Position numbers and translations under genes: made by a program. This document shows, piece after piece, positions 1 to 64,000 of a stretch of DNA of 64,000 bases. The notes beneath the pieces are model-generated. The model made no database searches. It was not told where the DNA came from and was given only the letters and a program-made list of their open reading frames with translations. Each line of letters begins with the position of its first letter. The stretch's first letter is position 1. This DNA is from Desulfobulbaceae bacterium (lineage in GTDB: Bacteria > Desulfobacterota > Desulfobulbia > Desulfobulbales > Desulfocapsaceae), in NCBI GenBank assembly GCA_024640625.1, contig JAHEER010000001.1, positions 110,317-174,316 on the forward strand. The letters are read 5' to 3'.

Positions 1-179
1 ACAACCTTATGTGGCTCGATGGACATCTCGAAGAAGGCGGTGATAATCGAGCTGACAATGGAATCGTGACCGCAGCCCGCACAGAGGGTGGATATTGCCC
101 CTTCATAAGCTTTTCGGGTATAGCCCAATTTGTTTTTCTGAGCGTCCGGGTGTCTGAACGTGGGTCTGACATAACTCAT
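1..179 (-). CDS. korB: 2-oxoacid:ferredoxin oxidoreductase beta subunit (partial, cut by window edge)
   Basis: Only the first 59 codons are in the window; the gene runs off the left edge. The protein starts MSYVRPTFRH and carries TLCAGCGHDSI near residue 32, the cysteine-containing start of the thiamine diphosphate-binding beta subunit of 2-oxoacid:ferredoxin oxidoreductases. Its ATG overlaps the korA stop by four bases (ATGA), so the two are translationally coupled and should form the alpha-beta enzyme. Family knowledge: oxidative decarboxylation of a 2-oxoacid to acyl-CoA with ferredoxin reduction, or the reverse in CO2 fixation. The 2-oxoglutarate assignment is inferred from the two-gene KorAB architecture and is not proven. 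Confidence 0.9.
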   Translation of the reverse strand, partial: MSYVRPTFRHPDAQKNKLGYTRKAYEGAISTLCAGCGHDSIVSSIITAFFEMSIEPHKV

Positions 180-2035
180 GGGGTCTCCTTCTGGGCCACC
201 GGGGCAGGGCTTATAAACGGTTTTTCCCTGGCCAGCAGGGTCGTGTGAATCTGGTTGGTTATCATTCTGGCGGTAATTGCCAGGCCGTTGAAATTGTTGA
301 CATGCATCATTTTTCCTGGGGCCACCTGGCATTCCCCGGCCAGCAGAATCTCCATTTGAGAATCGCGATTCTGCTCGATGATAAAGACGAGCTCGTGTTC
401 GGCGATGAAATCAAAGACTTCGCCTTGAAACGGAAAGGCCTTGACCCTCATGCTGTTGATTGGAATGCCGCTTTCCTCCAACCGGTCCAGAGCCTCGACC
501 GCCGAGGCTGCAGTGGAGCCGAAATAGACGGCTCCGAGTTTTTTCTGGTTGTCACGCATGACGATTTCAGGCATGGGGACCAGCCGACGGGCAGTTTCCC
601 ATTTGCTCAGCAGCCGGTTCATGCCGCGCTCGTAGGCCGCACTGCCTTCGGTGTAGGCGGCGTATTCATTGTGGGATGTTCCCCTGGTGGTGTAGGCGCC
701 CTTATCCGGATGGGCTCCCGGAAGCGTCCGGTAGCAGATGCCGTCCTTGTCGATATCCAGGTAGCGGCCCCATTTCTTCTCCAGCTTGTCGAGTTCCTCG
801 CCGCTGAGCACCTTGCCGCGGTCATAGCGCCGCTGATCATCCCAGGAGAAGGGTGTGCAGAGATGATCATTCATCCCCAAATCGAGATCGCTCATGATGA
901 TGACCGGGGTCTGCAGACGCTCTGCCAGATCGAAGGCGTCGGCGGTCATCTCGAAACACTCGTGGGGATCACTGGGGAAGAGCAGCACGTTTCTGGTGTC
1001 GCCGTGGGAGGCATAGGCACAGGAGAGCAGATCTGACTGCTGGGTTCTGGTCGGCATGCCGGTACTCGGACCGCTGCGCTGCACATTTATTAAAACCACC
1101 GGAATTTCAGTAAAATAGGCGAGACCCAGAAATTCACTCATCAGGGAGATACCCGGTCCCGAGGTGGCGGTAAAGGCGCGAGCTCCATTCCAGCCTGCAC
1201 CGATGGCGATGCCGATAGCGGCCAGTTCGTCTTCGGCCTGAATGGCAGCATAGTATTTCCTGCCAGTCTCAGCCTCAATACGGTAGCGGCTGGCAAATCG
1301 TTCAAACGCTTCAACCACCGAAGTCGAAGGGGTGATTGGATACCAGCCCACCACGGTAGCCCCGGCATAGAGGGCGCCCAGGGCGGCACCGCTGTTGCCG
1401 TCGATGAGAATTCTTTCACCCACGCTATCCGACGGTGCGATCGACAAGCCGCACGAATCCGTATGGTGCTTCTTGGCATAGCGATAACCGATTTCCAAGG
1501 CCCTGATATTTGGTTCTGCGAGCTTGGGCTTCTTGGCGAACTGCTTGGTGATCGAATCGGAGACTGGTTCCAGACCAATATCAAGCAGATAGGCGAGGGC
1601 GCCGATGTAGATGATATTTTTCATCAGCTGCCGCATGCGGTTGTCGCTGAACTCATCGTTGCAGAGCTGGGTCAGCGGGATATCGATGACGGTGATGTCC
1701 TCCCGGTCGAAACCGGCCGGCAGCTCCCTGGTGGAATCGTAGAGGAAATAACCGCCGGGCTGTACCATGTCGTAGTCATCGCGCAGAGTCTGGCCGTTTA
1801 CCGCGATGATGAAGTCGGCCCCGCCCCGCCTGCCGAGATAGCCTCTGTCGTTGATCCTCACCTCGTACCAGGTGGGCAGTCCCTGGATATTTGAGGGGAA
1901 GACATTTTTAGGGCTCACCGGCACGCCGAGCCGGTACACTACTTTGGCAAAAAGATTGTTGGCGCTGGCGGAACCTGAGCCATTGACATTGGCAAAGCGG
2001 ACAACAAAGTCGTTGGTTCGTTCGATACGTTTCAT
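176..2035 (-). CDS. korA: 2-oxoacid:ferredoxin oxidoreductase alpha subunit (gamma-alpha fusion)
   Basis: The 619-residue protein has the KorA order: an N-terminal gamma-type domain (about residues 1-190, beginning VVRFANVNGSGS), then the alpha domain starting near residue 215 with GNSGAALGAL and YPITPST and followed by the GPGISLMSE region. It is cytoplasmic and pairs with KorB to convert a 2-oxoacid plus CoA to acyl-CoA, CO2 and reduced ferredoxin. The start overlaps the stop of the upstream flavoprotein gene by four bases, and its own stop overlaps korB, giving a tight three-gene operon. Substrate may be 2-oxoglutarate; a branched-chain 2-oxoacid enzyme cannot be excluded. Confidence 0.93.
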   Translation of the reverse strand: MKRIERTNDFVVRFANVNGSGSASANNLFAKVVYRLGVPVSPKNVFPSNIQGLPTWYEVRINDRGYLGRRGGADFIIAVNGQTLRDDYDMVQPGGYFLYDSTRELPAGFDREDITVIDIPLTQLCNDEFSDNRMRQLMKNIIYIGALAYLLDIGLEPVSDSITKQFAKKPKLAEPNIRALEIGYRYAKKHHTDSCGLSIAPSDSVGERILIDGNSGAALGALYAGATVVGWYPITPSTSVVEAFERFASRYRIEAETGRKYYAAIQAEDELAAIGIAIGAGWNGARAFTATSGPGISLMSEFLGLAYFTEIPVVLINVQRSGPSTGMPTRTQQSDLLSCAYASHGDTRNVLLFPSDPHECFEMTADAFDLAERLQTPVIIMSDLDLGMNDHLCTPFSWDDQRRYDRGKVLSGEELDKLEKKWGRYLDIDKDGICYRTLPGAHPDKGAYTTRGTSHNEYAAYTEGSAAYERGMNRLLSKWETARRLVPMPEIVMRDNQKKLGAVYFGSTAASAVEALDRLEESGIPINSMRVKAFPFQGEVFDFIAEHELVFIIEQNRDSQMEILLAGECQVAPGKMMHVNNFNGLAITARMITNQIHTTLLAREKPFISPAPVAQKETP

Positions 2036-3813
2036 CGGTCACCGGCCTTTGCGGATTTATAGGTATATTTAATCATCTCCCAGGCAGCGGTAGGGCACCT
2101 CTCGGCGCATATACCGCAATGCAGACAGACATTTTCATCTTTGACCATGACCCGCCCGGTGGACAGGATATCTGAGACATACAGGGACTGTTCCTTGTTT
2201 CTGGCGGGGACCAGCAGCCGTTCTCGCAGTTCCTCCTCCTCACCATTCTCGATGAAATTGATACAGGTGGTCGGACAAGCGTCGACACAGGCGTCGCACT
2301 CGATACACAGCCCTTCATCAAATACCGTCTGGACATCACAGTTCAGACACCTCTTGGCCTCGACCTTGCCGCCCTGCTCGCCATAGCCGAGTTCGACCTC
2401 GACCAGCCGGTCGCGGAGCGACTTGGCCTTGTCGACCATCGGTACGTGCTGGCGTTCATCCTCTGTTACATGGCTGTCGTAGAGCCAGTCATGGAAACCC
2501 AGCTTCTGTCCGGCCAGGGTAACCTCCGGCTCCGGCCGGTTGTGCAGATCCTCGCCGCGGCAGAGAAGATCGATGGAGATCGCGGCTTCGTGTCCATGGG
2601 CGACGGCGATAATTATGTTGCCGGGGCCAAAGGCCGAGTCACCGCCAAAAAAGACAGTGGGCACCGAAGACTGCAGGGTGACCGGGTCAAGCTTGGGGAG
2701 TCCGTAATCGTCGAAAGCGATGTTACATTCCGGTTCGATAAACGGAAAAGCGTTCTGCTGACCGATCGCTAAAAGCACCTCGTCGCACTCAAGCACGACA
2801 GGTTCCTCTCCGGTGGGAACAAGTTTCCTTTTACCCTGCTCGTCATACTCCGGCATTACCTTCTCAAAACGCATGCCTTGCAGACGGCCGTCCTCAACGA
2901 TGAATTCCAGCGGGGTCAAATTTTCGAGAATGGGGATATCTTCGTGCAGGGCGTCTTCAATCTCCCATTCCGAAGCTTTCATTTCACTCCGGGGGCTGCG
3001 GACGATGACCTTGACGTCCTCGCCGCCCAGCCGCCGCGCGGTGCGGCAGCAATCCATGGCGGTATTGCCGCCGCCCAGTACCAGCACGCGTTTTCCTGTT
3101 TTTTCCACATGATCGAACACCACGCTCGCCAGCCAGTCAATCCCGACATGGATGAATTTATCCCCCTCCTGACGACCCGGCAGGTTGGGCAGGTCTCGTC
3201 CGCGGGGCGCGCCGGAACCGATGAACACCGCATCGTAATCCTGGTCGAGGATCTCCTTGAGGCTCGACACATAGGTGTTGAGATAGGTGGTGATACCCCC
3301 CATATCCAGAATGTAGTTTATTTCTTCGTTGAGTACCCTTTCCGGCAATCTGAAGGAGGGGACCTGGCTCCGCATGAAGCCTCCGGCCTTGGTGGCATCG
3401 TCATAGAGATCGAGTTCGTAGCCCAGGAGCGACAAGTCCCGGGCCACTGTGAGTGAGGCGGGGCCACCGCCTATCAAGGCGATTTTTTTGCCGTTCTTTT
3501 TCTCTGGTGCCTTTGGGAGACGGGCTGAAATATCGTCACGGTTGTCAGCCGCTACCCTCTTGAGGCGGCAGATGGCCACCGGCTCGTCCTCCACCCTATC
3601 ACGTCTGCAGGCAGGCTCGCAGGGACGGTCGCAGACTCTACCCAAAATCCCCGGGAAGACGTTGGAGACCCAGTTGATCATGTAGGCTTTGGTGAACCTC
3701 TCATGGAGGATCAGCCGGATGTATTCAGGCACCGGTGTGTGCGCCGGGCAGGCGTATTGACAGTCTACAACCCTATGGAAATATTCGGGATTTTTAATAT
3801 CGGTTGGCTTCAC
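2032..3813 (-). CDS. GltD-like FAD/NAD(P)-binding iron-sulfur oxidoreductase linked to KorAB
   Basis: The 593-residue protein has an N-terminal GltD-type cysteine region (residues 17-75: CQYACPAHTPVPEY, then GRVCDRPCEPACRR), an FAD Rossmann motif near residue 112 (ALIGGGPASLTVA), an NAD(P) motif near 243 (VLVLGGGNTAMDC), and two C-terminal [4Fe-4S] motifs (CIECDACVDACP and CLHCGICAERCP). It is the first gene of the operon and overlaps korA by four bases. Family knowledge: such subunits pass electrons between ferredoxin clusters and NAD(P)H. Position and domains suggest a role like KorC of 2-oxoglutarate:NADP oxidoreductases, which is inference. It is not a glutamate synthase subunit here, because no gltB is adjacent. 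Confidence 0.88.
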   Translation of the reverse strand: MKPTDIKNPEYFHRVVDCQYACPAHTPVPEYIRLILHERFTKAYMINWVSNVFPGILGRVCDRPCEPACRRDRVEDEPVAICRLKRVAADNRDDISARLPKAPEKKNGKKIALIGGGPASLTVARDLSLLGYELDLYDDATKAGGFMRSQVPSFRLPERVLNEEINYILDMGGITTYLNTYVSSLKEILDQDYDAVFIGSGAPRGRDLPNLPGRQEGDKFIHVGIDWLASVVFDHVEKTGKRVLVLGGGNTAMDCCRTARRLGGEDVKVIVRSPRSEMKASEWEIEDALHEDIPILENLTPLEFIVEDGRLQGMRFEKVMPEYDEQGKRKLVPTGEEPVVLECDEVLLAIGQQNAFPFIEPECNIAFDDYGLPKLDPVTLQSSVPTVFFGGDSAFGPGNIIIAVAHGHEAAISIDLLCRGEDLHNRPEPEVTLAGQKLGFHDWLYDSHVTEDERQHVPMVDKAKSLRDRLVEVELGYGEQGGKVEAKRCLNCDVQTVFDEGLCIECDACVDACPTTCINFIENGEEEELRERLLVPARNKEQSLYVSDILSTGRVMVKDENVCLHCGICAERCPTAAWEMIKYTYKSAKAGDR

Positions 3814-3921
3814 AAGTCGGCTCTCAGAAAGGGGTGGTGGAAAAGGGCAGCGGACGATTCCTTCTTACCAGTATGTAGGGAAAATGCCAAGTTTATTCGT
3901 GGTATCAAATGGTTAGATAAT

Positions 3922-3940
3922 AGCAACAATAATCATTATC
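3922..3940. promoter_or_regulatory. Fur-box-like site upstream of the kor operon
   Basis: AGCAACAATAATCATTATC agrees with the 19-bp Fur consensus at about 14 positions, with a perfect right half. It lies about 110-130 bp upstream of the first kor operon gene and overlaps a minus-strand TTGATA (3942-3937) that could be a -35 element. Iron control of an iron-sulfur-rich operon would be sensible, but the match is by eye. The rest of 3814-4088 is AT-rich leader plus the hairpin downstream of ilvD. Confidence 0.35.
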
Positions 3941-4046
3941 AACTCCATTAAAATAATGCCTGCGCCCTGAAAAGCAAGCCAAATTTACATTTATGTAAAA
4001 ACGAAATTTATATTTATTTTAGACAGTTAGGGAGGGCAAGGCGAGT

Positions 4047-4076
4047 GCTGCGGGAGATTTCTGTATCCCCCGCAGC
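4047..4076 (-). terminator. Hairpin just downstream of ilvD
   Basis: GCTGCGGG (4047-4054) pairs perfectly with CCCGCAGC (4069-4076) across a 14-nt loop, starting 12 bases past the ilvD stop. No clear U tract follows on the minus strand, so it may be a Rho-assisted or RNA-stabilising 3' end rather than a strong intrinsic terminator. Confidence 0.45.
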
Positions 4077-4088
4077 AGGTTGGTGAAA

Positions 4089-5924
4089 CTATTCGGGCAC
4101 TATCCGCACCGCCCCGAGATCGGCGGACGAGGCGAGCAGTGCATAGGCTTTAAGAGCCGTGGAAATCTGGCGGGGCCGGGACGGTGGCTTGAAAGCCAGG
4201 GAGCCGCGCTTTTCCTCCTCAGCTCGCCTCGCTTCCAGCTCGGTCACGCTGATTGCCACGTTGATGGTTCTCTTGGGGATATCTATGGCAATGGTATCGC
4301 CGTCTTTCACCAGGCCGATTGCGCCACCCGCTGCTGCTTCGGGGCTCACATGACCAATCGACAGACCGGAGGTGCCCCCTGAGAACCTGCCGTCGGTGAC
4401 CAGGGCACATTCCTTGCCCAGGTTTCTCGACTTGAGATAGGACGTGGGATAGAGCATTTCCTGCATGCCGGGGCCGCCACGCGGGCCCTCGAAGCGAATA
4501 ACCACCACGTCGCCGGCACCGATGGTGCCGTCTAAAATCGCCTCACAGGCGTCTTCCTGGGAGTCGCAGACGCGGGCGGTTCCGGAAAATACCAGGATGG
4601 ACTCATCGACCCCGGCTGTTTTCACGATGCAGCCGTTTTCGGCAATGTTGCCGAACAATACAGCCAGGCCGCCGTCTTTTGAGAAGGCGTGTTCAGCCGA
4701 ACGGATGCAGCCGTTCCGCCGATCGAGATCGGCTTCTTTGTAGCTGCTCTGCTGGGAGCCCATCACCAGGTTTCTGCCAATATTTCCCGGTGCGCTCAGG
4801 TAGAGTTCTCTGGCTTCCGGGGTCGCTGATGCCAATGTGATGTCGTGGCTTTCGAGCACCGCCTTTAGGGTGGGGCTGTCCACCCTGCTCACCGACGTGT
4901 CAATCAGCCCGGCCCGGTCCAGCTCAGCCATAATTCCCAGGATGCCGCCGGCCCGATTCACATCTTCAACATGGTAGGACGAGGAAGGGGAAACCTTGCA
5001 GAGGTTGGGGATTTTTCTGGACAGCTCGTCGATATCCTTCATGGTGAAATCGACCTTAGCCTCATGGGCTATGGCCAGCAGATGGAGCACCGTATTGGTC
5101 GAGCCGCCCATGGCGATGTCGAGCGACATGGCATTTCGGAAGGCGGCTTTGGAGCCAATCGAGCGGGGCAGGACCGTGCCGTCTTCGCTGCCGTAGTAAG
5201 CGTCCGCCATTGCAACAATACGCTCCGCCGCTTTCTCGAACAGAGAGATTCGCTGTGCATGGGTGGCCACCACCGTGCCATTGCCCGGCAGGGCCAGGCC
5301 CAGGGCCTCGTTGAGGCAGTTCATCGAATTGGCAGTAAACATGCCCGAGCAGGAGCCGCAGGTCGGGCAGGCGCAGCGTTCGATGCGCTCCATGTCGCTG
5401 TCGGACACGGCTTGATCGGCAGCCATGACCATGGCGTCAATCAGGTCGTACTTCTCGTCGCCGTCGACCCCGGCTTCCATGGGGCCGCCAGAGACAAATA
5501 TGGTCGGGATGTTGAGCCGCATGGCAGCCATCAGCATGCCGGGGGTGATCTTGTCGCAGTTAGATATACAAATCATGGCGTCGACGGTGTGGGCGTTGCA
5601 CATGTACTCAACGCTGTCGGCGATCAGATCCCGTGAAGGCAGCGAATAGAGCATGCCGTCATGACCCATGGCGATGCCGTCGTCAATGGCGATGGTGTTG
5701 AATTCGGCCGCAAAACAGCCTTTCTTTTCGATTATCTTTTTTAAGTGCTGACCTATTTCATGCAGGTGCATGTGGCCCGGAACGAACTGAGTAAAGGAGT
5801 TGACGATGGCGATGACTGGTCTGCTCATGTGCTCCTCTCGCATTCCGTTTGCCCGCCAGAGACTGCGGGCTCCGGCCATTCTTCGGCCCTGGGTTGTGGT
5901 GGCGCTGCGTAGGGGGATGGTCAT
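4089..5924 (-). CDS. ilvD: Dihydroxy-acid dehydratase
   Basis: The 611-residue protein matches full-length IlvD. The N-terminus has [15 protein letters not shown] and [20 protein letters not shown] and [18 protein letters not shown] carry the cluster cysteines; [10 protein letters not shown] and [19 protein letters not shown] follow. It dehydrates 2,3-dihydroxy-3-methylbutanoate and the isoleucine analogue to 2-oxoacids in branched-chain amino acid synthesis, using an oxygen-sensitive Fe-S cluster in the cytoplasm. It stands alone: no ilvBHC or leu genes are in the window. The start is the ATG giving the usual N-terminus, with GAGG upstream. A terminator-like hairpin sits 23 bases before the start. 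Confidence 0.96.
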
Positions 5925-5939
5925 GGGGTACCTCGCTCA

Positions 5940-5977
5940 AAGAAAATCCGCTCCCGACTTGGGTCGGAATGAGCGGA
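5940..5977 (-). promoter_or_regulatory. Terminator-like hairpin in the ilvD leader (candidate attenuator)
   Basis: Read on the minus strand, the outer stem (5971-5977 with 5947-5953, TCCGCTC/GAGCGGA) encloses an inner stem (CCGAC/GTCGG, loop CCAA), and the structure is followed by TTTTCTTT. This is an intrinsic-terminator layout ending about 16-23 bases before the ilvD ATG. No minus-strand gene precedes it that it could end, because the neighbour is pilT on the plus strand. Premature termination control of ilvD is the natural inference. No leader peptide rich in Ile, Leu or Val and no T-box was recognised. Confidence 0.55.
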
Positions 5978-6066
5978 AAATGTTAGAAAAAACTGTACTT
6001 TTTCAAAAATCTATTACAGTATACAATGAAACAGAGGAGTATTGCACAATTTTTCAGGAGGTTGGT

Positions 6067-7239
6067 ATGAAAAAGACGGAGATTGATTATTGGATCACCG
6101 CAATGCTGGAATCCCACCCCAATGTTTCCGATTTAAATATCACGGTTGGCAAGACTCTGCAGGTAGAATCGGCGGGTGTTCTGAAACCGGTCGAAGTTGA
6201 GCCTCCGATAAAGGAGCTGACGCCGTTCCAGTCTGAAACTTTCGCCCTCAACCTGATTGGCAACAACAAGCGGCTGCTTAACGATCTGGTCGTCAACGGC
6301 TCCTGCGACCTATCGTACGCATTCAGCGAGGAGGCCCGTTTCAGGGTCAATATCTTCACCACCAAAGGGTACATCACCACGGTGATGCGTAAGCTGGAGA
6401 CCAAGGTTCCTTCGATTGAGGACATGAACTTTCCCCATGCCTTTGAAAAAATGGCCGCGGAACTCAACGGCATCGTTATTTTCACCGGTGCCACCGGTAC
6501 CGGTAAGACAACCTCGCTGGCGGCCCTGCTGAACCGAATCAATCAGGAGCGGGCGGTGCATGTGGTCACGCTCGAAGATCCCATCGAATATATGCACACC
6601 CATAACCAGGCGACCTTCAACCAGAGGGAATTGGGACATGATTTCTCGAGCTATGCGATGGGAATGAGGGCAGCCCTCAGGCAGGCGCCCAAGGTTATTC
6701 TGGTGGGTGAGATGCGCGACAAGGAGACCATGGAGATCGGCTTGACAGCCGCCGAAACGGGCCATCTTGTATTGTCCACCCTGCACACCATTGATGCCGG
6801 CCAGGCCATCAACCGTTGCCTGGGTATGTTCGAGCAGGAAGAGCAGCCCCAGATCCGGCACCGGCTGGCTGACACCATCCGCTGGGTTGTCAGCCAGCGG
6901 TTGCTGCCGAGAGTCGGGGGCGGCCGGATCGCCGCCATGGAGATCCTCTGCACCAGTCTCAGGGTGAAGGATCTGATTCTCAACGGCGAAACCGAAGACA
7001 AGACCTTTTACGAGGTCATAAAGGCGGGGTCTGCGCTGGAGATGCGAACCTTCGACCAGCATATACTCGAATTGTTCAGCCATGGCCTGATCACCGAGGA
7101 AACGGCTGTGAGGTATTGTTCCTACCGCAACGAGATCTTCCGCGGCATTGACCAAATTAAGGCGGCCCGGGGCGAAGCGACCTCGAGCCTCAAGGACCTG
7201 GCCATGGAAGAGGAGGAAGATCAGTCGTTTGGGTACTAA
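6067..7239 (+). CDS. pilT: PilT/PilU-type twitching motility ATPase
   Basis: The 390-residue protein belongs to the PilT/PilU branch of the GspE secretion ATPases. A Walker A motif lies near residues 140-148 (GATGTGKTT), followed by the Asp box (VTLEDPIEY), Walker B (VILVGEMRD, about 209-217) and His box (GHLVLSTLHT). Family knowledge: hexameric cytoplasmic motor that drives retraction of type IV pili. The ATG at 6067 is chosen because AGGAGG sits at 6057-6062; the frame stays open further upstream, but those codons have no homology. The protein is longer than most PilT and ends in an acidic tail, so it may be PilU. No pilus structural gene is adjacent. Confidence 0.88.
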   Translation: MKKTEIDYWITAMLESHPNVSDLNITVGKTLQVESAGVLKPVEVEPPIKELTPFQSETFALNLIGNNKRLLNDLVVNGSCDLSYAFSEEARFRVNIFTTKGYITTVMRKLETKVPSIEDMNFPHAFEKMAAELNGIVIFTGATGTGKTTSLAALLNRINQERAVHVVTLEDPIEYMHTHNQATFNQRELGHDFSSYAMGMRAALRQAPKVILVGEMRDKETMEIGLTAAETGHLVLSTLHTIDAGQAINRCLGMFEQEEQPQIRHRLADTIRWVVSQRLLPRVGGGRIAAMEILCTSLRVKDLILNGETEDKTFYEVIKAGSALEMRTFDQHILELFSHGLITEETAVRYCSYRNEIFRGIDQIKAARGEATSSLKDLAMEEEEDQSFGY

Positions 7240-7311
7240 GCAGACGCACATCTTTTCCGGGCTGAGCTAATCAGCAACTGAACTAAGCAGATCAGCAGAA
7301 GAGAGACGGTT

Positions 7312-7983
7312 ATGAAGATCACATGCAGCGCGTGCGGTAAATCCCATAAATCGAATTCCAAACTGGAAGCGAGCCTGGACAAACTTCTACCCGGCCAGAG
7401 GATTCGCCTTAAATGCGGTCAATGCGGGGAGCCCATACCCCTGAGCAGAGAGGATCTCTATGGCGATAGGGCTAGCACGATCAGGCCGCCGGAACCGCCC
7501 GATATCAGTTGGCTCAAAGATGGAGTCTTCGACGATGAGGAAATCGTTGCCGACATTCCCCAGGCACTGATCGTCGCCAGGCCCGGCGATGCCAGGGAGA
7601 AAATGAGCAGTGCCCTGTCCGGTCTCGGGTATCGAACCGAAACCACTGAACAGACAGGGGACATGGTTACTCAGATGCAGTTCGTCAATTACACCTGTGT
7701 GGTGCTGAATACAGAGTGTGTTGAGGGAAATTTCGCAGACGATCCGCTGCATCGCTTCCTCTGCTCCATGGAAATGTCACGCCGGCGAAATGTTCTCTAT
7801 GTACTCGTAGGACCGGAATTCAAAACCTTCTATAATCTACAGGCTCTAACAAATTCAGCTAACCTGGTGGTCAATTCCAGTGACATTCCCCATTTCGGAG
7901 TTATATTGAGAAAAGCCATTCCGGAATATGAACAGCTTTTTGGCCCCTATATGGATGAAATGAAAATTCAGGGGAAACAATAA
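7312..7983 (+). CDS. Zinc-ribbon protein with a receiver-like C-terminal region
   Basis: The 223-residue protein has an N-terminal zinc ribbon of the MJ0042 kind (CSACGKSH at residue 4 and CGQCGEPI near residue 36), an acidic linker, and a C-terminal half from about residue 85 (ALIVARPGDAREKMSSAL) whose alternating hydrophobic pattern resembles a CheY-like receiver. No phosphoacceptor Asp is evident at the expected place (CVVLNTEC). It starts 72 bases after the pilus ATPase gene on the same strand, so a joint transcript and a regulatory or adaptor role in pilus function are plausible. No named family was recognised beyond this. Confidence 0.7.
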   Translation: MKITCSACGKSHKSNSKLEASLDKLLPGQRIRLKCGQCGEPIPLSREDLYGDRASTIRPPEPPDISWLKDGVFDDEEIVADIPQALIVARPGDAREKMSSALSGLGYRTETTEQTGDMVTQMQFVNYTCVVLNTECVEGNFADDPLHRFLCSMEMSRRRNVLYVLVGPEFKTFYNLQALTNSANLVVNSSDIPHFGVILRKAIPEYEQLFGPYMDEMKIQGKQ

Positions 7984-8002
7984 CTGCAATGAACCCATTC
8001 CG

Positions 8003-8030
8003 GCAGTCCGCCTGATCGCCGGCGGGCTGC
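8003..8030 (+). terminator. Hairpin after the zinc-ribbon gene
   Basis: GCAGTCCGCC (8003-8012) pairs with GGCGGGCTGC (8021-8030) with one G-U pair and an 8-nt loop, 20 bases past the preceding stop. No U tract follows, so terminator strength is uncertain. Confidence 0.4.
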
Positions 8031-8073
8031 ATGAAGTCAGTCTGCCTCCCTGCCAATTTACCACGTCTGCCCC

Positions 8074-8571
8074 ATGAAGCGCTTCCTGCCTATCACCCTC
8101 ATCGCTCTCCTGCTCTTGACGAGCGGTGTCTGGCTGTTGTCAGGTCCATCGACCCCGATCACTCAAGCCGATGTACAGCAAGGTGCGTCTGTAAGGGATG
8201 GAACGCAAGCAGTATCTGCGGTCGAAGTCCAGCCGCGTTTCAAGACGGTGTCCGCCGCTGAAGCCGCGGAGTTGATGAGAACAAGAGAAAACTTGCAGAT
8301 CATAGATGTGAGAACTCCTCAGGAACGCAAACAATTCCGCATCGCCGACTCCAAGCTGGTGCCCGTGGGCGATGTGTTGCGGGGCGTCTTCGAGGCCGAT
8401 CCAGAACAACCGCTGATGCTCATCTGCGCCGTCGGCGGCCGCAGCTATGTAGCTTCAAAAGTGATGTCAGCCCGCGGCTACCGGGAGGTCTACAACCTGG
8501 ATGGAGGGATCGAATCCTGGCGCCGGGCAGGCTTTCCCCTGGAGAGCGGCCCCGAAGGCCCGGCTCGATAG
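8074..8571 (+). CDS. Exported rhodanese-domain protein
   Basis: The 165-residue protein starts with a signal peptide or signal anchor (KRFLPITLIALLLLTSG) and then a single rhodanese domain (about residues 68-160). Visible motifs are IIDVRTPQE, the active-site loop CAVGGRS with Cys118, and the terminal YNLDGGIESW. Family knowledge: periplasmic single-domain rhodaneses carry sulfane sulfur as a cysteine persulfide. The catalytic cysteine is intact, so activity is likely, but substrate and partner are unknown. No good ribosome binding site precedes the ATG. It lies between the pilus genes and rpsA and may be transcribed alone. Confidence 0.88.
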   Translation: MKRFLPITLIALLLLTSGVWLLSGPSTPITQADVQQGASVRDGTQAVSAVEVQPRFKTVSAAEAAELMRTRENLQIIDVRTPQERKQFRIADSKLVPVGDVLRGVFEADPEQPLMLICAVGGRSYVASKVMSARGYREVYNLDGGIESWRRAGFPLESGPEGPAR

Positions 8572-8661
8572 TCCTATCTTATCGTAATCAATTATAAAAA
8601 AACAGTTTTTGTGGAATCGATTCAAGGGCCTTTCCGGCACTGACTCAGGTCTAATAAAACC

Positions 8662-8823
8662 TTGTCTCTCCATCACTTTCATGGTATAAAGCACAATTCC
8701 CCTGCTGGGGCTGCCCTCTGGAGTTTGGAGCGCAGTTCCACAGTTGTGCAGGTGTCTGTTACATAACAGGCTGAGATTAATAACAAAAACCTTGCGGGAT
8801 GTTCCCGCGCAACGAGCAAACCA
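8662..8823 (+). promoter_or_regulatory. rpsA promoter and structured leader
   Basis: TTGTCT (8662-8667), a 17-bp spacer and TATAAA (8685-8690) form a good sigma-70 promoter. The leader of about 125 nt contains CCCC/GGGG, TGTTA/TAACA and GCGGG/CCCGC hairpins (the last at 8794-8808) and has no Shine-Dalgarno sequence before the rpsA ATG. That layout resembles the SD-less, multi-hairpin rpsA leader of gammaproteobacteria, where S1 represses its own translation. Autoregulation here is inferred. Confidence 0.6.
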
Positions 8824-10554
8824 ATGAGCGAAGAAACCAACCAATCAAATCAAACAGAGAGTAATGAAGAGCTCAGCTTTGCCGAGCTTTTCGAGATGGA
8901 AGAAAACAACAAGGTCGTCGAAGTGGGCAATGTTGCCTTTGGCACCATAATTGGAGAAGACGACGATTGTTACCTTGTCGATGTCGGGGATAAAGCCGAG
9001 AGCTACATCCCTAAATCTGAGTTTCGCCTCGACGACGCTGAGGAGATCAAGGTGGGCGACACCATCGAGGTCTTCGTTGAGCGGCGTAAAGATGAAGGCG
9101 GTTTACTTCTGTCTCGTGAAAAGGCCATCGCCATCAAGGTCTGGGAAGATATTGCCAGGATCCAGGAAGCTGACGGAACCATTCAGGGTAGTATCGAGAG
9201 CCGGGTCAAGGGTGGCATGTCGGTCGATATCGGCGTGCCTGCCTTCCTGCCTTATTCCCAGATTGATTTGCGGCCGGTCAAGGACCTGGACGGTTTGATT
9301 GGTCAATCATATGACTTCAAGATTCTCAAATTCAACCGCAAGCGCAACAACGTGGTTATCTCCCGCCGGGCAATTCTCGAGGAAGAACGCAATAAACTGC
9401 GTGAGGAGATGCGCTCCCGTCTGGAAGAAGGACAGATTATCAGCGGCTCCATTACCAATATCACCGACTACGGCCTGTTCATCGATATGGGCGGCATGGA
9501 CGGCCTCTGCCACATCACCGACCTGAGTTGGGGACGGGTTTCCCATCCGGCCAAGCTCTACAAGGTGGGGCAAGAAGTCGAGGTCAAGGTGCTCAAGTAC
9601 GACCGTGACAACGATCGGGTCAGCCTCGGTATAAAGCAGTTGCGTGACGATCCCTGGGCCACCGTTACCGAGCGTTATCCGCTGGGCGAGAAGGCGGTGG
9701 GTAAAGTCGTCTCGATCACCGATTACGGTGTCTTCGTCGAACTCGAGGAAGGGGTCGAGGGACTTATCCATGTCTCCGAAATGACCTGGTCGAAAAAACC
9801 CCGGCATCCGTCCAAAATCGTCGCGGTTGGAGATACCATCGAGATTATGGTGCTCAACATCGAACCGGAGACCAAGCGCATTTCCCTGGGTATGAAGCAG
9901 CTTCAGCCCAACCCCTGGGATATGGTCATCGAGAGCTATCCAGTGGGGGCAATCATCGAAGGCAAGATCAAGAACATCACCGACTTCGGTGTCTTCATCG
10001 GTATCGAGGAAGGTATCGATGGACTGATTCATGTCTCAGATCTGTCCTGGACCGAGCGCATCAAGCATCCTGCAGAAAAATACGCCAAGGGCGACACAAT
10101 TCAGGCGGTCGTTCTGAAGATCGACAAGGAGAACGAGCGTTTTTCACTGGGCGTCAAGCAGCTCACCCCGGATCCCTGGCAGACGGCCTATAACAATTAT
10201 CCCTCGGGCACCGTGGTTGAGGGTGAAATTACCAACGTCACCGATTTCGGCGTCTTTGTGAAACTCGAAGAAGGCATAGAGGGGTTGGTTCACGTTTCAG
10301 AAATTCCCAAGGACAAGGTGAAGAGTCCGGCGGAACATTACAACGTCGGTGATACTCTCAAGGCTATCGTCATCAACGTGTCCGCCAAGGACAGAAAGAT
10401 CGGGTTGTCGGTGAAGACTCTCGAGGATGAAGGAGAAGCCGAGGCAGTGGAGAAGATCAAGAAAGCGGAAGCAGAAATCGCCGAGGCTGCTCCGGCAACC
10501 TTTGGTGATCTGCTTAAGGCCGCCGCCGAGGGAGGCCCCAAAACCGAAGAGTAG
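8824..10554 (+). CDS. rpsA: 30S ribosomal protein S1
   Basis: The 576-residue protein contains six S1 (OB-fold) RNA-binding repeats, at about residues 33-100, 115-183, 203-273, 290-360, 377-447 and 464-533. The last four carry the typical ITDYG[LV]F motif, and the first two are the divergent ribosome-binding pair. It binds mRNA on the small subunit and helps initiate translation of structured or weak-SD messages. The C-terminal tail is acidic and alanine rich. A strong terminator follows, then ihfB, the same rpsA-ihfB neighbourhood as in Escherichia coli. The ATG gives MSEETNQ and no closer SD-preceded start exists. Confidence 0.97.
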   Translation: MSEETNQSNQTESNEELSFAELFEMEENNKVVEVGNVAFGTIIGEDDDCYLVDVGDKAESYIPKSEFRLDDAEEIKVGDTIEVFVERRKDEGGLLLSREKAIAIKVWEDIARIQEADGTIQGSIESRVKGGMSVDIGVPAFLPYSQIDLRPVKDLDGLIGQSYDFKILKFNRKRNNVVISRRAILEEERNKLREEMRSRLEEGQIISGSITNITDYGLFIDMGGMDGLCHITDLSWGRVSHPAKLYKVGQEVEVKVLKYDRDNDRVSLGIKQLRDDPWATVTERYPLGEKAVGKVVSITDYGVFVELEEGVEGLIHVSEMTWSKKPRHPSKIVAVGDTIEIMVLNIEPETKRISLGMKQLQPNPWDMVIESYPVGAIIEGKIKNITDFGVFIGIEEGIDGLIHVSDLSWTERIKHPAEKYAKGDTIQAVVLKIDKENERFSLGVKQLTPDPWQTAYNNYPSGTVVEGEITNVTDFGVFVKLEEGIEGLVHVSEIPKDKVKSPAEHYNVGDTLKAIVINVSAKDRKIGLSVKTLEDEGEAEAVEKIKKAEAEIAEAAPATFGDLLKAAAEGGPKTEE

Positions 10555-10574
10555 GACACCCGTCCAAGGGTGAT

Positions 10575-10613
10575 AAAAGGTTGTTTCGCCTGACCGCGGA
10601 GCAACCTTTTTTT
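10575..10613 (+). terminator. Intrinsic terminator after rpsA
   Basis: AAAAGGTTG (10575-10583) pairs with CAACCTTTT (10602-10610), an inner TTCGC/GCGGA stem extends the hairpin, and a run of T continues to 10613. It lies 21 bases after the rpsA stop and separates rpsA from ihfB. Confidence 0.9.
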
Positions 10614-10642
10614 ATATCTTATTTTAATGGGTTAGAAAGTCA

Positions 10643-10933
10643 ATGAGCATGCTAAAGAAAGAACTGGTTGATAAAATCAGCGATAACCTGGCCCTGCACA
10701 AGCAGGATGTCAATGTTGCTGTCGATATAATTCTTGACTCGATGGCCGAAGCACTCGCCGAGGGCAGAAGGGTGGAGTTACGAGGCTTCGGCAGTTTCTC
10801 AACAAGGAATCGCAAAGCCCGTCAGACCAAAAATCCCCGGACCGGAGTGATGATGGATATCGGTGAGCGCAAAACGATCCACTTCACCATGAGTAAATCA
10901 CTTAAAGAAGCACTCATTAACGGAAAGGGCTGA
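10643..10933 (+). CDS. ihfB: HU/IHF-family DNA-binding protein (IHF beta-like)
   Basis: The 96-residue protein is a full-length HU/IHF family member with the DNA-intercalating arm GFGSFSTRNRKARQTKNPRTG and the C-terminal VxFxxSKxLKE pattern (IHFTMSKSLKEAL). It bends DNA in nucleoid organisation, transcription and recombination. Assignment to IHF beta rests on the rpsA neighbourhood and the GFGSF-arm sequence; a homodimeric HU-like function is possible. Start may be at 10643 or at the second Met at 10649. Its last 17 bases overlap the end of the convergent tsaC-like gene. Confidence 0.88.
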   Translation: MSMLKKELVDKISDNLALHKQDVNVAVDIILDSMAEALAEGRRVELRGFGSFSTRNRKARQTKNPRTGVMMDIGERKTIHFTMSKSLKEALINGKG

Positions 10934-11528
10934 CATCGCCTTTTCCTTCCCTGAGAATTTCCGGCCTGTCGCCGGTGAGATCGATGAGCGAGGAGGGGTC
11001 CGGGTAGACCGGGCCTCCGTCGATGATCACATCGACATGATTGTTGAGAAGTATTTCGATTTCGAAGGCCTGGGTGGGCGGTGCCGTATCGTCATTAACG
11101 GGGATACTGGTGTTGATGATCGGGGAGCCGAGTTCCTCGAGCAGTGACCGGCAGATGACATGTTCCGGAACCCTGATACCGACCGTTTTCTGCTTGGTCG
11201 TCATCACCTTGGGAACCAGTTTGGTTCCGGGAAGTACAAAGGTGTAGGGCCCGGGCAGATTTTTTTTCAGCAGCCGATAGGCCGTGTTTGAGACATGGGC
11301 ATACTGACTGATGTTCTTCAAGTCGTAGCACATGAACGAGAACGGTTTGCTGGGCGGCCGTTTCTTCAGTCTGACAATCCTTTTTATTGCTTTTGGATTG
11401 AAAATATCGCAGCCAATGCCGTAACCGGTATCGGTGGGGTAACAGATTACGGCTCCCTGGTTAATCTTTTCGACTACTCTGCGGATGAGACGGAGCTGCG
11501 GGTTATAAGGGTTAATCTCGACAATCAT
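10917..11528 (-). CDS. YciO/YrdC/Sua5-family (threonylcarbamoyl-AMP synthase-like) protein
   Basis: The 203-residue protein has the YrdC-domain signature: YPTDTGYGIGCD near residue 34, LKKRPPSKPFSFM near residue 74, and LPGPYTFVL and GIRVPEHVICR in the central part. Family members either make threonylcarbamoyl-AMP for tRNA t6A37 or, as YciO paralogues, have a related but less defined role. Length (no Sua5 C-terminal domain) and the KKRPPSKP form lean towards the YciO subgroup, so the product is not certain. It converges on ihfB with a 17-base 3' overlap and has a separate upstream region (11529-11714). Confidence 0.85.
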   Translation of the reverse strand: MIVEINPYNPQLRLIRRVVEKINQGAVICYPTDTGYGIGCDIFNPKAIKRIVRLKKRPPSKPFSFMCYDLKNISQYAHVSNTAYRLLKKNLPGPYTFVLPGTKLVPKVMTTKQKTVGIRVPEHVICRSLLEELGSPIINTSIPVNDDTAPPTQAFEIEILLNNHVDVIIDGGPVYPDPSSLIDLTGDRPEILREGKGDVSPFR

Positions 11529-11714
11529 GGGAGCATGTCAGATGCGGGATGCCCGGCTGCTTATCATCTGATGAGCCTGAAATACACTCATATTCTAAAA
11601 CGCTGGAATTTTTTTTTATAGGCATTTAAACTAAGGCAGCGTTTCTCGGAGATTTCTAACAATTTCTAGTTTTTTCAATAGCTTGTGACATATAATTGGC
11701 AAAAGGAGTTACCT

Positions 11715-13178
11715 ATGTTACCAGATAAGATCGAAATGGCACTAACTTTTGATGATCTGCTGCTTAAACCGGCGGCATCCAAGGTATTGCCCAGTGAGGT
11801 TTCCCTTGTAACCCGCCTGACCAGCAAAATCCAATTGAATACCCCGCTGATCAGTGCCGCCATGGATACGGTGACTGAATCGGCTGCGGCAATAACTATG
11901 GCCAGGGAAGGCGGGATCGGCATCGTGCACAAGAATATGGGCATCGACCAGCAGGTGCTTGAGGTTGAACGGGTGAAGAAGTCGGAATCGGGCATGATCA
12001 TTGATCCCATCGTCGTCAGGCAGGATCAATCGGTGGCCGAGGTTCAGCAGATTATGGCCCATTACAAAATTTCAGGATTGCCGGTGCTCGACAGCGGCAA
12101 ACTGGTGGGCATCGTGACCAACCGTGATCTGCGCTTCGTCTCCGACAACGATCTGCGGGTGTCTGACGTGATGACCAGTAAGAATCTGGTGACCGCCAAG
12201 GTCGGTATCGACCTCGAACACTCCAAGGCTCTGCTCCACGAGCACCGTATCGAAAAGCTTCTGGTGGTAGATGATGAAGGTTCTTTAAAAGGATTGATCA
12301 CCATCAAGGACCTGGAAAAGATCAAGAAATATCCCCACTCCGCCAAAGACGAATTTGGCCGGCTGCTGGTTGGTGCTGCCATCGGGGTCGGCGAGGATGT
12401 TGAGGAGCAGACGGAAAAACTGCTGAATGCGGGGGTCGATGTCGTGGTTCTTGATTCGGCCCACGGCCATTCCGCCGGGGTAATCAGTTCCATAGAAGCG
12501 GTGCGGGGTGCCTTTCCCGATCTGCAGATAATAGCCGGCAACATTGCCACGGCGGAAGGTGCTAAGGATCTGATAAGGGCCGGGGCCAATGCAATCAAGG
12601 TAGGGGTCGGTCCGGGATCGATATGTACCACCAGGATCGTTGCCGGGGTTGGCGTGCCTCAGATTACGGCCCTGCACGACTGTGTTCAGGTGGCCAAAGA
12701 GTACGATATACCGGTGATCGCCGACGGCGGTATCAAACATTCCGGCGACCTGGCCAAGGCGATTGGGGTCGGCGCCTCGACGATTATGATTGGCAGTCTC
12801 TTTGCCGGGACCGACGAAACCCCTGGGGAAACCTTTCTTTACCAGGGCCGGACCTACAAGGGATATCGCGGCATGGGGTCCCTGGGAGCCATGGCTGAAG
12901 GGTCATCGGATCGTTATTTTCAGGCCGAAACCAATATTACCGCGAAGCTGGTGCCCGAGGGAATCGAGGGCAAAGTACCCTATCGAGGCCCGCTGGCCAA
13001 TGTGATTTACCAGCTTCTCGGCGGGCTTCGTTCCGGCATGGGCTACGTGGGCGCGGCCACCATCGAAGAGCTGCAGCAAAAGGCTCAGTTTGTCCGCATC
13101 TCGGCCGCCGGCCTCAGGGAATCACACGTGCACGATGTCATCATCACCAAAGAGGCTCCCAACTACCGCATGGCCTGA
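11715..13178 (+). CDS. guaB: IMP dehydrogenase
   Basis: The 487-residue protein is full-length bacterial GuaB: a TIM barrel interrupted by two CBS domains (about residues 95-205), the catalytic loop GPGSICTTR near residue 300, and GSLGAM(AEGS) in the flap region. It oxidises IMP to XMP with NAD+, the first committed step to GMP. The ATG at 11715 is chosen because AAGGAG at 11703-11708 precedes it at good spacing; a GTG 30 bases upstream is in frame but lacks an SD sequence. guaA follows 53 bases later, so the two form the classic guaBA unit. CBS domains suggest nucleotide control. Confidence 0.97.
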
Positions 13179-13231
13179 GCCAGGGAATTGGCCCGCGAAC
13201 CTGCAAACGCTAACCTGAGACCAGAGAAATT

Positions 13232-14779
13232 ATGAAAATCGGCGAGATGATCCTCATTCTGGATTTCGGTTCCCAGACCACCCAGCTCATTGCCCGGCGC
13301 ATCAGGGAGCAAAAGGTCTACTGCGAGATTCATCCTTATTCGACCACAGTCGGGAAGATAAGAGAGATGAGGCCGGTCGGGATCGTCCTCTCTGGAGGTC
13401 CCTGTTCTGTGTACGATGAGGGAGCACCCCACTCGGATCCAGCCATCCTGGATCTGTCGATACCAATTCTTGGGATCTGCTACGGTGCCCAGCTGATGAT
13501 TCTGCAGAGCGGCGGGCAGGTCGAAAAAGCCGAGAAACGGGAATTCGGCAAGGCCGAACTGGAGATACTCAATACCGACGGACTGTTCGCCGGTCTGGAA
13601 ACCGGTGAGACCCATCATCAGGTATGGATGAGCCACGGTGACCGGGTGGAGGTGGTACCGGATGGCTTCGAGGCCAGTGCCGTGAGCGCCCACAGTCCTT
13701 TCGCGGCCCTGCGCCACCGGCAAAAGCCCTTGGTGGCAGTACAGTTCCATCCGGAAGTGGCCCACACCCTGATCGGTGTCGATGTGTTGCGCAATTTCGT
13801 GTTCGGGTTCTGCGGCTGCAAACCCGACTGGACCATGCATTCGTTCATAGAGACCCAGGTTGCCCTGATTCGTGAACAGGTTGGCGAAAAACAGGTGATC
13901 TGCGCACTTTCCGGGGGGGTCGATTCATCGGTGACAGCGGCAATCGTGCACCGAGCCATCGGTGACCAGCTCACCTGCATCTACGTCAACAACGGCTTGA
14001 TGAGAACCGGCGAATCGGAGGCCATTCTCAGATTCTTCAGGGAAAAAAGCAAACTGAAAGTGATCAGTGTCGATGCCACCGATTTTTTTCTCTCGGAGTT
14101 GGACCAGGTCGTAGATCCTGAATTCAAGAGGAAAAGAATCGGTCTCGGATTTATCAAAATTTTCGAAGAGGAAGCTGCCAAAATCGGCAATGTCAGTTAT
14201 CTGGCCCAGGGTACGCTCTACCCGGATGTGATTGAGTCGGTGAGTTTTCGCGGAGAAGCACCCATCAAATCCCACCATAATGTCGGAGGGCTCCCCGAGG
14301 TGATGAAACTCGATCTCATCGAACCGCTGCGCGAGCTCTTCAAGGACGAAGTAAGGGAACTTGGCCTCGAGCTGGGGCTGCCGGCTGAGGCCATCCACCG
14401 GCAACCCTTCCCCGGGCCCGGACTGGGCATCAGGATCATGGGCGAGGTCACCCGTGAACGCCTCGACATTCTTCGCAAGGCTGACGTGATCGTGCTCGAC
14501 GAGATGAAAAAGCACGGCTGGTATCGTAAAGTGTGGCAGTCTTTTGCGGTGCTGCTGCCGATTCAGACCGTCGGGGTCATGGGCGACGGGCGCACCTATG
14601 AGCACGTGATTGCCATTCGCTGTGTAGACTCGAGGGATGCGATGACGGCTGACTGGTCGAAAATTCCCTACGAGATCCTGGGAATAATCTCCACCAGAAT
14701 CATCAACGAGGTCAGGGGGGTCAACCGGGTGGTCTACGACATCTCCTCCAAGCCTCCGGCGACGATAGAGTGGGAGTAG
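13232..14779 (+). CDS. guaA: GMP synthase (glutamine-hydrolysing)
   Basis: The 515-residue protein has a class I glutamine amidotransferase domain (GICYGAQLM with the nucleophilic Cys, and the QFHPEV His/Glu region), an ATP pyrophosphatase domain (ALSGGVDSS) and the C-terminal GMP synthase dimerisation domain (RQPFPGPGLGIR). It converts XMP to GMP using glutamine and ATP. It follows guaB in an operon and ends two bases before the NYN gene start. An ATG at 13247 (MILILDFGSQ) would give the more usual N-terminus; neither start has a strong SD. Confidence 0.97.
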   Translation: MKIGEMILILDFGSQTTQLIARRIREQKVYCEIHPYSTTVGKIREMRPVGIVLSGGPCSVYDEGAPHSDPAILDLSIPILGICYGAQLMILQSGGQVEKAEKREFGKAELEILNTDGLFAGLETGETHHQVWMSHGDRVEVVPDGFEASAVSAHSPFAALRHRQKPLVAVQFHPEVAHTLIGVDVLRNFVFGFCGCKPDWTMHSFIETQVALIREQVGEKQVICALSGGVDSSVTAAIVHRAIGDQLTCIYVNNGLMRTGESEAILRFFREKSKLKVISVDATDFFLSELDQVVDPEFKRKRIGLGFIKIFEEEAAKIGNVSYLAQGTLYPDVIESVSFRGEAPIKSHHNVGGLPEVMKLDLIEPLRELFKDEVRELGLELGLPAEAIHRQPFPGPGLGIRIMGEVTRERLDILRKADVIVLDEMKKHGWYRKVWQSFAVLLPIQTVGVMGDGRTYEHVIAIRCVDSRDAMTADWSKIPYEILGIISTRIINEVRGVNRVVYDISSKPPATIEWE

Positions 14780-14781
14780 CG

Positions 14782-15543
14782 ATGCTGAAAACCGGTATTT
14801 ACGTCGATGCTGAGAATGTCAGGTTGTGCGGCGGTTATGGGATGCGCTATGACGTGTTGGTGGAACTGGCCAACGCCGGAAACTCCACGTTGCTCCGGGC
14901 TAACTCGTATCTGGCCGAGGATCGAACCAGGACAAGGGAAGACGATGAATATCGGCTGAAGCTTTACCACTATCACGATATCGTCAGGCAGTGCGGATTC
15001 AAGGTGATCAAGAAATATGTCAAACGCTTCATCGATGATGAAGGGGTGATGACCACCAAAGCCAACGCTGATATGGATCTGGCCATAGACGCTTTGCAGC
15101 AGGCCAGAAATCTCGATCGCATTATCCTGCTCACCGGCGACGGCGATTTTATCAGACTGGTGATCGCCCTGCAGAATATGGGCTGCCGAGTCGAGGTGAT
15201 CGGTTTCAACAACGTCAGCCAGGAACTGAAAGAGGCAGCCGACAGCTATATATCTGGATTTCTGATTCCCGGCCTGCTGCCCTTGTCAGCTGAAGGTTCC
15301 CGCCGCCAGCGGGGTACCCCCGCCAAGTACAATCAGGACAGAGGCTTCGGGTTCATGCGTTACCACGTTCTGACAGAGGACGGACTGCAGACCGAGACGG
15401 TTTTTTTCCACTGTTCAAAATCCAATGTTGCCAACGATGTGGTATTTCTCGATCCAGGTAATATATTTGAGTTTGATATCCTGCAGAATCCGGAAAACAA
15501 TAACCGCACCGAAGCGGTTGACATCACTCTGCTCGACACGTGA
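14782..15543 (+). CDS. NYN-domain (LabA/DUF88-type) protein with a cold-shock-like C-terminus
   Basis: The 253-residue protein has an N-terminal NYN (PIN-like) nuclease fold: YVDAENVRL near residue 6, an Asp-rich strand (ADMDLAIDAL), LLTGDGDF near 118-125, and the SQELKEAADSYI segment typical of LabA-like proteins. The C-terminal about 80 residues contain RGFGFMRY near residue 188 and VFFHCSKS, a pattern like the RNP1/RNP2 strands of cold-shock domains. The likely role is RNA binding and cleavage, which is inferred. GGGAG precedes the ATG at 14782 by five bases, and the gene is two bases after guaA, so it is probably co-transcribed with the gua operon. Confidence 0.8.
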   Translation: MLKTGIYVDAENVRLCGGYGMRYDVLVELANAGNSTLLRANSYLAEDRTRTREDDEYRLKLYHYHDIVRQCGFKVIKKYVKRFIDDEGVMTTKANADMDLAIDALQQARNLDRIILLTGDGDFIRLVIALQNMGCRVEVIGFNNVSQELKEAADSYISGFLIPGLLPLSAEGSRRQRGTPAKYNQDRGFGFMRYHVLTEDGLQTETVFFHCSKSNVANDVVFLDPGNIFEFDILQNPENNNRTEAVDITLLDT

Positions 15544-15584
15544 GTCAAATCTGAGCCGGTAATCAGAGAAATGGAGGAAGGGAA

Positions 15585-16418
15585 ATGAATATAGGAGACC
15601 TGCTATCCAGTGATCTCATCCTGCACTGGGGCTTAAAAGTTATCGCAGCACTGGCGATACTGGTCATCGGTAATTGGCTGGCCAAGAAGATTGCGGCAAT
15701 TTTCGTCAAGATGATGGACCGCAATAATGTTGACGTTACCTTAACCAAGTTCCTGAAAAATATAATTTACTACGCACTGCTGATTGCGGTTGTAATCGCC
15801 GCTGCCGGGCAGCTGGGTATAAACACCACCTCGTTCCTGACCGTTGTGGGTGCCGCGGGTCTGGCCATTGGTCTGGCCCTGAAAGATTCACTGGCCAATT
15901 TTTCAGCAGGCGTCATGCTCATTCTATTCAGACCTTTCAAAGTGGGCGATTGGGTAAATGTCGCCGGCGAGACAGGGGCGGTGGAAGAGATCACCATCTT
16001 CAATACGGTTATGAATACCGCAGACAACCAGCGAAAAATCATCCCCAACGGCATTATTACAAGCGGAACGATCACCAATATCACCGCCAACGACACCAGG
16101 CGCATCGACATGGTGTTTGGCATCGGCTACGATGACAATATCAAAGCTGCAGAGCAGGTTTTCACCGACATCATCAAGGCGGAGCCCAGGGTATTGAGTG
16201 ATCCCGCACCCACTGTAGCGGTGGCCGAGTTGGCAGACTCCTCGGTGAATTTCGTGGTGCGCCCCTGGGTCAAGACTTCTGATTATTGGGCGGTGAAGTT
16301 TTTGCTGACCGAACAGATCAAGCTGGCCCTCGATGAGGCCGGTATTTCCATACCTTTTCCCCAGCAGGACGTCCACATGCACCAGGTGGTTCAGGATGGG
16401 GAAGCGGAGGCCGCCTGA
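15585..16418 (+). CDS. mscS: Small-conductance mechanosensitive channel (MscS family)
   Basis: The 277-residue protein is the size of classical MscS: an N-terminal amphipathic segment and three membrane helices (about residues 12-125), the pore helix with AAGLAIGLALKDSLANFSAGVM, and the MscS middle-beta and C-terminal domains (FKVGDWVNV, VPNG-like IIPNGIITS). Family knowledge: inner-membrane heptamer that opens under membrane tension to release osmolytes. A GAGGAAGGG ribosome site precedes the ATG. It lies 41 bases after the NYN gene and is followed by a hairpin, so it may be the last gene of the gua transcript. Confidence 0.94.
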   Translation: MNIGDLLSSDLILHWGLKVIAALAILVIGNWLAKKIAAIFVKMMDRNNVDVTLTKFLKNIIYYALLIAVVIAAAGQLGINTTSFLTVVGAAGLAIGLALKDSLANFSAGVMLILFRPFKVGDWVNVAGETGAVEEITIFNTVMNTADNQRKIIPNGIITSGTITNITANDTRRIDMVFGIGYDDNIKAAEQVFTDIIKAEPRVLSDPAPTVAVAELADSSVNFVVRPWVKTSDYWAVKFLLTEQIKLALDEAGISIPFPQQDVHMHQVVQDGEAEAA

Positions 16419-16453
16419 CCGTCAGTGGCGGCGCACCATTGGTAAATTCTTGC

Positions 16454-16476
16454 AGGCCGGCTCGCCCAGCCGGCCT
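16454..16476 (+). terminator. Hairpin after mscS
   Basis: AGGCCGGCT (16454-16462) and AGCCGGCCT (16468-16476) form a perfect 9-bp stem with a 5-nt loop, 36 bases after the mscS stop. Only a weak, interrupted T stretch follows. Confidence 0.55.
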
Positions 16477-16511
16477 TGAAAAGCCAGTCTTTCCGCTGGT
16501 GAGGGCACGAT

Positions 16512-17621
16512 ATGGTTGAAGAAGCCCCAGGTTGCGAGGTTCCAAGCCGCTCCCGGCTGTTGTCAACCATCTGCTCGTTTGTCCCCGATCCGGATCAGGT
16601 CGAAGCCATCGAACCCCTTGGCGACGGCAATATAAACGCCACGTATCTGGTACTTTTCAGGCAGCGTCCTTCCCTGGTGGTTCAGCGCCTCAATGGGGAT
16701 GTATTTCCGGATCCTCTCCGCGTAGCCGGCAATGTTGCCAGGGTGACCGCTTTTCTCAGTGCCCGCCTGGCAGCTGATTCTAGTTGCTGCCGTTCATGCA
16801 GGTTTCCCACTGTCGTTCAGACCAGTGCGGGCAGGAACTGGTTTGAGGATCAGAGCGGAGGGGTCTGGCGCTGCCTCAGCTACATCGACAATGCGGTCTC
16901 GTATCCTCGGGTGATGAGCTCCGAACAACCATTTGAGGCAGGCAAGATGCTTGGCTGTTTTCATTCGCTGCTCAAGAGTTTTGATGGTTCGGTTTTGTCT
17001 GACCCACTGCCCGGATTTCACGATCTGCAGCACTACAAAAGTTCCTACCTGGACTCCATTGCCAGCCATCGCCGTGATCTGACATCAGAGTTTCTTTACT
17101 GCCGCAAGATGATTGAGGAGCGCCTGGAAAATCGGTCTCTTGATAAACGTGCCCAGGACAACCAGGTCCCCCGACGCGTCATTCACGGTGATCCCAAATG
17201 TGACAATTTCCTCTTCGATATTGACAGCGGTCAGGCCATATCGATCATTGACCTGGACACCGTATCCCATGGATTACTGGCCGTGGACCTTGGAGACTGC
17301 CTGCGATCATTCTGCAATCCCGCCGGGGAGAGGGGACGCAGCGACATAACTTTTGATATCGGCATATGTCAGCGGCTGCTGCACGGCTATCTCGAGGCTG
17401 TCAATCTGGGTCAGGCCGAGAGAAATCTTGTGTATCATGGAGTGCGGCTGCTCACCTATGAACTGGGATTGCGATTTTTCACCGATCACTTAAATGGTGA
17501 TCGCTATTTCAGAATAGCCCGGGAGGGAGAAAATCTGCATCGGGCCTGGGTCCAGTTCAAACTCATGGAGAGTATTGACGCGCAGCGCCTGGCGATCGAA
17601 CAAGCTGCCGGGATCGACTAA
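16512..17621 (+). CDS. Aminoglycoside-phosphotransferase-fold sugar kinase (NahK-like)
   Basis: The 369-residue protein has the APH/choline-kinase fold: a nucleotide-binding start (GDGNINATYLV with VVQRLNGDVFPDP), the Brenner-type catalytic loop HGDPKCDNFLFD near residue 225, and the metal-binding IDLDTV followed by DLGDCLRS. The combination QR(L/I)N..VF.DP and IDLDTV.. GL is typical of N-acetylhexosamine 1-kinase (NahK/MdsC)-type proteins rather than antibiotic kinases. Likely reaction is ATP-dependent phosphorylation of a small sugar, with substrate unknown. No sugar nucleotidyltransferase is adjacent. It converges on the PilZ-protein gene eight bases away. Confidence 0.8.
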   Translation: MVEEAPGCEVPSRSRLLSTICSFVPDPDQVEAIEPLGDGNINATYLVLFRQRPSLVVQRLNGDVFPDPLRVAGNVARVTAFLSARLAADSSCCRSCRFPTVVQTSAGRNWFEDQSGGVWRCLSYIDNAVSYPRVMSSEQPFEAGKMLGCFHSLLKSFDGSVLSDPLPGFHDLQHYKSSYLDSIASHRRDLTSEFLYCRKMIEERLENRSLDKRAQDNQVPRRVIHGDPKCDNFLFDIDSGQAISIIDLDTVSHGLLAVDLGDCLRSFCNPAGERGRSDITFDIGICQRLLHGYLEAVNLGQAERNLVYHGVRLLTYELGLRFFTDHLNGDRYFRIAREGENLHRAWVQFKLMESIDAQRLAIEQAAGID

Positions 17622-17629
17622 GGGCAGAT

Positions 17630-18991
17630 CTATCCCCGTTTTACCGTTTTCAGATAGCGGTTAATGGATTGCTCGAGCTCGGGGTAACTGGTGGAGAATT
17701 CCAGGCCAAGCTGGATCCCCCGTTCGTCTTTCTTGAAATTCTTGACGAGCCCTACCAGTTCCAGCTGCTCGTCTATTTCGGGCAGCGAGCAGCTTAGAGA
17801 TACCCATTGGGCGATATCGATCTCAGGCAGACTGTCGTTGTCTTTCAGAGTTAGTTTGAGCAGGGCGCCGCTGCTGCTTATATCCTTGAAAATACCGTTG
17901 AACTCCTTGCCATCTTTGGTTTTCAGAGAGCAGGGGAAGGCGGCGGCGGCACGCTCGGTCTTACGGATGTCATGGAAATGGATAACCGAGGGGTAGCCCA
18001 GAAAAAGCAGGTTCCGGGGCGTGTTAAGCACCCGGGAAACTCTGGCTCTGAAGAGGAAAAGCTTTTCCATGTGGGTGAACTTCACCACGATCACCTGACC
18101 CGGCCTGATCTCGGTTTCGGTGACGATGAAATGGGAGGGGGTGGTAATGATCAACAGGTGATCGGTAATCATCCCCACCAAAATTGATTCAAGAGTACTG
18201 TCAATTGCCTCGAATTCAACGTTTAGAACCTGTCCGATATTCAAAGCCAGCCGCATCCCCGCCATCGAAGCCTGCTGAAGCTTCTGCTTTGGTCTGGCCA
18301 GGGAGATGGCTTGGGGATCAAGTTCCAACCGTTCATCCTTGCGGCGAAATCCCTCCATGATCATGGTGATCAAGGGAGTGGAAATTTCAGGGGAGCGCGT
18401 TCTGTTGTAGTATTTTATGTCGATTATTACCTCGTCCCAGGAAATAAGCCGATAAAATGCTTCTTCACCGCTGAGCTCATCCACTTCTGCGTTGATGACA
18501 CTGCCGTCCTCCACATAAATATAGCCGTCGCCTGCGGCAGAAAAAATGTGCAGGGTACAGGTCTGGCCGTCGTTTTCATGCATCTGCAGCAGTGAGTGCA
18601 GCGGGATTCCCTGAATGGTGCCGGCATTGGAAGCCTCGGCAAGATCATAAATCTTCTCGAGGTGGAGATCGTTTTTCAGCGGTTTTTCAAAACAGCCGCA
18701 GGCCCCGGCGGACTGTGCGTTTTCACTGTCCTGGTCGGGGGCTTCGGAGATGCCCAGAAGAGGGATATAAGGGAACTCCCGGGCCAGAGCCTCCAGGGTT
18801 TGACAGCGTTCTTCGTCGGGAAAACTGGTGGAGCAAAGGATGAGATCAATCTGTCTTTCCCTTAAAAGCATCCTGCTTTTATCCAGATCCCGGGCCGGTA
18901 CGACCGTGAGGTTATCGGAGCGGCGGCGGCAGAAATTCATCTGCGACTCGAGCTCTGCCACAAGCGGTTCGACGATAAGAATGGTTTTCAT
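17630..18991 (-). CDS. Pseudo-receiver/PATAN (DUF4388)/PilZ signalling protein
   Basis: The 453-residue protein begins like a response regulator (MKTILIVEPL), but the phosphoacceptor strand reads LILCSTSFPDE, lacking Asp at the usual place. Residues about 125-225 resemble a PATAN/DUF4388 domain (GIPLHSLLQMHENDGQTCTLHI, then YIYVEDGSVINAEVDELSGEEAF). The C-terminal half has a YcgR-type flagellar brake region (about 245-340) and a PilZ domain (about 345-450). The canonical RxxxR of PilZ is only weakly represented (IRKTERAAAAFPC), so c-di-GMP binding is uncertain. It likely couples second-messenger state to surface behaviour; targets are unknown. It is monocistronic and converges on the kinase gene. 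Confidence 0.75.
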   Translation of the reverse strand: MKTILIVEPLVAELESQMNFCRRRSDNLTVVPARDLDKSRMLLRERQIDLILCSTSFPDEERCQTLEALAREFPYIPLLGISEAPDQDSENAQSAGACGCFEKPLKNDLHLEKIYDLAEASNAGTIQGIPLHSLLQMHENDGQTCTLHIFSAAGDGYIYVEDGSVINAEVDELSGEEAFYRLISWDEVIIDIKYYNRTRSPEISTPLITMIMEGFRRKDERLELDPQAISLARPKQKLQQASMAGMRLALNIGQVLNVEFEAIDSTLESILVGMITDHLLIITTPSHFIVTETEIRPGQVIVVKFTHMEKLFLFRARVSRVLNTPRNLLFLGYPSVIHFHDIRKTERAAAAFPCSLKTKDGKEFNGIFKDISSSGALLKLTLKDNDSLPEIDIAQWVSLSCSLPEIDEQLELVGLVKNFKKDERGIQLGLEFSTSYPELEQSINRYLKTVKRG

Positions 18992-19164
18992 AGCGGCGGA
19001 TACGCTTCGGGATACGTCTAAATGAATCCCAGATCAGGTTGAAATAATAGTAGAAATTTACCTGTTAACCTTTTTTAGTATGCATGAAATCTGCAAGGAA
19101 ATCAAAAGATAATGACAAATTATCGAGAACGCCTATTGTGTTGCTGACTGATCAATTCAACTGA

Positions 19165-20289
<1,125 letters not shown>

Positions 20290-20376
20290 TTAAGGTAGGG
20301 CCCATAAATTGAGGAAACCGGCGGGCCGCCGGTAATCGGGGCCTGCGAATCGTATAAATTTTGTGGAGGTAGTTTC

Positions 20377-20736
20377 ATGACTTCAGTAGCGTATGCAGCC
20401 GCACCGGCTGGCGGGGGAGCGGGGGGATTTGCTTCCTTTCTGCCACTCATTCTAATTTTTGTGGTCTTTTATTTTCTGTTGATCAGACCCCAGCAGAAAC
20501 AGGCCAAACAGCACCAGGCGTTTCTGGGTGATCTGAAGAAAGGCAACAAGGTCATCACCAAAGGAGGTATTTACGGGGAGATTACCGGCATCACCGATAC
20601 CGCGCTGACCCTGGAAATTGCCGACAACGTCCAGATCAAAGTAGACCGGCAGTCCATTGCCGGCCCGCAGGTGAAAGAAGATGCCAACGCGGCCAAGGAC
20701 GGCAAGACGAAAAAATTGAAGTCTTCAGGCTCCTGA
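20377..20736 (+). CDS. yajC: Sec translocase accessory subunit YajC
   Basis: The 119-residue protein has a glycine-rich N-terminus, one membrane helix (about residues 22-42, LPLILIFVVFYFLLI), the signature RPQQKQ and the conserved cytoplasmic domain (GDLKKGNKVITKGGIYGEI). Family knowledge: inner-membrane component of the SecDF-YajC complex that assists protein export. GGAGG precedes the ATG. A strong terminator directly follows, so secDF must be elsewhere in this genome, which is a departure from the usual yajC-secD-secF arrangement. Confidence 0.94.
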   Translation: MTSVAYAAAPAGGGAGGFASFLPLILIFVVFYFLLIRPQQKQAKQHQAFLGDLKKGNKVITKGGIYGEITGITDTALTLEIADNVQIKVDRQSIAGPQVKEDANAAKDGKTKKLKSSGS

Positions 20737-20778
20737 GGAATCAAGGGCTGTTAATTCTACAGGTGTAGAAACACTTAT

Positions 20779-20815
20779 GGGGCTGTTCCAGAGATCGGAA
20801 CAGCCCCTTTTTTTT
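20779..20815 (+). terminator. Intrinsic terminator after yajC
   Basis: GGGGCTGTTCC (20779-20789) pairs perfectly with GGAACAGCCCC (20797-20807), 7-nt loop, followed by eight T. This is the strongest terminator in the window. Confidence 0.95.
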
Positions 20816-20890
20816 ATTCAGGAAAAGAGCGGTGTGCGCCTGCACCAGCACTCTCATACTTGCCGACCATAGTGCTGTTTTTGGGAGTGA

Positions 20891-21205
20891 TCAGAAGCCA
20901 TACCAGCGGCCGGCAGCAACAATGAGTATGCCAACCATCATAGACAGGAAGACATTGCCGGTTTTCAGGCTGCAGAGAGCGGTGCAGAGCGTTGCCAGCC
21001 AGCCGATGGGACCAGCGGCGAGAGCCGCGGGGACGATCAGCGACAGCAGGATAGTGCCCGGCAACGCCTCCATGAAGCGTTTGAACCTGCCAGTCTTGGG
21101 CAGCCTCTCGGCCAGCAGCAAGCCACCGATCCTCAAGCTGTAGGTAACGCCGGCGGCGCCGAATATGGTCAGCCAGACCAGCATGTCGCCGCTTTGACTA
21201 GTCAT
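20891..21205 (-). CDS. azlD: AzlD-family branched-chain amino acid exporter small subunit
   Basis: The 104-residue, very hydrophobic protein has three to four predicted membrane helices and the AzlD pattern (VTYSLRIGGLLL, FKRFMEALPGTILLSLIVP). It overlaps the end of azlC by eight bases, as is usual for this two-component exporter. Family knowledge: AzlCD exports branched-chain amino acids or analogues. It is the last gene of a minus-strand unit and converges on the yajC terminator. Confidence 0.9.
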   Translation of the reverse strand: MTSQSGDMLVWLTIFGAAGVTYSLRIGGLLLAERLPKTGRFKRFMEALPGTILLSLIVPAALAAGPIGWLATLCTALCSLKTGNVFLSMMVGILIVAAGRWYGF

Positions 21206-21902
21206 TGCCTATTCCTCTGGGGCTCAGCAGAGCGGCTGCCAGGGCCCCCGCTACACCTCCACAGACAATGTACCATTTGCCCGGCATTAAAGACTCCGAC
21301 AGCGCCGCAACGACTGCGGCCACCAGCCAGGGCAGCACATCCTGTCTTCCCTTCCAGAAGCAGAACACCAGGGCAGTGAAGACCGCCACAAAGGAAAAGT
21401 CGAGCCCGTAGCGTTCGGGATTGGTAATCACCGCTCCTAAACGGTGTCCGAGCAGAGTACCGAAGCACCAGGCACTTTGCACACAAATACCGCCGCCGAG
21501 CAGGAACCAGGTGGTGGTCGGCTGTTTGTAGAATCTGGCCATGGTCATGGCCCAGTTCTCATCGGCAACCAGGTGCATGAACAGAGCTTTATGGCTGAGC
21601 GAGGTACCTCGGAACAGGGGGTTGAGCGAGGCACCGATCAGCAGGTAACGCATGTTGATCACCAGCACAGCCAGGATAATTTCCGCCATGGGCAGCGGCG
21701 GCAGCCACATATCGACCATGACGAACTGGGCGGAGCCGGCAAAAACGCTGAGATTCATGACCAGCAGCTGATACCAGGTTAAACCTTTCTGGGCGGCCAT
21801 CAGCCCGAGGACGCTGCCGTAAGCAGCCACACTGGCTGAAACCACCAGATTGGCGGTGAAGCCCTCTGTTAAATCCTGACGCTGGGTGCTGGTAAAAACC
21901 AT
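21198..21902 (-). CDS. azlC: AzlC-family branched-chain amino acid exporter large subunit
   Basis: The 234-residue integral membrane protein has the AzlC signatures: N-terminal SVAAYGSVLGLMAAQKG, MNLSVFAGSAQFVMVDMW, and NMRYLLIGASLNP followed by KALFMHLVADENWAM. About six to seven membrane helices are visible. With AzlD it should form an inner-membrane exporter of branched-chain amino acids. Upstream on the same strand is a decayed YigZ-like fragment, so the azlCD promoter must lie in or near 21903-22126. Confidence 0.92.
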   Translation of the reverse strand: MVFTSTQRQDLTEGFTANLVVSASVAAYGSVLGLMAAQKGLTWYQLLVMNLSVFAGSAQFVMVDMWLPPLPMAEIILAVLVINMRYLLIGASLNPLFRGTSLSHKALFMHLVADENWAMTMARFYKQPTTTWFLLGGGICVQSAWCFGTLLGHRLGAVITNPERYGLDFSFVAVFTALVFCFWKGRQDVLPWLVAAVVAALSESLMPGKWYIVCGGVAGALAAALLSPRGIGND

Positions 21903-21933
21903 AACAGCGGTCTCTCTGGACCCTTTTTAAAAT

Positions 21934-22113
21934 TTACTCGATAAGGGATATACAGGCGGTGCCCCTGGGCTTTCCCGCGTCGCCCATTCCCGTGACGATG
22001 GTTTTAGGCTGACCGGTGGCAAAGGCCCAGCAGACATGTGCAGCCTTTGGGGGCGCGGTTCGAATGCGGTCCAGCTCACCTCTCATTTGAGGAACGGAGG
22101 CAAGAAAAGATCA
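21934..22113 (-). pseudogene. yigZ: Remnant of a YigZ/IMPACT-family gene
   Basis: Read on the minus strand, a frame from the stop at 22113 to the stop at 21934 includes the 50-codon ATG frame at 22086-21934. It encodes SFLASV, then ELDRIRTAPPKAAHVCWAF, then a GD-x-GKPRGTA stretch. This follows the start of YigZ/IMPACT proteins (KSRFxAS, HPxAxHxCxAW, DDGEPxGTAGKP). The rest of the family (VVRYYGG and the C-terminal domain) is missing, and an in-frame TGA interrupts the N-terminus. It is therefore read as a broken, truncated copy. Alignment is from memory of the family and should be checked by a profile search. Confidence 0.6.
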
Positions 22114-22126
22114 ACCATTTCCTCCT

Positions 22127-22696
22127 TCAGGGGAGAAATACATACACCGCACTGATACTGAAAATCCACATGCAGCCGAGAGCGAGTGTGGCTCTGCCTT
22201 CTGACAGCCCCTGACCGGTGACCATACTCTGCCGGACCAGTTTGAAGGACCAGATAAAGACCAGCACCAGCGGGATGAGAAGGCTGAGCGGCACCGAATC
22301 GCGCTGGTTGTAATTGAGGGCCAGGTTCAAGAGCGGGGCCAGAAACCAGAAAGGAGCACCCGCCAGACCGATCAAATCCATTACCAGCATGAGGCCTCCG
22401 GGACCGCCAAAAGCCTTGGCCGCGGCCCAGTAGATCATGGTCAATCCCAGCATGGCGCCGAGCATGGTAAAGATGCCGAACATACTGAACATCGCCGGGG
22501 TGATCAGGCCATACTTCCCGTGCATGGGCAGATCGGGAGTGTGAAGCAGCGTGCCGTAGAGATTTGAGAGCCCATAGGTTATGCCGGTGATGGTCAGACT
22601 TATCATCATCAGGTGGCGCGCTTTTCCTTCCAGGGCCAATTCGAACAGTTCGGGCGGGCCGGTGATCAGTTGTGGCAGAAGTCGAATGAAGCTCAT
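22127..22696 (-). CDS. Yip1-domain membrane protein
   Basis: The 189-residue protein has about five membrane helices and the layout of bacterial Yip1 proteins: a short cytoplasmic start (LITGPPELFELALEG), a first helix pair around residues 28-50 and 68-95, and a G-rich loop (FGGPGGLMLVMDLIGLAGAP). Function of bacterial Yip1 proteins is largely unknown. It lies downstream of the symporter gene's terminator, so it is probably transcribed separately. AAGGAGG follows its stop at the remnant's beginning. Confidence 0.75.
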   Translation of the reverse strand: MSFIRLLPQLITGPPELFELALEGKARHLMMISLTITGITYGLSNLYGTLLHTPDLPMHGKYGLITPAMFSMFGIFTMLGAMLGLTMIYWAAAKAFGGPGGLMLVMDLIGLAGAPFWFLAPLLNLALNYNQRDSVPLSLLIPLVLVFIWSFKLVRQSMVTGQGLSEGRATLALGCMWIFSISAVYVFLP

Positions 22697-22720
22697 GGGC
22701 TATTGCAGGCGGTTTGGTGA

Positions 22721-22761
22721 AGAAAAGACACCCGCTCCATGAACCGTCATGAAGCGGGTGT
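22721..22761 (-). terminator. Intrinsic terminator after the acetate symporter gene
   Basis: On the minus strand, ACACCCGCT/AGCGGGTGT (22753-22761 with 22728-22736) plus an inner CATGA/TCATG stem form a long hairpin followed by CTTTTCTT. It lies about 30 bases after the stop at 22792. Confidence 0.8.
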
Positions 22762-22791
22762 GTCGGTGTTAATGGGTGCTACTATAGCCGA

Positions 22792-24438
22792 TTACCAGCC
22801 GCCAGGCAATACGGCATAGATGCAGAAGAACAGGCTGACCGCGGCTACGATGATGCCGGCGGTGTTGGAGTTGTAGCGTTCTTCGCTGGAATCGGACCAG
22901 CCATGAATCTTGTCGATCAGGACATGGTCTTTTTGATAATCAAAACGATTCATCAGTGCCGGGATCTTATTGGTGATCATCGACACGGTGGTCAGCAGGA
23001 AGAAGCACAGTGGTACGCACAGCAGGGATCCCGTCATGCCCACCTTGGCTTCAAGCCCTCCACCTACCACGATACTCGGGAAAAAGTATGGGGCAACCAC
23101 AATATAGGTGAGACCGGACACCAGACAGGCAATGGTTGCTCCATAGCGGTTTGCCGGTTTCCACCAGACCCCGAGCATGACCAGGGGAGCGACCGTAACA
23201 CCTGCCAGACCGAAGGCCCAGAGGATACTGACCACCAGAAAATCTGGTGGATTGAGGGCGATGAGAATACTTGTTGCACCACCGCCGGCAATGGCCAAAT
23301 AGCCAATTACCTTCATGGTCTTGTCAGACAGGTTGGGTTTGATAGTGGCGATAATGTCCTGGGCAATCATCGCCCCGATGGCCATCAGGTTGGCGCTGAT
23401 GGTGGATAGACCGGCAGCGATTGCACCGGCGATAACAAAGGCCAGTACCCAGGCCGGATTGTAGACCGAGTTGAGGATCAGGGTGATCTTGTCAAAATCG
23501 GTAGGGGCAATGGCTGACCCTGAGGTTGCCTGAAAGTAGACTCCGGAAAACCCCATGGTGTAAGTGGAGCAGAAGACGATGCCGCAGAAGAAGGTGAACC
23601 AGACCATGGCTCCGCGCGCACTTTTCAGGTTGGACGAGGTGTAGACCCTCATGCCCAGATGGGGCAGTCCCATGGCGCCCAGGGTGAAACAGGGGATCAG
23701 GGACAGATACCATTTGAACCCATATTTCATATCAAAGAAATCGGGTACCGCGTCGAGCATGGCTGGAACCATATCAGAGTACAGCAGTGGGGGGAAATAC
23801 CAGCCGGTGCCGCCCATGGCTTTCATTATCGCCCCCAGCGGGATGATGAATGCGACACCCATCAGAATCATCTGAAAGGCAGCGTTGTAGGAGGTTCCGT
23901 ACATACCGCCGATGGTGACGTAACCGACGATCAGGGCGCCGCCGCAGATCAGGGCCAGGTTGTAGTTGATGCCGAAGAGCATCTCGAACACCTTGGCCAC
24001 ACCAATCATCTGACCGAGGGCGTACATGACCATGATCAGTATCATGAACACCACGGTGACGTAGGAGGTGTGCACACCATATCGTTCGCGTACGAAATGG
24101 GCCGGAGTAAAGGCTCCCATCCGGCGCAGAGGAGTACCGTACCAGAGGGTAATCAGCGGAATAGACAGGGCGAACTGAATCCACATGTAGACAAACGGCA
24201 CTTTGAGTTTCAAAATCAGAGCCGTGACGCCCATGAAGGTTGCCAGACTCATATAACTCGAGGCCATGCCGAGGCCGTTGGTGATTGAGCCGATGGAGCG
24301 GCCGGCGGTCCAGTAATCGGTGGATGATTTTGCAGCCCGTTGGGAATACCAGCCGATTAGATAGAAAAATACGAAAGATGCACCGACAAAGATCATGCCG
24401 AGCATGGGATCTTCAAGTACCCACTTTTCATGTTCCAT
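22792..24438 (-). CDS. actP: Sodium:solute symporter, acetate-permease (ActP) type
   Basis: The 548-residue protein is an SSS-family transporter with about 13 membrane helices. Visible family features are DYWTAGRSIGSITNGLGMASSYMS near residue 40, GG-rich helices (GGMYGTSYNAAFQ), and AGAIAAGLSTISANLMA. Family knowledge: this branch imports acetate or short monocarboxylates with Na+ or H+. The DUF485 partner gene lies 10 bases upstream in the usual DUF485-actP pair, and the symporter SD (AAGGAGA) overlaps that gene's stop. Import of acetate fits the acetyl-CoA-oxidising gene set here, but the substrate is inferred. Confidence 0.9.
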   Translation of the reverse strand: MEHEKWVLEDPMLGMIFVGASFVFFYLIGWYSQRAAKSSTDYWTAGRSIGSITNGLGMASSYMSLATFMGVTALILKLKVPFVYMWIQFALSIPLITLWYGTPLRRMGAFTPAHFVRERYGVHTSYVTVVFMILIMVMYALGQMIGVAKVFEMLFGINYNLALICGGALIVGYVTIGGMYGTSYNAAFQMILMGVAFIIPLGAIMKAMGGTGWYFPPLLYSDMVPAMLDAVPDFFDMKYGFKWYLSLIPCFTLGAMGLPHLGMRVYTSSNLKSARGAMVWFTFFCGIVFCSTYTMGFSGVYFQATSGSAIAPTDFDKITLILNSVYNPAWVLAFVIAGAIAAGLSTISANLMAIGAMIAQDIIATIKPNLSDKTMKVIGYLAIAGGGATSILIALNPPDFLVVSILWAFGLAGVTVAPLVMLGVWWKPANRYGATIACLVSGLTYIVVAPYFFPSIVVGGGLEAKVGMTGSLLCVPLCFFLLTTVSMITNKIPALMNRFDYQKDHVLIDKIHGWSDSSEERYNSNTAGIIVAAVSLFFCIYAVLPGGW

Positions 24439-24448
24439 GTCAGTCTCC

Positions 24449-24715
24449 TTATTCTACGTTTTCCGATAAACCGGCATTGAGTTCTTCGATCTCGTCATCC
24501 AGAGCGTTGGTTAGTTTCGCCTGGAAACCGACAACCACCATCAGGACCAACCAGCCGAATGTGATCGGTATGATGTATTGCGATGGAAATCCGAAGATCA
24601 TATGATTCTGCAAGCCGGGAAAGGCGACAAACAGGAGGCCGAGGTGGCCACAGATAAGTAACAGGGCGCTGAAAATCAGCGTGTAGCGTATTTCCTTCTT
24701 GTACGCACTATTCAT
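24449..24715 (-). CDS. DUF485 small membrane protein, symporter partner
   Basis: The 88-residue protein has two membrane helices (about residues 10-35 and 45-70) and ends with an acidic tail (LDDEIEELNAGLSENVE). Small two-helix proteins of this type (DUF485/DUF4212) accompany ActP-like symporters. The ATG at 24715 is chosen because AAGGAGGAG precedes it; an ATG eight codons further upstream is in frame but overlaps the SD. A leader of about 500 nt separates it from the best promoter at 25247-25219. Confidence 0.8.
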   Translation of the reverse strand: MNSAYKKEIRYTLIFSALLLICGHLGLLFVAFPGLQNHMIFGFPSQYIIPITFGWLVLMVVVGFQAKLTNALDDEIEELNAGLSENVE

Positions 24716-25003
24716 GCTCTCCTCCTTGGCAAAAGACAACGTTTGGTTTCACCATACTCCGCCAGGCAAAGGAGTGTGCGACGACCTCTCCCATTGGCGC
24801 GCTGCAGCAGGGTGAAACAGTAAATAATAGCACTCTTATGCGGACAGCGGTTTGCCTGAGGCCGAAACCACCGGTCACATCTATCTTCGCAACGTTCTCT
24901 ACATCTTCAGTTAAGCAACCTGATCAAGCCTCGTTCTATACTTCCCGTCCGGAATCTGGTCCCGATGGGTTGACTCGCAGCAATAGTTCGTGAAACGTAT
25001 GTT

Positions 25004-25019
25004 GACCGAGCGCTCGATC
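25004..25019. promoter_or_regulatory. Second CGAGCGCTCG palindrome (operator-like)
   Basis: GACCGAGCGCTCGATC is a 16-bp dyad with one mismatched pair and the same CGAGCGCTCG core as the site at 25191. The two centres are about 187 bp apart, which would allow looping or dual promoter control. It lies within the predicted 5' leader of the DUF485-actP transcript. Confidence 0.45.
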
Positions 25020-25190
25020 GAAGACAGGCTCAACGATTCATCCGATGATGTCAGGGTGGGGGGGGAGCCGGATGGAGTCTGAACCTTTCAGGGTCGATAT
25101 CTTGGTGCTCGATACAGTGTCGTTCGACTCCTCCGAAAAAGAAAAAATGATGAGCGCTTTTGGTTGAATATGGGTAAATAAATCTACACT

Positions 25191-25206
25191 GAACGAGCGC
25201 TCGTTC
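25191..25206. promoter_or_regulatory. Perfect TetR-type operator palindrome
   Basis: GAACGAGCGCTCGTTC is a perfect 16-bp palindrome beginning about six bases downstream of the predicted transcription start on the minus strand. Size, symmetry and position are those of a TetR-family repressor operator. No TetR gene is in the window, so the regulator is unknown. Confidence 0.65.
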
Positions 25207-25218
25207 TCATTGCGCAGG

Positions 25219-25247
25219 ATTTAAATTCACTCGAAAGATTTTGTCAA
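25219..25247 (-). promoter_or_regulatory. Sigma-70 promoter of the DUF485-actP operon
   Basis: On the minus strand TTGACA (25247-25242), a 17-bp spacer and TTAAAT (25224-25219) form a near-consensus promoter. The start would fall near 25212, immediately before the palindromic operator. Confidence 0.65.
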
Positions 25248-25366
25248 TCTTTTTATGTCAAATAACCACTGAATTGCCGGCCCGATGAGGAGGGGTGCCA
25301 GTCTTTTGCAAAGGCTGTTGGTACCTTTAAAAGTGGCTGGGAAAATTGAAGAGGATCTGTATATAA

Positions 25367-25888
25367 ATGAAACGAAAAGGCAGGATTGTCATCCACACAG
25401 GCGATGGCAAAGGCAAGACTACGGCGGCGCTTGGCACCGTATTCAGAGCTCTCGGCCATGATCAGAAAGTCTGCGTGATTCAATTTATCAAGGGCCAGGG
25501 AAAGTATGGAGAGCGAATTTTCGCAGAACAGCTCGATAATCTGGACTGGCATATCTGCGGTAAGGGATTCGTCTTCAACAAGGAGAATCTCGACGAGGAC
25601 AGAAAGGTGGCCGAGGAAGGGTTTGCCCTGGCCGCAGAAGTTATCGCCAGTGACCGCTATGATCTGGTGGTACTCGACGAATTGACCTACCTGCCGGTTC
25701 TCGGCTTTCTGCCGGTGGAGAAAATAGTCGATACCCTGATTGCCAAGCCGCAGAGATTGACCATCATTATCACCGGCCGCAAGGCCCCCCAGGAATTGAT
25801 CGAAATCGCCGATACGGTATCTGACATAACCGTGGTGAAGCATGCCTTCCAGCAGGGAATAAAAGCACAAAAAGGAGTTGAGTTCTAA
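25367..25888 (+). CDS. cobO: Cob(I)yrinic acid a,c-diamide adenosyltransferase
   Basis: The 173-residue protein is a CobO/BtuR (CobA-type) ATP:corrinoid adenosyltransferase: P-loop HTGDGKGKTTAALG at residues 10-23, VIQFIKGQ, DLVVLDELTY near residue 100, and TGRKAPQEL. It transfers the 5'-deoxyadenosyl group to cobalt in cobamide synthesis or salvage. Corrinoids are needed by the acetyl-CoA pathway, but no other cob gene is adjacent. No clear SD precedes the ATG. A CoA transferase gene follows 20 bases later. Confidence 0.94.
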   Translation: MKRKGRIVIHTGDGKGKTTAALGTVFRALGHDQKVCVIQFIKGQGKYGERIFAEQLDNLDWHICGKGFVFNKENLDEDRKVAEEGFALAAEVIASDRYDLVVLDELTYLPVLGFLPVEKIVDTLIAKPQRLTIIITGRKAPQELIEIADTVSDITVVKHAFQQGIKAQKGVEF

Positions 25889-25908
25889 CTCAGCTCCGGG
25901 GAGCGGAA

Positions 25909-27048
25909 ATGACAGGAAGCCTTGCAGGCATAAGAGTACTTGATCTTTCCAGGCTATTGCCCGGCCCTTATTGCTCGATGCTGCTGGCTGATCATGGCGC
26001 CGAGGTGATCAGCATCGAGGATCGGCGGTTTGAGGCGGACGATTTATTTTTTTCCACCCTGTACCGGAACAAGAAGCACCTGAGCCTCAATCTCAAGAGC
26101 GAGGAGGGGAAAAAGATTTTCTTCCAACTCGCCGAGCACTGTGACGTGCTGATCGAGGGATTTAGGCCGGGAGTCGCTGCCCGCCTGGGCCTCGATTTCG
26201 CGACCATGCATCAACGCTTCCCTGCCATTGTCTATTGCTCGATCAGCGGGTACGGGCAAGACGGCCCGTGGGCGGACAAGGCCGGTCACGATGTAAATTA
26301 CCTGGGCACCAGCGGGATACTGGATCTGATAGGTCCGGCCACTGGGCCGCCTTCAATCCCGGGGATCCAGATCGCCGATATCGGGGGCAGTATGAACGCG
26401 GTGATCGGCATCCTGCTGGCGCTGCTGGCCAGAAATCAGAGCGGCAAGGGGCAGTATGTCGACATTTCCATGACAGATGGTTTGCTTGGTTTTTTGAGTC
26501 TGCCCCATTATTTCTACTGCAAAACGGGCAGTTCGCCGCAAAGATCCGCCGATCTGCTGTCCCACCGTTTCGGCTGTTACAATACCTACGAGACCGCCGA
26601 TGGATCGGCGATCGCGGTGGGAGCACTAGAATACAGATTCTGGCAGCAGCTGTGCCGTGCCCTCGGCCTGGAAAAGTATGCTGAGCATCAGTTTGACGAA
26701 GAGAAGCGGGAGGAAATAATCGCTGAACTGCGAAATATTTTTCGCACCAAAAGTGGCGGGGAGTGGGAGAGCCATCTGGGCGGCCTGGACGTCTGCTGTA
26801 CAAGGGTTCTTGATTTTGCTGAGGTGCTGGACCATCCCCTGTTCAGGGAGCGTGACATGATCGTGGAGATCGAGCAGTCGGATGGCAGCAAGGAGAAATC
26901 TCTGGGGATGGCAATAAAGTTAAGTGGGACTCCAGGTTCGATACGCTCCGGCGCGGTTCGTTTCGGTCAGCATAATGAGGAAATTCTCAGTGGTCTTGGG
27001 TATAGTGGGGCGGAGATCGAACAACTCAAGAACCGCAAGATCATCTGA
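25909..27048 (+). CDS. CaiB/BaiF-family (type III) CoA transferase
   Basis: The 379-residue protein is a class III CoA transferase or alpha-methylacyl-CoA racemase-like enzyme: GIRVLDLSRLLPGPYCSMLLAD at the start, NKKHLSLNLKSEEG, the catalytic Asp region GHDVNYLGTSG near residue 127, and IADIGGSMNAVIGILLALLAR. Family knowledge: the active-site Asp forms a mixed anhydride during CoA transfer or racemisation. Substrate cannot be told from sequence. It follows cobO by 20 bases and precedes the HD-GYP gene by 42, so cotranscription is possible though functional linkage is not obvious. Confidence 0.9.
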   Translation: MTGSLAGIRVLDLSRLLPGPYCSMLLADHGAEVISIEDRRFEADDLFFSTLYRNKKHLSLNLKSEEGKKIFFQLAEHCDVLIEGFRPGVAARLGLDFATMHQRFPAIVYCSISGYGQDGPWADKAGHDVNYLGTSGILDLIGPATGPPSIPGIQIADIGGSMNAVIGILLALLARNQSGKGQYVDISMTDGLLGFLSLPHYFYCKTGSSPQRSADLLSHRFGCYNTYETADGSAIAVGALEYRFWQQLCRALGLEKYAEHQFDEEKREEIIAELRNIFRTKSGGEWESHLGGLDVCCTRVLDFAEVLDHPLFRERDMIVEIEQSDGSKEKSLGMAIKLSGTPGSIRSGAVRFGQHNEEILSGLGYSGAEIEQLKNRKII

Positions 27049-27090
27049 ACCCGGACGGAGCTTCGGATAGTGTCTTCATGAGGAAACACG

Positions 27091-28266
27091 ATGAGCAGTG
27101 ATTACAAGGACTTTTTCAAAGTCTTTTCCCAGGTGAGCAAAGCCATACACTCCGGGGAAAATACCACCGAGATACTTGGCCATATCGTGCGCAATATTAA
27201 AGAGATTCTTGGCGCCAAGGGATGCATCTACTGGATTGTCGACCGCCGGCAGGAAAAAATCGAGACCAAGGTCTCAGACGGCTTTCCGTACCGCAGCCTT
27301 GCCAATGTAAATTACCGGGAACTCACTACTATCTTTGACAGCGACCAGGGGCCAATCGTCTGGATCGAAGACGCCAAAACTGACAGAAGAATCCCCGACC
27401 TCGACACCATCGGCAAGAGAAGCGTGGGGTCGATCACCGGGATGTTTTTCGATATCATCGGCAACTACTCCGGCATCCTGGCGGTATATTTCTACGCCCA
27501 CAAAAAGCTCACCACGGAAGAAACAGAAATTCTCACCGCTCTCGGCGAGCAGGGGGCCATCGCCTTGCACAAGGCCTTCAGCTACGATGAGAAAATGCTG
27601 CAGAACCTCAGACAGATGGTCGAAGGATTCACCCTGGCCCTGGAGGCCAAGGATGAGTCTACCCACGGTCACAGTGTCCGGGTGGCACGATTTGCCAGAG
27701 CCGTGGCCGAGGAAATGAAGCTTTCCGAAACCGATAGAGAAACAATCTACCACGGCGGCCTGCTCCACGATATTGGCAAGATCGGCATGCACGACGATAT
27801 TCTCGAGCGGCTCGGTATCCTGTCGCGGAAAGAGATGGACATCGTCAAACTGCATCCGGTAATCGGCGCCCGAATCGCCAAACCTCTCAATTTCCTCAAT
27901 GATGTGGTACCGCTCATTCTGCATCATCATGAACGATTCGACGGCAGCGGCTATCCTGACGGTTTAAAGGGCATGGCCATTCCTCTTGGTGCCAGGATTC
28001 TAACGCTCTGCGACGCCGTTGAAACGATGCTGGCGGGACGCACCTATTTCGCCAAAATGAAACTCGAGGATGTCATCGTCAATCTTCACCAGGAAGCAGG
28101 TTCCCACTTCGATCCAGCCATCGTGGATGCCGTGTTCCAGGTGCTCGCCACCCGACCCGAAGTGTTCGAGGTGCAGATCAACGGGGCGGAGCGCAATTGC
28201 CTGGCGAGCTATCACCAGAAAATGAAAATGATGGGTGCGGCACCGCAGCAGCAGATGTTCATCTAG
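27091..28266 (+). CDS. GAF-HD-GYP phosphodiesterase
   Basis: The 391-residue protein has a GAF-like sensor domain (about residues 10-165) and a complete HD-GYP domain (about 180-365): HD at residues 226-227 within HDIGKIGMHD, HPVIG, HHH at 278-280, and the GYP motif in FDGSGYPDGLKG. Family knowledge: hydrolyses cyclic di-GMP, or sometimes 3',3'-cGAMP, in the cytoplasm. All metal and GYP residues appear intact, so activity is expected. The neighbouring sensor gene starts 55 bases downstream of its stop, suggesting a joint signalling unit. Confidence 0.92.
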   Translation: MSSDYKDFFKVFSQVSKAIHSGENTTEILGHIVRNIKEILGAKGCIYWIVDRRQEKIETKVSDGFPYRSLANVNYRELTTIFDSDQGPIVWIEDAKTDRRIPDLDTIGKRSVGSITGMFFDIIGNYSGILAVYFYAHKKLTTEETEILTALGEQGAIALHKAFSYDEKMLQNLRQMVEGFTLALEAKDESTHGHSVRVARFARAVAEEMKLSETDRETIYHGGLLHDIGKIGMHDDILERLGILSRKEMDIVKLHPVIGARIAKPLNFLNDVVPLILHHHERFDGSGYPDGLKGMAIPLGARILTLCDAVETMLAGRTYFAKMKLEDVIVNLHQEAGSHFDPAIVDAVFQVLATRPEVFEVQINGAERNCLASYHQKMKMMGAAPQQQMFI

Positions 28267-28321
28267 GCGGCTGCCACTGCGTCACACACTGCCCACCCTT
28301 TGGTACGATCATAGTTTAGCA

Positions 28322-31249
28322 ATGCCCCATTGGAGAAGATCAAAGCCCTGGCTCAGATTCATCGTCGGTATCATACTGCCGGCGATGCTGGCTGTGGCCA
28401 CGCTGATCGGGACCACCTACCTGTTCATTATTCCAATTTTCAAAGAGACCTTCCTGGACAGCAAGAGGGAAATGATCAAGGAACTGGTGCATGTCTCTTG
28501 GTCAATAATGGAGCTCTATGAAAAGGAGGAGCGAGCCGGAAGGATGAGCAGGGCAGAAGCCCAGGCCAAGGCCATCGGTGAGATAGAACACCTGCGCTAC
28601 GGAGACGAGTTAAGGGATTACTTCTGGATTTCCGATATGCAGCCGCAACTGATCATGCATCCCTACTCCAAGGATCTTATCGGCGGGAACCTCAGTGACT
28701 ATGAGGGGGTGGGCGGCAAGAAAATTTTCATGGAGTTCATTGATGCGGCATCGCCATCGGAAAGCGGCTACGTCGAATATGTATGGCACCGTAAATACGG
28801 GGAAGAACGTGTGGTGCCCAAACTCGCCTACGTAAAAAAATTCGAACCCTGGGACTGGGTTGTCGGTACCGGCGTGTTTCTGGACGACATCCAAGAAAAG
28901 ACCCGGGCGATCACCCGCCGCCTGTCGCGGATGATCTATCTGACGGTGGGCTGCATTTCGGTTCTGTTGTTCTTCGTGATAGCCCGGAGCATGGTCATCG
29001 AGCGTAACCGCAGGAGTGCCGAAGAGGAACTGCGGCGCTCACGGGTAAAGTACAAGACCCTGGTCGAATCGGCGGTTGATCCGATCGTGATGATTCACAA
29101 CAATACCTGTATCTATGCCAACGCCGGTATGGAACAGCTCAGCGGCTACCCCGTTTCCGAACTTGAGTCAATGGATCCGGCCGATCTTTTCCGCAGTGCG
29201 GAGGCAGTAAAGACGAATGATGCCGGCCTGGCGGACCGGATCCTGGAAGGTGCCGCCTTTGACGGCGAAAAAGAAGCCATTCTCAAACGCCGGGACGGGG
29301 GACACACGGAGGTAATGCTAAGCATCAGCCGCCGGGACCTCGGCAGCCAGGAAGTGATCGTTCTCACTGCCAGGGATGTCAGCGCCACCAAGCGGATCAA
29401 GGAAGAGCTTGACGAGAGCAGGGAGCGCTATCGACAACTCATCAGCCAGCTTCAGATAGGCATAATCAGAACCACGCCGGGGCCGCGTTTTCGGATTTTG
29501 GAAGCCAATCCGTCCACTGCGACGCTGTTGGGCCTCAAAGAGGAAAACCAATTACTGGATTCCGATCTCTTCGATTACCTGGAACAGGATAAATCGGCAC
29601 CGCCGCTGGAGACCTGTTTTGATCAACAGGGCATCGCCAGGGAGATGATATTTAAGGTCAAGAATCCGGCCGGGCAGGCGGAGACCGTGTCAGTGTCGAT
29701 GATTGAGGGGCGTGATCTGGAAGGCCGGGTAAGATACTGCGACGGGCTCATTGAGGACGTTTCCAGTCAGCAGAAAACGGCAGACGAGCGTGAACGTCTG
29801 ATCGTGGAACTGCAGACCTCGCTGATGTTCATGAATCAGCCGATAGGCAGTTCACTGGCCTCCTTTATATCCTGCGAGAAAACCACCACGGTAAAAGAGG
29901 CGGCCGAGCAGATGAATGCAAAAGGAAGCAAGGCGATCCTGGTCAGCGATGGTGAGCTGATGGTCGGTCTGGTCTCAGACACCCTTCTAAGGGAGAGGGT
30001 GCTCGGCCAAGGGCTGCCGGATACCGCCGCTGTCAGTCAGATCATGAAGACCCCCCTGGTTTATATCGAGGACAGCGCCCTGATTTTCGAGGCCGCCATG
30101 TTGTTGCAGGAAAAAGATATCGACTACCTGGTAGTTCGTGACCAGCACGATAGAATTCTCAGCCTGATCAGCAATGAGGAGCTGCTTGACGTGCACCGCT
30201 ACTCGGCCAATTTTGTGATCGAGCAGATCAGGAGCAGCACCAGCGTCGAAGAGATTGTCCAGAGCCATTACCGGGTACCCAGAATTATCAAAGCCTTGAT
30301 CGATTCAGGGGCCCATGCCCGAAATATCACCAGGATCATCACTACGATCTCCGATACGGTACTGGAAAGACTGGTGGATATGGCCATCGAGGAGATCGGT
30401 GAGGCGCCGGTTCGTTTTGCCTTTATCAGCGTGGGCAGTGAGGGCAGGGGAGAGCAGACTCTGGTGACCGACCAGGACAACGCCATTATTTTCGAAGATA
30501 TCGAAGAATCGATGGCTGAGCCGGTGCATGACTATTTTCACCGTTTCGCCACCCTGATCTGCACCCGTCTGGATGAGGTGGGCTACCAGTTCTGTCAAGG
30601 CGGAATTATGGCCATGACACCGAAATGGTGTCAGCCGATTTCGGTATGGAAATCGTATTTCAGTGGCTGGATTGGTGAGTCGACCCCCGAGGATTTAATG
30701 GAAATCTCGATCTTTTTCGATTTCCGCTGCCTCTACGGAGACAACCGATTTGCAGATGAGCTGCATGAGCATATTCGCAGCCGGGCTTTGAATCAAAAGG
30801 CATTTCTCTACCAGATGGCCCAGAATACGCTACTTTTCAAAGTACCCATCGATTTCTTCGGAAAGCTGTCGGTGGAATCGGGTGGTGCCCATGCCGACAC
30901 TTTCAACATCAAGCACGTGATTGCCCAGATTGTCGGTTTTGCGAGAATTTATGCAATTTTTTACGGTCTTGAGATTACCAACACCTTGCAGCGTATCAAC
31001 CGTCTCCTCGAAACGGACGTACTGAAGCCCGATGTCCATCAGGAGATCGTCGAGTCTTACAATTATCTCATGCAGCTTCGCTTCAGGCATCAGATCAAAC
31101 GGATTGACGATGGACAGGAACCGGACAACCATGTGCACATCAACGAGATAAGTCATATGGAGAAGGAGCTGCTTGAGAAAATACTTGGAAATATCAATCA
31201 GTTGAGAAAACGTTTAAGCCTGGTCGGTCACAACGAGATCTATTTTTAA
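28322..31249 (+). CDS. Membrane sensor with Cache, two PAS, CBS pair and GlnD-like nucleotidyltransferase
   Basis: The 975-residue protein has, in order, a membrane helix (about 12-34), an extracytoplasmic single Cache domain (40-193, with DYFWISDMQP and WDWVVGTGVFLDD), a second helix (205-226), two PAS domains (241-356 and 366-480), a pair of CBS domains (513-623), and a DUF294-type nucleotidyltransferase with GSEGRGEQ near residue 705 and TDQDNA near 718, followed by a DUF294 C-terminal helical domain. Family knowledge: CBS-DUF294 proteins resemble the uridylyltransferase part of GlnD. It likely senses a periplasmic small molecule and modifies a target by nucleotidylation, which is inferred. 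The start at 28322 avoids overlap with the HD-GYP gene. Confidence 0.82.
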   Translation: MPHWRRSKPWLRFIVGIILPAMLAVATLIGTTYLFIIPIFKETFLDSKREMIKELVHVSWSIMELYEKEERAGRMSRAEAQAKAIGEIEHLRYGDELRDYFWISDMQPQLIMHPYSKDLIGGNLSDYEGVGGKKIFMEFIDAASPSESGYVEYVWHRKYGEERVVPKLAYVKKFEPWDWVVGTGVFLDDIQEKTRAITRRLSRMIYLTVGCISVLLFFVIARSMVIERNRRSAEEELRRSRVKYKTLVESAVDPIVMIHNNTCIYANAGMEQLSGYPVSELESMDPADLFRSAEAVKTNDAGLADRILEGAAFDGEKEAILKRRDGGHTEVMLSISRRDLGSQEVIVLTARDVSATKRIKEELDESRERYRQLISQLQIGIIRTTPGPRFRILEANPSTATLLGLKEENQLLDSDLFDYLEQDKSAPPLETCFDQQGIAREMIFKVKNPAGQAETVSVSMIEGRDLEGRVRYCDGLIEDVSSQQKTADERERLIVELQTSLMFMNQPIGSSLASFISCEKTTTVKEAAEQMNAKGSKAILVSDGELMVGLVSDTLLRERVLGQGLPDTAAVSQIMKTPLVYIEDSALIFEAAMLLQEKDIDYLVVRDQHDRILSLISNEELLDVHRYSANFVIEQIRSSTSVEEIVQSHYRVPRIIKALIDSGAHARNITRIITTISDTVLERLVDMAIEEIGEAPVRFAFISVGSEGRGEQTLVTDQDNAIIFEDIEESMAEPVHDYFHRFATLICTRLDEVGYQFCQGGIMAMTPKWCQPISVWKSYFSGWIGESTPEDLMEISIFFDFRCLYGDNRFADELHEHIRSRALNQKAFLYQMAQNTLLFKVPIDFFGKLSVESGGAHADTFNIKHVIAQIVGFARIYAIFYGLEITNTLQRINRLLETDVLKPDVHQEIVESYNYLMQLRFRHQIKRIDDGQEPDNHVHINEISHMEKELLEKILGNINQLRKRLSLVGHNEIYF

Positions 31250-31280
31250 GAAAAATTGAGGGTTGCTTTAAGGGGGAGCC

Positions 31281-31946
31281 ATGGACGTACGCGAGGCACT
31301 GAAAAAGAGAAAATCGACGCGAGCGTTTCTAGACAAAGAGGTGACAAAAAAGAAAGTAGTCGCTGTTCTGGAAGCTGCCCGACATAGCCCTTCGGGAGTG
31401 AATACCCAGCCCTGGCAGGTGGCAGTCGTCAGCGGCGACGCCAAGACAAGGCTGCAGGAGCGAATAGAAACCGCTTTCCGAAACGGTGAGAAGCCGCGCA
31501 TGGATTTTCAGTACTATCCGCTCAAGTGGTCGGAGCCCTACAAATCCAGACGTTTTGAATGCGGCATACTGCTCTATGAGACCCTGGGAATAAAGCGCCA
31601 GGAAAAGGAGCGACGGCTGGAACAGTGGATAGCAAACTACCGCTCCTTCGAGGCGCCGGTGGCCCTTTTCTTCTTCATGGATCCCAGCCTGGAAACAGGC
31701 TCTTTTATGGATTACGGGATGTTCATGCAGTCCATCATGCTGGCCGCGGTCGAGGAGGGGCTGGCCACCTGCCCCCAGGCAGCGCTGGGGGAATTCCCGG
31801 AGATTGTCAAAGAGATATTGGGCTATCCTTCCGATTCGATTCTTTTAGGCGGCATGGCCCTTGGCTATGAAGACACTGAAGCGCTGGTCAACAGTTACCG
31901 GACACCGCGCCTCCCGGTGGAGTCCTTCACCCGTTTCTACGAATGA
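31281..31946 (+). CDS. Nitroreductase-family flavoprotein
   Basis: The 221-residue protein has the FMN-dependent nitroreductase fold: REALKKRKSTRAF at the start, ARHSPSGVNTQPWQVAVV near residue 36, and the C-terminal GGMALGYEDTEALVN. It probably reduces a quinone, nitro compound or flavin with NAD(P)H; substrate is unknown. GGGGAGCC precedes the ATG, and the gene lies 31 bases after the sensor-nucleotidyltransferase gene. A long inverted repeat follows. Confidence 0.92.
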   Translation: MDVREALKKRKSTRAFLDKEVTKKKVVAVLEAARHSPSGVNTQPWQVAVVSGDAKTRLQERIETAFRNGEKPRMDFQYYPLKWSEPYKSRRFECGILLYETLGIKRQEKERRLEQWIANYRSFEAPVALFFFMDPSLETGSFMDYGMFMQSIMLAAVEEGLATCPQAALGEFPEIVKEILGYPSDSILLGGMALGYEDTEALVNSYRTPRLPVESFTRFYE

Positions 31947-31960
31947 GATAAGCGAGGTGG

Positions 31961-32006
31961 TCTAATCGTGATTAATGCTTATCACATCAAGATCACGAGA
32001 ATTAGA
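31961..32006 (+). repeat. Inverted repeat after the nitroreductase gene
   Basis: TCTAATCGTGAT (31961-31972) is mirrored by ATCACG and ATTAGA (31992-32006, with a 3-base AGA bulge), giving a 12-bp interrupted stem. No U tract follows. It may be a terminator aided by Rho, an RNA-stability element or an operator for the next gene. Confidence 0.45.
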
Positions 32007-32042
32007 AGGAATCGCCAGGGAGACTAGCAGGAGAGCGGGATT

Positions 32043-32675
32043 ATGGCCAAAATACTCAAAGCTGAATTTGGTAAAGCAAAGGCTGTGCGCCAGGGGAGCG
32101 GAGAAACGGAAAAAGCCATTCCCGGCTACCAGTTGAAGCTGGCCATCCCCTTTTCCGATCCTCTGATTTGGCGCCGTATTCAGGTACCCGGTCAGCTGAC
32201 CCTGGCCGACATGCACCAGGTGATCCAGATCTGTATGGGCTGGCAGGATACTGATACCCACCAGTTTCTGGTTGGTAAGATATTTTATCAGCCGGGATTC
32301 GGGATAGAGGATTTCAAAAGAAAACCGGAGTATGACGAAGCAACATTTAAACTGCACCAACTCGAGGAGGGAATGCAGTTTCTATTCAGCTACCTGTACG
32401 ACGGCGGCGACGGCTGGGAACTGCAGATAGCGGTGGAGGAGATACTGGCAGCGGGCACGTTCAAATCCTTCCCCGTACTTCTCGACGGTGCCAACGGCAG
32501 CCCGCCCGAAGAGGCGGGGGACATCCACCAGTATCAGGCACTACTCGCTGCCCTGGACGATATCGGGATCGATCCGGCCGACGTACGCATGGACATAGGC
32601 GAGGAAATCGGCTTCAGGCCCTATGCTTTCGCTGGCGATGAAATTCAAAAACAACTTGCAAAACTCATTAGCTGA
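32043..32675 (+). CDS. Plasmid pRiA4b ORF-3-like protein
   Basis: The 210-residue protein matches the pRiA4b ORF-3 family: YQLKLAIPFSDPLIWRRIQVPG near residue 29, TLADMHQVIQICMGW with a following HQF, and the FLFSYLYDGGDGWE motif near residue 118. Function of the family is not established, and these proteins are not reliable markers of mobile elements. A GAGAGCGGG stretch precedes the ATG. It lies 17 bases before the OsmC gene and may share its transcript. Confidence 0.85.
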   Translation: MAKILKAEFGKAKAVRQGSGETEKAIPGYQLKLAIPFSDPLIWRRIQVPGQLTLADMHQVIQICMGWQDTDTHQFLVGKIFYQPGFGIEDFKRKPEYDEATFKLHQLEEGMQFLFSYLYDGGDGWELQIAVEEILAAGTFKSFPVLLDGANGSPPEEAGDIHQYQALLAALDDIGIDPADVRMDIGEEIGFRPYAFAGDEIQKQLAKLIS

Positions 32676-32692
32676 GCAAAAGGAGAACGACC

Positions 32693-33088
32693 TTGGTGAA
32701 TGAAATAAAAGTTACCTTTCCGGGTAATCTGAAAGTGGAAGCGGCGGTGGGCGACTTTAGCGTGGTAACCGATCAACCTGAAAAGTCGGGAGGAGACAAC
32801 TCGGCCCCCTCCCCAACCGAGTATTTTCTTACCTCCATTGCCACCTGCAGCGCTTACTTCGCCCTGAAATTCTGCCGGACCAGAAACATCGATACCTCGA
32901 ATATGCGTTTGAAGATGGGATACGGCTGGGACAGGGACCAGAAACGCTACCCCAAATTGTCAATCGAGCTTAAACTGCCCGATGGCTTTCCAGATAAGTA
33001 TCGAAAGGCAATAATCAAGGCCATGGACCAGTGCGTAGTCAAGCAGCACATCCAGCAGCCACCGGAATTTGAGTTGACCGTCATCTAA
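32693..33088 (+). CDS. OsmC/YhfA-family peroxiredoxin-like protein
   Basis: The 131-residue protein is a single-domain OsmC-family member with both conserved cysteines: SIATCSAYF near residue 53 and DQCVVKQH near residue 118, preceded by SAPSPTEYFL. Family knowledge: the cysteine pair reduces organic hydroperoxides, or serves in sulfur handling in the YhfA subgroup. There is no ATG; AGGAG at 32681 is followed by TTG (32693) and GTG (32696), so the start is one of these two. It adds an oxidative-stress function to this stretch. Confidence 0.88.
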   Translation: MVNEIKVTFPGNLKVEAAVGDFSVVTDQPEKSGGDNSAPSPTEYFLTSIATCSAYFALKFCRTRNIDTSNMRLKMGYGWDRDQKRYPKLSIELKLPDGFPDKYRKAIIKAMDQCVVKQHIQQPPEFELTVI

Positions 33089-33090
33089 TT

Positions 33091-33118
33091 GTTTCAGTTC
33101 ATCTGTCAGGCCTGAAAC
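33091..33118 (+). terminator. Hairpin after the OsmC gene
   Basis: GTTTCAG (33091-33097) pairs with CTGAAAC (33112-33118) three bases past the OsmC stop. The loop is 14 nt and no U tract follows, so this is a weak candidate. Confidence 0.35.
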
Positions 33119-33186
33119 ACAGTTGCAGACTCGATCCGTCTGTTCCTCCTTTGCTGTAAAACTTCAGCGGCCACAGGATAGTCAAT

Positions 33187-34149
33187 ATGTTTCGTTCATT
33201 CTACAAAAGCACAAAATGGGTGGCCTGGGCCTATGGCGGGGGCCTCTTTTTGTTAGCTTCGCTCTTCATCCAGGTGGAGTTGACGGTAAAAATCAACGAG
33301 TGGTACGGCAGGTTCTACAACATGCTGCAGAAAGCCACCGAGCATCAGCTTGAGGAATTCTGGCAGGAATTACTGATATTTGCCTATATCGCTTTTCCCT
33401 ATGTACTTATTGCCACTCTGACCGCTTACTTTACCAGGATTTACGCCTTCAGGTGGCGTGAGGCGATGACCTTCTCTTATGTGAACCGCTGGCAGCAGGT
33501 TGAAGAGGAGGTGGAAGGCGCGAGTCAGCGAATCCAGGAAGACATTTATCGTTTTGCCCGGATCGTCGAGAGCCTGGGACTCCAGGTAATCCGGGCAATC
33601 CTCACTCTGGTCGCCTTTCTTCCCATTCTCTGGGGACTAAGCGGCGGGGTGGATATTCCCTACATAAAAGATATTCCCGGCAGTCTGGTCTGGGTGGCCC
33701 TGCTGGTCTCCGTTGGCGGACTGCTGATATCGTGGTTCGTGGGTATCAAACTGCCCGGTCTGGAATACAACAACCAGAAGGTCGAGGCGGCCTTCAGGAA
33801 AGAACTGGTGTATGCCGAGGATGACAAGGTCAATTTCGGTAAAACCGAGACCATCGTCGAATTGTTCACCGGTCTCAAGTTCAACTACCACCGGTTGTTT
33901 CTGCATTACGGTTATTTCGATATCTGGCTCAATTTCTTCGAACAACTGATGGTCATCGTCCCCTACCTGATAATGGGACCGGGCCTGTTTACCGGCCTGA
34001 TCACTCTTGGAGTGCTGGTTCAGGTCTCAAACGCCTTTTCCAAGGTCCGGGAATCGTTTTCGATTTTCATCGGCAACTGGACCACCATTACCGAACTGCG
34101 CTCGATCCACAAACGGCTCAAGGAATTCGAGCACAACATCGGTTATTGA
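33187..34149 (+). CDS. SbmA/BacA-like peptide transporter
   Basis: The 320-residue membrane protein matches the body of SbmA: YAFRWREAMTFSYVNRWQQ, GASQRIQEDIYRFA, ILWGLSGG, IKLPGLEYNNQKVEAAFRKEL, and the terminal NWTTITELRSIHKRLKEFEH. It lacks roughly the first 85 residues of E. coli SbmA but begins with its own membrane helix, so it is probably a naturally short form. Family knowledge: proton-driven inner-membrane importer of proline-rich peptides and peptide antibiotics. No ABC nucleotide-binding domain is present. A degraded quinone reductase frame follows two bases later. Confidence 0.88.
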   Translation: MFRSFYKSTKWVAWAYGGGLFLLASLFIQVELTVKINEWYGRFYNMLQKATEHQLEEFWQELLIFAYIAFPYVLIATLTAYFTRIYAFRWREAMTFSYVNRWQQVEEEVEGASQRIQEDIYRFARIVESLGLQVIRAILTLVAFLPILWGLSGGVDIPYIKDIPGSLVWVALLVSVGGLLISWFVGIKLPGLEYNNQKVEAAFRKELVYAEDDKVNFGKTETIVELFTGLKFNYHRLFLHYGYFDIWLNFFEQLMVIVPYLIMGPGLFTGLITLGVLVQVSNAFSKVRESFSIFIGNWTTITELRSIHKRLKEFEHNIGY

Positions 34150-34151
34150 GT

Positions 34152-34319
34152 ATGCAGGTCTCGGTAATTCTTGCCCACCCCGACCCGGCCAGTTGCACTC
34201 ATGCAATCGCTGAGACAGTGATCACCACACTTTCCGGCGCCGATGCCCGGGTCAACTTTCACGATCTCTACCGGGAACGATTTGAACCTCTGCTGCCTGC
34301 GGAGGAACTCCTCGCCTAA
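34152..34319 (+). pseudogene. Truncated NAD(P)H:quinone oxidoreductase (KefF/MdaB-like) fragment
   Basis: This 55-codon frame starts VSVILAHPDPASCTHAIAET and continues VNFHDLYRERFEPLLPAEEL, the typical N-terminus of flavodoxin-fold NAD(P)H dehydrogenases (ILAHPxPxSFNHAI, HDLYxExFxPLLPxEE). It ends at a TAA, and none of the following domain (flavin and substrate loops of the usual about 190 residues) is found before the convergent gene at 34379. It is read as a 5' stub left by deletion, fused in position to the SbmA-like gene. Confidence 0.7.
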
Positions 34320-34378
34320 TGGGGTGACTCGGGAGCGGGTGTGTCAAGCGACGGGTGGCAGAGTCGTGTGCCCGAGTG

Positions 34379-35515
34379 TCAGAGCGTCAGTAAATTTCCC
34401 TCTGCCTCACACAGGGCCTTGGCGCCTGCTATTTTGGCGATGATCTTACCGGGACGGGCGAAGCGATCCACATTGCGGGAGAACAGCAGTCCGTCGGTGC
34501 GGCTCTTGACCTCAACCACTTTCTGGACGTTGTCTTCAGGAAGCGGATTGATGATCCGGGCAATCGTGTCTCCTTTCTTTAGCCACTCCCCTGGTTTCTT
34601 CAGATAGACGATGATGCCGGCAGAACGGGCTTTGACATAATCAACCCCGGTCAGTGGCGTTGCCGGATTTATAAGTTCCGGCAACGGGGCTGGTGTCCCA
34701 CTGATGAGTTCGCGCCGCTGCAGAAAACCGAACAGATTGTCACTGTCACCTTCGATCATGTCCGGGTCTGTATCTGAAAGGCCCCGTAATTCGACGGTTG
34801 CGGCCAGACAGGCCGGTGGGATTGGATAATCGGTAAAATGCTCAGCTAGCACCCACCAGGGACGGCTGTTGGCCTCATCAAAGGGAGTCCCTCCGGAGTC
34901 GGCGGCCAGCAAAGTGGCCTCGGCCCCCATCTGGGCGGCAAGATCCTCTGCAGCGGGCCACAGCGGGGTGCCGATGTAGAGGTGCAGCAGGGCATCGAGA
35001 TCACAGTGCAGATCCAGGACAATATCGGCGTCATGGGAAAGTGACAGTAGCAGAAGCTTGAGCGTCGCTGCCTCATCTTGGGGCTGAAGAGCGGCAATAA
35101 TCTCCCCACTGCGGGTGCGAATGGCTTTTACATTCTGTTCTGCATTTTCACTTAGCTGCGGCCCGATAGAGTCGATCAGCTGCTGGATAAGATCATGATG
35201 CTGGCGGTTGAAATTGATCGAGTTGACGAAGTCGAAACGGCCCTGCAGCATGTCATCGCGCCACTGGGCAAGACCGATCGGGTTGGCCGCCGGAACAATC
35301 ACAATTTCACCGATGATGGCATCCCGTTCAGAGGCCTCGTCCAATTTTTCAATAAGAGCCTGCAGCACCGGATAACTGGGGGCTTCGTCGGCATGCAGAC
35401 CCGCCTGGAGATAAGCCTTGGGACGACTGCCTGCTAAGCCGTAACGCAGAATGGTCAGCGCTCTTCTGGTCCCGGGACTGGTCTGGGGGAGAACCCTGGT
35501 TTCAACGCTTTTCAC
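34379..35515 (-). CDS. Succinylglutamate desuccinylase/aspartoacylase-family (M14-like) protein
   Basis: The 378-residue protein has the zinc carboxypeptidase-like fold of AstE/AspA enzymes: GLHADEAPS near residue 40 (His and Glu zinc ligands), NPIGLAQWRDDM, VLDLHCDLDALLH with the third ligand near residue 170, and a C-terminal beta domain (GIIVYLKKPGEWLKKGD). It is the last gene of the amino acid ABC operon and overlaps the permease gene by four bases. The aot (arginine/ornithine) locus of pseudomonads also contains a member of this family. Likely role is deacylation of an imported N-acyl amino acid, which is inferred. Confidence 0.85.
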   Translation of the reverse strand: MKSVETRVLPQTSPGTRRALTILRYGLAGSRPKAYLQAGLHADEAPSYPVLQALIEKLDEASERDAIIGEIVIVPAANPIGLAQWRDDMLQGRFDFVNSINFNRQHHDLIQQLIDSIGPQLSENAEQNVKAIRTRSGEIIAALQPQDEAATLKLLLLSLSHDADIVLDLHCDLDALLHLYIGTPLWPAAEDLAAQMGAEATLLAADSGGTPFDEANSRPWWVLAEHFTDYPIPPACLAATVELRGLSDTDPDMIEGDSDNLFGFLQRRELISGTPAPLPELINPATPLTGVDYVKARSAGIIVYLKKPGEWLKKGDTIARIINPLPEDNVQKVVEVKSRTDGLLFSRNVDRFARPGKIIAKIAGAKALCEAEGNLLTL

Positions 35516-36252
35516 GGCGGCGCCTCGATGGCCGCTTTGCTCGACTGGGGCTGGAGATGCGCAAACCAGCGGACCTCCAGCTTTTTCACCAGAAAGACGA
35601 TGAAAAAGGTTATGGCCATGTAAAACACAGCTGCGGTTAAGAATGCCTCGTAGGGGCTGTAAAATCGTGCATTGATGATGCGGGCCGCACCGGTAATATC
35701 GACGATGGTGATCACACTGGCCAGGGACGAGCCGTGCAGCATGAAGATGATCTCATTGCTGTAGGCGGGCAGGGCCCGGCGAAAGGCGCTGGGCAGAATG
35801 ATGCGTCGCACCATTAAATATCTTGACATGCCGGCGGCCATGGCCGCCTCGATTTCACCGTGCGGGGTAGCTTTGATGGCGCCGCGCAGAATCTCAGTGG
35901 TATAGGCGGCGGTGTTGAGCGTGAAGGCGAACAGGGCACATAAATAGGCTTCCCGGAAAAAGGACCAGAGCAGACTCTCTTTAAGCAGGTCGAACTGGCC
36001 GAAGCCGTAGTAGACCAGAAACATCTGCACGAGCAGTGGCGTACCCCTGAAAAAATAGACAAAAGCCCTGATCGGCAGCTGCACCAGCGGGCTCCCATAA
36101 TTGCGCAAAATCGCCAGCGGCACGGCGAGCAGCAGGCCGAGAGCGAGTGAGATGGAGACCAGGATGATGGTGTTCTTGAGACCGGTGAGGTAGATCGGCA
36201 GGTTCTCGATTATGATTGACAGATCCACGCTAGAACTCCCTGACGCCGACAC
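35512..36252 (-). CDS. Polar amino acid ABC transporter permease (HisM/OccM type)
   Basis: The 246-residue membrane protein has about five helices and the His/Glu/Gln/Arg/opine permease signatures: YLTGLKNTIILVSISLALG, RAFVYFFRGTPLLVQMFLVYYG, and the EAA loop EAAMAAGMSRYLMVRRIILPSAFR. It pairs with the overlapping upstream permease gene (23-base overlap) to form the heterodimeric channel of a basic amino acid or opine importer. Confidence 0.93.
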   Translation of the reverse strand: MSASGSSSVDLSIIIENLPIYLTGLKNTIILVSISLALGLLLAVPLAILRNYGSPLVQLPIRAFVYFFRGTPLLVQMFLVYYGFGQFDLLKESLLWSFFREAYLCALFAFTLNTAAYTTEILRGAIKATPHGEIEAAMAAGMSRYLMVRRIILPSAFRRALPAYSNEIIFMLHGSSLASVITIVDITGAARIINARFYSPYEAFLTAAVFYMAITFFIVFLVKKLEVRWFAHLQPQSSKAAIEAPP

Positions 36253-36919
36253 TGTAGCGGCGCTCGAGCTGCTTGAGGATGTAGATCGATAGCGTAGTTA
36301 TGAGCAAATAGTTGATGGCCACCACCAGGTAAAAGGTAAAGGGTTTTCTGGTGGCGCCTGCAGCCAGGCCCGCTTTTCTGACCATATCATCGAGACCGAT
36401 GATCGAGACCAGGGCGGTGGTCTTGACCAGTACCAGCCAGTTGTTGCCGAACCCCGGCAGGGCATGGCGGACCATCTGCGGCAGCGTTATCCGCCTGAAC
36501 ACCATGAAGCTCGACATGCCGTAGGCCGTGCCTGCTTCGAGCTGCCCCTTACTGACAGCCAGGATAGCCCCCCGAAAGGTTTCGGTCATATAGGCTCCGA
36601 AGATAAATCCAATGGTGGACACGCCGGCAATAAAAGGGTTGATATCGATGTAGTCGTCATAGCCCAGCATGGGACCGAGCTGATTGATGAACACCTGGCC
36701 GCCAAAGAAGATCAGCAGCATCAGAACCAGATCAGGAATGCCCCTGATTATGGTGGTGTAGATCTGGGACACCAGCCGAAGAGACCTGGCTCTGGAGAGC
36801 TTGGCCAGGGCTCCGCTGATACCAAGCAGCATGGCAATGAAAAGTGAGGCGAGAGACACCTCGAGTGTCAAGATCGTGCCCTCGAAGATGGAGGGTCCAT
36901 AGCCATGCAGTGAGAACAT
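36230..36919 (-). CDS. Polar amino acid ABC transporter permease (HisQ/OccQ type)
   Basis: The 229-residue protein has five membrane helices, TTIIRGIPDLVLMLLIFFGG, an opine/arginine-type segment (YMTETFRGAILAVSKGQLEAG) and the EAA loop (AYGMSSFMVFRRITLPQMVR). It precedes and overlaps the second permease gene. A hairpin separates it from the binding-protein gene, which would let the binding protein be made in excess over the permeases. Confidence 0.93.
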   Translation of the reverse strand: MFSLHGYGPSIFEGTILTLEVSLASLFIAMLLGISGALAKLSRARSLRLVSQIYTTIIRGIPDLVLMLLIFFGGQVFINQLGPMLGYDDYIDINPFIAGVSTIGFIFGAYMTETFRGAILAVSKGQLEAGTAYGMSSFMVFRRITLPQMVRHALPGFGNNWLVLVKTTALVSIIGLDDMVRKAGLAAGATRKPFTFYLVVAINYLLITTLSIYILKQLERRYSVGVREF

Positions 36920-36934
36920 CGATAGGCAGAAGAT

Positions 36935-36968
36935 GTCCCGCCCCCAGCCGTGATGCCGGAGGCGGGAC
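36935..36968 (-). promoter_or_regulatory. Intercistronic hairpin between binding-protein and permease genes
   Basis: GTCCCGCC (36935-36942) and GGCGGGAC (36961-36968) form a perfect 8-bp stem in the 56-bp gap after the binding-protein stop, without a U tract. Such structures often protect the upstream mRNA segment and raise binding-protein output relative to the permeases. Confidence 0.6.
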
Positions 36969-36975
36969 TCAAAGA

Positions 36976-37755
36976 TTATTCGCCGAAGACGTTGAAATCG
37001 AAATATTTATCCTGGATGGCCTTATAGGTGCCGTCGCCGCGGATTTTATCGATCGCCATGTTGAATTTTTCCACCAACTCCTTGTCTTCTTTGCGAATGG
37101 CTATTCCGGCCCCGTCACCGAACCATTTCGGGTCGGTCAGATCCGGGCCGACAAACTGATAGTCGGCTCCTTCGGGTTTCTTCAGGAAACCATCTGACAG
37201 AGCTACGCTGTCTGCCAGAAGCATGTCGACCCGTCCCGCAGTCAGATCCAGGTATGCTTCGTCCTGGGTACCGTAGCGCTTGATTTCAACATCTTTTCCG
37301 TAGTTGTCGGTCAGGTAACGGTCATGGATGGTGGCCCGCTGCACGCCAATGTTTTTGCCCTTGATTGCCTCACGGGAAAACTCAGCCATTGATCCTTTCT
37401 TGGCGATGAACTTGGCGGGGGTCTGATAATATTTATTAGTAAAGGCTACTTTCTTCTTTCGTTCCTCGGTAATTGACATGGAGGCGATGATGGCGTCATA
37501 CTTCTTGGCCAGCAGCGCCGGGATGATCCCGTCCCAGTCCTGGGCAACCAAAGTTACTTCGGCGCCCATTGCCTCGCCAAGCGCCTTGGCAATGTCAATG
37601 TCGAATCCGGCCAGTTCACCGCCCGGGGTGACATAGCTGAAAGGGGGATAAGCGCCTTCAACGCCGATACGCACCTTGGCCCAGTCCTTGGCGACCGCTG
37701 AAGTCGCCGCCAGAGCAAAGATGATGAGCAGTGCTGCGAGGATGAGTTTTTTCAT
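36976..37755 (-). CDS. Periplasmic polar amino acid-binding protein
   Basis: The 259-residue protein has a Sec signal peptide (MKKLILAALLIIFALAATSAVA) and the SBP family 3 pattern: IGVEGAYPPFSYVTPGGELAGFDIDIA, VAQDWDGIIPALLAKKYD, SITEERKKKVAFTNKYY, and a C-terminal GDGTYKAIQDKYF. Most similar in form to lysine/arginine/ornithine, histidine and octopine binding proteins. It delivers its ligand to the two permeases encoded downstream. CCAGGAGGG precedes the ATG. Confidence 0.93.
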   Translation of the reverse strand: MKKLILAALLIIFALAATSAVAKDWAKVRIGVEGAYPPFSYVTPGGELAGFDIDIAKALGEAMGAEVTLVAQDWDGIIPALLAKKYDAIIASMSITEERKKKVAFTNKYYQTPAKFIAKKGSMAEFSREAIKGKNIGVQRATIHDRYLTDNYGKDVEIKRYGTQDEAYLDLTAGRVDMLLADSVALSDGFLKKPEGADYQFVGPDLTDPKWFGDGAGIAIRKEDKELVEKFNMAIDKIRGDGTYKAIQDKYFDFNVFGE

Positions 37756-37800
37756 GGTGTCCCTCCTGGTTGATGGATTGTTATTGTCGAGTCAATCAAG

Positions 37801-38574
37801 TCAGACCATCGCCTTGATAAAGGCAGAAAATCGATCTGTTGCCGGATTGTTGAATATTGTTTCAGGATCCCCGTCCTCCATGACCAACCCTTCATCGAGA
37901 AAGATCACCCGCGAGGATACTTCCTGGGCGAATCCCATTTCGTGGGTCACGACGATCATCGTTCGGCCCTCTTCTGCCAGGGTCCTCATGACCTGCAGTA
38001 CCTCTCCGACCAGCTCGGGATCGAGAGCGGAAGTGGGTTCGTCGAAGAGAATGACTTCCGGCTCCACGGCCAGGGCGCGGGCGATTGCCGCCCGCTGCTG
38101 CTGGCCGCCGGAAAGATGGGCCGGGTAGGCCTCCAGTTTATCGGGAATCCCCACCTTTTCGAGATACATCCTGGCTTTGTCGATTGCTTCCCGGCGGGGA
38201 ACTTTCAGAACATGGACCGGTGCTTCGATCACATTCTGGAGGATTGTCATGTGAGACCACAGGTTGAACTGTTGAAAGACCATGGCCAGCTTGGCCCTTA
38301 TGCGCTCGACCTGTTTCATGTCGGCGGGCACGGTGCGCTTGTCCCGGGTTTTTTTCAACAGAACCTCTTCACCCGAGACGAACAACCTGCCGCTGTCCGG
38401 TATCTCAAGCAGGTTGATGCAGCGCAGCAGGGTCGACTTGCCCGACCCGCTGGGACCGAGAACCGAGATGACCTCACCCTGATGGGCCGACAGGGAAATA
38501 CCTTTCAGCACTTCGTTGGCGTCGAAACGTTTGTGGATATCGTCAAGTGTTACCGAAACGACCCGTTCTTCCAT
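37801..38574 (-). CDS. Polar amino acid ABC transporter ATPase (HisP type)
   Basis: The 257-residue ATPase has Walker [14 protein letters not shown] near residue 39, the signature [15 protein letters not shown], Walker [15 protein letters not shown] and the switch His in VVTHEMGFA. The inserted segment after the Q-loop ([17 protein letters not shown]) is typical of HisP/OccP transporters. It is the first gene of the five-gene importer operon: ATPase, binding protein, two permeases, M14-like enzyme. Confidence 0.95.
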
Positions 38575-38962
38575 GGGCGCTCCAAGGGGATGGGATGAGT
38601 AATTGAACTTCTTGATGTAGCAAGGATACAGATTTGAGGATACTAAGAAGTTCTGAAAAAAGTCAATTAAAAGGTAACATCTCTGAACCGGACATTATTT
38701 ATAGCGGCCCATTCTCTCCCTGTCCAGTGCATCGCCTCAGGCAGTGTTGCACGTTGCGCTGGGTGCTCACAGCCTCCGCCTGCTTCTCGCTCGCGCCCTG
38801 CCTGGTGGGGCGACGCGGACTAAGGCCGCTCTGTATAGCGAAATGGTTCAGACTGGTTATTGTACTTTCCCAGCGTATTGCCTACCTTAAGAATAATAAT
38901 TATCACTATTGATGTAGTTGACTACTTGCACCTTACCACATTCATACCATCGAGGAGAAATG
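38575..38962. other. Divergent intergenic region, ABC operon and citrate synthase
   Basis: No gene was found in these 388 bases. Near the citrate synthase start an AT-rich element (AATAATAATTATCACTATTG, about 38891-38910) weakly resembles a Fur box. A GC-rich block at about 38740-38830 contains a CGCCC/GGGCG hairpin of unknown meaning. No near-consensus promoter was confidently located on either strand. Confidence 0.4.
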
Positions 38963-40252
38963 ATGACTGACGAGACAGCCACTTTGACGATTGCAGGCAA
39001 GAGCTATGAATTTGAGGTATATACCGGGACGGAAAATGAACGAGCCATAGACTTCCAGAAACTGCGGTCCCAGACCGGGTATATCACCATGGATCAAGGC
39101 TATGGCAACACCGGTTCGTGTTTCTCGTCGATCACTTATGTGGACGGTGCCAAGGGAATACTCCGCTACAGGGGCTACCCCATAGAGGAAATCGCTGAGC
39201 AAGCAACCTTCGTTGAAGTAGCCTATCTGATTCTTTACGGTGAATTGCCAGACCCCCGCCAACTTGCCAACTTCAGGGCGAACCTGGCCGAACATGCCCA
39301 GCTCCATACCAGCCTGGAACACCATTTTTCTGGGTTTCCCAAGGATGCACCGCCAATGGCCATCCTCTCAGCCATGCTCAACCTGGTCTCCTGTTTTCAT
39401 CCCGAGGTGCTCGACGTGCACGCCGAGGGGCCGGGCTTCGACAGAACCGTTGCCCTGCTGCTCTCCAAGGTACGTGCCATCGCCGCCTTCTCCTATCGGA
39501 TGGCCACCGGCAAACCCCTGATGCACCCCAACCCCAACCTGAGCTACTGTTCAAATTTTCTACACATGATGTTCTCCGAGCCATATCGGGAATTTATCGC
39601 AACCCCGGTGGTGGAGCGGGCCTTGAATCTCTTTCTGGTCCTGCACGCCGATCATGAACAGAACTGTTCGACCTCGACGGTTCGGGTTGTCGGCAGTTCC
39701 CGGGCCAACCTGTTCAGTTCGGTGTCCGCTGGTGTTTGCGCCCTTTGGGGCCCTCTGCACGGTGGGGCCAACGCGGCGGTTATCAGGATGCTCGAAGAAA
39801 TCAAGACTTCAGGCAAGCCGATCAGCCATTACCTGGAAATGGCCAAAGACAAAAACAACGATTACCGGTTGATGGGATTCGGGCACCGGGTCTATAAGAA
39901 CTTCGATCCGCGCTCGCTGATACTCAAAAAGAGGGTCTATGCGGTGCTGGAGGAACTGCAGCAGGAGGACCCGCTGCTCGAGGTGGCCCTGGAACTGGAA
40001 GAGAAAACCCTTAAGGATGATTACTTTGTCGAGCGCAACCTCTACCCCAACATCGATTTCTACAGTGGTATTCTACTGCGGGCCATCGGCATTCCGCTCA
40101 ATATGTATACGGTGATGTTTGCCATCGGCAGGATGCCTGGCTGGATTGCCAACTGGCGCGAACTGCTGGAGCACAATCAGCGCATTTCACGGCCGCGGCA
40201 GATCTATACCGGCGAGACCACCAGACCGTTCGTGCCTTTGGCTCAACGCTGA
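38963..40252 (+). CDS. gltA: Citrate synthase (Si-type)
   Basis: The 429-residue protein is a hexameric-type bacterial citrate synthase: [23 protein letters not shown] near residue 50, [24 protein letters not shown] with the first active His, and [14 protein letters not shown] with the second His and substrate Arg. It condenses acetyl-CoA and oxaloacetate in the cytoplasm. The second of two adjacent ATGs (38963) sits at better spacing from GAGGAG (38952) than the first. Presence of an Si-type enzyme matters because some anaerobic relatives use the unrelated Re-citrate synthase. Confidence 0.96.
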
Positions 40253-40325
40253 CCCACCACTCCCAGTCGAACAATGACAGGTCAGTCTGGCTGCGTTGGC
40301 CCGGGGGCCGCCCGCAGACAGATCT

Positions 40326-40901
40326 CTACCAGTTCTTGACCAGCAGTTCGAAATAGGCCTGCTTCCTGACGCAGGCAGGACATTTCTCCGGAGCTTCCTT
40401 ACCCTGGTGCAGATAACCGCACCCCAGGCACTTCCAGGTCCGTTCCTCAGACCGGGCAAAGACCCGGCCGCTGTCAATGTTTGCTGCCAGTTCCCTGAAG
40501 AGTTCCTCGTGGTGTTTCTCGGCCACGCTGATTGCGTCGAAGGTGTCGGCCGCCCTTTTAAACCCCTCTTCGCGGGCGATCTCACCAAAGCCTTTGTACA
40601 TGGAGTCATGGACAAAGAGTTCGAGCTCGGCAGAACTCAGGAGATTGGCCCTGGTGTCCTCGATGACGCCGGTTGGAAACGGCCAGGTCGTCTCGAGTTC
40701 TCCGCCGTTGAAGAACTTAAAAAAACGCAGGGCATGTTCATACTCCTGATTGGCGGTCTCGTCGAAAAGCCTGGCAATCTGGATGTAACCGTCGTCTTCG
40801 GCCCTGCGGGCGAAAAAATTGTACCTGGAGCGGGCCTGCGCCTCGGCGGAAAAGGAAATCTGCAGGTTGCGGGCTGTATGGCTTTCCCTGAAGCTTACCA
40901 T
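40326..40901 (-). CDS. rbr: Rubrerythrin
   Basis: The 191-residue protein has an N-terminal four-helix diiron domain (FSAEAQARSRYNFFARRA, ANQEYEHALRFF, AEKHHEELF) and a C-terminal rubredoxin domain (CLGCGYLHQG and CPACVRKQAYFE). Family knowledge: cytoplasmic NADH- or rubredoxin-dependent peroxidase protecting anaerobes from hydrogen peroxide. It is encoded 18 bases after the small ferredoxin gene on the same strand, a possible electron donor. Confidence 0.95.
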   Translation of the reverse strand: MVSFRESHTARNLQISFSAEAQARSRYNFFARRAEDDGYIQIARLFDETANQEYEHALRFFKFFNGGELETTWPFPTGVIEDTRANLLSSAELELFVHDSMYKGFGEIAREEGFKRAADTFDAISVAEKHHEELFRELAANIDSGRVFARSEERTWKCLGCGYLHQGKEAPEKCPACVRKQAYFELLVKNW

Positions 40902-40919
40902 TGCATGCAGATAAAGCGA

Positions 40920-41114
40920 CTACTCTTCAACTTCGATGGCATCGGCACCACACTCGAGGGCGGCCCTGCGCACCACATCTTCCAGATGATCGGGAATCTC
41001 ATCCATCTTGACGATGGACAACAGCGCCTCTTCATCGTACTCGAATACTTCGGGGCAGAGTTTGTTGCAGTTGCGGTCGCCCATGCACTGATCGGTAATG
41101 GTCACTTTCATCAT
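40920..41114 (-). CDS. Small single-cluster ferredoxin
   Basis: The 64-residue acidic protein has the arrangement C-x5-C-x3-CP near the N-terminus (CMGDRNCNKLCPEVF) and a fourth Cys near residue 54 (LECGADAIEVEE), as in [4Fe-4S] ferredoxins of the Desulfovibrio/FdxN-like single-cluster type. AAGGAG precedes two adjacent ATGs (41114 and 41111). Co-directional with rubrerythrin, it probably carries electrons to it or to nearby oxidoreductases; partner is inferred. Confidence 0.88.
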   Translation of the reverse strand: MMKVTITDQCMGDRNCNKLCPEVFEYDEEALLSIVKMDEIPDHLEDVVRRAALECGADAIEVEE

Positions 41115-41394
41115 ACGCTCCTTTGTGTGTGCTAGAACAATGACTTTTGGGATAAAAAAGCTTACGATTCAGCAAAAGCATTTTCCAGCCCATAGTCTTA
41201 AAGTGCAAACCGCGATCAGTCAATTATTATCTTTTAATTCAGTCGGGTGGCCGGGACGGGGGAACAAATTCGATCGACAAAACTGGATCGCAAATAGGAA
41301 GTTGATGAATCTTTTCTCTACTGTGGTAGATTCGCCAGGCCTGTAAGACAGTAAACATTTAAGGGTTAACAGAGCTAGAATACAAGAGGTACAG

Positions 41395-42465
41395 ATGAAG
41401 GTAGGAATTGTCGGTTTGCCGCAGACGGGTAAAAAAACTTTATTTAAAGTATTGACCGGCTCCGAGGCGGCGGATCAGGGCGGCCATTCCAAACCGCTGC
41501 CGGGTACCGCCGATATCGTTGATGAACGGTTCGCTACGCTGGTACAGATGTATGCGCCCAAAAAGGAGACCAGAGCTCGGATAGATCTGGTGCTGCTGCC
41601 GAAGATCGAGCAGGAGACGATCGCCAAGGGTGACATTTTCCAGCACATCGTCGATGTCGATGCGCTCTGCCATGTGGTCCGGGTATTCAAGGATGAAGCA
41701 GTCTACCATTCCTCCGGGTCGGTCGACCCGCTGAGGGATGTGGAGATGGTCAATTCAGAGTTTCTGATCCACGATCAGATTTTCGTTGAAAAACGGCTTG
41801 AGCGGCTCGAGGCAGCCCTGAGAAAAATCAAGGACGAGCGGCAGACCAAAGAGTTTGAGTTGCTGCAGCGGATTCAGGTCCACCTGGAAGAGGAGCAGCC
41901 GCTGCGGCTCATGCGATTCAGTGGGGAGGAGGATCTGCTGATCCGCAGCTATCCGTTTATAACCAGAAAAGAACTTATCCTGGTGTTCAACGTATCAGAA
42001 GAAGATCTCGGTGATCGAACGATTCTGGAGAGGGCGGCCGACCACTGTCGGCAGCAGAAAATGGAGGCCATGGTTGTCTCGGCCCAGGTCGAGTCGGAAA
42101 TAGCCCAGCTCGACAGCGAGGAGGAGAAAAAGGAATTTCGCGCTGATCTCGGCATCGAAGAGCCGGCCCTGGGTATACTGACCCGGTTGTGTCTGAAAGC
42201 ATTGGGGCGAATGTCGTTTTTCACGGTGGGCAAGGAAGAAGTGCATCAGTGGCTGGTACGGATCGGGTCAACGGCACCCATTGCGGCCGGAGCGATTCAC
42301 TCGGACCTGCAGAAGGGATTTATCCGGGCGGAAGTTATGAAGTACCCCGAGCTGATCGAGTTCGGCAGCGAGGCAGAGCTGAAGAGACAGGGCAAGCTTT
42401 ACGTGCAGGGCAAGGACTACATCGTCGAAGAGGGCGATATCCTCAACATCCGCTTCAACGTCTGA
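41395..42465 (+). CDS. YchF-like (OBG-family, DUF933) protein with degenerate nucleotide site
   Basis: The 356-residue protein follows the YchF layout: N-terminal P-loop domain, coiled-coil insertion (about 125-165), NVSEEDL near residue 199 equal to the NxxE motif of YchF, and a C-terminal TGS/DUF933 domain (FFTVGKEEVHQW, IHSDLQKGFIRAEV, VEEGDILNIRFNV). The P-loop reads GLPQTGKKT, with Lys in place of the Mg-binding Ser, and the G3 region reads DLVLLPK without DxxG. ATP hydrolysis may be lost, so this is probably a paralogue with a changed role rather than the housekeeping YchF. Confidence 0.85.
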   Translation: MKVGIVGLPQTGKKTLFKVLTGSEAADQGGHSKPLPGTADIVDERFATLVQMYAPKKETRARIDLVLLPKIEQETIAKGDIFQHIVDVDALCHVVRVFKDEAVYHSSGSVDPLRDVEMVNSEFLIHDQIFVEKRLERLEAALRKIKDERQTKEFELLQRIQVHLEEEQPLRLMRFSGEEDLLIRSYPFITRKELILVFNVSEEDLGDRTILERAADHCRQQKMEAMVVSAQVESEIAQLDSEEEKKEFRADLGIEEPALGILTRLCLKALGRMSFFTVGKEEVHQWLVRIGSTAPIAAGAIHSDLQKGFIRAEVMKYPELIEFGSEAELKRQGKLYVQGKDYIVEEGDILNIRFNV

Positions 42466-42516
42466 CATCGGTCAGGTAACCGGCCCGGATCACCCTATAA
42501 ATCACGACATGAAGGA

Positions 42517-43866
42517 CTACAAGCTCCTCCCTGACTCAAGTTCTTTTCTCAGCTGGTAGGCTGTTGTGGAGCTATCGAGCTGAACGCAGTCATAGGTGAG
42601 CGGTGTATCTTTTTCCACCGGCTTGATCACCTTGGCCTTGCCGGTCAACCCCAGCGGCAGGATGGAGCCTTTCAGGCTGTCTTCGGCGCTCATGAGCTTG
42701 CCGAACACCGTGTAGCCGCCTTCTCCGTCCAGCCGATCTCCGGGGCGCAGATCCTTTTTGGCAAAGGCGCCGACATCAGCCAGGAATTGTGAGGAACAGC
42801 CGGTGGGCTCATTTCTCAGGACCGCATTGACCGCACTGATGCCAAGTTCCAGCCCGATATAGTGGTAGGGCCGGTAGAGGGCGGAGTAACGTCCGCTCGT
42901 ATCTGTCTTCATACCGTACTCCTTGAAACAGCGGGCCGCATAGGCGTTGGGTGCTTTGAATACCACATAGACTCCCCAGCGCAGGTCTCTGACTAGCGGG
43001 GTGCCATCGCGTTTTTCACTGGCAATTACCTCCACCGTGCCGGAATGTTTAAGAATCCCACCATCTGTCTCAGGTTTAAGCACATCGGCAAGATCATCCA
43101 CATCCACGGCAGGGAATTGCAGGCCGCATGACTGGGGCCGCAACCCTGAACCGTTGGCCACGGCGCACATTTCGATGGCCGATTTGGAGCCGTCGAGAAA
43201 GGAGTTGAACATCTGGGCGTTGTAATCACCGCTGGCCACCCGTTCCTCGGAAAACCCGTAATATCCCCATACCGTATCGGGAGTGGAAAAGTGATATTCG
43301 GGCTGATACCTGGTTCCCTTGCCGGTGCAGACGATTTCGAAACCGACCGTTTGGGCCCAGTCGAGCTGCTCCATGATGAGGGCTGGCTGATCGCCGTAGG
43401 CCATGGTGTAGACGACACCGTGCTTCTCAGCTTTATGAGCGAGAATCGGGCCGAGCAAACAATCGGCCTCAACGTTGACCATGACCACATGTTTGCCCGC
43501 TTCGATGGCGGCGACCGCATGGGCGGTTCCCGCTTCCGGATTACCGGTAATCTCCAGGATCACCTCGCATTCGGATTGGATCAAGGCGCGGGCGTCGTCG
43601 GTTATGCCAATTTTGCCGGCCGCCGCCGTGTCGTTGATCTCTGCGGCAGATCCTGCCAGCGCCGCACGCTCTTTTCCCCAACCAGTTGTTTCCAGGGCCT
43701 CATAGGCCCGCTGGGCAGAGAGCTCGGCAATGCCCATTACCTGCATTCCCGGGGTGAACCTGGCCTGGTTGAGAAACATGGAGCTGAACTTGCCCGCTCC
43801 TATTACCCCGACTCTGACAGGTGTGTTGTTCTGTTCTCTTTTTTTCAGCATCGAGTAGAGATTCAA
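42517..43866 (-). CDS. NAD(P)-dependent oxidoreductase with C-terminal SAF domain
   Basis: The 449-residue protein has an N-terminal Rossmann domain (VGVIGAGKFSSMFLNQA near residue 18), a homoserine dehydrogenase-like central part (AIEAGKHVVMVNVEADCLLG), and a C-terminal SAF domain (about 370-430, RPGDRLDGEGGYTVFGKL). Automated names for this family vary (homoserine dehydrogenase, FlgA-like) and the substrate is unknown to me. Hydroxy-acid or sugar-acid oxidation is a guess. It is encoded 18 bases downstream of the C_GCAxxG_C_C protein gene, forming an apparent two-gene operon. Confidence 0.75.
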   Translation of the reverse strand: MNLYSMLKKREQNNTPVRVGVIGAGKFSSMFLNQARFTPGMQVMGIAELSAQRAYEALETTGWGKERAALAGSAAEINDTAAAGKIGITDDARALIQSECEVILEITGNPEAGTAHAVAAIEAGKHVVMVNVEADCLLGPILAHKAEKHGVVYTMAYGDQPALIMEQLDWAQTVGFEIVCTGKGTRYQPEYHFSTPDTVWGYYGFSEERVASGDYNAQMFNSFLDGSKSAIEMCAVANGSGLRPQSCGLQFPAVDVDDLADVLKPETDGGILKHSGTVEVIASEKRDGTPLVRDLRWGVYVVFKAPNAYAARCFKEYGMKTDTSGRYSALYRPYHYIGLELGISAVNAVLRNEPTGCSSQFLADVGAFAKKDLRPGDRLDGEGGYTVFGKLMSAEDSLKGSILPLGLTGKAKVIKPVEKDTPLTYDCVQLDSSTTAYQLRKELESGRSL

Positions 43867-43884
43867 ATCGGCACCTCCTGTGTT

Positions 43885-44343
43885 TCATTGCTTGTGGTCG
43901 TCAATTTCAATGAGTTCCTGCACTATGACCGCCGCATCCTCGACAAAATTCGGGCACACCGTCTTGAACAGGTTCTTCTCGTCAGCGATCTCTTTTCCTT
44001 CAGGAGTCATGATGTTGCAGCCCAGCAACTCTCTGCAGTCGAGAGTAGTGTGGCGTTGTTTGAAGCGGCGGGTAAATTCGGCCACGGCCTCATATACCTT
44101 TTTGCGGCCAGCAGAGGCAGAGCTTTCCTGGTCGGCAAAACGAAGACCGAGCACCATGTAGGCTCCAGTCACGGCCCCGCAGATCCCAGCCATCTGCATG
44201 CCCGCTGGAAAGCCTGAGGAGATTTTCAGTGCGGTCAGTTCATCCAAGCCGAACTGTTCGCAGAACTGGGTCAGGACAGCCTGGGAGCAGCCCTTACCAT
44301 TCAGAAAACGCTGAACACTGGTATTTTCTTCGGTCATTGTCAT
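43885..44343 (-). CDS. C_GCAxxG_C_C-family redox protein
   Basis: The 152-residue protein contains the widely spaced cysteine pattern of the C_GCAxxG_C_C family: GCSQAVLTQFC near residue 15, GICGAVTGAYMVLG near residue 50, LDCRELLGCN near 100 and VCPNFVEDAA near 128. These proteins are common in anaerobes and are presumed to bind a metal or act in redox chemistry, with no firm function. An in-frame ATG further upstream exists, but the one at 44343, preceded by AGAGG, gives the conserved N-terminus. It is the first gene of a pair with the SAF oxidoreductase. Confidence 0.82.
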   Translation of the reverse strand: MTMTEENTSVQRFLNGKGCSQAVLTQFCEQFGLDELTALKISSGFPAGMQMAGICGAVTGAYMVLGLRFADQESSASAGRKKVYEAVAEFTRRFKQRHTTLDCRELLGCNIMTPEGKEIADEKNLFKTVCPNFVEDAAVIVQELIEIDDHKQ

Positions 44344-44521
44344 TGGCCTCTGAGAGAGTTTAATTGTCACCAGCACCCTACCATATTTACAGCCCCTGGG
44401 GGTGGAAATCATCACACATCTTGGTTGGCATGGCTGAACGCTAACTATTAACTTGCTTCCATTCTGCAACGGCCCTTTTGCTCAATATCTTAGTCCTCGC
44501 CCGCCTCGATCTAGAGATAAA

Positions 44522-45040
44522 ATGGCTCGTTTCAGGATAGAAACTAAGGTAAGCACGGGGGAGACATTTTCGATATCTGCAATAGAGTATATGACGACTT
44601 ACTATAAGCAGAAAAGGATAGAACCAATGGAAGTATATAACGGCATCTACAGCTGGGACGGCAAAAAGCGAGACGGACGTGATCCGATCGCCTGGTTTCC
44701 CGGATCCTACCACCTCTATATTTACGCAATAGGAAAGGACAACGGGAATGTGACCTCGTTCAGGCAGCACCTCTGTCTCTACTCGGAGACGGGAGCAGGT
44801 CATTCAATTTCTGCCCAGCCGGAAAAGTTTGCCAAACACGTGTGCGAGGATTTCTCCATTGATCTCGAACGCACCCTCTGGGTCGAGGTCAATCCCTCTC
44901 CAGCAACTAAGTATGAGGTGATTGTCTACAGCCGAAAATCGAAGCTCAAGGAGGTCTTCTTCTACCGCATTCAGAAACGGGCTCCCAACACTGCTGAATT
45001 GGAATTGATCGCAGAACATCGCAAACACCTGACCATATGA
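44522..45040 (+). CDS. Hypothetical protein, 172 residues
   Basis: I do not recognise this protein. It starts MARFRIETKVSTGETF, has no signal peptide or membrane helix, and is rich in aromatic and beta-prone segments (SYHLYIYAIGKD, LWVEVNPSP, YEVIVYSRK), suggesting a compact beta-rich cytoplasmic domain. The ATG at 44522 is preferred over one 69 bases upstream, because the intervening codons are proline/arginine rich and overlap the divergent gene's leader. It overlaps the next gene by four bases (ATGA), so the two are translationally coupled. Confidence 0.65.
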   Translation: MARFRIETKVSTGETFSISAIEYMTTYYKQKRIEPMEVYNGIYSWDGKKRDGRDPIAWFPGSYHLYIYAIGKDNGNVTSFRQHLCLYSETGAGHSISAQPEKFAKHVCEDFSIDLERTLWVEVNPSPATKYEVIVYSRKSKLKEVFFYRIQKRAPNTAELELIAEHRKHLTI

Positions 45041-45282
45041 ATGGCGGGAAAATACGCATATCCAGTACCAGGGCTATGGACCGTATAGAAATGTTGAAAA
45101 AGAGGCTCACCGAACTGGAAAACGCTATTTCGGAAACCGAAAAACGCCTGCCTGCCCATTCAATCAAGCCGCCGGTCATGCATGATCTGCTCGACCTTGA
45201 GGATGAGCGCGACAGGGTACTGCAGGAGATCGCTCAATCAACATCGGGCAGCAGCCGGAGTGAAACACCAGATGGTGAATAG
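45037..45282 (+). CDS. Small coiled-coil protein with PAHS motif
   Basis: The 81-residue protein is mostly charged and helical: MDRIEMLKKRLTELENAI predicts a coiled coil, followed by LPAHSIKPPVMHDLLDLEDERD. Small deltaproteobacterial proteins of the form coiled coil-PAHS-x-PP-LLELEDERD are familiar as conserved hypotheticals, with no known function. The start at 45037 overlaps the preceding stop; Met14 (45076) gives the conserved part only and is an alternative start. Coupling to the 172-residue gene suggests the two products work together. Confidence 0.65.
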   Translation: MNGGKIRISSTRAMDRIEMLKKRLTELENAISETEKRLPAHSIKPPVMHDLLDLEDERDRVLQEIAQSTSGSSRSETPDGE

Positions 45283-45634
45283 CGAGATGAGCCGGTCCAT
45301 ACCCTCTGCCAGCACCTGCTACGCTCGTTGTCTACTCTCAGGTACGCCCGTGCGATGCTGTTTTTAGGCTCTGATTGCCTCCTTTATTGAGTGTCAGCGG
45401 TAGACCTTTCCCGGAAATCTCTTCTCTGGCGTCATCATAGTAATAGTTATCGCCTTTTTTAACCTCGTGTATTTGCCTGAAGTTGAGATCTTTTTAGGCT
45501 GTTGCCCTGATATGTCCCTGCTTGACACCGCCACTATGTGGTGGTAAAGTATTTATGAGAATCATTCCTATATGATGCCCGTGAATTGTCACTGACGGGA
45601 ACTGCAGCAATCACATCCACACCATGGAGGAGTT
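45283..45634. other. Intergenic region upstream of cooS
   Basis: No gene is seen in these 352 bases. The distal part is plain sequence; the proximal 115 bases hold the cooS promoter, a dyad inside its spacer and a Fur-like stretch (ATTTATGAGAATCATTCCT, 45551-45569, about 12 of 19 consensus positions). Confidence 0.5.
45522..45550 (+). promoter_or_regulatory. cooS promoter with dyad in its spacer
   Basis: TTGACA (45522-45527), a 17-bp spacer and TAAAGT (45545-45550) form a sigma-70-like promoter. The spacer is almost filled by the dyad ACCGCCAC-TAT-GTGGTGGT (45527-45545, one G-T imperfect pair). A regulator bound there would cover the promoter. The expected start is near 45557, with a 5' leader of about 78 nt. 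Confidence 0.55.
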
Positions 45635-47596
45635 ATGGCTAAGCCGAAACAGATAATTCGACCTGAAGATATTACCACCTGTGAATCCACCCAGCAGATG
45701 ATCGCCAAAGCAAGAAGAGACGGAGTAGAGCTCTTCTTCGATCGGGCCGAAGCGGTAAAACCGTGTCCCATCGGTGCGAGTTCGGCTTGCTGCAAACACT
45801 GCTCCATGGGACCGTGCCGGATCAGCCCCAGCGATCCATATAAACACGTGGGAGTATGCGGCGCTACCATCGACACCATCGCTGCCAGAAATTTCGGCCG
45901 CATGGTTGCAGCCGGCACAGCCGCCCACACCGATCACGGCATGGCCATGCTCGACCTCTTCAGAGGGGTTATCGAGGGGACGGTCATCGATTTTGAAATC
46001 AAGGATCACCTGAAACTCTTCGAGGTGGCAAAATCACTTGATATCGGAACCGAGGGCAGGACGATCAAGGATGTTGCCGTCGATGTTTACCGGGAGCTGG
46101 AAAAAACCTATACCCAAGTTGAGGGTGAGATTCCTCTGGTCAAACGGGTTCCTGAGAAAACGCTGGAGACCTGGCGCAAGGAAGGCATCGTTCCGCGCGG
46201 TGCGATGCGCGAAATTATGGAAATGATGCACCGTTCGGCCATGGGCGTCGATCAGGATTACGAGAACATCACCAAGCAGATTTCCCGCACCGCACTGGCC
46301 GACGGCTGGGGAGGCTCCATGGTATCGACCGATATCTCCGATATCCTGTTCGGTACGCCGGTGCCGGTCGAGGTCACGGTGGACATGGGGGTGCTCAAGG
46401 AAGACCAGGTGAACATCATCGTCCACGGGCATGAGCCGATCCTGCTCGAAGCCATGATTATGTCGGCCGCCGCCCCTTCCATCAGAGAAATGGCGCAGGA
46501 AGCGGGCGCCAAGGGCATCAATCTGGTCGGCATGTGTTGTTCCGGTCTCGATGTTCTGTCAAGACACGGGATACCGCATGCCGGTAACTTCTCCTCGACC
46601 GAGGCGGCGCTGGTCACCGGGGCCGTTGACGCCATGACGGTTGATGTACAATGCATCAAGCAGGACCTGCACAAGGTCGCCGGCTGCTACGACACCGTCT
46701 TCGTCACCACCAATTACCGGGCCAAGATCGAAGGCGCGCTGCACATCGAACTCGACGAGCATGATCCGCTGAAGTGCACCGACCAGATCATTATCAAGGC
46801 CATCATGCGCTACAAGAACCGGGGCCGGGAACTCGAGATTCCGGCACGTACCGCCAAGGGGGTCCACGGGTTTTCCCATGAGTATATCAAATACATGCTC
46901 GGCGGATCATTCAGAGGTGGTTATGAACCGCTGAACGACAATATCATCAACGGCCGCATAAGGGGCGTAGCCGGCGTGGTCGGCTGCACCAATCCCCGCT
47001 CCAAGCAGGATTTTTCCCATGTCGAGCTGGTCAAGGAGCTGATCAAGAATGATGTGCTCGTGGTCCAGACGGGCTGTTCGCAAATGGCCCTGGCCAAAGC
47101 CGGTCTCACCACCCCTGGAGCGTCCGCCCTTGCCGGACCAGGGCTTGCTGAAGTATGTGAGACGGTGGGTATCCCGCCGATTCTGGGGTTGGGCGCCTGC
47201 GTCGACAACAGCAGGATTCTGATGGCCGTGTCCGAGATGGTAAAGACCGGCGGCCTGGGCGAGTCGATCGCCGATCTGCCGGTAGCCGGCTGCGCTCCGG
47301 AATGGATGAGTGAAAAGGCAATTGCCATCGGTCAGTACTTCGTCGCCAGCGGTGTTTATACCGTATTCGGCCATACCTTCCCGATCACCGAGCAGACCAG
47401 CTTCAAGGAATTGCTGTTCAACGGTCTCGAGGAGAAGGGGTTCGGCAAGTGGGGATTTGCCGATACGCCGCACGAAATGGCCCGCCTGATGATCGCCCAT
47501 ATCGACAAGAAGCGCAGCGAATTGGGAATTGACAAAGCCAGGGAACGGGTTCTGATGGATATGTCGGACCGGCGATCGCTGGCGGCCAACGAATAA
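45635..47596 (+). CDS. cooS: Anaerobic Ni-Fe carbon monoxide dehydrogenase catalytic subunit
   Basis: The 653-residue protein is a full-length CooS: N-terminal cluster D and B cysteines (CCKHCSMGPCRI near residue 52, VCGAT near 75), AAHTDHGMAM, the C-cluster region with GMCCSGLDVLSRHG, NPRSKQDFSHV, and QTGCSQMALAKAGL, and a CVDNSRILM segment. It interconverts CO and CO2 at the Ni-Fe-S cluster. GGAGGAG precedes the ATG. No acsB, acsCD, cooC or cooF is adjacent, and a terminator follows, so it is a monocistronic CODH. It may serve CO oxidation, or supply CO to an acetyl-CoA synthase encoded elsewhere. Confidence 0.96.
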   Translation: MAKPKQIIRPEDITTCESTQQMIAKARRDGVELFFDRAEAVKPCPIGASSACCKHCSMGPCRISPSDPYKHVGVCGATIDTIAARNFGRMVAAGTAAHTDHGMAMLDLFRGVIEGTVIDFEIKDHLKLFEVAKSLDIGTEGRTIKDVAVDVYRELEKTYTQVEGEIPLVKRVPEKTLETWRKEGIVPRGAMREIMEMMHRSAMGVDQDYENITKQISRTALADGWGGSMVSTDISDILFGTPVPVEVTVDMGVLKEDQVNIIVHGHEPILLEAMIMSAAAPSIREMAQEAGAKGINLVGMCCSGLDVLSRHGIPHAGNFSSTEAALVTGAVDAMTVDVQCIKQDLHKVAGCYDTVFVTTNYRAKIEGALHIELDEHDPLKCTDQIIIKAIMRYKNRGRELEIPARTAKGVHGFSHEYIKYMLGGSFRGGYEPLNDNIINGRIRGVAGVVGCTNPRSKQDFSHVELVKELIKNDVLVVQTGCSQMALAKAGLTTPGASALAGPGLAEVCETVGIPPILGLGACVDNSRILMAVSEMVKTGGLGESIADLPVAGCAPEWMSEKAIAIGQYFVASGVYTVFGHTFPITEQTSFKELLFNGLEEKGFGKWGFADTPHEMARLMIAHIDKKRSELGIDKARERVLMDMSDRRSLAANE

Positions 47597-47637
47597 TCAC
47601 GCAGAAGGACCGAATAAGTTCAGCGGTCTCCTTCCAT

Positions 47638-47685
47638 ACGGCCGGTCCCGGTGGTATAGTGAACCATCGAGACCGGCCGTTTTGT
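47638..47685 (+). terminator. Intrinsic terminator after cooS
   Basis: ACGGCCGGTC (47638-47647) pairs perfectly with GACCGGCCGT (47671-47680), and TTTTGTATT follows. It lies 42 bases past the cooS stop and shows that the DUF3786 gene needs its own promoter or read-through. Confidence 0.85.
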
Positions 47686-47754
47686 ATTAATTTCAGATAT
47701 CTTTCAGCCCCTCCGGCCGACGGCGGAGCGGCATACCGAGGGTGCGGGGCCTGC

Positions 47755-48357
47755 ATGCAGAGAGCCGCTGTGTTCGATCAGACCTATCGTCAGTACCTGG
47801 CCAAGATCGGCGCCATCGATTATCTGTCCAGGGCCGATCTGCTTGGGGTTGAAGTGGACGGTACCGCCCTGATTATTCCTCTTTACAACCGCTCTTATGC
47901 GGTTTCCAGCAAGGGCATTGAGGGACTCGGGGGAGCAGCGGTGAACGATGCGGTCCGGGTGATACTGGCCAAGTATGTACTCACCTGCCCCATCCCGCTG
48001 CCGCCAGTGTCGGACAAATGGATGACCTATCGTGAGTTTCGTGGCGCGGGTCCGCTGGTTTCCTATTTCACCAGCACTACCAACAAGAATATAGAGCTGC
48101 ATTTTTCCGGCGCCACAGAGCGCTTGGAAATGCGCTGCAAAGAGCTTGGTGGTCGGATCGAGGACAACAATTCCTACGATCTCTCTGTGCGGTTGCAGGC
48201 TCTACCGCGCATTCCCGTGGTGCTCAACTTCAACGATGCCGACGATATGTTTCCGGCAGCCTGTTCCATTCTCTACCAGGCCTCGGCCGAGCACTTTCTG
48301 GATATGGAGTGTCTGGCCATGACCGGGACTCTGCTGGCCGGAAAGCTGCTTAGATAG
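47755..48357 (+). CDS. DUF3786 protein
   Basis: The 200-residue protein matches the DUF3786 family: AVFDQTYRQYLAKIG at the start, LIIPLYNRSY, WMTYREFRGAGPLVSYF, and the terminal FPAACSILYQASAEHFLDMECLAM. The family occurs in anaerobes near CODH/acetyl-CoA synthase genes, which suggests a maturation or corrinoid-related role, still unproven. An in-frame ATG at 47659 lies inside the cooS terminator hairpin and adds 32 non-conserved residues, so the ATG at 47755 is preferred. The EamA gene follows after eight bases. Confidence 0.82.
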   Translation: MQRAAVFDQTYRQYLAKIGAIDYLSRADLLGVEVDGTALIIPLYNRSYAVSSKGIEGLGGAAVNDAVRVILAKYVLTCPIPLPPVSDKWMTYREFRGAGPLVSYFTSTTNKNIELHFSGATERLEMRCKELGGRIEDNNSYDLSVRLQALPRIPVVLNFNDADDMFPAACSILYQASAEHFLDMECLAMTGTLLAGKLLR

Positions 48358-48365
48358 GAGAGATA

Positions 48366-49274
48366 ATGGGACTATCCTCGGCCGCTTCCTCCTCCAGAAT
48401 TTCACTGCAGCTTCTCGGCTGGCTGGCAGTGTTCGGTTCTGCCTTCTGCTTCTACCTGGCAACAGCGATAATCCGCTGGGCCGACGGGGTGGTCGTGATT
48501 GACAGTGCCTATTTTACCTTCAGCAGATTTTTGCTTGGTTTTATCGTCGTCTGCTCTACCATGCTCATCGGCCGTCAAAAGCTGAAGCCGCGCCGATATC
48601 ATTTTCTGATCGGCCGCACAGTCTCGAACACGGTGGCGGTGTTCTGTTTCTACAAGGCGGTGGAGGTGGGTTCCCTGGCCGAGGCCAATATCCTCAACAT
48701 GACCTATCCGCTCTTCGTCGCTATTTTTTCATGGTTTTTAGTAAGAGACCAGCGTGACAAGCTGGCTCTGGGCATCGTCGGAGTTGCGTTTTGTGGAGTC
48801 TGGCTGATTTTGGCACCCGGGTCGATGTCTACCGAACTGGACAGCCTCTGGGGGCTTTGCTCCGGGTTTTTTGCCGCCTGGGCAATGATCTACCTTAATC
48901 TGAGCAGACGTCATCACGATTCACAGACAATTCTGTTTTTCATGTTCGGCCTGGGGGCAGCAGCAATTTTTGCATTGTTCAGAGAGGCTATATTCTGGCC
49001 CTCGCCACTTGAATTTAAATACCTATTCTGGTGCTCGGTCGCAGGGGTGCTGGGACAATATCTTGTGACCTATGGATTTCTCTTTGTCACTGCCGTCGAA
49101 GGTTCAATCATCTCATCGAGTCGAATTCTGCTGGCGGCGCTGACGGGCTCTTTTCTGGTGGGCGACCCGCCGTTAATGCTCAGCGGCTGGATAGGGGCGC
49201 TGCTCATATTTGGCGCAAACTCAATGCTTGCTCTCAGAAGAGCTGCCCTGAACAGACAGCAGCCTCAAAAATAG
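48366..49274 (+). CDS. EamA-family (DMT superfamily) transporter
   Basis: The 302-residue membrane protein has ten predicted helices in two EamA repeats (about residues 15-145 and 155-290): FYLATAIIRWADG, FLLGFIVVCSTML, AEANILNMTYPLFVAIFSWFLV, and a second repeat with YGFLFVTAVEGSIISSSRILLAAL. Family members export amino acids, purines or other metabolites; the substrate is unknown. AGGAG precedes the ATG eight bases after DUF3786, suggesting a shared transcript. It converges on the hydroxyacid dehydrogenase gene. Confidence 0.9.
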   Translation: MGLSSAASSSRISLQLLGWLAVFGSAFCFYLATAIIRWADGVVVIDSAYFTFSRFLLGFIVVCSTMLIGRQKLKPRRYHFLIGRTVSNTVAVFCFYKAVEVGSLAEANILNMTYPLFVAIFSWFLVRDQRDKLALGIVGVAFCGVWLILAPGSMSTELDSLWGLCSGFFAAWAMIYLNLSRRHHDSQTILFFMFGLGAAAIFALFREAIFWPSPLEFKYLFWCSVAGVLGQYLVTYGFLFVTAVEGSIISSSRILLAALTGSFLVGDPPLMLSGWIGALLIFGANSMLALRRAALNRQQPQK

Positions 49275-49285
49275 GTCGTGCTCAC

Positions 49286-50167
49286 TCAGGTGATATCAAG
49301 CAGGGTGAACAGGGCGCTGTGATCGAGGTCGGCGCCGCCCTGTTCGATCAAGCGATCGTATAGCTCTCTGGACAGCGAGGTGGCCGGCATATCAAGGCCC
49401 AGGGTGGCGGCAAATTCGATCGCCTGGTGCATATCCTTGCGCTGGGTGGTGCAGCGTGCGCCAAGGGAGTAATCGCCGTCCACCATTCGTTTGCCATGCA
49501 CTTCGAGAATTCGCGAGTCGGCAAACCCGCCCTGCAGGGCCTGCCGCACCCGGGCTGGATCCACGCCGGCGGCTTTGGCCAGCGCCAGTGCCTCTGCCGC
49601 GGCTCCGATATTGAGCCCGACAATTACCTGGTTGGCCGCCTTGGCTACCTGCCCGGCCCCAGATGCTCCGACATGGGTGATTCTATCACCTAGAATCTCC
49701 AGGATCGGCAGGGCGCTGTCGTAGGCATCATCGCTGCCCCCCGCCATGATGGTGAGACTGCCAGATTGAGCCCCGATGGTGCCCCCGGAGACTGGGGCAT
49801 CAACATAGCGAGCGCCCTTCTCAGAGATCAATTCGGCGAAGCGACGAGTCTGGATCACCGAGGTGGTGCCCATATCGATAACCAGGCTGTGTTTTCTGAG
49901 GGCGTGGATAACTCCATTGTCGCCCAGCAGCACCGTCTCGACTGCCGCCGTGTCAGCCACCATAATGATGACCACATCGGCGCGAGCGGCGACCTGTGCG
50001 GGGGTTTCCAAAGGTACTGCTCCCGCTTCCGCGAGTTCCGCCCGCGGCGGAACCGAACGGTTGGTGACAAATAAGTCGAATCCAGCCCTGATGAGGTTGC
50101 GGCACATGGGCTTGCCCATCAAGCCCAGTCCTATGAAGCCAATTTTTCGAGTCCGTTTGTTTTTCAT
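49286..50167 (-). CDS. Beta-hydroxyacid dehydrogenase (tartronate semialdehyde reductase-like)
   Basis: The 293-residue protein belongs to the 3-hydroxyisobutyrate dehydrogenase family: GFIGLGLMGKPMCRNLIRAG at the start for NAD(P) binding, FVDAPVSGGTIGAQSGSLTIM-like sequence (YVDAPVSGG near residue 122), and the catalytic Lys region GQVAKAANQVIVGLN near residue 172, plus a C-terminal KDMHQAIEFA. It probably reduces 2-hydroxy-3-oxopropionate or a related semialdehyde; which one is open. No glyoxylate carboligase or garD-like gene is nearby. Confidence 0.9.
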   Translation of the reverse strand: MKNKRTRKIGFIGLGLMGKPMCRNLIRAGFDLFVTNRSVPPRAELAEAGAVPLETPAQVAARADVVIIMVADTAAVETVLLGDNGVIHALRKHSLVIDMGTTSVIQTRRFAELISEKGARYVDAPVSGGTIGAQSGSLTIMAGGSDDAYDSALPILEILGDRITHVGASGAGQVAKAANQVIVGLNIGAAAEALALAKAAGVDPARVRQALQGGFADSRILEVHGKRMVDGDYSLGARCTTQRKDMHQAIEFAATLGLDMPATSLSRELYDRLIEQGGADLDHSALFTLLDIT

Positions 50168-50369
50168 AAGTGGCCCTGAGCTGTTAACGGTGGCTGTCTA
50201 TAGCGTATTGCTGCTGCAACAGGATTGGCTGCCATCCTAAACCTGGACGTTTAGTACGGTATGCTCACATTCCTAAAGTAGTTTTAAGGTGAAAATGAAT
50301 TAGCACAGAATCGTCCAGCCGGCAATTCGTTTTCCTGCGCTTGACTGATCGGCGTGACCCGCACCTGCC

Positions 50370-51068
50370 TCAGCAAACCGCGAGGTGACTGAATACCGAT
50401 CTGGCAACCATTCTGCCGGCTTCAGTGGTTATCTCCTCAGTAATGAAATCGGTGAATTGCTCTTCGTCGATGGCCATTTCCTTATTGCGCTCCTCGAGCA
50501 GGGTGATGGCAGCCGCATCGGCCAGGCTTCCGGCCTCCGGTGAGGTAGTTGTGCGTCCGTTGTTAAGGGCTTCGATTAAAGCGCACACCTCGTTGCGGAT
50601 CTCTTCATTCGCTCCCAGGGATTCAAGAATCTTCGCTGCGCTCGGCTGGTTGCCTGAATCGTCGGCTTCGATATCTTTCAGATAGGCTGCGCACAATACA
50701 ACAGCCAGATTTACGCCTTCCTGCTGAGCAATTTTTTCGGCGTAACGGGCGATTCGGGAAAGATGGCCGATGCGCTTGAAGTCGGTTTTGTAATAACGCT
50801 TCATTTCCACCGCGACCTTGTCCTTTAACAGGTTGTCCTGGGCGCCGACAAATTCTTCAGGGAGGGTTCCAATGCACTGCTCTGCAAATTTGCAATAGGC
50901 AGCGCAGCCAAAATCCATTCTCGGATTGACAAACCGGTGACCACATTGGCTGCATGATCTGGTGGTGTCGTCTTTGTAGAATTCCACTGACTTGCCGCAC
51001 TTCGGGCAGTTCACTTCATAGATGGCTTCCGCTGTCCAATACTGCATGTCCTGACCGGGGCATTTCAT
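50370..51068 (-). CDS. Zinc-ribbon protein with degenerate HD-like domain
   Basis: The 232-residue protein has an N-terminal zinc ribbon (CPKCGKSV and CSQCGHRF, residues about 19-45), a further Cys cluster (CAAYCKFAEQC), and a helical C-terminal part resembling an HD phosphohydrolase (HLSRIARYAEKIAQQEG, then VLCAAYLKDIEAD). Where HD enzymes have LLHDIG this has YLKDIE, so the metal-binding His is lost. Probable role is a regulatory or scaffolding relative of HD hydrolases found in sulfate reducers. The ATG at 51068 follows AGAGG; two more ATGs lie in frame upstream. Confidence 0.68.
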   Translation of the reverse strand: MKCPGQDMQYWTAEAIYEVNCPKCGKSVEFYKDDTTRSCSQCGHRFVNPRMDFGCAAYCKFAEQCIGTLPEEFVGAQDNLLKDKVAVEMKRYYKTDFKRIGHLSRIARYAEKIAQQEGVNLAVVLCAAYLKDIEADDSGNQPSAAKILESLGANEEIRNEVCALIEALNNGRTTTSPEAGSLADAAAITLLEERNKEMAIDEEQFTDFITEEITTEAGRMVARSVFSHLAVC

Positions 51069-51308
51069 GATTGTATCCTCTGTAGGAGAATTCATCGTTG
51101 AATTGTGTTCTTTATGCGGATAAGATAACATTTCAAGCCGTTCTTGCCTTGATTTAGGTCAAAAATATGACTTTTCTACCGTTTCCCAACCTTAGTTCCC
51201 CGATCTTCTGAAATATTCCGACTCCGGTGAGAAATTGATATCGATTCCGATTGCTTAGGGAGCTTTGCAGGGTATGAGTAAAAATATGAATTTTATAAAG
51301 ATAGACGA

Positions 51309-51338
51309 TTGACAAAAAGACGCGACTAACAGTACTAT
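51309..51338 (+). promoter_or_regulatory. Sigma-70 promoter of the MTHFR-HDR operon
   Basis: TTGACA (51309-51314), an 18-bp spacer and TACTAT (51333-51338) precede the first gene by about 300 bases. The perfect -35 and the dyad at 51347-51363 covering the expected start make this the best candidate promoter of the region. Confidence 0.6.
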
Positions 51339-51420
51339 AAGGATGATTTAAGATTGTCTTAAAAAAGTTTGATTATAGGCAATCAGGCTTACGCCTTTTC
51401 TTGTTTTGCGAGACCTGAGC

Positions 51421-51459
51421 GGCTGCCACGCGAAGGAATTTCGACTTCGCTCAGCAGCC
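51421..51459 (+). ncRNA. Nested leader hairpin, class unknown
   Basis: GGCTGC (51421-51426) pairs with GCAGCC (51454-51459), and inside it GCGAAG (51430-51435) pairs with CTTCGC (51445-51450) around a 9-nt loop. It sits in the 5' leader of the MTHFR-HDR operon and may be a regulatory RNA element; no ligand is inferred. Confidence 0.4.
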
Positions 51460-51642
51460 TCGAATAGAGCACGATCGAACTACTGTTATTTGAACTGTGT
51501 GGGGGTGGCGTCGACATGACGCAGCCTCTTTTTATCTTCTGAACTTCTGCGGAAATCTGTTTAACCGCATGTTTTGAGATGTGTTCTGATACTGTTTTGA
51601 ACTGCTTAGAGAGGCAACTTCAAGTGAGCAAGAGGAGGTTAA

Positions 51643-52515
51643 ATGGAAGCCACGACCAGTACTTTTTCCCCCCCATCCCACCTGATTGCAGAAATTGACC
51701 CGCCCAAAGGAACTAATCTAGACACCTTTCTTGACAAGGCTCTGAAAATCAGGGGCCGGGTGGCGCGCGTCAGAGTAACCGACAACGAGCATGCCATTCT
51801 GCACATGTCACCACTGGCGCCGTGCCTGGCGCTTAAAGAGAAGGGTGTTGAACCAAGCATGGTAATCAACGGCCGGGACCGCAACCGGCTGTCGTTCCAG
51901 GGGGACTTGCTGTGCGCCGCGACGATGGGAATCAACGACGTCGTTCTCAAGGAGGGCCACGACCCCAAAGAGGGAGACCAGCCCATGGCCAGAACGAGCG
52001 GTGATCTGGACCTGGAAACCATGCTGACCTGCGTTTCCTCGATGAATGATGGCAAGGATCTGGCCGGAGAGGAGTTGGATGGAGGGACCAACTTCAACAT
52101 CGGCGTCTATATTGAACTCTCAGATGATGTCAATTTCAACCGGGAGCGGGCCGAATATTTCCTGAAACTACAAGAATTCGGGGTACAGTCTGTGACCCTG
52201 GGGCCCACCTACGATCTCAATATCGTTGAACAATTCCAGCCTTTTGCCGAGCAGACCGGGATAAAGCTCTACAGTTCACTGATGTTTTTAAAATCGGTGA
52301 CCATGATCCGTTATCTCAACAATCTGCCTGGCGTCCCCTCCATTCCCCAGGAGTTTCTGAAAAAAATGATGGGGGCGACGGACAAGAAAAATGCCGGCAT
52401 GGAAGTTGCCGCCGATTTTCTCAAGGAACTGGTCCCTATCAGTGACGGTGTCGTGCTGCTTTCCTTAGGGCTGCATGACAAGATGACCGACTTTCTCGAC
52501 CTCATTGAACGATAG
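51643..52515 (+). CDS. Divergent methylene-tetrahydrofolate reductase-like protein
   Basis: The 290-residue protein is a MetF-fold TIM-barrel relative. It shares a frame of motifs with the MetF at 60264: EIDPPKG (there ECGPPRG), VARVRVTDNEHAILHMS (there VDACNVTDNQTSVVRMS) and NGRDRNRLSFQGDLL (there VRDRNRIALQSDLL). The loop LSGDH of true MetF reads LKEGHDP here, so the folate/flavin site is altered. GAGGAGG precedes the ATG. As first gene of the HDR operon it may be a second reductase subunit, a regulator or an enzyme for another one-carbon carrier. The function is open. Confidence 0.75.
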   Translation: MEATTSTFSPPSHLIAEIDPPKGTNLDTFLDKALKIRGRVARVRVTDNEHAILHMSPLAPCLALKEKGVEPSMVINGRDRNRLSFQGDLLCAATMGINDVVLKEGHDPKEGDQPMARTSGDLDLETMLTCVSSMNDGKDLAGEELDGGTNFNIGVYIELSDDVNFNRERAEYFLKLQEFGVQSVTLGPTYDLNIVEQFQPFAEQTGIKLYSSLMFLKSVTMIRYLNNLPGVPSIPQEFLKKMMGATDKKNAGMEVAADFLKELVPISDGVVLLSLGLHDKMTDFLDLIER

Positions 52516-52521
52516 CGAAAC

Positions 52522-54108
52522 GTGCTGAAGAGCGACGACGAAAGATCTCCCCTGCGCAAGACTCTGCCGGAGGTAACAAATGAGCTCGGGTCTCACCTCT
52601 ATCTCTACCAGATTCTTGAGGAAACGCCCAATGGTGTGATGGTGGTCAGCCTCGATCATCAGGTGCTTTATGCCAACCCGGCGGCCAACCAGCTGCTCGG
52701 AGTCGGCTATAGGGAACTGACGGATATCGGCCTGGAACGACTGCTGGGTGAGGAGAATCAGTGGTTCTTCTACCAGATCGGCCAGTTTTTCGACAATCTG
52801 GCGGAGATGGACAGGACGAAAATACGGCACGAAATAGAGATCACCACCGGTGAAAATCAGAGAAAGATCCTCGACGCGGTCCTCATCTATCCCCCTTCCT
52901 CGCCCGCCTATTACCTGATGTATCTTATTGACATCACCCAGCGCAAGAAACTGGAGGGTGAGCTGCGCAGACGCAATACTTTTTTCAACAATCTGATTAA
53001 CTCATCGGTTGACGGCATCATTGCCGCCGATATGAACGGCAAGCTGATTCTCTTCAACGACGCTGCGCTGACGCTGCTTGGCTACCACGATGACGCCAGC
53101 CTTGAACGACTGCATGTAACCAGCCTCTACCACGACGGGCTGGCCTACGAGATAATCAAACGGATGCGCAGCGATGAGTTTGGCGGCAAGGGCAAACTCC
53201 TTTATCACGAGCTCAGCGTCCGGCACAAGGACGGTCATGAGATACCGGTAAGGTTTGCCGGCGGCATCATCTACGACAAGGACAAGGAGATCGCCACCTT
53301 TGGAATTTTCACCGATCTGCGTGACATCATCAAGATCGAGAAGGATCTCGAACAGACCCACAATATGCTCATGCAGTCTGAGAAGATGGCGGGTCTGGGC
53401 AGGCTGGCGGCCGGCGTCGCGCATGAAATCAACAACCCGATGTCGGGCATCATGCTCTATGCCAATCTGATCAGGGAAGAACTCGGCGAAGACCATAGCG
53501 TGTCCCCCGATCTGGAAACCATCATCAATGAGGCCGAGCGCTGCAAGGTGATCGTCGCCGACCTGCTCGAATTTTCCCACCAGACCAGGTACGAGATGGA
53601 ACCCATCGACATCAACGAGGTGGTTCAGAAGACCCTGGGAATCTTGAGCAACCAGCCGCTCTATCACAATATCAAATTCAACCTCAACCTGGCTGCAGAA
53701 CTGCCTCCCATTCTGGGTAATTCGATCCGGCTCAACCAGGTGATTATGAATCTCATGGTCAATGCCGCCCAGGCAATGAAAGGTGAGGGTACCATAAGCA
53801 TTACCAGCAGGGCTCGGGCCGGAAACGACATCAACGAAATTCTGATCAGCGACACCGGTCCGGGTATTGAGGAGGAATTGAAGGAAAAGATTTTTGAACC
53901 GTTTTTCACCACCAAAACCACCGGCGAAGGAACCGGCCTCGGGCTATCGGTTTCCTACGCCATTGTCAAAGAACACCAGGGAACCATCAAGGTGAGTTCC
54001 GGTCCCGGAAAAGGGGCGCTGTTCACCCTGAGATTTCCCGCCGTTGTGGACACCTTGAAAGGAGAGCACCATGAGCAACACACAGATCTCACCGCAGCAG
54101 GGGAATAA
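52522..54108 (+). CDS. PAS-PAS sensor histidine kinase
   Basis: The 528-residue soluble kinase starts at GTG 52522, six bases after the MTHFR-like stop. It has PAS domains at about 25-140 and 150-275, a HisKA domain with the phosphoacceptor H301 in [12 protein letters not shown], and a HATPase domain with N-box [23 protein letters not shown] and [12 protein letters not shown]. No membrane helix is seen, so it senses an internal signal, possibly redox or energy state, through the PAS domains. Its last 38 bases overlap hdrC, which places it firmly within the metabolic operon. The response regulators at 61232 and 61708 are likely partners. Confidence 0.92.
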
Positions 54109-54634
54109 AAAGTTTCTCCTAAAACTCGAGGAAAGGGGCGTTGATGTCCAGGCCTGCTACCAGTGCGGGCGCTGCTCGGCGGGGTGTCCGATCACTGAAT
54201 TCTTCGACCTGACCACCATGGAGGTGGTCAGGTTAGCCGCCTACGGCATGGAGGAAATGCTTCTCGACTCCAAGGCCATCTGGCTTTGCGCCGCCTGCGA
54301 GACCTGCGCCACCCGCTGCCCCAACGATATCGAGATTGCCGTGTTGATGGATGTGCTGCGCGAGCTGGCTCTAAGGAAAGGAGTAACGCCGGCTGAACCG
54401 AGAATCCCCACCTTTCATCAATGTTTTCTGGGATCCATCGAGCACTGGGGTCGAGCCTTTGAAGTGGGCCTGATTGCAGGCTACAAGATGCGTTCGGGGG
54501 ATTTTACCGGCGACATGAAACTGGGTATGAAAATGTTTAGCAAAGGAAAGTTAAGCCTCAAGCCCCACCCCATTAAGGGCAAAGCGGAGATCAAACAGAT
54601 CTTTTCGGGGAAAGGCAAGGAGTATGAGCGATGA
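54071..54634 (+). CDS. hdrC: Heterodisulfide reductase subunit C-like protein
   Basis: The 187-residue protein has two [4Fe-4S] motifs, CYQCGRCSAGCP near residue 29 and CAACETCATRCPNDIE near residue 75, with the HdrC spacing and no membrane helices, so it is the soluble type. It relays electrons between HdrA and HdrB. AAGGAGA precedes the ATG inside the end of the kinase gene, and the stop overlaps hdrB by four bases. Confidence 0.93.
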   Translation: MSNTQISPQQGNKKFLLKLEERGVDVQACYQCGRCSAGCPITEFFDLTTMEVVRLAAYGMEEMLLDSKAIWLCAACETCATRCPNDIEIAVLMDVLRELALRKGVTPAEPRIPTFHQCFLGSIEHWGRAFEVGLIAGYKMRSGDFTGDMKLGMKMFSKGKLSLKPHPIKGKAEIKQIFSGKGKEYER

Positions 54635-55494
54635 AACTATCCTACTATCCTGGCTGTTCGCTGCACGGCACCGCACTCGACTACGACCACTCGGTGAAGG
54701 AGGTGTGCGCCGCGCTGGGGATCGAGCTGGTGGAGATCCCTGACTGGAACTGCTGTGGCGCTTCCTCGGCCCATATGACCAATCATGAGATAGGCATCCG
54801 GCTGCCGATGCGCAACCTGCTGCTGGCCGCCGAACTCGGACATGATGTCCTGGTGCCCTGTGCTGCCTGTTTTCAGAGGCTCAAAGCCGCCGAGAGGAGT
54901 CTCAGGGAGGAACCCGAGTATTGGGATATCCAGGGGTATCCTGAAAATATACACATCGTGCACATCTCCTCGCTGCTGTCCGAAGACGGGGTGCTCGACA
55001 AGATCAGGGAAAAGATCCAGGTCCGCTTCGAAGGCTTGAAACTGGCGTGTTATTACGGCTGCCTTTCCCTGCGTCACCCCAAAACCACCGAAGTGATCAA
55101 TTACGAACAGCCCCGCACCCTGGAGGCCATTGTCACCAGCGTCGGCGCCCAGCCGGTTTCCTGGTCCCACCGAACCGAATGCTGCTCCGGTTCGCTGACC
55201 ATGGCCCGGCCCGATATCGCCCGCACGCTGGTTGCGGATATCGTCGAGGCCGCCAAAAGAGCAGGTGCAGACGGGATGGTAACCGATTGTCCCATGTGTC
55301 AGGCAAACGTTGAAAGCCGGCAGCTCGACCTGGGCGGTGAAGATTATCTGCCCGTCTTTTTCGGCACCGAACTGATCAGTGCCGCCTTGAGTGCGCAGTA
55401 CCCGGCCAAACAGAAGAAGCTACATCTGGTGGATGCCTCCGTGTTAGATGATGTCCTGAGAAGCGCCCCCCAGTGCAGGGAGGAAACCGTATGA
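54631..55494 (+). CDS. hdrB: Heterodisulfide reductase subunit B-like protein
   Basis: The 287-residue protein carries two CCG domains: YYPGCSLHG with NCCGASSAH and PCAACFQR, then CYYGCLSLRHP with ECCSGSLTM and CPMCQANV. These cysteine sets bind the pair of noncubane [4Fe-4S] clusters of HdrB. In methanogens this site reduces CoM-S-S-CoB; in acetogens and sulfate reducers the substrate differs or the subunit passes electrons to MetFV. It overlaps hdrC and hdrA by four bases each. Confidence 0.94.
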   Translation: MKLSYYPGCSLHGTALDYDHSVKEVCAALGIELVEIPDWNCCGASSAHMTNHEIGIRLPMRNLLLAAELGHDVLVPCAACFQRLKAAERSLREEPEYWDIQGYPENIHIVHISSLLSEDGVLDKIREKIQVRFEGLKLACYYGCLSLRHPKTTEVINYEQPRTLEAIVTSVGAQPVSWSHRTECCSGSLTMARPDIARTLVADIVEAAKRAGADGMVTDCPMCQANVESRQLDLGGEDYLPVFFGTELISAALSAQYPAKQKKLHLVDASVLDDVLRSAPQCREETV

Positions 55495-58400
55495 CTCAAA
55501 ATCCTCAAATTGAATTGTCCCCCGCATCCACCGGTGCGGTGATGGTTGTCGGCGGCGGCATCAGTGGTATGCAGTCGGCCCTTGATCTGGCAAATTCGGG
55601 TTTCAAGGTCTATCTGGTCGAGAGTTCGCCGGCCATCGGCGGCAAGATGGCCCAGCTCGACAAGACGTTCCCCACCAACGACTGCTCAATGTGTATCGTC
55701 TCGCCGAAACTGGTCGAGGTCGGGCGCCATCGCAATATCGAATTGCTCACCCACAGTGATGTCGCTGCGCTGGAGGGGGAAGCGGGCAACTTTACCGCCC
55801 GGATTACCCAGCATGCACGCTATGTCGATGTCGACAAATGCACCGGTTGCGGTCTCTGCGAGCTGGTCTGTCCGGTAACCCAGATTTCCTGGTGGCCCGA
55901 GCAGCCGGAGGAAGGGGAGAAGAAGAAAAAACTCAAGGCCAAGAACAAACGGCTGATCAGCGGTCCAGGGACGCCGCAGCCGACCAGGCTGGCAAAATGG
56001 ACGTTCACGGTCGACGAGGAGAAATGTTCCAAGTGCGGCAGCTGCCATCGTGCCTGCCTGCATGGTGCGGTGGCCTGGCAGAAGAAGGAGATCGCTGCGA
56101 TCGACCAGGAGAAATGCACCGGGTGCGGGGCCTGCTATGTCGCCTGTCCGGAAAAATTTCAGGCGGTCACCATCAGCGAGGCTGAAGAACTTGAAAAAAA
56201 CCTCGGCACTGCCATCAGGGCCCGCTCAGACGAAATCAAGAAAGTGCAGGGGGAGGTTCAGAGCCCGTCAGACTGTATCCGCTGCGGACTCTGTGCGCTG
56301 ATGTGCACCAAGGTTATGGGCATCGGAGCTCTGAAAATGGTAGACGGCGGCATCGAGGCCGGAATCGATATCTGCCAGGTCTGTGGTGCCTGCGCCTCAG
56401 TCTGCCCGGTCAATTTTCTCGATGTCTCCGAGCTCACCGACAAGACGCCCCGACCGCTGCTCGACGGGTTCAACGAAGGGCTCAACTCGCGCAAGCCGGT
56501 CAATATATTTTATCCCCAGGCAGTACCCCGGGTGCCGGTCATCGACGAGGCCAGCTGCGTCAGACTCAATACCGGCGAGTGCGGCACCTGTCAGGCGGTC
56601 TGCGGCGTGGGAGCCATCGACTACACCCACACGGTCAAAGAAAAAGAGATAGAGATCGGCTCGGTGATTTTTTCGCCGGGCATCGAAGTGTTCGACCCAG
56701 CCATCCGCGGCGAGTTCGGCTACGGCCTCCACCAGAACGTGGTGACCTCCATCGAGTTTGAACGTCTACTTTCGGCTTCGGGTCCCACTTCGGGAACGGT
56801 GTCGCGCCCCGGTGACGGCAAGCATCCCCGCAAAATTGCCTGGATCCAGTGTGTTGGTTCCCGGGATAACAGCTGCGGCCGTGATTATTGTTCGTCGGTC
56901 TGCTGCATGTATGCCACCAAGGAGGCCTATATTGCCAGGGAGCATGACTCCTCGATCGAGCCAACGATTTTTTATATCGACATGCGTTCGTTCGGTAAAA
57001 ACTTCGATACCTATATCACCCGGGCAGAAGACCATAATGTCCGTTATGTCAGGGCGATGATCAGCAGGATTTATGAGGATCCCCAGACTGGGGACCTGGA
57101 GCTCCGCTATATTGACGATCAGGGTGAGCGACAGTCGGAGATATTTGAGATGGTGGTGCTTTCGGTCGGCATCCAGGTCGCCGAGCGGACACAAAAACTG
57201 GCTCAGACCCTGGACATCGACATGGATGCCTACGGCTTCGCAATAACCGACGGCTTTCGACCGATGGCCGCCTCGCGACCCGGAGTCTATGTGAGCGGCG
57301 CCTTCAACGGGCCCAAGGACATCCCGGAGACGGTGAGTGAGGCCTCCGGCGCCGCCCAGGCCGCCTCGGTGGGCCTGGCCGCAGCCCGAAACACCCTGCT
57401 CAGCGAAGAGGTGCTGCCGCAGGAGAAGGTAGAGGAGCCCGGCGATCCGCTGAGGATTGGCGTCTTCGTCTGCCATTGCGGCTCCAACATTGCCTCGGTG
57501 GTTGACGTGGCGGCGGTTACAGAATATGCGGCGACATTGCCCAACGTGGTGTTCGCCGACCATCCCCTCTACACCTGTTCTCAAGATTCGGTCGAAACGA
57601 TCAAGGACCTGATCAAGGAGCATGATCTCAACCGGGTGGTGGTCTCCGCCTGTTCACCATCCACCCACGAACCGCTGTTCATGTCGACGCTGCAGCAGGC
57701 GGGCATCAACAAGTATTTTTTCGACATGGCCAATATCCGCGATCAGTGCAGCTGGGTGCATCCGCTAGAACCGGAAAAGGCTACCGAGAAGGCCAAGCGG
57801 CTGATGCGCATGGCCGTTGCCAATGTTTCCCAGGCAGAGCCACTCACGGAACTCGAGTTCGATGTCGATTCCACCCTGCTGATCATCGGCGGCGGAGTGG
57901 CTGGCATGACTTCGGCGGTTGAAGCGGCCGGCCAGGGGTTTGGCGTCTATCTGGTGGAGCAGGAAGCGGAGCTCGGCGGTCAGGTCAACCGGCTGAAACG
58001 AAGCTGGGACGGCCAGGATTTCGGGCCCTTCCTCGATGATCTCAAAGCCCAGGTCGAGGCCGACCAGAATATACGGGTCCTGACCAGCTCGGTGGTAGTG
58101 GATCAGGGCGGCTTCGTCGGCTCCTTTGAGAGCGAAGTGATGACGCCCACCGGGGGCAGCAGAAAGATCAAACACGGTGCCACTCTGGTCGCCACCGGCG
58201 CCGAAGAATACCGGCCGGACCTCTATGGTCTCAATGAGTTCGACAGCGTGTTGAGTCAGACCGATTTTGAGACCCTGATCGTCGACGACCCGGAGCGGGC
58301 CGCCGCCTGCAATTCAGTGGTCATGCTGCAGTGTGCCGGGTCGCGCTGCGAAGAGCATCTGAGCTATTGTTCGAGGATCTGCTGCAACCAGGCAGTCAAA

Positions 58401-59144
58401 AACAGTCTCAGGATTAAAGAAATCAACCCCGAGGCCCGAGTCGATGTACTCTACCGTGATATGCGCTGCTACGGCCTGACCGAGTTGGACTACCGCAGGG
58501 CCCGGCAGGCGGGGGTCAATTTTATCCGCTTCGACCCGGCGCGGGCACCAGTGATACAAACCAGCGAAGATACTATCGGGGTGACGGTATTCGATCCTTC
58601 TATCCGGATGGAGGTGCAGCTCAATCCCGATCTGCTGGTGCTGTCCACCGGTATCGTACCGAGAGATACGGAAGAATTGGCGACCATGCTGCGGGTACCG
58701 AGGAACGACAACGGCTTTTTCATCGAGGCCCACGCCAAGCTCCGGCCGGTGGATCTGGCCAGCGAAGGGATTTTCATGGCCGGAACCGCCCATGGCCCTA
58801 AAAATGTCAGTGAGACCATAGCCCAGGCCCAGGCTGCAGTGGGTCGGGCGGCCACCATTCTGGCCAATGAAAAACTGAAGCTCTCGGGCGTGTTCTCCAC
58901 CGTCATACCTGAAAACTGTGCAGTCTGTCTGACCTGCGTCCGGGCCTGTCCTTACGGGGTGCCGGTAATCAACGAAGAACATACTGCCTTCATCAATCCG
59001 GCACTGTGCCAGGGCTGCGGCATCTGCGTCGCCGAATGCCCAGCCAAAACCATCACCCTGGGGCGCTTCCAGGATGAAAACATCAATGCCAAGTTGAAAT
59101 CGTATGGTGAAATGGAACCCGTAGCAGAGACAGGAGGAGCGTGA
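55491..59144 (+). CDS. hdrA: Giant HdrA-like electron-bifurcating flavoprotein with two FAD modules
   Basis: The 1217-residue protein is about twice a canonical HdrA. The first FAD module starts at VVGGGISGMQSAL (residue 19) with NDCSMCIVSPKL (Cys65, Cys68). Ferredoxin-type motifs follow near residues 117, 180, 209, 262 and 295, then CVGSRDNSCGRDYCSSVCC near 455. A second FAD module starts near residue 800 (IIGGGVAGMTSAVEAAG) with CAGSRCEEHLSYCSRICC near 948. Two C-terminal [4Fe-4S] motifs (CAVCLTCVRACP, CQGCGICVAECP) end the chain. It should be the bifurcating flavin hub linking MvhD, HdrBC and MetFV. GGGAGG precedes the ATG at 55491. Confidence 0.93.
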   Translation: MTQNPQIELSPASTGAVMVVGGGISGMQSALDLANSGFKVYLVESSPAIGGKMAQLDKTFPTNDCSMCIVSPKLVEVGRHRNIELLTHSDVAALEGEAGNFTARITQHARYVDVDKCTGCGLCELVCPVTQISWWPEQPEEGEKKKKLKAKNKRLISGPGTPQPTRLAKWTFTVDEEKCSKCGSCHRACLHGAVAWQKKEIAAIDQEKCTGCGACYVACPEKFQAVTISEAEELEKNLGTAIRARSDEIKKVQGEVQSPSDCIRCGLCALMCTKVMGIGALKMVDGGIEAGIDICQVCGACASVCPVNFLDVSELTDKTPRPLLDGFNEGLNSRKPVNIFYPQAVPRVPVIDEASCVRLNTGECGTCQAVCGVGAIDYTHTVKEKEIEIGSVIFSPGIEVFDPAIRGEFGYGLHQNVVTSIEFERLLSASGPTSGTVSRPGDGKHPRKIAWIQCVGSRDNSCGRDYCSSVCCMYATKEAYIAREHDSSIEPTIFYIDMRSFGKNFDTYITRAEDHNVRYVRAMISRIYEDPQTGDLELRYIDDQGERQSEIFEMVVLSVGIQVAERTQKLAQTLDIDMDAYGFAITDGFRPMAASRPGVYVSGAFNGPKDIPETVSEASGAAQAASVGLAAARNTLLSEEVLPQEKVEEPGDPLRIGVFVCHCGSNIASVVDVAAVTEYAATLPNVVFADHPLYTCSQDSVETIKDLIKEHDLNRVVVSACSPSTHEPLFMSTLQQAGINKYFFDMANIRDQCSWVHPLEPEKATEKAKRLMRMAVANVSQAEPLTELEFDVDSTLLIIGGGVAGMTSAVEAAGQGFGVYLVEQEAELGGQVNRLKRSWDGQDFGPFLDDLKAQVEADQNIRVLTSSVVVDQGGFVGSFESEVMTPTGGSRKIKHGATLVATGAEEYRPDLYGLNEFDSVLSQTDFETLIVDDPERAAACNSVVMLQCAGSRCEEHLSYCSRICCNQAVKNSLRIKEINPEARVDVLYRDMRCYGLTELDYRRARQAGVNFIRFDPARAPVIQTSEDTIGVTVFDPSIRMEVQLNPDLLVLSTGIVPRDTEELATMLRVPRNDNGFFIEAHAKLRPVDLASEGIFMAGTAHGPKNVSETIAQAQAAVGRAATILANEKLKLSGVFSTVIPENCAVCLTCVRACPYGVPVINEEHTAFINPALCQGCGICVAECPAKTITLGRFQDENINAKLKSYGEMEPVAETGGA

Positions 59145-59602
59145 TGGGTGATTTCAGCGCCAGTGTAATCGTCTTTGCCTGCCGGCACTGAGCCTATACT
59201 GCAGCGGACCTGGCAGGTTCGGAAAGACGTTCCTATCCACCCTCGATCAGTATTGTGATGCTGCCGTGTACGGGAAGGATAGATGAATCATTGTTGCTCA
59301 AGGCATTCGAGAACGGGGCTGACGGTGTTATGGTCATCGGCTGTCTCGAAGGCGATTGCCATTACGTCAACGGCAACATCCGCGCACGAGCCCGGGTGGA
59401 GCGGGTATATAACATTCTCGAACAGATCAATATCGGGCCGGAGCGAATCCGGATGTATAACCTGAGCGCCGGCGAGGGGGCCAAGTTTGCCGCCTTTACC
59501 AATGAGTTCGTCGGTCGGGTGGAGGAACTCGGGCCGAGTCCGATAAATCTGGCCAGAAGCAACGGATCAAAGGAGTCAGAACAGGAGGTGCAAGCGACAT
59601 GA
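59144..59602 (+). CDS. mvhD: MvhD (hydrogenase delta/iron-sulfur subunit), selenocysteine-containing
   Basis: Read from the ATG at 59144 with the TGA at 59189-59191 decoded as selenocysteine, the product is 152 residues with Sec16 in FACRH-U-AYTAADLAG. Both sides are MvhD: VIVFAC before, then RIDESLLLKAFENGADGVMVIGC and EGDCHYVNGN after, and SAGEGAKFAAF near the end. In the family this position is usually Cys or Ser after CxH/CxW. A bSECIS-like hairpin follows the TGA at proper distance. MvhD binds a [2Fe-2S] cluster and brings electrons to HdrA. It overlaps hdrA by one base and metV by four. Conventional gene callers would truncate it to the ATG/GTG after the TGA. Confidence 0.9.
59189..59221 (+). 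promoter_or_regulatory. bSECIS-like element after the mvhD UGA
   Basis: CGGACCT (59205-59211) pairs with AGGTTCG (59215-59221) with one G-U pair; the apical loop is GGC, beginning with the two guanines favoured for SelB binding. The loop lies 20 nt after the UGA, within the usual 16-37 nt window. The stem overlaps codons for conserved residues (ADLAGS), as expected for an internal bacterial SECIS. Confidence 0.75.
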
Positions 59603-60264
59603 TTACCGGAACTCCCAAACCCATCGAGGAAATCCTGGAGATGGTCGAGCCCTACGATAATATCATCGTGGCCGGCTGCTTTGGTTGTGTAACAGTATGC
59701 CGGGTAGGAGGCGACAAAGAGGTCCAGGTGCTCTCTTCGACCCTGCGACTCGCCCGTGAGGCGGCTGGCAAGAAAATCGAGATCCGCGAGGTCTGTCTCG
59801 AGCGCCAATGCGATCCCGAATATCTGGAACCGATGCGTCCCTATATTGAGGATTACCAGGCGGTTCTGTCAATTGCCTGCGGTGCCGGGATTCAGTTTAT
59901 GGCCGAAAAGTTCACTAAAACTCCGCTACTGCCGGGAATCAATACCGGATTTTTAGGGGTCACCGAACGACAGGGGGAGTGGACCGAGCGTTGCCAGGGC
60001 TGTGGTGATTGCGTGCTGCATCTGACCGGGGGGATCTGCCCGGTCACCCGCTGTGCCAAATCAATATTTCACGGCCCTTGCGGCGGATCGGTTCAGGGAA
60101 TCTGCGAGGTGGACAAGGAGGTCAAGTGCGGCTGGCAGTTGATCATTGACCGGCTCGTCAGTCTTGAGCAGATGGAAAACTATGGGAAACTCAAGCCGTA
60201 TAAGGGCTGGGATACATCACGAGATGGCGGCCCCCGGCGCATTATCAGGGAGGATATGGTGTAA
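59599..60264 (+). CDS. metV: MetV-like zinc/iron-sulfur partner of MetF
   Basis: The 221-residue protein is the MTHFR C-terminal-domain type (MetV): AGCFGCVTVCRVGGDKEV near residue 26, VLSIACGAGIQ near 90, GFLGV, and the cysteine-rich segment CQGCGDCVLHLTGGICPVTRC near 133 followed by GPCGGSVQGICEV. Family knowledge: MetV joins MetF in acetogenic and related methylene-tetrahydrofolate reductases and carries Zn and Fe-S centres. GGAGG precedes the ATG, which overlaps the mvhD stop by four bases, and its stop overlaps the metF ATG by one. Confidence 0.92.
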   Translation: MITGTPKPIEEILEMVEPYDNIIVAGCFGCVTVCRVGGDKEVQVLSSTLRLAREAAGKKIEIREVCLERQCDPEYLEPMRPYIEDYQAVLSIACGAGIQFMAEKFTKTPLLPGINTGFLGVTERQGEWTERCQGCGDCVLHLTGGICPVTRCAKSIFHGPCGGSVQGICEVDKEVKCGWQLIIDRLVSLEQMENYGKLKPYKGWDTSRDGGPRRIIREDMV

Positions 60265-61193
60265 TGAAAGCAGGAAGCAATCTTGAGAGAGTGCTGGAAG
60301 CCGGACATTTTGCCGTTACCGCTGAATGCGGACCTCCCCGGGGGGCCGATGCGGACAAGGTTCTGAAAAAAGCTGAACTGGTCAAAGGCAACGTCGACGC
60401 CTGCAACGTCACTGACAATCAGACCTCGGTGGTTCGCATGAGCTCAGTTGCCGGCTGTATGCTCGTCCAGCAGAGCGGCACCGAGCCGTTGCTGCAGATG
60501 GTGGTCAGGGACCGTAATCGGATCGCCCTGCAGTCCGATCTGCTCGGGGCGTCTGCTCTGGGAGTCAGAAATTTACTCTGTCTCTCCGGCGACCATCAGA
60601 AATTCGGCGATGATCCCCAGGCCAAGAACGTTTTCGACATCGACTCGATCCAGCTCATCCACATGGTTAAGACCATGCGGGACGAAGGGGTGTTTCCTTC
60701 CGGTGACAAGCTGGATGGCGCGCCAAAGTTTTATATCGGCTGCGCTATAAACCCCTTTGCCGATCCGTTTGAAATACGGGTGCCCAGATTCAAGCTCAAG
60801 ATCGAGGCCGGTGCTGATTTCGTACAGACCCAGTGCATCTATAACATGGATAAGTTCAAGCGATTTATGGAGGATGCCAGAAAAGAGGGGCTCCATGAGA
60901 GAACCAAGATTCTGGCCGGGGTCACCCCGCTGAAATCGGCCGGTATGGCCAAATTCATGAACCGGATGGTGGCCGGCATCGAGATTCCCGAGGAGTTCAT
61001 CAAGCGCATCGCCGATGAGCCCAAGGAAAAGCAGGCGGCCAAGGGTATTGAGATGTGCATCGAACAGATCCAGGAAATAAAAGAAATGGAAGGTATCGCA
61101 GGTGTACATGTGATGGCAATCGAGTGGGAAGAAAAGCTTAACGAGATCATTGGTGGTGCGGGCTTGCTGCCCCGACCGATGGTCGAACAATAA
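60264..61193 (+). CDS. metF: Methylene-tetrahydrofolate reductase
   Basis: The 309-residue TIM-barrel flavoprotein has the MetF motifs VTAECGPPRGAD near residue 13, MVVRDRNRIALQSDLLGA near 75, LCLSGDHQKFGDDPQAKNVFD near 105, and ADFVQTQCIYNMDKF near 190. It reduces methylene-THF to methyl-THF, or runs in reverse during acetate oxidation. It follows metV with one-base overlap and is the last enzyme gene of the operon; the receiver gene begins 38 bases later. Electrons likely come through HdrABC-MvhD and MetV. Confidence 0.94.
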   Translation: MKAGSNLERVLEAGHFAVTAECGPPRGADADKVLKKAELVKGNVDACNVTDNQTSVVRMSSVAGCMLVQQSGTEPLLQMVVRDRNRIALQSDLLGASALGVRNLLCLSGDHQKFGDDPQAKNVFDIDSIQLIHMVKTMRDEGVFPSGDKLDGAPKFYIGCAINPFADPFEIRVPRFKLKIEAGADFVQTQCIYNMDKFKRFMEDARKEGLHERTKILAGVTPLKSAGMAKFMNRMVAGIEIPEEFIKRIADEPKEKQAAKGIEMCIEQIQEIKEMEGIAGVHVMAIEWEEKLNEIIGGAGLLPRPMVEQ

Positions 61194-61231
61194 CGAACAA
61201 ACCTAGCTTTCATGTCTTAAGGAGGACACAG

Positions 61232-61618
61232 ATGGCAGACAAGAAGCTGATCCTTTTGGTAGATGACGATCCTGATTTCGTCGAAGCGGTTCGCGTCATT
61301 GTCGAAAACGGCGGCTACGAGGTCGAGGTCGCATACGACGGCCAGGAAGGACTGGAAGCGGTGGCCGAGCGCAAACCGGATCTAATCGTGCTCGATGTCA
61401 TGATGCCGGTAATGAACGGTCATGAGGCCTGTGCCAAGCTCAAGGGCAGTGAGGAGACGGCGGACATTCCGATTATTCTGCTGACCGCGGTGGCCGACCG
61501 GGTCACCACCTCCACCTATACCCATCGAGATATGCTGGAATCAGAGGCCGAGGACTATATGCCCAAGCCGGTTGAGCCGGGTGAGCTGCTGGAACGAATT
61601 CAAAGCTGGGTAAGCTGA
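61232..61618 (+). CDS. Single-domain response regulator
   Basis: The 128-residue protein is a stand-alone CheY-type receiver: acidic pocket DDD at residues 11-13, phosphoacceptor Asp55 in LIVLDVMMP, a Thr in ILLTAVADR and Lys in MPKPVEP. There is no output domain, so it acts as a phosphorelay carrier or through protein contacts. TAAGGAGG precedes the ATG. It lies 38 bases after metF and 89 before the receiver-kinase, so it is probably part of the same transcript and a partner of the kinases at 52522 and 61708. Confidence 0.94.
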   Translation: MADKKLILLVDDDPDFVEAVRVIVENGGYEVEVAYDGQEGLEAVAERKPDLIVLDVMMPVMNGHEACAKLKGSEETADIPIILLTAVADRVTTSTYTHRDMLESEAEDYMPKPVEPGELLERIQSWVS

Positions 61619-61707
61619 GCCGCGGTGCTGCAGTCCTGGCTTCAGCTGCCTGCAGGCCCACACACAGGCGCGGTCAGGTCTGAAACAACAAGAACCGGAG
61701 CAGGTCT

Positions 61708-63201
61708 ATGGACGCGTTGCGTGTATTGATCATCGACGACGAAAAGGTAATCCGTGACGGAGTCGAACGGTCTCTGGCCGGTAAGAATTATCAGATCGCC
61801 AAGGCCGAAAGCGGGGAGGTAGGCATAGAGATGATCGAGCAGAACGGCTATGATGTCGTGCTGCTCGATCTGATGATGCCTGGCATCGACGGTTTTGGGG
61901 TGCTGGACTGGATCAAGGAACATCGGCCGCAGATCGAAGTGATCGTCATCACAGGTTTTGCCACCGTTTCCAAGGCGGTGACGGCGATGAAGCAGGGCGC
62001 CTTCGATTTTGTCGGTAAACCCTTCACCCCGGATTACATACGTATCGTTGTCAAGCGGGCGGTGGAAAAGATCAGTCTCGAGACTGAAGCACGCAGCTTG
62101 CGCGAAGAGCGCATTTTAAGTATGGAGGCGATCCAGAATGAGCAGAGTCTGCTGAAAACGGTATTCGGCTGCATGGTGGAAGCCGTTCTGATCACCGATC
62201 CCGAGTCAGTGGTTGTCCATCACAATCCCGCAGCGATTAAAATGCTCGATATTCAGACCGATCCGGTGATCGGCAAGCCGCTGTCCGTTTCAATCAACGA
62301 CATGGCTGCGGTACAAATGGTCCGCGAAGCAATTGCCGATAATCGGGTCGTCACCCGCGAGTTTGCCCCGGGCACGGTTTCCAGACGGTACCTCAGGGCC
62401 CATTGCGCCCCGGTGATTTCCTCGACCAGCGACGGCAACAAGGTGCTCGGGTCGGTGACCACTTTCGAGGATGTATCGACCCACAAGGAAATCGACAAGA
62501 TGAAGTCCGAATTCGTTGCCATGGTCGCCCATGAGCTGAAATCGCCCTTGGCCTCCATCGAACAGATGATCTATGCCCTGCAGATCAACTGCAAGTATGA
62601 AGAAGCCAATAACTGCAACCGGCTGCACGGCCGGATGACGGTGCGCACCAAAGATCTGCTCAGGCTCATAGAGAACCTTCTCAACCTTTCCAAGCTGGAA
62701 AGCGGTACCGTCGTATTCAACCTGGAGCGCACCAACGGGCACGAAATAATAAAAGATATCCTGGAAGTGGCCGGGCCTCAGGCAGAGGCCAAGGAAATCT
62801 CGGTTCATTTCAATCCCTGTGCAGAAGACTGGTGGTTTAATGTCGATTATGACCACATGCGCACCGCCATTATGAACGTCGTTTCCAACGCGGTGAAGTA
62901 TACTCCGGAAGGAGGAGATATACGGATCACGACTTCAGTGTCCGGCGGCTTTGTCAATCTGGTATTCCAAGATTCGGGAATCGGGATCCCCAAAGACGAT
63001 CTGCCCCATATCTTCGATCGCTTCTACCGGGTCAAGGGAAAAGCCACCAGGCATATTACCGGCTCCGGGCTCGGGCTTTCCCTGGTGAAAGAGGTGGTGG
63101 AAGCCCATCAGGGCTACATAGATGTCCGCTCGGATCCAGAAAACGGCACCACGTTCATGCTCAGTTTTCCCATTGTCGAAATGGCCGGAAGCGTGGCCTG
63201 A
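61708..63201 (+). CDS. Receiver-PAS-histidine kinase hybrid
   Basis: The 497-residue protein has an N-terminal receiver (Asp54 in VVLLDLMMP, DDEK at 10-13), a PAS-like domain (about 145-260, LITDPESVVVHHN), HisKA with H275 in MVAHELKSPLASI, and a HATPase domain (NVVSNAVKYTPEGG, DSGIGIPKDDLPHIF, GSGLGLSLV). No membrane helix is seen. Having the receiver in front suggests it accepts phosphate from another kinase, such as the one at 52522, and then signals onward. It closes the operon. Confidence 0.93.
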   Translation: MDALRVLIIDDEKVIRDGVERSLAGKNYQIAKAESGEVGIEMIEQNGYDVVLLDLMMPGIDGFGVLDWIKEHRPQIEVIVITGFATVSKAVTAMKQGAFDFVGKPFTPDYIRIVVKRAVEKISLETEARSLREERILSMEAIQNEQSLLKTVFGCMVEAVLITDPESVVVHHNPAAIKMLDIQTDPVIGKPLSVSINDMAAVQMVREAIADNRVVTREFAPGTVSRRYLRAHCAPVISSTSDGNKVLGSVTTFEDVSTHKEIDKMKSEFVAMVAHELKSPLASIEQMIYALQINCKYEEANNCNRLHGRMTVRTKDLLRLIENLLNLSKLESGTVVFNLERTNGHEIIKDILEVAGPQAEAKEISVHFNPCAEDWWFNVDYDHMRTAIMNVVSNAVKYTPEGGDIRITTSVSGGFVNLVFQDSGIGIPKDDLPHIFDRFYRVKGKATRHITGSGLGLSLVKEVVEAHQGYIDVRSDPENGTTFMLSFPIVEMAGSVA

Positions 63202-63324
63202 AGCGGCAGTAGCTACTGCTGCTTTCCTTCCGCCCCGCGGGTGTAGAGACCGCTCGCTTGTTTTTTCTCCGGGCAAGCTACGCCGAACTTCGGCTTCTCT
63301 TCGTGGGCAGCTAACTCCAGGCAG

Positions 63325-63696
63325 CTATACCCTGTGGACCGAGAGAAAATTCTGAAGTCTGTCAATCTGAGGGTAGTGTCGCGGGAAAAACTCAAAGCCG
63401 AACTCGTAATAGCCGGTACCCGAGTCTGAAGCGCTGCTCAGCAGGTTGTCACTGCACCTGGTCATTCTTCCACTGAGATCGCTTAACTCAAGATGGTCGT
63501 CCGAGCCGAACAGTTCGATGTTGTCCAACATACCGATGGTACAGTGCACGGGTGAAACCGAGACGCAGCGCACGCCTCCCTGACTGATGTCCATCACCTG
63601 CGCCATACCGATTAAATTGTTTCTATCCGAAAAGAGCAAGCCGCTCTCTAAGGTAAATCGACTGAAACGCCTTCTTTCTTTGAAACGGGATTTCAT
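63325..63696 (-). CDS. PilZ-domain protein
   Basis: The 123-residue protein is a single PilZ domain. The N-terminal KERRRFSRF fits the RxxxR c-di-GMP-binding motif, DISQGGVRCVS fits D/NxSxxG, and ELSDLSGRM and YYEFGFEF form the later strands. It probably binds cyclic di-GMP and regulates a partner by contact. AGGAGGG precedes the ATG. It converges on the receiver-kinase gene and seems unrelated to the MTHFR operon; other c-di-GMP proteins are encoded at 17630 and 27091. Confidence 0.88.
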   Translation of the reverse strand: MKSRFKERRRFSRFTLESGLLFSDRNNLIGMAQVMDISQGGVRCVSVSPVHCTIGMLDNIELFGSDDHLELSDLSGRMTRCSDNLLSSASDSGTGYYEFGFEFFPRHYPQIDRLQNFLSVHRV

Positions 63697-64000
63697 AACA
63701 ATCCCTCCTGCTGAATGTAGAACTGAAGAAACCCATTTGGGAATGGATGACTAATACATTATACCTGTGGGCAGCTCGGGTCAAGAAAATACCACAATGT
63801 GGTACTATCTAAACGTTAACTAATAAAAATTTAACGAATAAATAACGACTTGCGAGACAGCCAAATTCCTTTTCATCCTGGTGGGTAAGTACCCACAGCC
63901 GGGATTGTCCGAGAGATGGCCCAAAGGATTGATGGCGTATTTGCAGCACCCCATACGACAGTTTTGGTTTGCAGGAGGAGGGAGTTAGCGCGGCCTCTGT
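63697..64000. other. Upstream region of the PilZ gene, to the window edge
   Basis: No gene is seen. The region holds a perfect 15-bp dyad TACCACA-A-TGTGGTA at 63790-63804, about 95-110 bp upstream of the PilZ start, which looks like an operator, and a GTGGGT/ACCCAC hairpin at 63881-63896. It does not match the GEMM (c-di-GMP) riboswitch pattern. AGGAGGAGGG near 63975 may be the SD of a gene beyond the edge. Confidence 0.4.

Follow-up and report, generated by a model that had tools for sequence, protein, structure and literature searches.

Selenocysteine (Sec) is known in MvhD/FrhD-type proteins of deltaproteobacteria and methanogens, and has been so for deltaproteobacteria since 2006, when 19 bacterial FrhD selenoproteins, eight of them in Syntrophobacter fumaroxidans, were reported (PMC1794560; here and below, the literature is cited from the accessible parts of each source). 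This agrees with what an earlier sequence-only reading of the present DNA had stated. Four mvhD genes of Desulfobacterium autotrophicum were described in 2009 as encoding selenoproteins (PMC2702500), and a methyl-viologen-reducing hydrogenase was placed among the Sec proteins of a marine deltaproteobacterium (PMC8318568). A 2026 review gives the family entry as CxxU with two Sec residues and records several Sec residues in archaeal FrhD/VhuD (PMC13188914). Since Sec-containing FrhD/MvhD proteins are already in print, the mvhD gene described here adds one more well-supported case to a known kind of selenoprotein. MvhD, which has a single [2Fe-2S] cluster, passes electrons to HdrA (PMC12350162, PMC6019823), and a methylene-tetrahydrofolate reductase of composition MetFV-HdrABC-MvhD has been described from Moorella thermoacetica (PMC5861303, PMC5736913, PMC6085437).

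The window, i.e. the whole 64,000-nucleotide stretch analysed (G000:C95:110317-174316), is part of a 231-contig draft genome, taken to belong to a sulfate-reducing relative of Desulfofustis and estimated to be 92.4% complete and 2.9% contaminated. Its + strand carries a single locus at 54071-61193 in which hdrC, hdrB, hdrA, mvhD, metV and metF follow one another with overlapping ends. An hdrC-like gene (54071..54634, 187 aa, [4Fe-4S] dicluster domains), an hdrB-like gene (54631..55494, 287 aa, CCG domain) and hdrA (55473..59144, 1223 aa, two FAD/Pyr_redox_2 stretches and many Fer4 domains, without an in-frame TGA) precede mvhD (59144..59602, 152 residues, with Sec predicted at residue 16). These are followed by metV (59599..60264, 221 aa, coding for a methylene-tetrahydrofolate reductase C-terminal domain protein) and metF (60264..61193, 309 aa, methylenetetrahydrofolate reductase). 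With metF, metV, hdrA, hdrB, hdrC and mvhD all within one locus, the region is best described as a MetFV-HdrABC-MvhD (methylene-tetrahydrofolate reductase) gene set, the products of which would be expected to form the corresponding complex. The HdrABC partner proposed earlier for MvhD is borne out by the locus in a narrower form, that of a MetFV-linked complex. MetV had no sequence match in the PDB, and Rfam returned a single match over 54000-61500 (E 0.7, far below its gathering score). Further upstream, a 290-aa frame at 51643-52515 appears MetF-like by eye.

Reading frame of mvhD across the in-frame TGA

The mvhD ATG at 59144 overlaps the hdrA stop codon as TGATG and lies 3' of AGGAGG (59132..59137, + strand), recognised by reading as a ribosome-binding-site-like sequence. 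From this ATG, the frame is broken only by a TGA at 59189-59191 on the + strand, a predicted Sec codon that takes the second Cys position of a CxxC motif as codon 16, and is then open until the stop at 59600-59602, which in turn overlaps the metV ATG at 59599. Frame reading thus reproduced the gene outline given by the sequence-only reading, including the normal overlap with the next gene and the peptides FACRH and AYTAADLAG on either side of the TGA.

The read-through product was matched by PF02662 (FlpD/MvhD) across the TGA (161.7 bits, residues 8-130) and aligned without gaps around this codon to MvhD of solved Hdr complexes, which have Cys at the position in three printed alignments out of six matches. 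An alignment with MvhD homologues, proposed earlier as a check on residue 16, returned Cys in 23/23 full-length database homologues, these being all rows that cover at least 88% of the query among 120 matches listed of 4978 (27 alignment rows, less the query itself and P0002, P0021 and P0121, which start past the site). A database built with the standard code cannot hold full-length TGA forms, and these 23 homologues therefore show the residue that replaces Sec, not how frequent Sec is.

Under translation table 11, the sole ORF call was a 115-aa protein starting from GTG 59255, the very product that automated annotation had been expected to report. The nearest database relatives, among the matches listed, are mostly proteins of 113-114 aa with a query coverage of about 73-75%, which argues that MvhD is truncated by gene callers in these organisms as well; the database protein of Desulfofustis glycolicus (120 aa) also starts past the Sec site. 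Scanned mechanically for further frames that continue through a TGA, the window yielded 31 stretches, several of which stop at the stops of neighbouring genes.

Taken as a whole, the best explanation, to which we assign a probability of about 0.92, is that TGA 59189 is read as Sec16 to give a 152-residue MvhD with the motif Cys13-x-x-Sec16, that a hairpin at 59205-59221 acts as its SECIS element, and that MvhD is the [2Fe-2S] relay of MetFV-HdrABC-MvhD, with Sec16 at or next to the cluster.

Predicted selenocysteine sites in MvhD proteins and their possible role

Using a fixed motif in which positions 13 and 72 had to be Cys and the ADxAG stretch had to contain L, M or T, and which left out eight known MvhD genes (seven Sec67-only and one with Cys at both sites), we collected 145 distinct MvhD genes: 90 with Sec at residue 16 only, 33 with Sec at residue 67 only, 18 with neither and four with both. 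The sample is skewed to the window type, as one search used peptides of the window and kept 80/102 relatives; the other MvhD loci comprised at least 30 loci of one listing and 40 further stretches picked by choice. A TGA at the codon-16 position was present in 94/145 of these genes, and its recurrence argues that TGA 59189 is not an error for TGC or TGT, an outcome that the sequence-only reading had held to be fatal to its claim. Among 80 named loci, 79 encode an MvhD whose residue-16 codon is TGA, the exception (L187) having Cys. The same TGA is found in Desulfofustis glycolicus DSM 9705 (L150).

Three FlpD genes were found in the genome of the window, each with one TGA, and only the gene in the window has it at residue 16. 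The other two, L022 and L024, carry it at a later site equivalent to residue 67 of the window protein. L024 (G000:C140:20352-20720) represents a second metV- and metF-linked MvhD of this genome, with the motifs CHYC ... GULPGQC, Cys16 and TGA at the residue-67 site. Elsewhere, in L096, L099, L101 and L111, both sites of MvhD carry a TGA (CTWU ... GUHLGEC or GUHLNEC). Tandem arrangements were also seen: in L171:5507-6100 a Sec16 copy precedes a Cys16 copy with drifted hairpin letters, and L110 and L117 each hold a pair of Sec16 copies.

In the proposed mechanism, MvhD would be a [2Fe-2S] relay between HdrA and its partners in MetFV-HdrABC-MvhD. Sec16 would lie at or next to the cluster, most likely as a ligand, and would adjust redox behaviour or resistance to oxidation: a selenolate at this position may shift the redox properties of the cluster if it is a ligand, or may else form a reversible Se-S bond with Cys13. 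The second option is a rival role for the same residue, in which Sec16 is read, is not a cluster ligand, and senses or gates oxidation through the Se-S bond within CxxU. We regard it as a real contender that falls short of even odds. It draws on the presence of Cys or Sec at positions 13, 16, 42, 67 and 72 in 145/145 MvhD genes (13 and 72 having been fixed as Cys by the search motif), which is one position beyond the need of a [2Fe-2S] cluster, on the finding of Sec at 16 or at 67, and on CxxU being a common selenoprotein redox motif (PMC13188914). Against this, MvhD has been described as a one-cluster electron relay, with no mention of thiol chemistry in the accessible text (PMC12350162, PMC6019823). 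Ligands of the MvhD [2Fe-2S] cluster named by residue were not found in the accessible parts of the MvhD literature. Ligation of the cluster by Sec16 is somewhat favoured over the Se-S bond, and Sec16 would presumably tune the redox properties of electron entry.

The Sec site was associated with the neighbouring gene. With a chosen limit of 1.3 kb, metV was found downstream of 81/90 Sec16-only genes (one of the 90 being undecidable because of a contig end), 8/33 Sec67-only genes, 2/18 genes with neither and 0/4 genes with both. Sec16 and metV are strongly but not strictly associated, since in eight Sec16-only genes that lack metV the next gene is hdrC-like (seven) or hdrA-like (one, L116). In an MvhD tree calculated from 125 columns, in which many forks were left open, the eight metV-linked Sec67 genes formed one supported clade (100/98) beside a 91-gene group (88 Sec16 and three Cys), the whole having support of 100/99. 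The placement of this clade makes it likely that the Sec site was switched, or lost and then regained, inside the metV-linked MvhD lineage.

A broader model, which we put forward as tentative and rather doubtful, would have the redox partner determine which of two alternative Cys positions in one [2Fe-2S] relay is occupied by Sec: 16 with MetFV, 67 in most others and both in a few. Paralogous MvhDs in one cell would then give differently tuned electron entry into HdrA, and the site would have switched within the MetV-linked lineage. In the accessible open-licence literature, we found neither Sec16 described as a mark of metV-linked MvhD nor any account of MvhD paralogues in one genome that differ between two Sec sites.

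The hairpin and the probable decoding of the UGA

The predicted SECIS hairpin, CGGACCU-GGC-AGGUUCG (59205..59221, + strand), consists of a 7-bp stem and a GGC loop, with 13 nt from the TGA to the hairpin and 20 nt to the loop, and corresponds to the 7-bp hairpin with a GG loop that had been noticed 13 nt past the TGA. When compared with published limits for bacterial SECIS elements (a stem of 4-16 bp, a loop of 3-9 nt with G in its first two bases, UGA distance 16-37 nt, energy ≤ -7.5; PMC13188914), its stem, loop and distance were within range, and its energy was so only with flanks: -6.9 for the bare 17 nt, which misses the limit, and -8.3 with two flanking bases counted per side. The folding energy of 59186-59240 was no better than that of shuffled sequences (z 0.43, 128/200 shuffles as good), and the minimum free energy structure of 59192-59240 was a different one from the 7-bp hairpin. 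Folding energy of the region is thus uninformative for SECIS, and conservation at synonymous sites was used instead.

The 15-nt core of the hairpin, GCGGACCTGGCAGGT, was present exactly in 85/90 Sec16-only genes vs 0/51 Cys16 genes. Codons +5 to +9 after the TGA were nearly fixed in Sec16-only genes (GCG in 87, GAC in 90, CTG in 90, GCA in 89 and GGT in 87 of 90), whereas the same codons were found in 11, 19, 31, 6 and 18 of 51 Cys16 genes, respectively. Codons +1 to +4 vary freely in Sec16 genes (all four forms at +4, Ala, and both at +2, Tyr), and third-base entropy in these genes drops over codons +5 to +9 only. As these codons are near-fixed in Sec16 and not in Cys16 genes, the protein sequence does not explain the hairpin letters, and the letters at 59205-59221 are, on this comparison, under selection; MvhD genes share kinship, and Fisher tests on the hairpin-letter counts are accordingly non-independent. 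Recurrence of the TGA in 94/145 genes, together with hairpin letters frozen at synonymous sites only in the genes that carry it, indicates that the Sec16 codon is more than chance.

Pairing followed the same division. All seven pairs can form in 57 of the 94 Sec16 genes, six in 28, five in four and two in five; the best among the 51 Cys16 genes was six pairs, in one gene. The five Sec16 genes unable to form the hairpin are the four double-Sec genes and one other, L116 judging by sequence, and would need another element. When the window gene was recoded at random with synonymous codons, all seven pairs were kept in 63/20000 trials if codon usage was taken from the rest of the MvhD genes, and in 801/20000 if the codon pool included the Sec16 stretch. 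Mean pairing probability in a 60-nt context was 0.16 for the window hairpin, and averaged 0.59 for the 94 Sec16 genes (61 of them at ≥ 0.5) and 0.006 for the 51 Cys16 genes.

The UGA at 59189 would be decoded as Sec by SelB and tRNA-Sec under guidance of the hairpin, with Sec expected to be made available and delivered by SelA, SelD, SelB and tRNA-Sec, as is usual in bacteria. A search of the genome for selA, selB, selC and selD, suggested by the sequence-only reading, was answered in part: SelA (598 bits) and SelD (366 bits) are present, and neither SelB (TIGR00475, and a SelB query from a family relative) nor tRNA-Sec was found in this 92%-complete draft assembly. Absence of selABCD, named by that reading as a ground for refutation, thus applies to half of the set as far as this draft goes. 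The weaker SelB-query matches look like other translation GTPases by length, and the below-cut-off tRNA matches were Ser, Leu, Arg and Phe tRNAs. An in-frame TGA in selD (L018:1528-1530), read as U-A-A-K, makes SelD itself a predicted selenoprotein with UxxK, a known SelD motif (PMC13188914).

Across 28 genomes (own and relatives), SelB was over the cut-off in 23 and tRNA-Sec in 23. Both were over the cut-off in 10/10 genomes of named relatives holding a Sec16 gene, the ten having been picked as named strains and at least one of them, Desulfoprunum benzoelyticum, seemingly being in the 28-genome set too by its coordinates. The family-relative query recovered full SelB in Desulfofustis glycolicus (G058, L150). 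Of the same-genus drafts, G001 gave the N-terminal part of SelB where a contig ends and G002 the C-terminal part where one starts, and G003 and G004 gave none; G002 and G004 have an ordinary tRNA-SeC (anticodon tca). Since two of these drafts have SelB only in part, at the edge of a contig, the missing SelB is likely an assembly gap in our draft, and the same is likely of tRNA-Sec. Conservation and Sec machinery together lend strong support to the claim that MvhD is a selenoprotein with a SECIS-like hairpin.

A different decoding would have the UGA read as Cys by a tRNA-Sec-like selC* tRNA-Cys with a UCA anticodon, resulting in an ordinary CxxC MvhD. Systems of this type, with extra selB* and cysS*, are known in Desulfobacterales, and extra tRNA-Sec-like genes occur in some relatives, one of which (L224) was called tRNA-Cys(GCA) by ARAGORN. 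Like the decoding by tRNA-Sec, selC* recoding involves a tRNA-Sec-like tRNA, some forms of which have a UCA anticodon, but it inserts Cys using selB* and cysS* (PMC7609411), whereas no such tRNA was found at E ≤ 1e-7 in our genome, an assembly without ordinary tRNA-Sec too. The ordinary tRNA-SeC (tca) of same-genus G002 and G004, the SelA and TGA-bearing SelD of the genome itself, and the fit of the conserved hairpin to ordinary SelB decoding also speak against Cys insertion, which we consider very improbable here.

The L224 gene (G059:C22:310627-310716) matched the tRNA-Sec model with 58.9 bits, and its assignment by ARAGORN as tRNA-Cys, anticodon GCA, is as expected of a selC* tRNA-Cys. Extra tRNA-Sec-like genes were located near FlpD genes in relatives at G008:C158:64796-64894 (L095), G008:C62:6722-6820 and G026:C104:8240-8328. 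The first lies ~ 90 bp before FlpD, and ARAGORN called no tRNA in L095; that of G026 adjoins a second SelB-like gene (C104:7084-8205). The extra genes of G008 and G026 may be selC*-type tRNAs.

Least credible of all is that the TGA arose by sequencing error or truly terminates a decaying gene, with restart at GTG 59255 to give 115 residues: standard gene calling does yield this 115-aa ORF, but the same TGA occurs in 90 Sec16-only genes of many species, the frame is intact on both sides of it, the hairpin letters are frozen at silent sites and, by reading, no ribosome-binding-site-like sequence lies 5' of 59255. A Sec-to-Cys pseudogene or error was rejected in view of the conservation.

Comparison with described systems

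Decoding of TGA 59189 as Sec16 would extend the occurrence of Sec to the folate-linked HdrA enzymes of sulfate reducers, a branch in which MvhD is reported truncated by gene callers. The natural Cys-only, Sec16, Sec67 and double-Sec MvhDs provide a ready comparison for the role of Sec at an iron-sulfur relay.

The six kinds of gene in the window locus are also those that, gathered at one locus, encode the MetFV-HdrABC-MvhD complex of Moorella thermoacetica. The window differs in the in-frame TGA at residue 16 of MvhD and in an hdrA of 1223 aa; Sec is not mentioned for Moorella in the accessible parts of the reports (PMC5861303, PMC5736913, PMC6085437). With the FrhD/MvhD/VhuD selenoproteins (PF02662) of Deltaproteobacteria and methanogens (PMC1794560, PMC2702500, PMC13188914), the window shares the domain, the UGA as predicted Sec codon, the CxxU motif and the position of the gene beside hdrA. 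As far as the accessible text describes them, these known selenoproteins are hydrogenase- or Hdr-linked, and their family entry is CxxU with two Sec, whereas the predicted partner in the window is MetFV and Sec is predicted at residue 16 alone.
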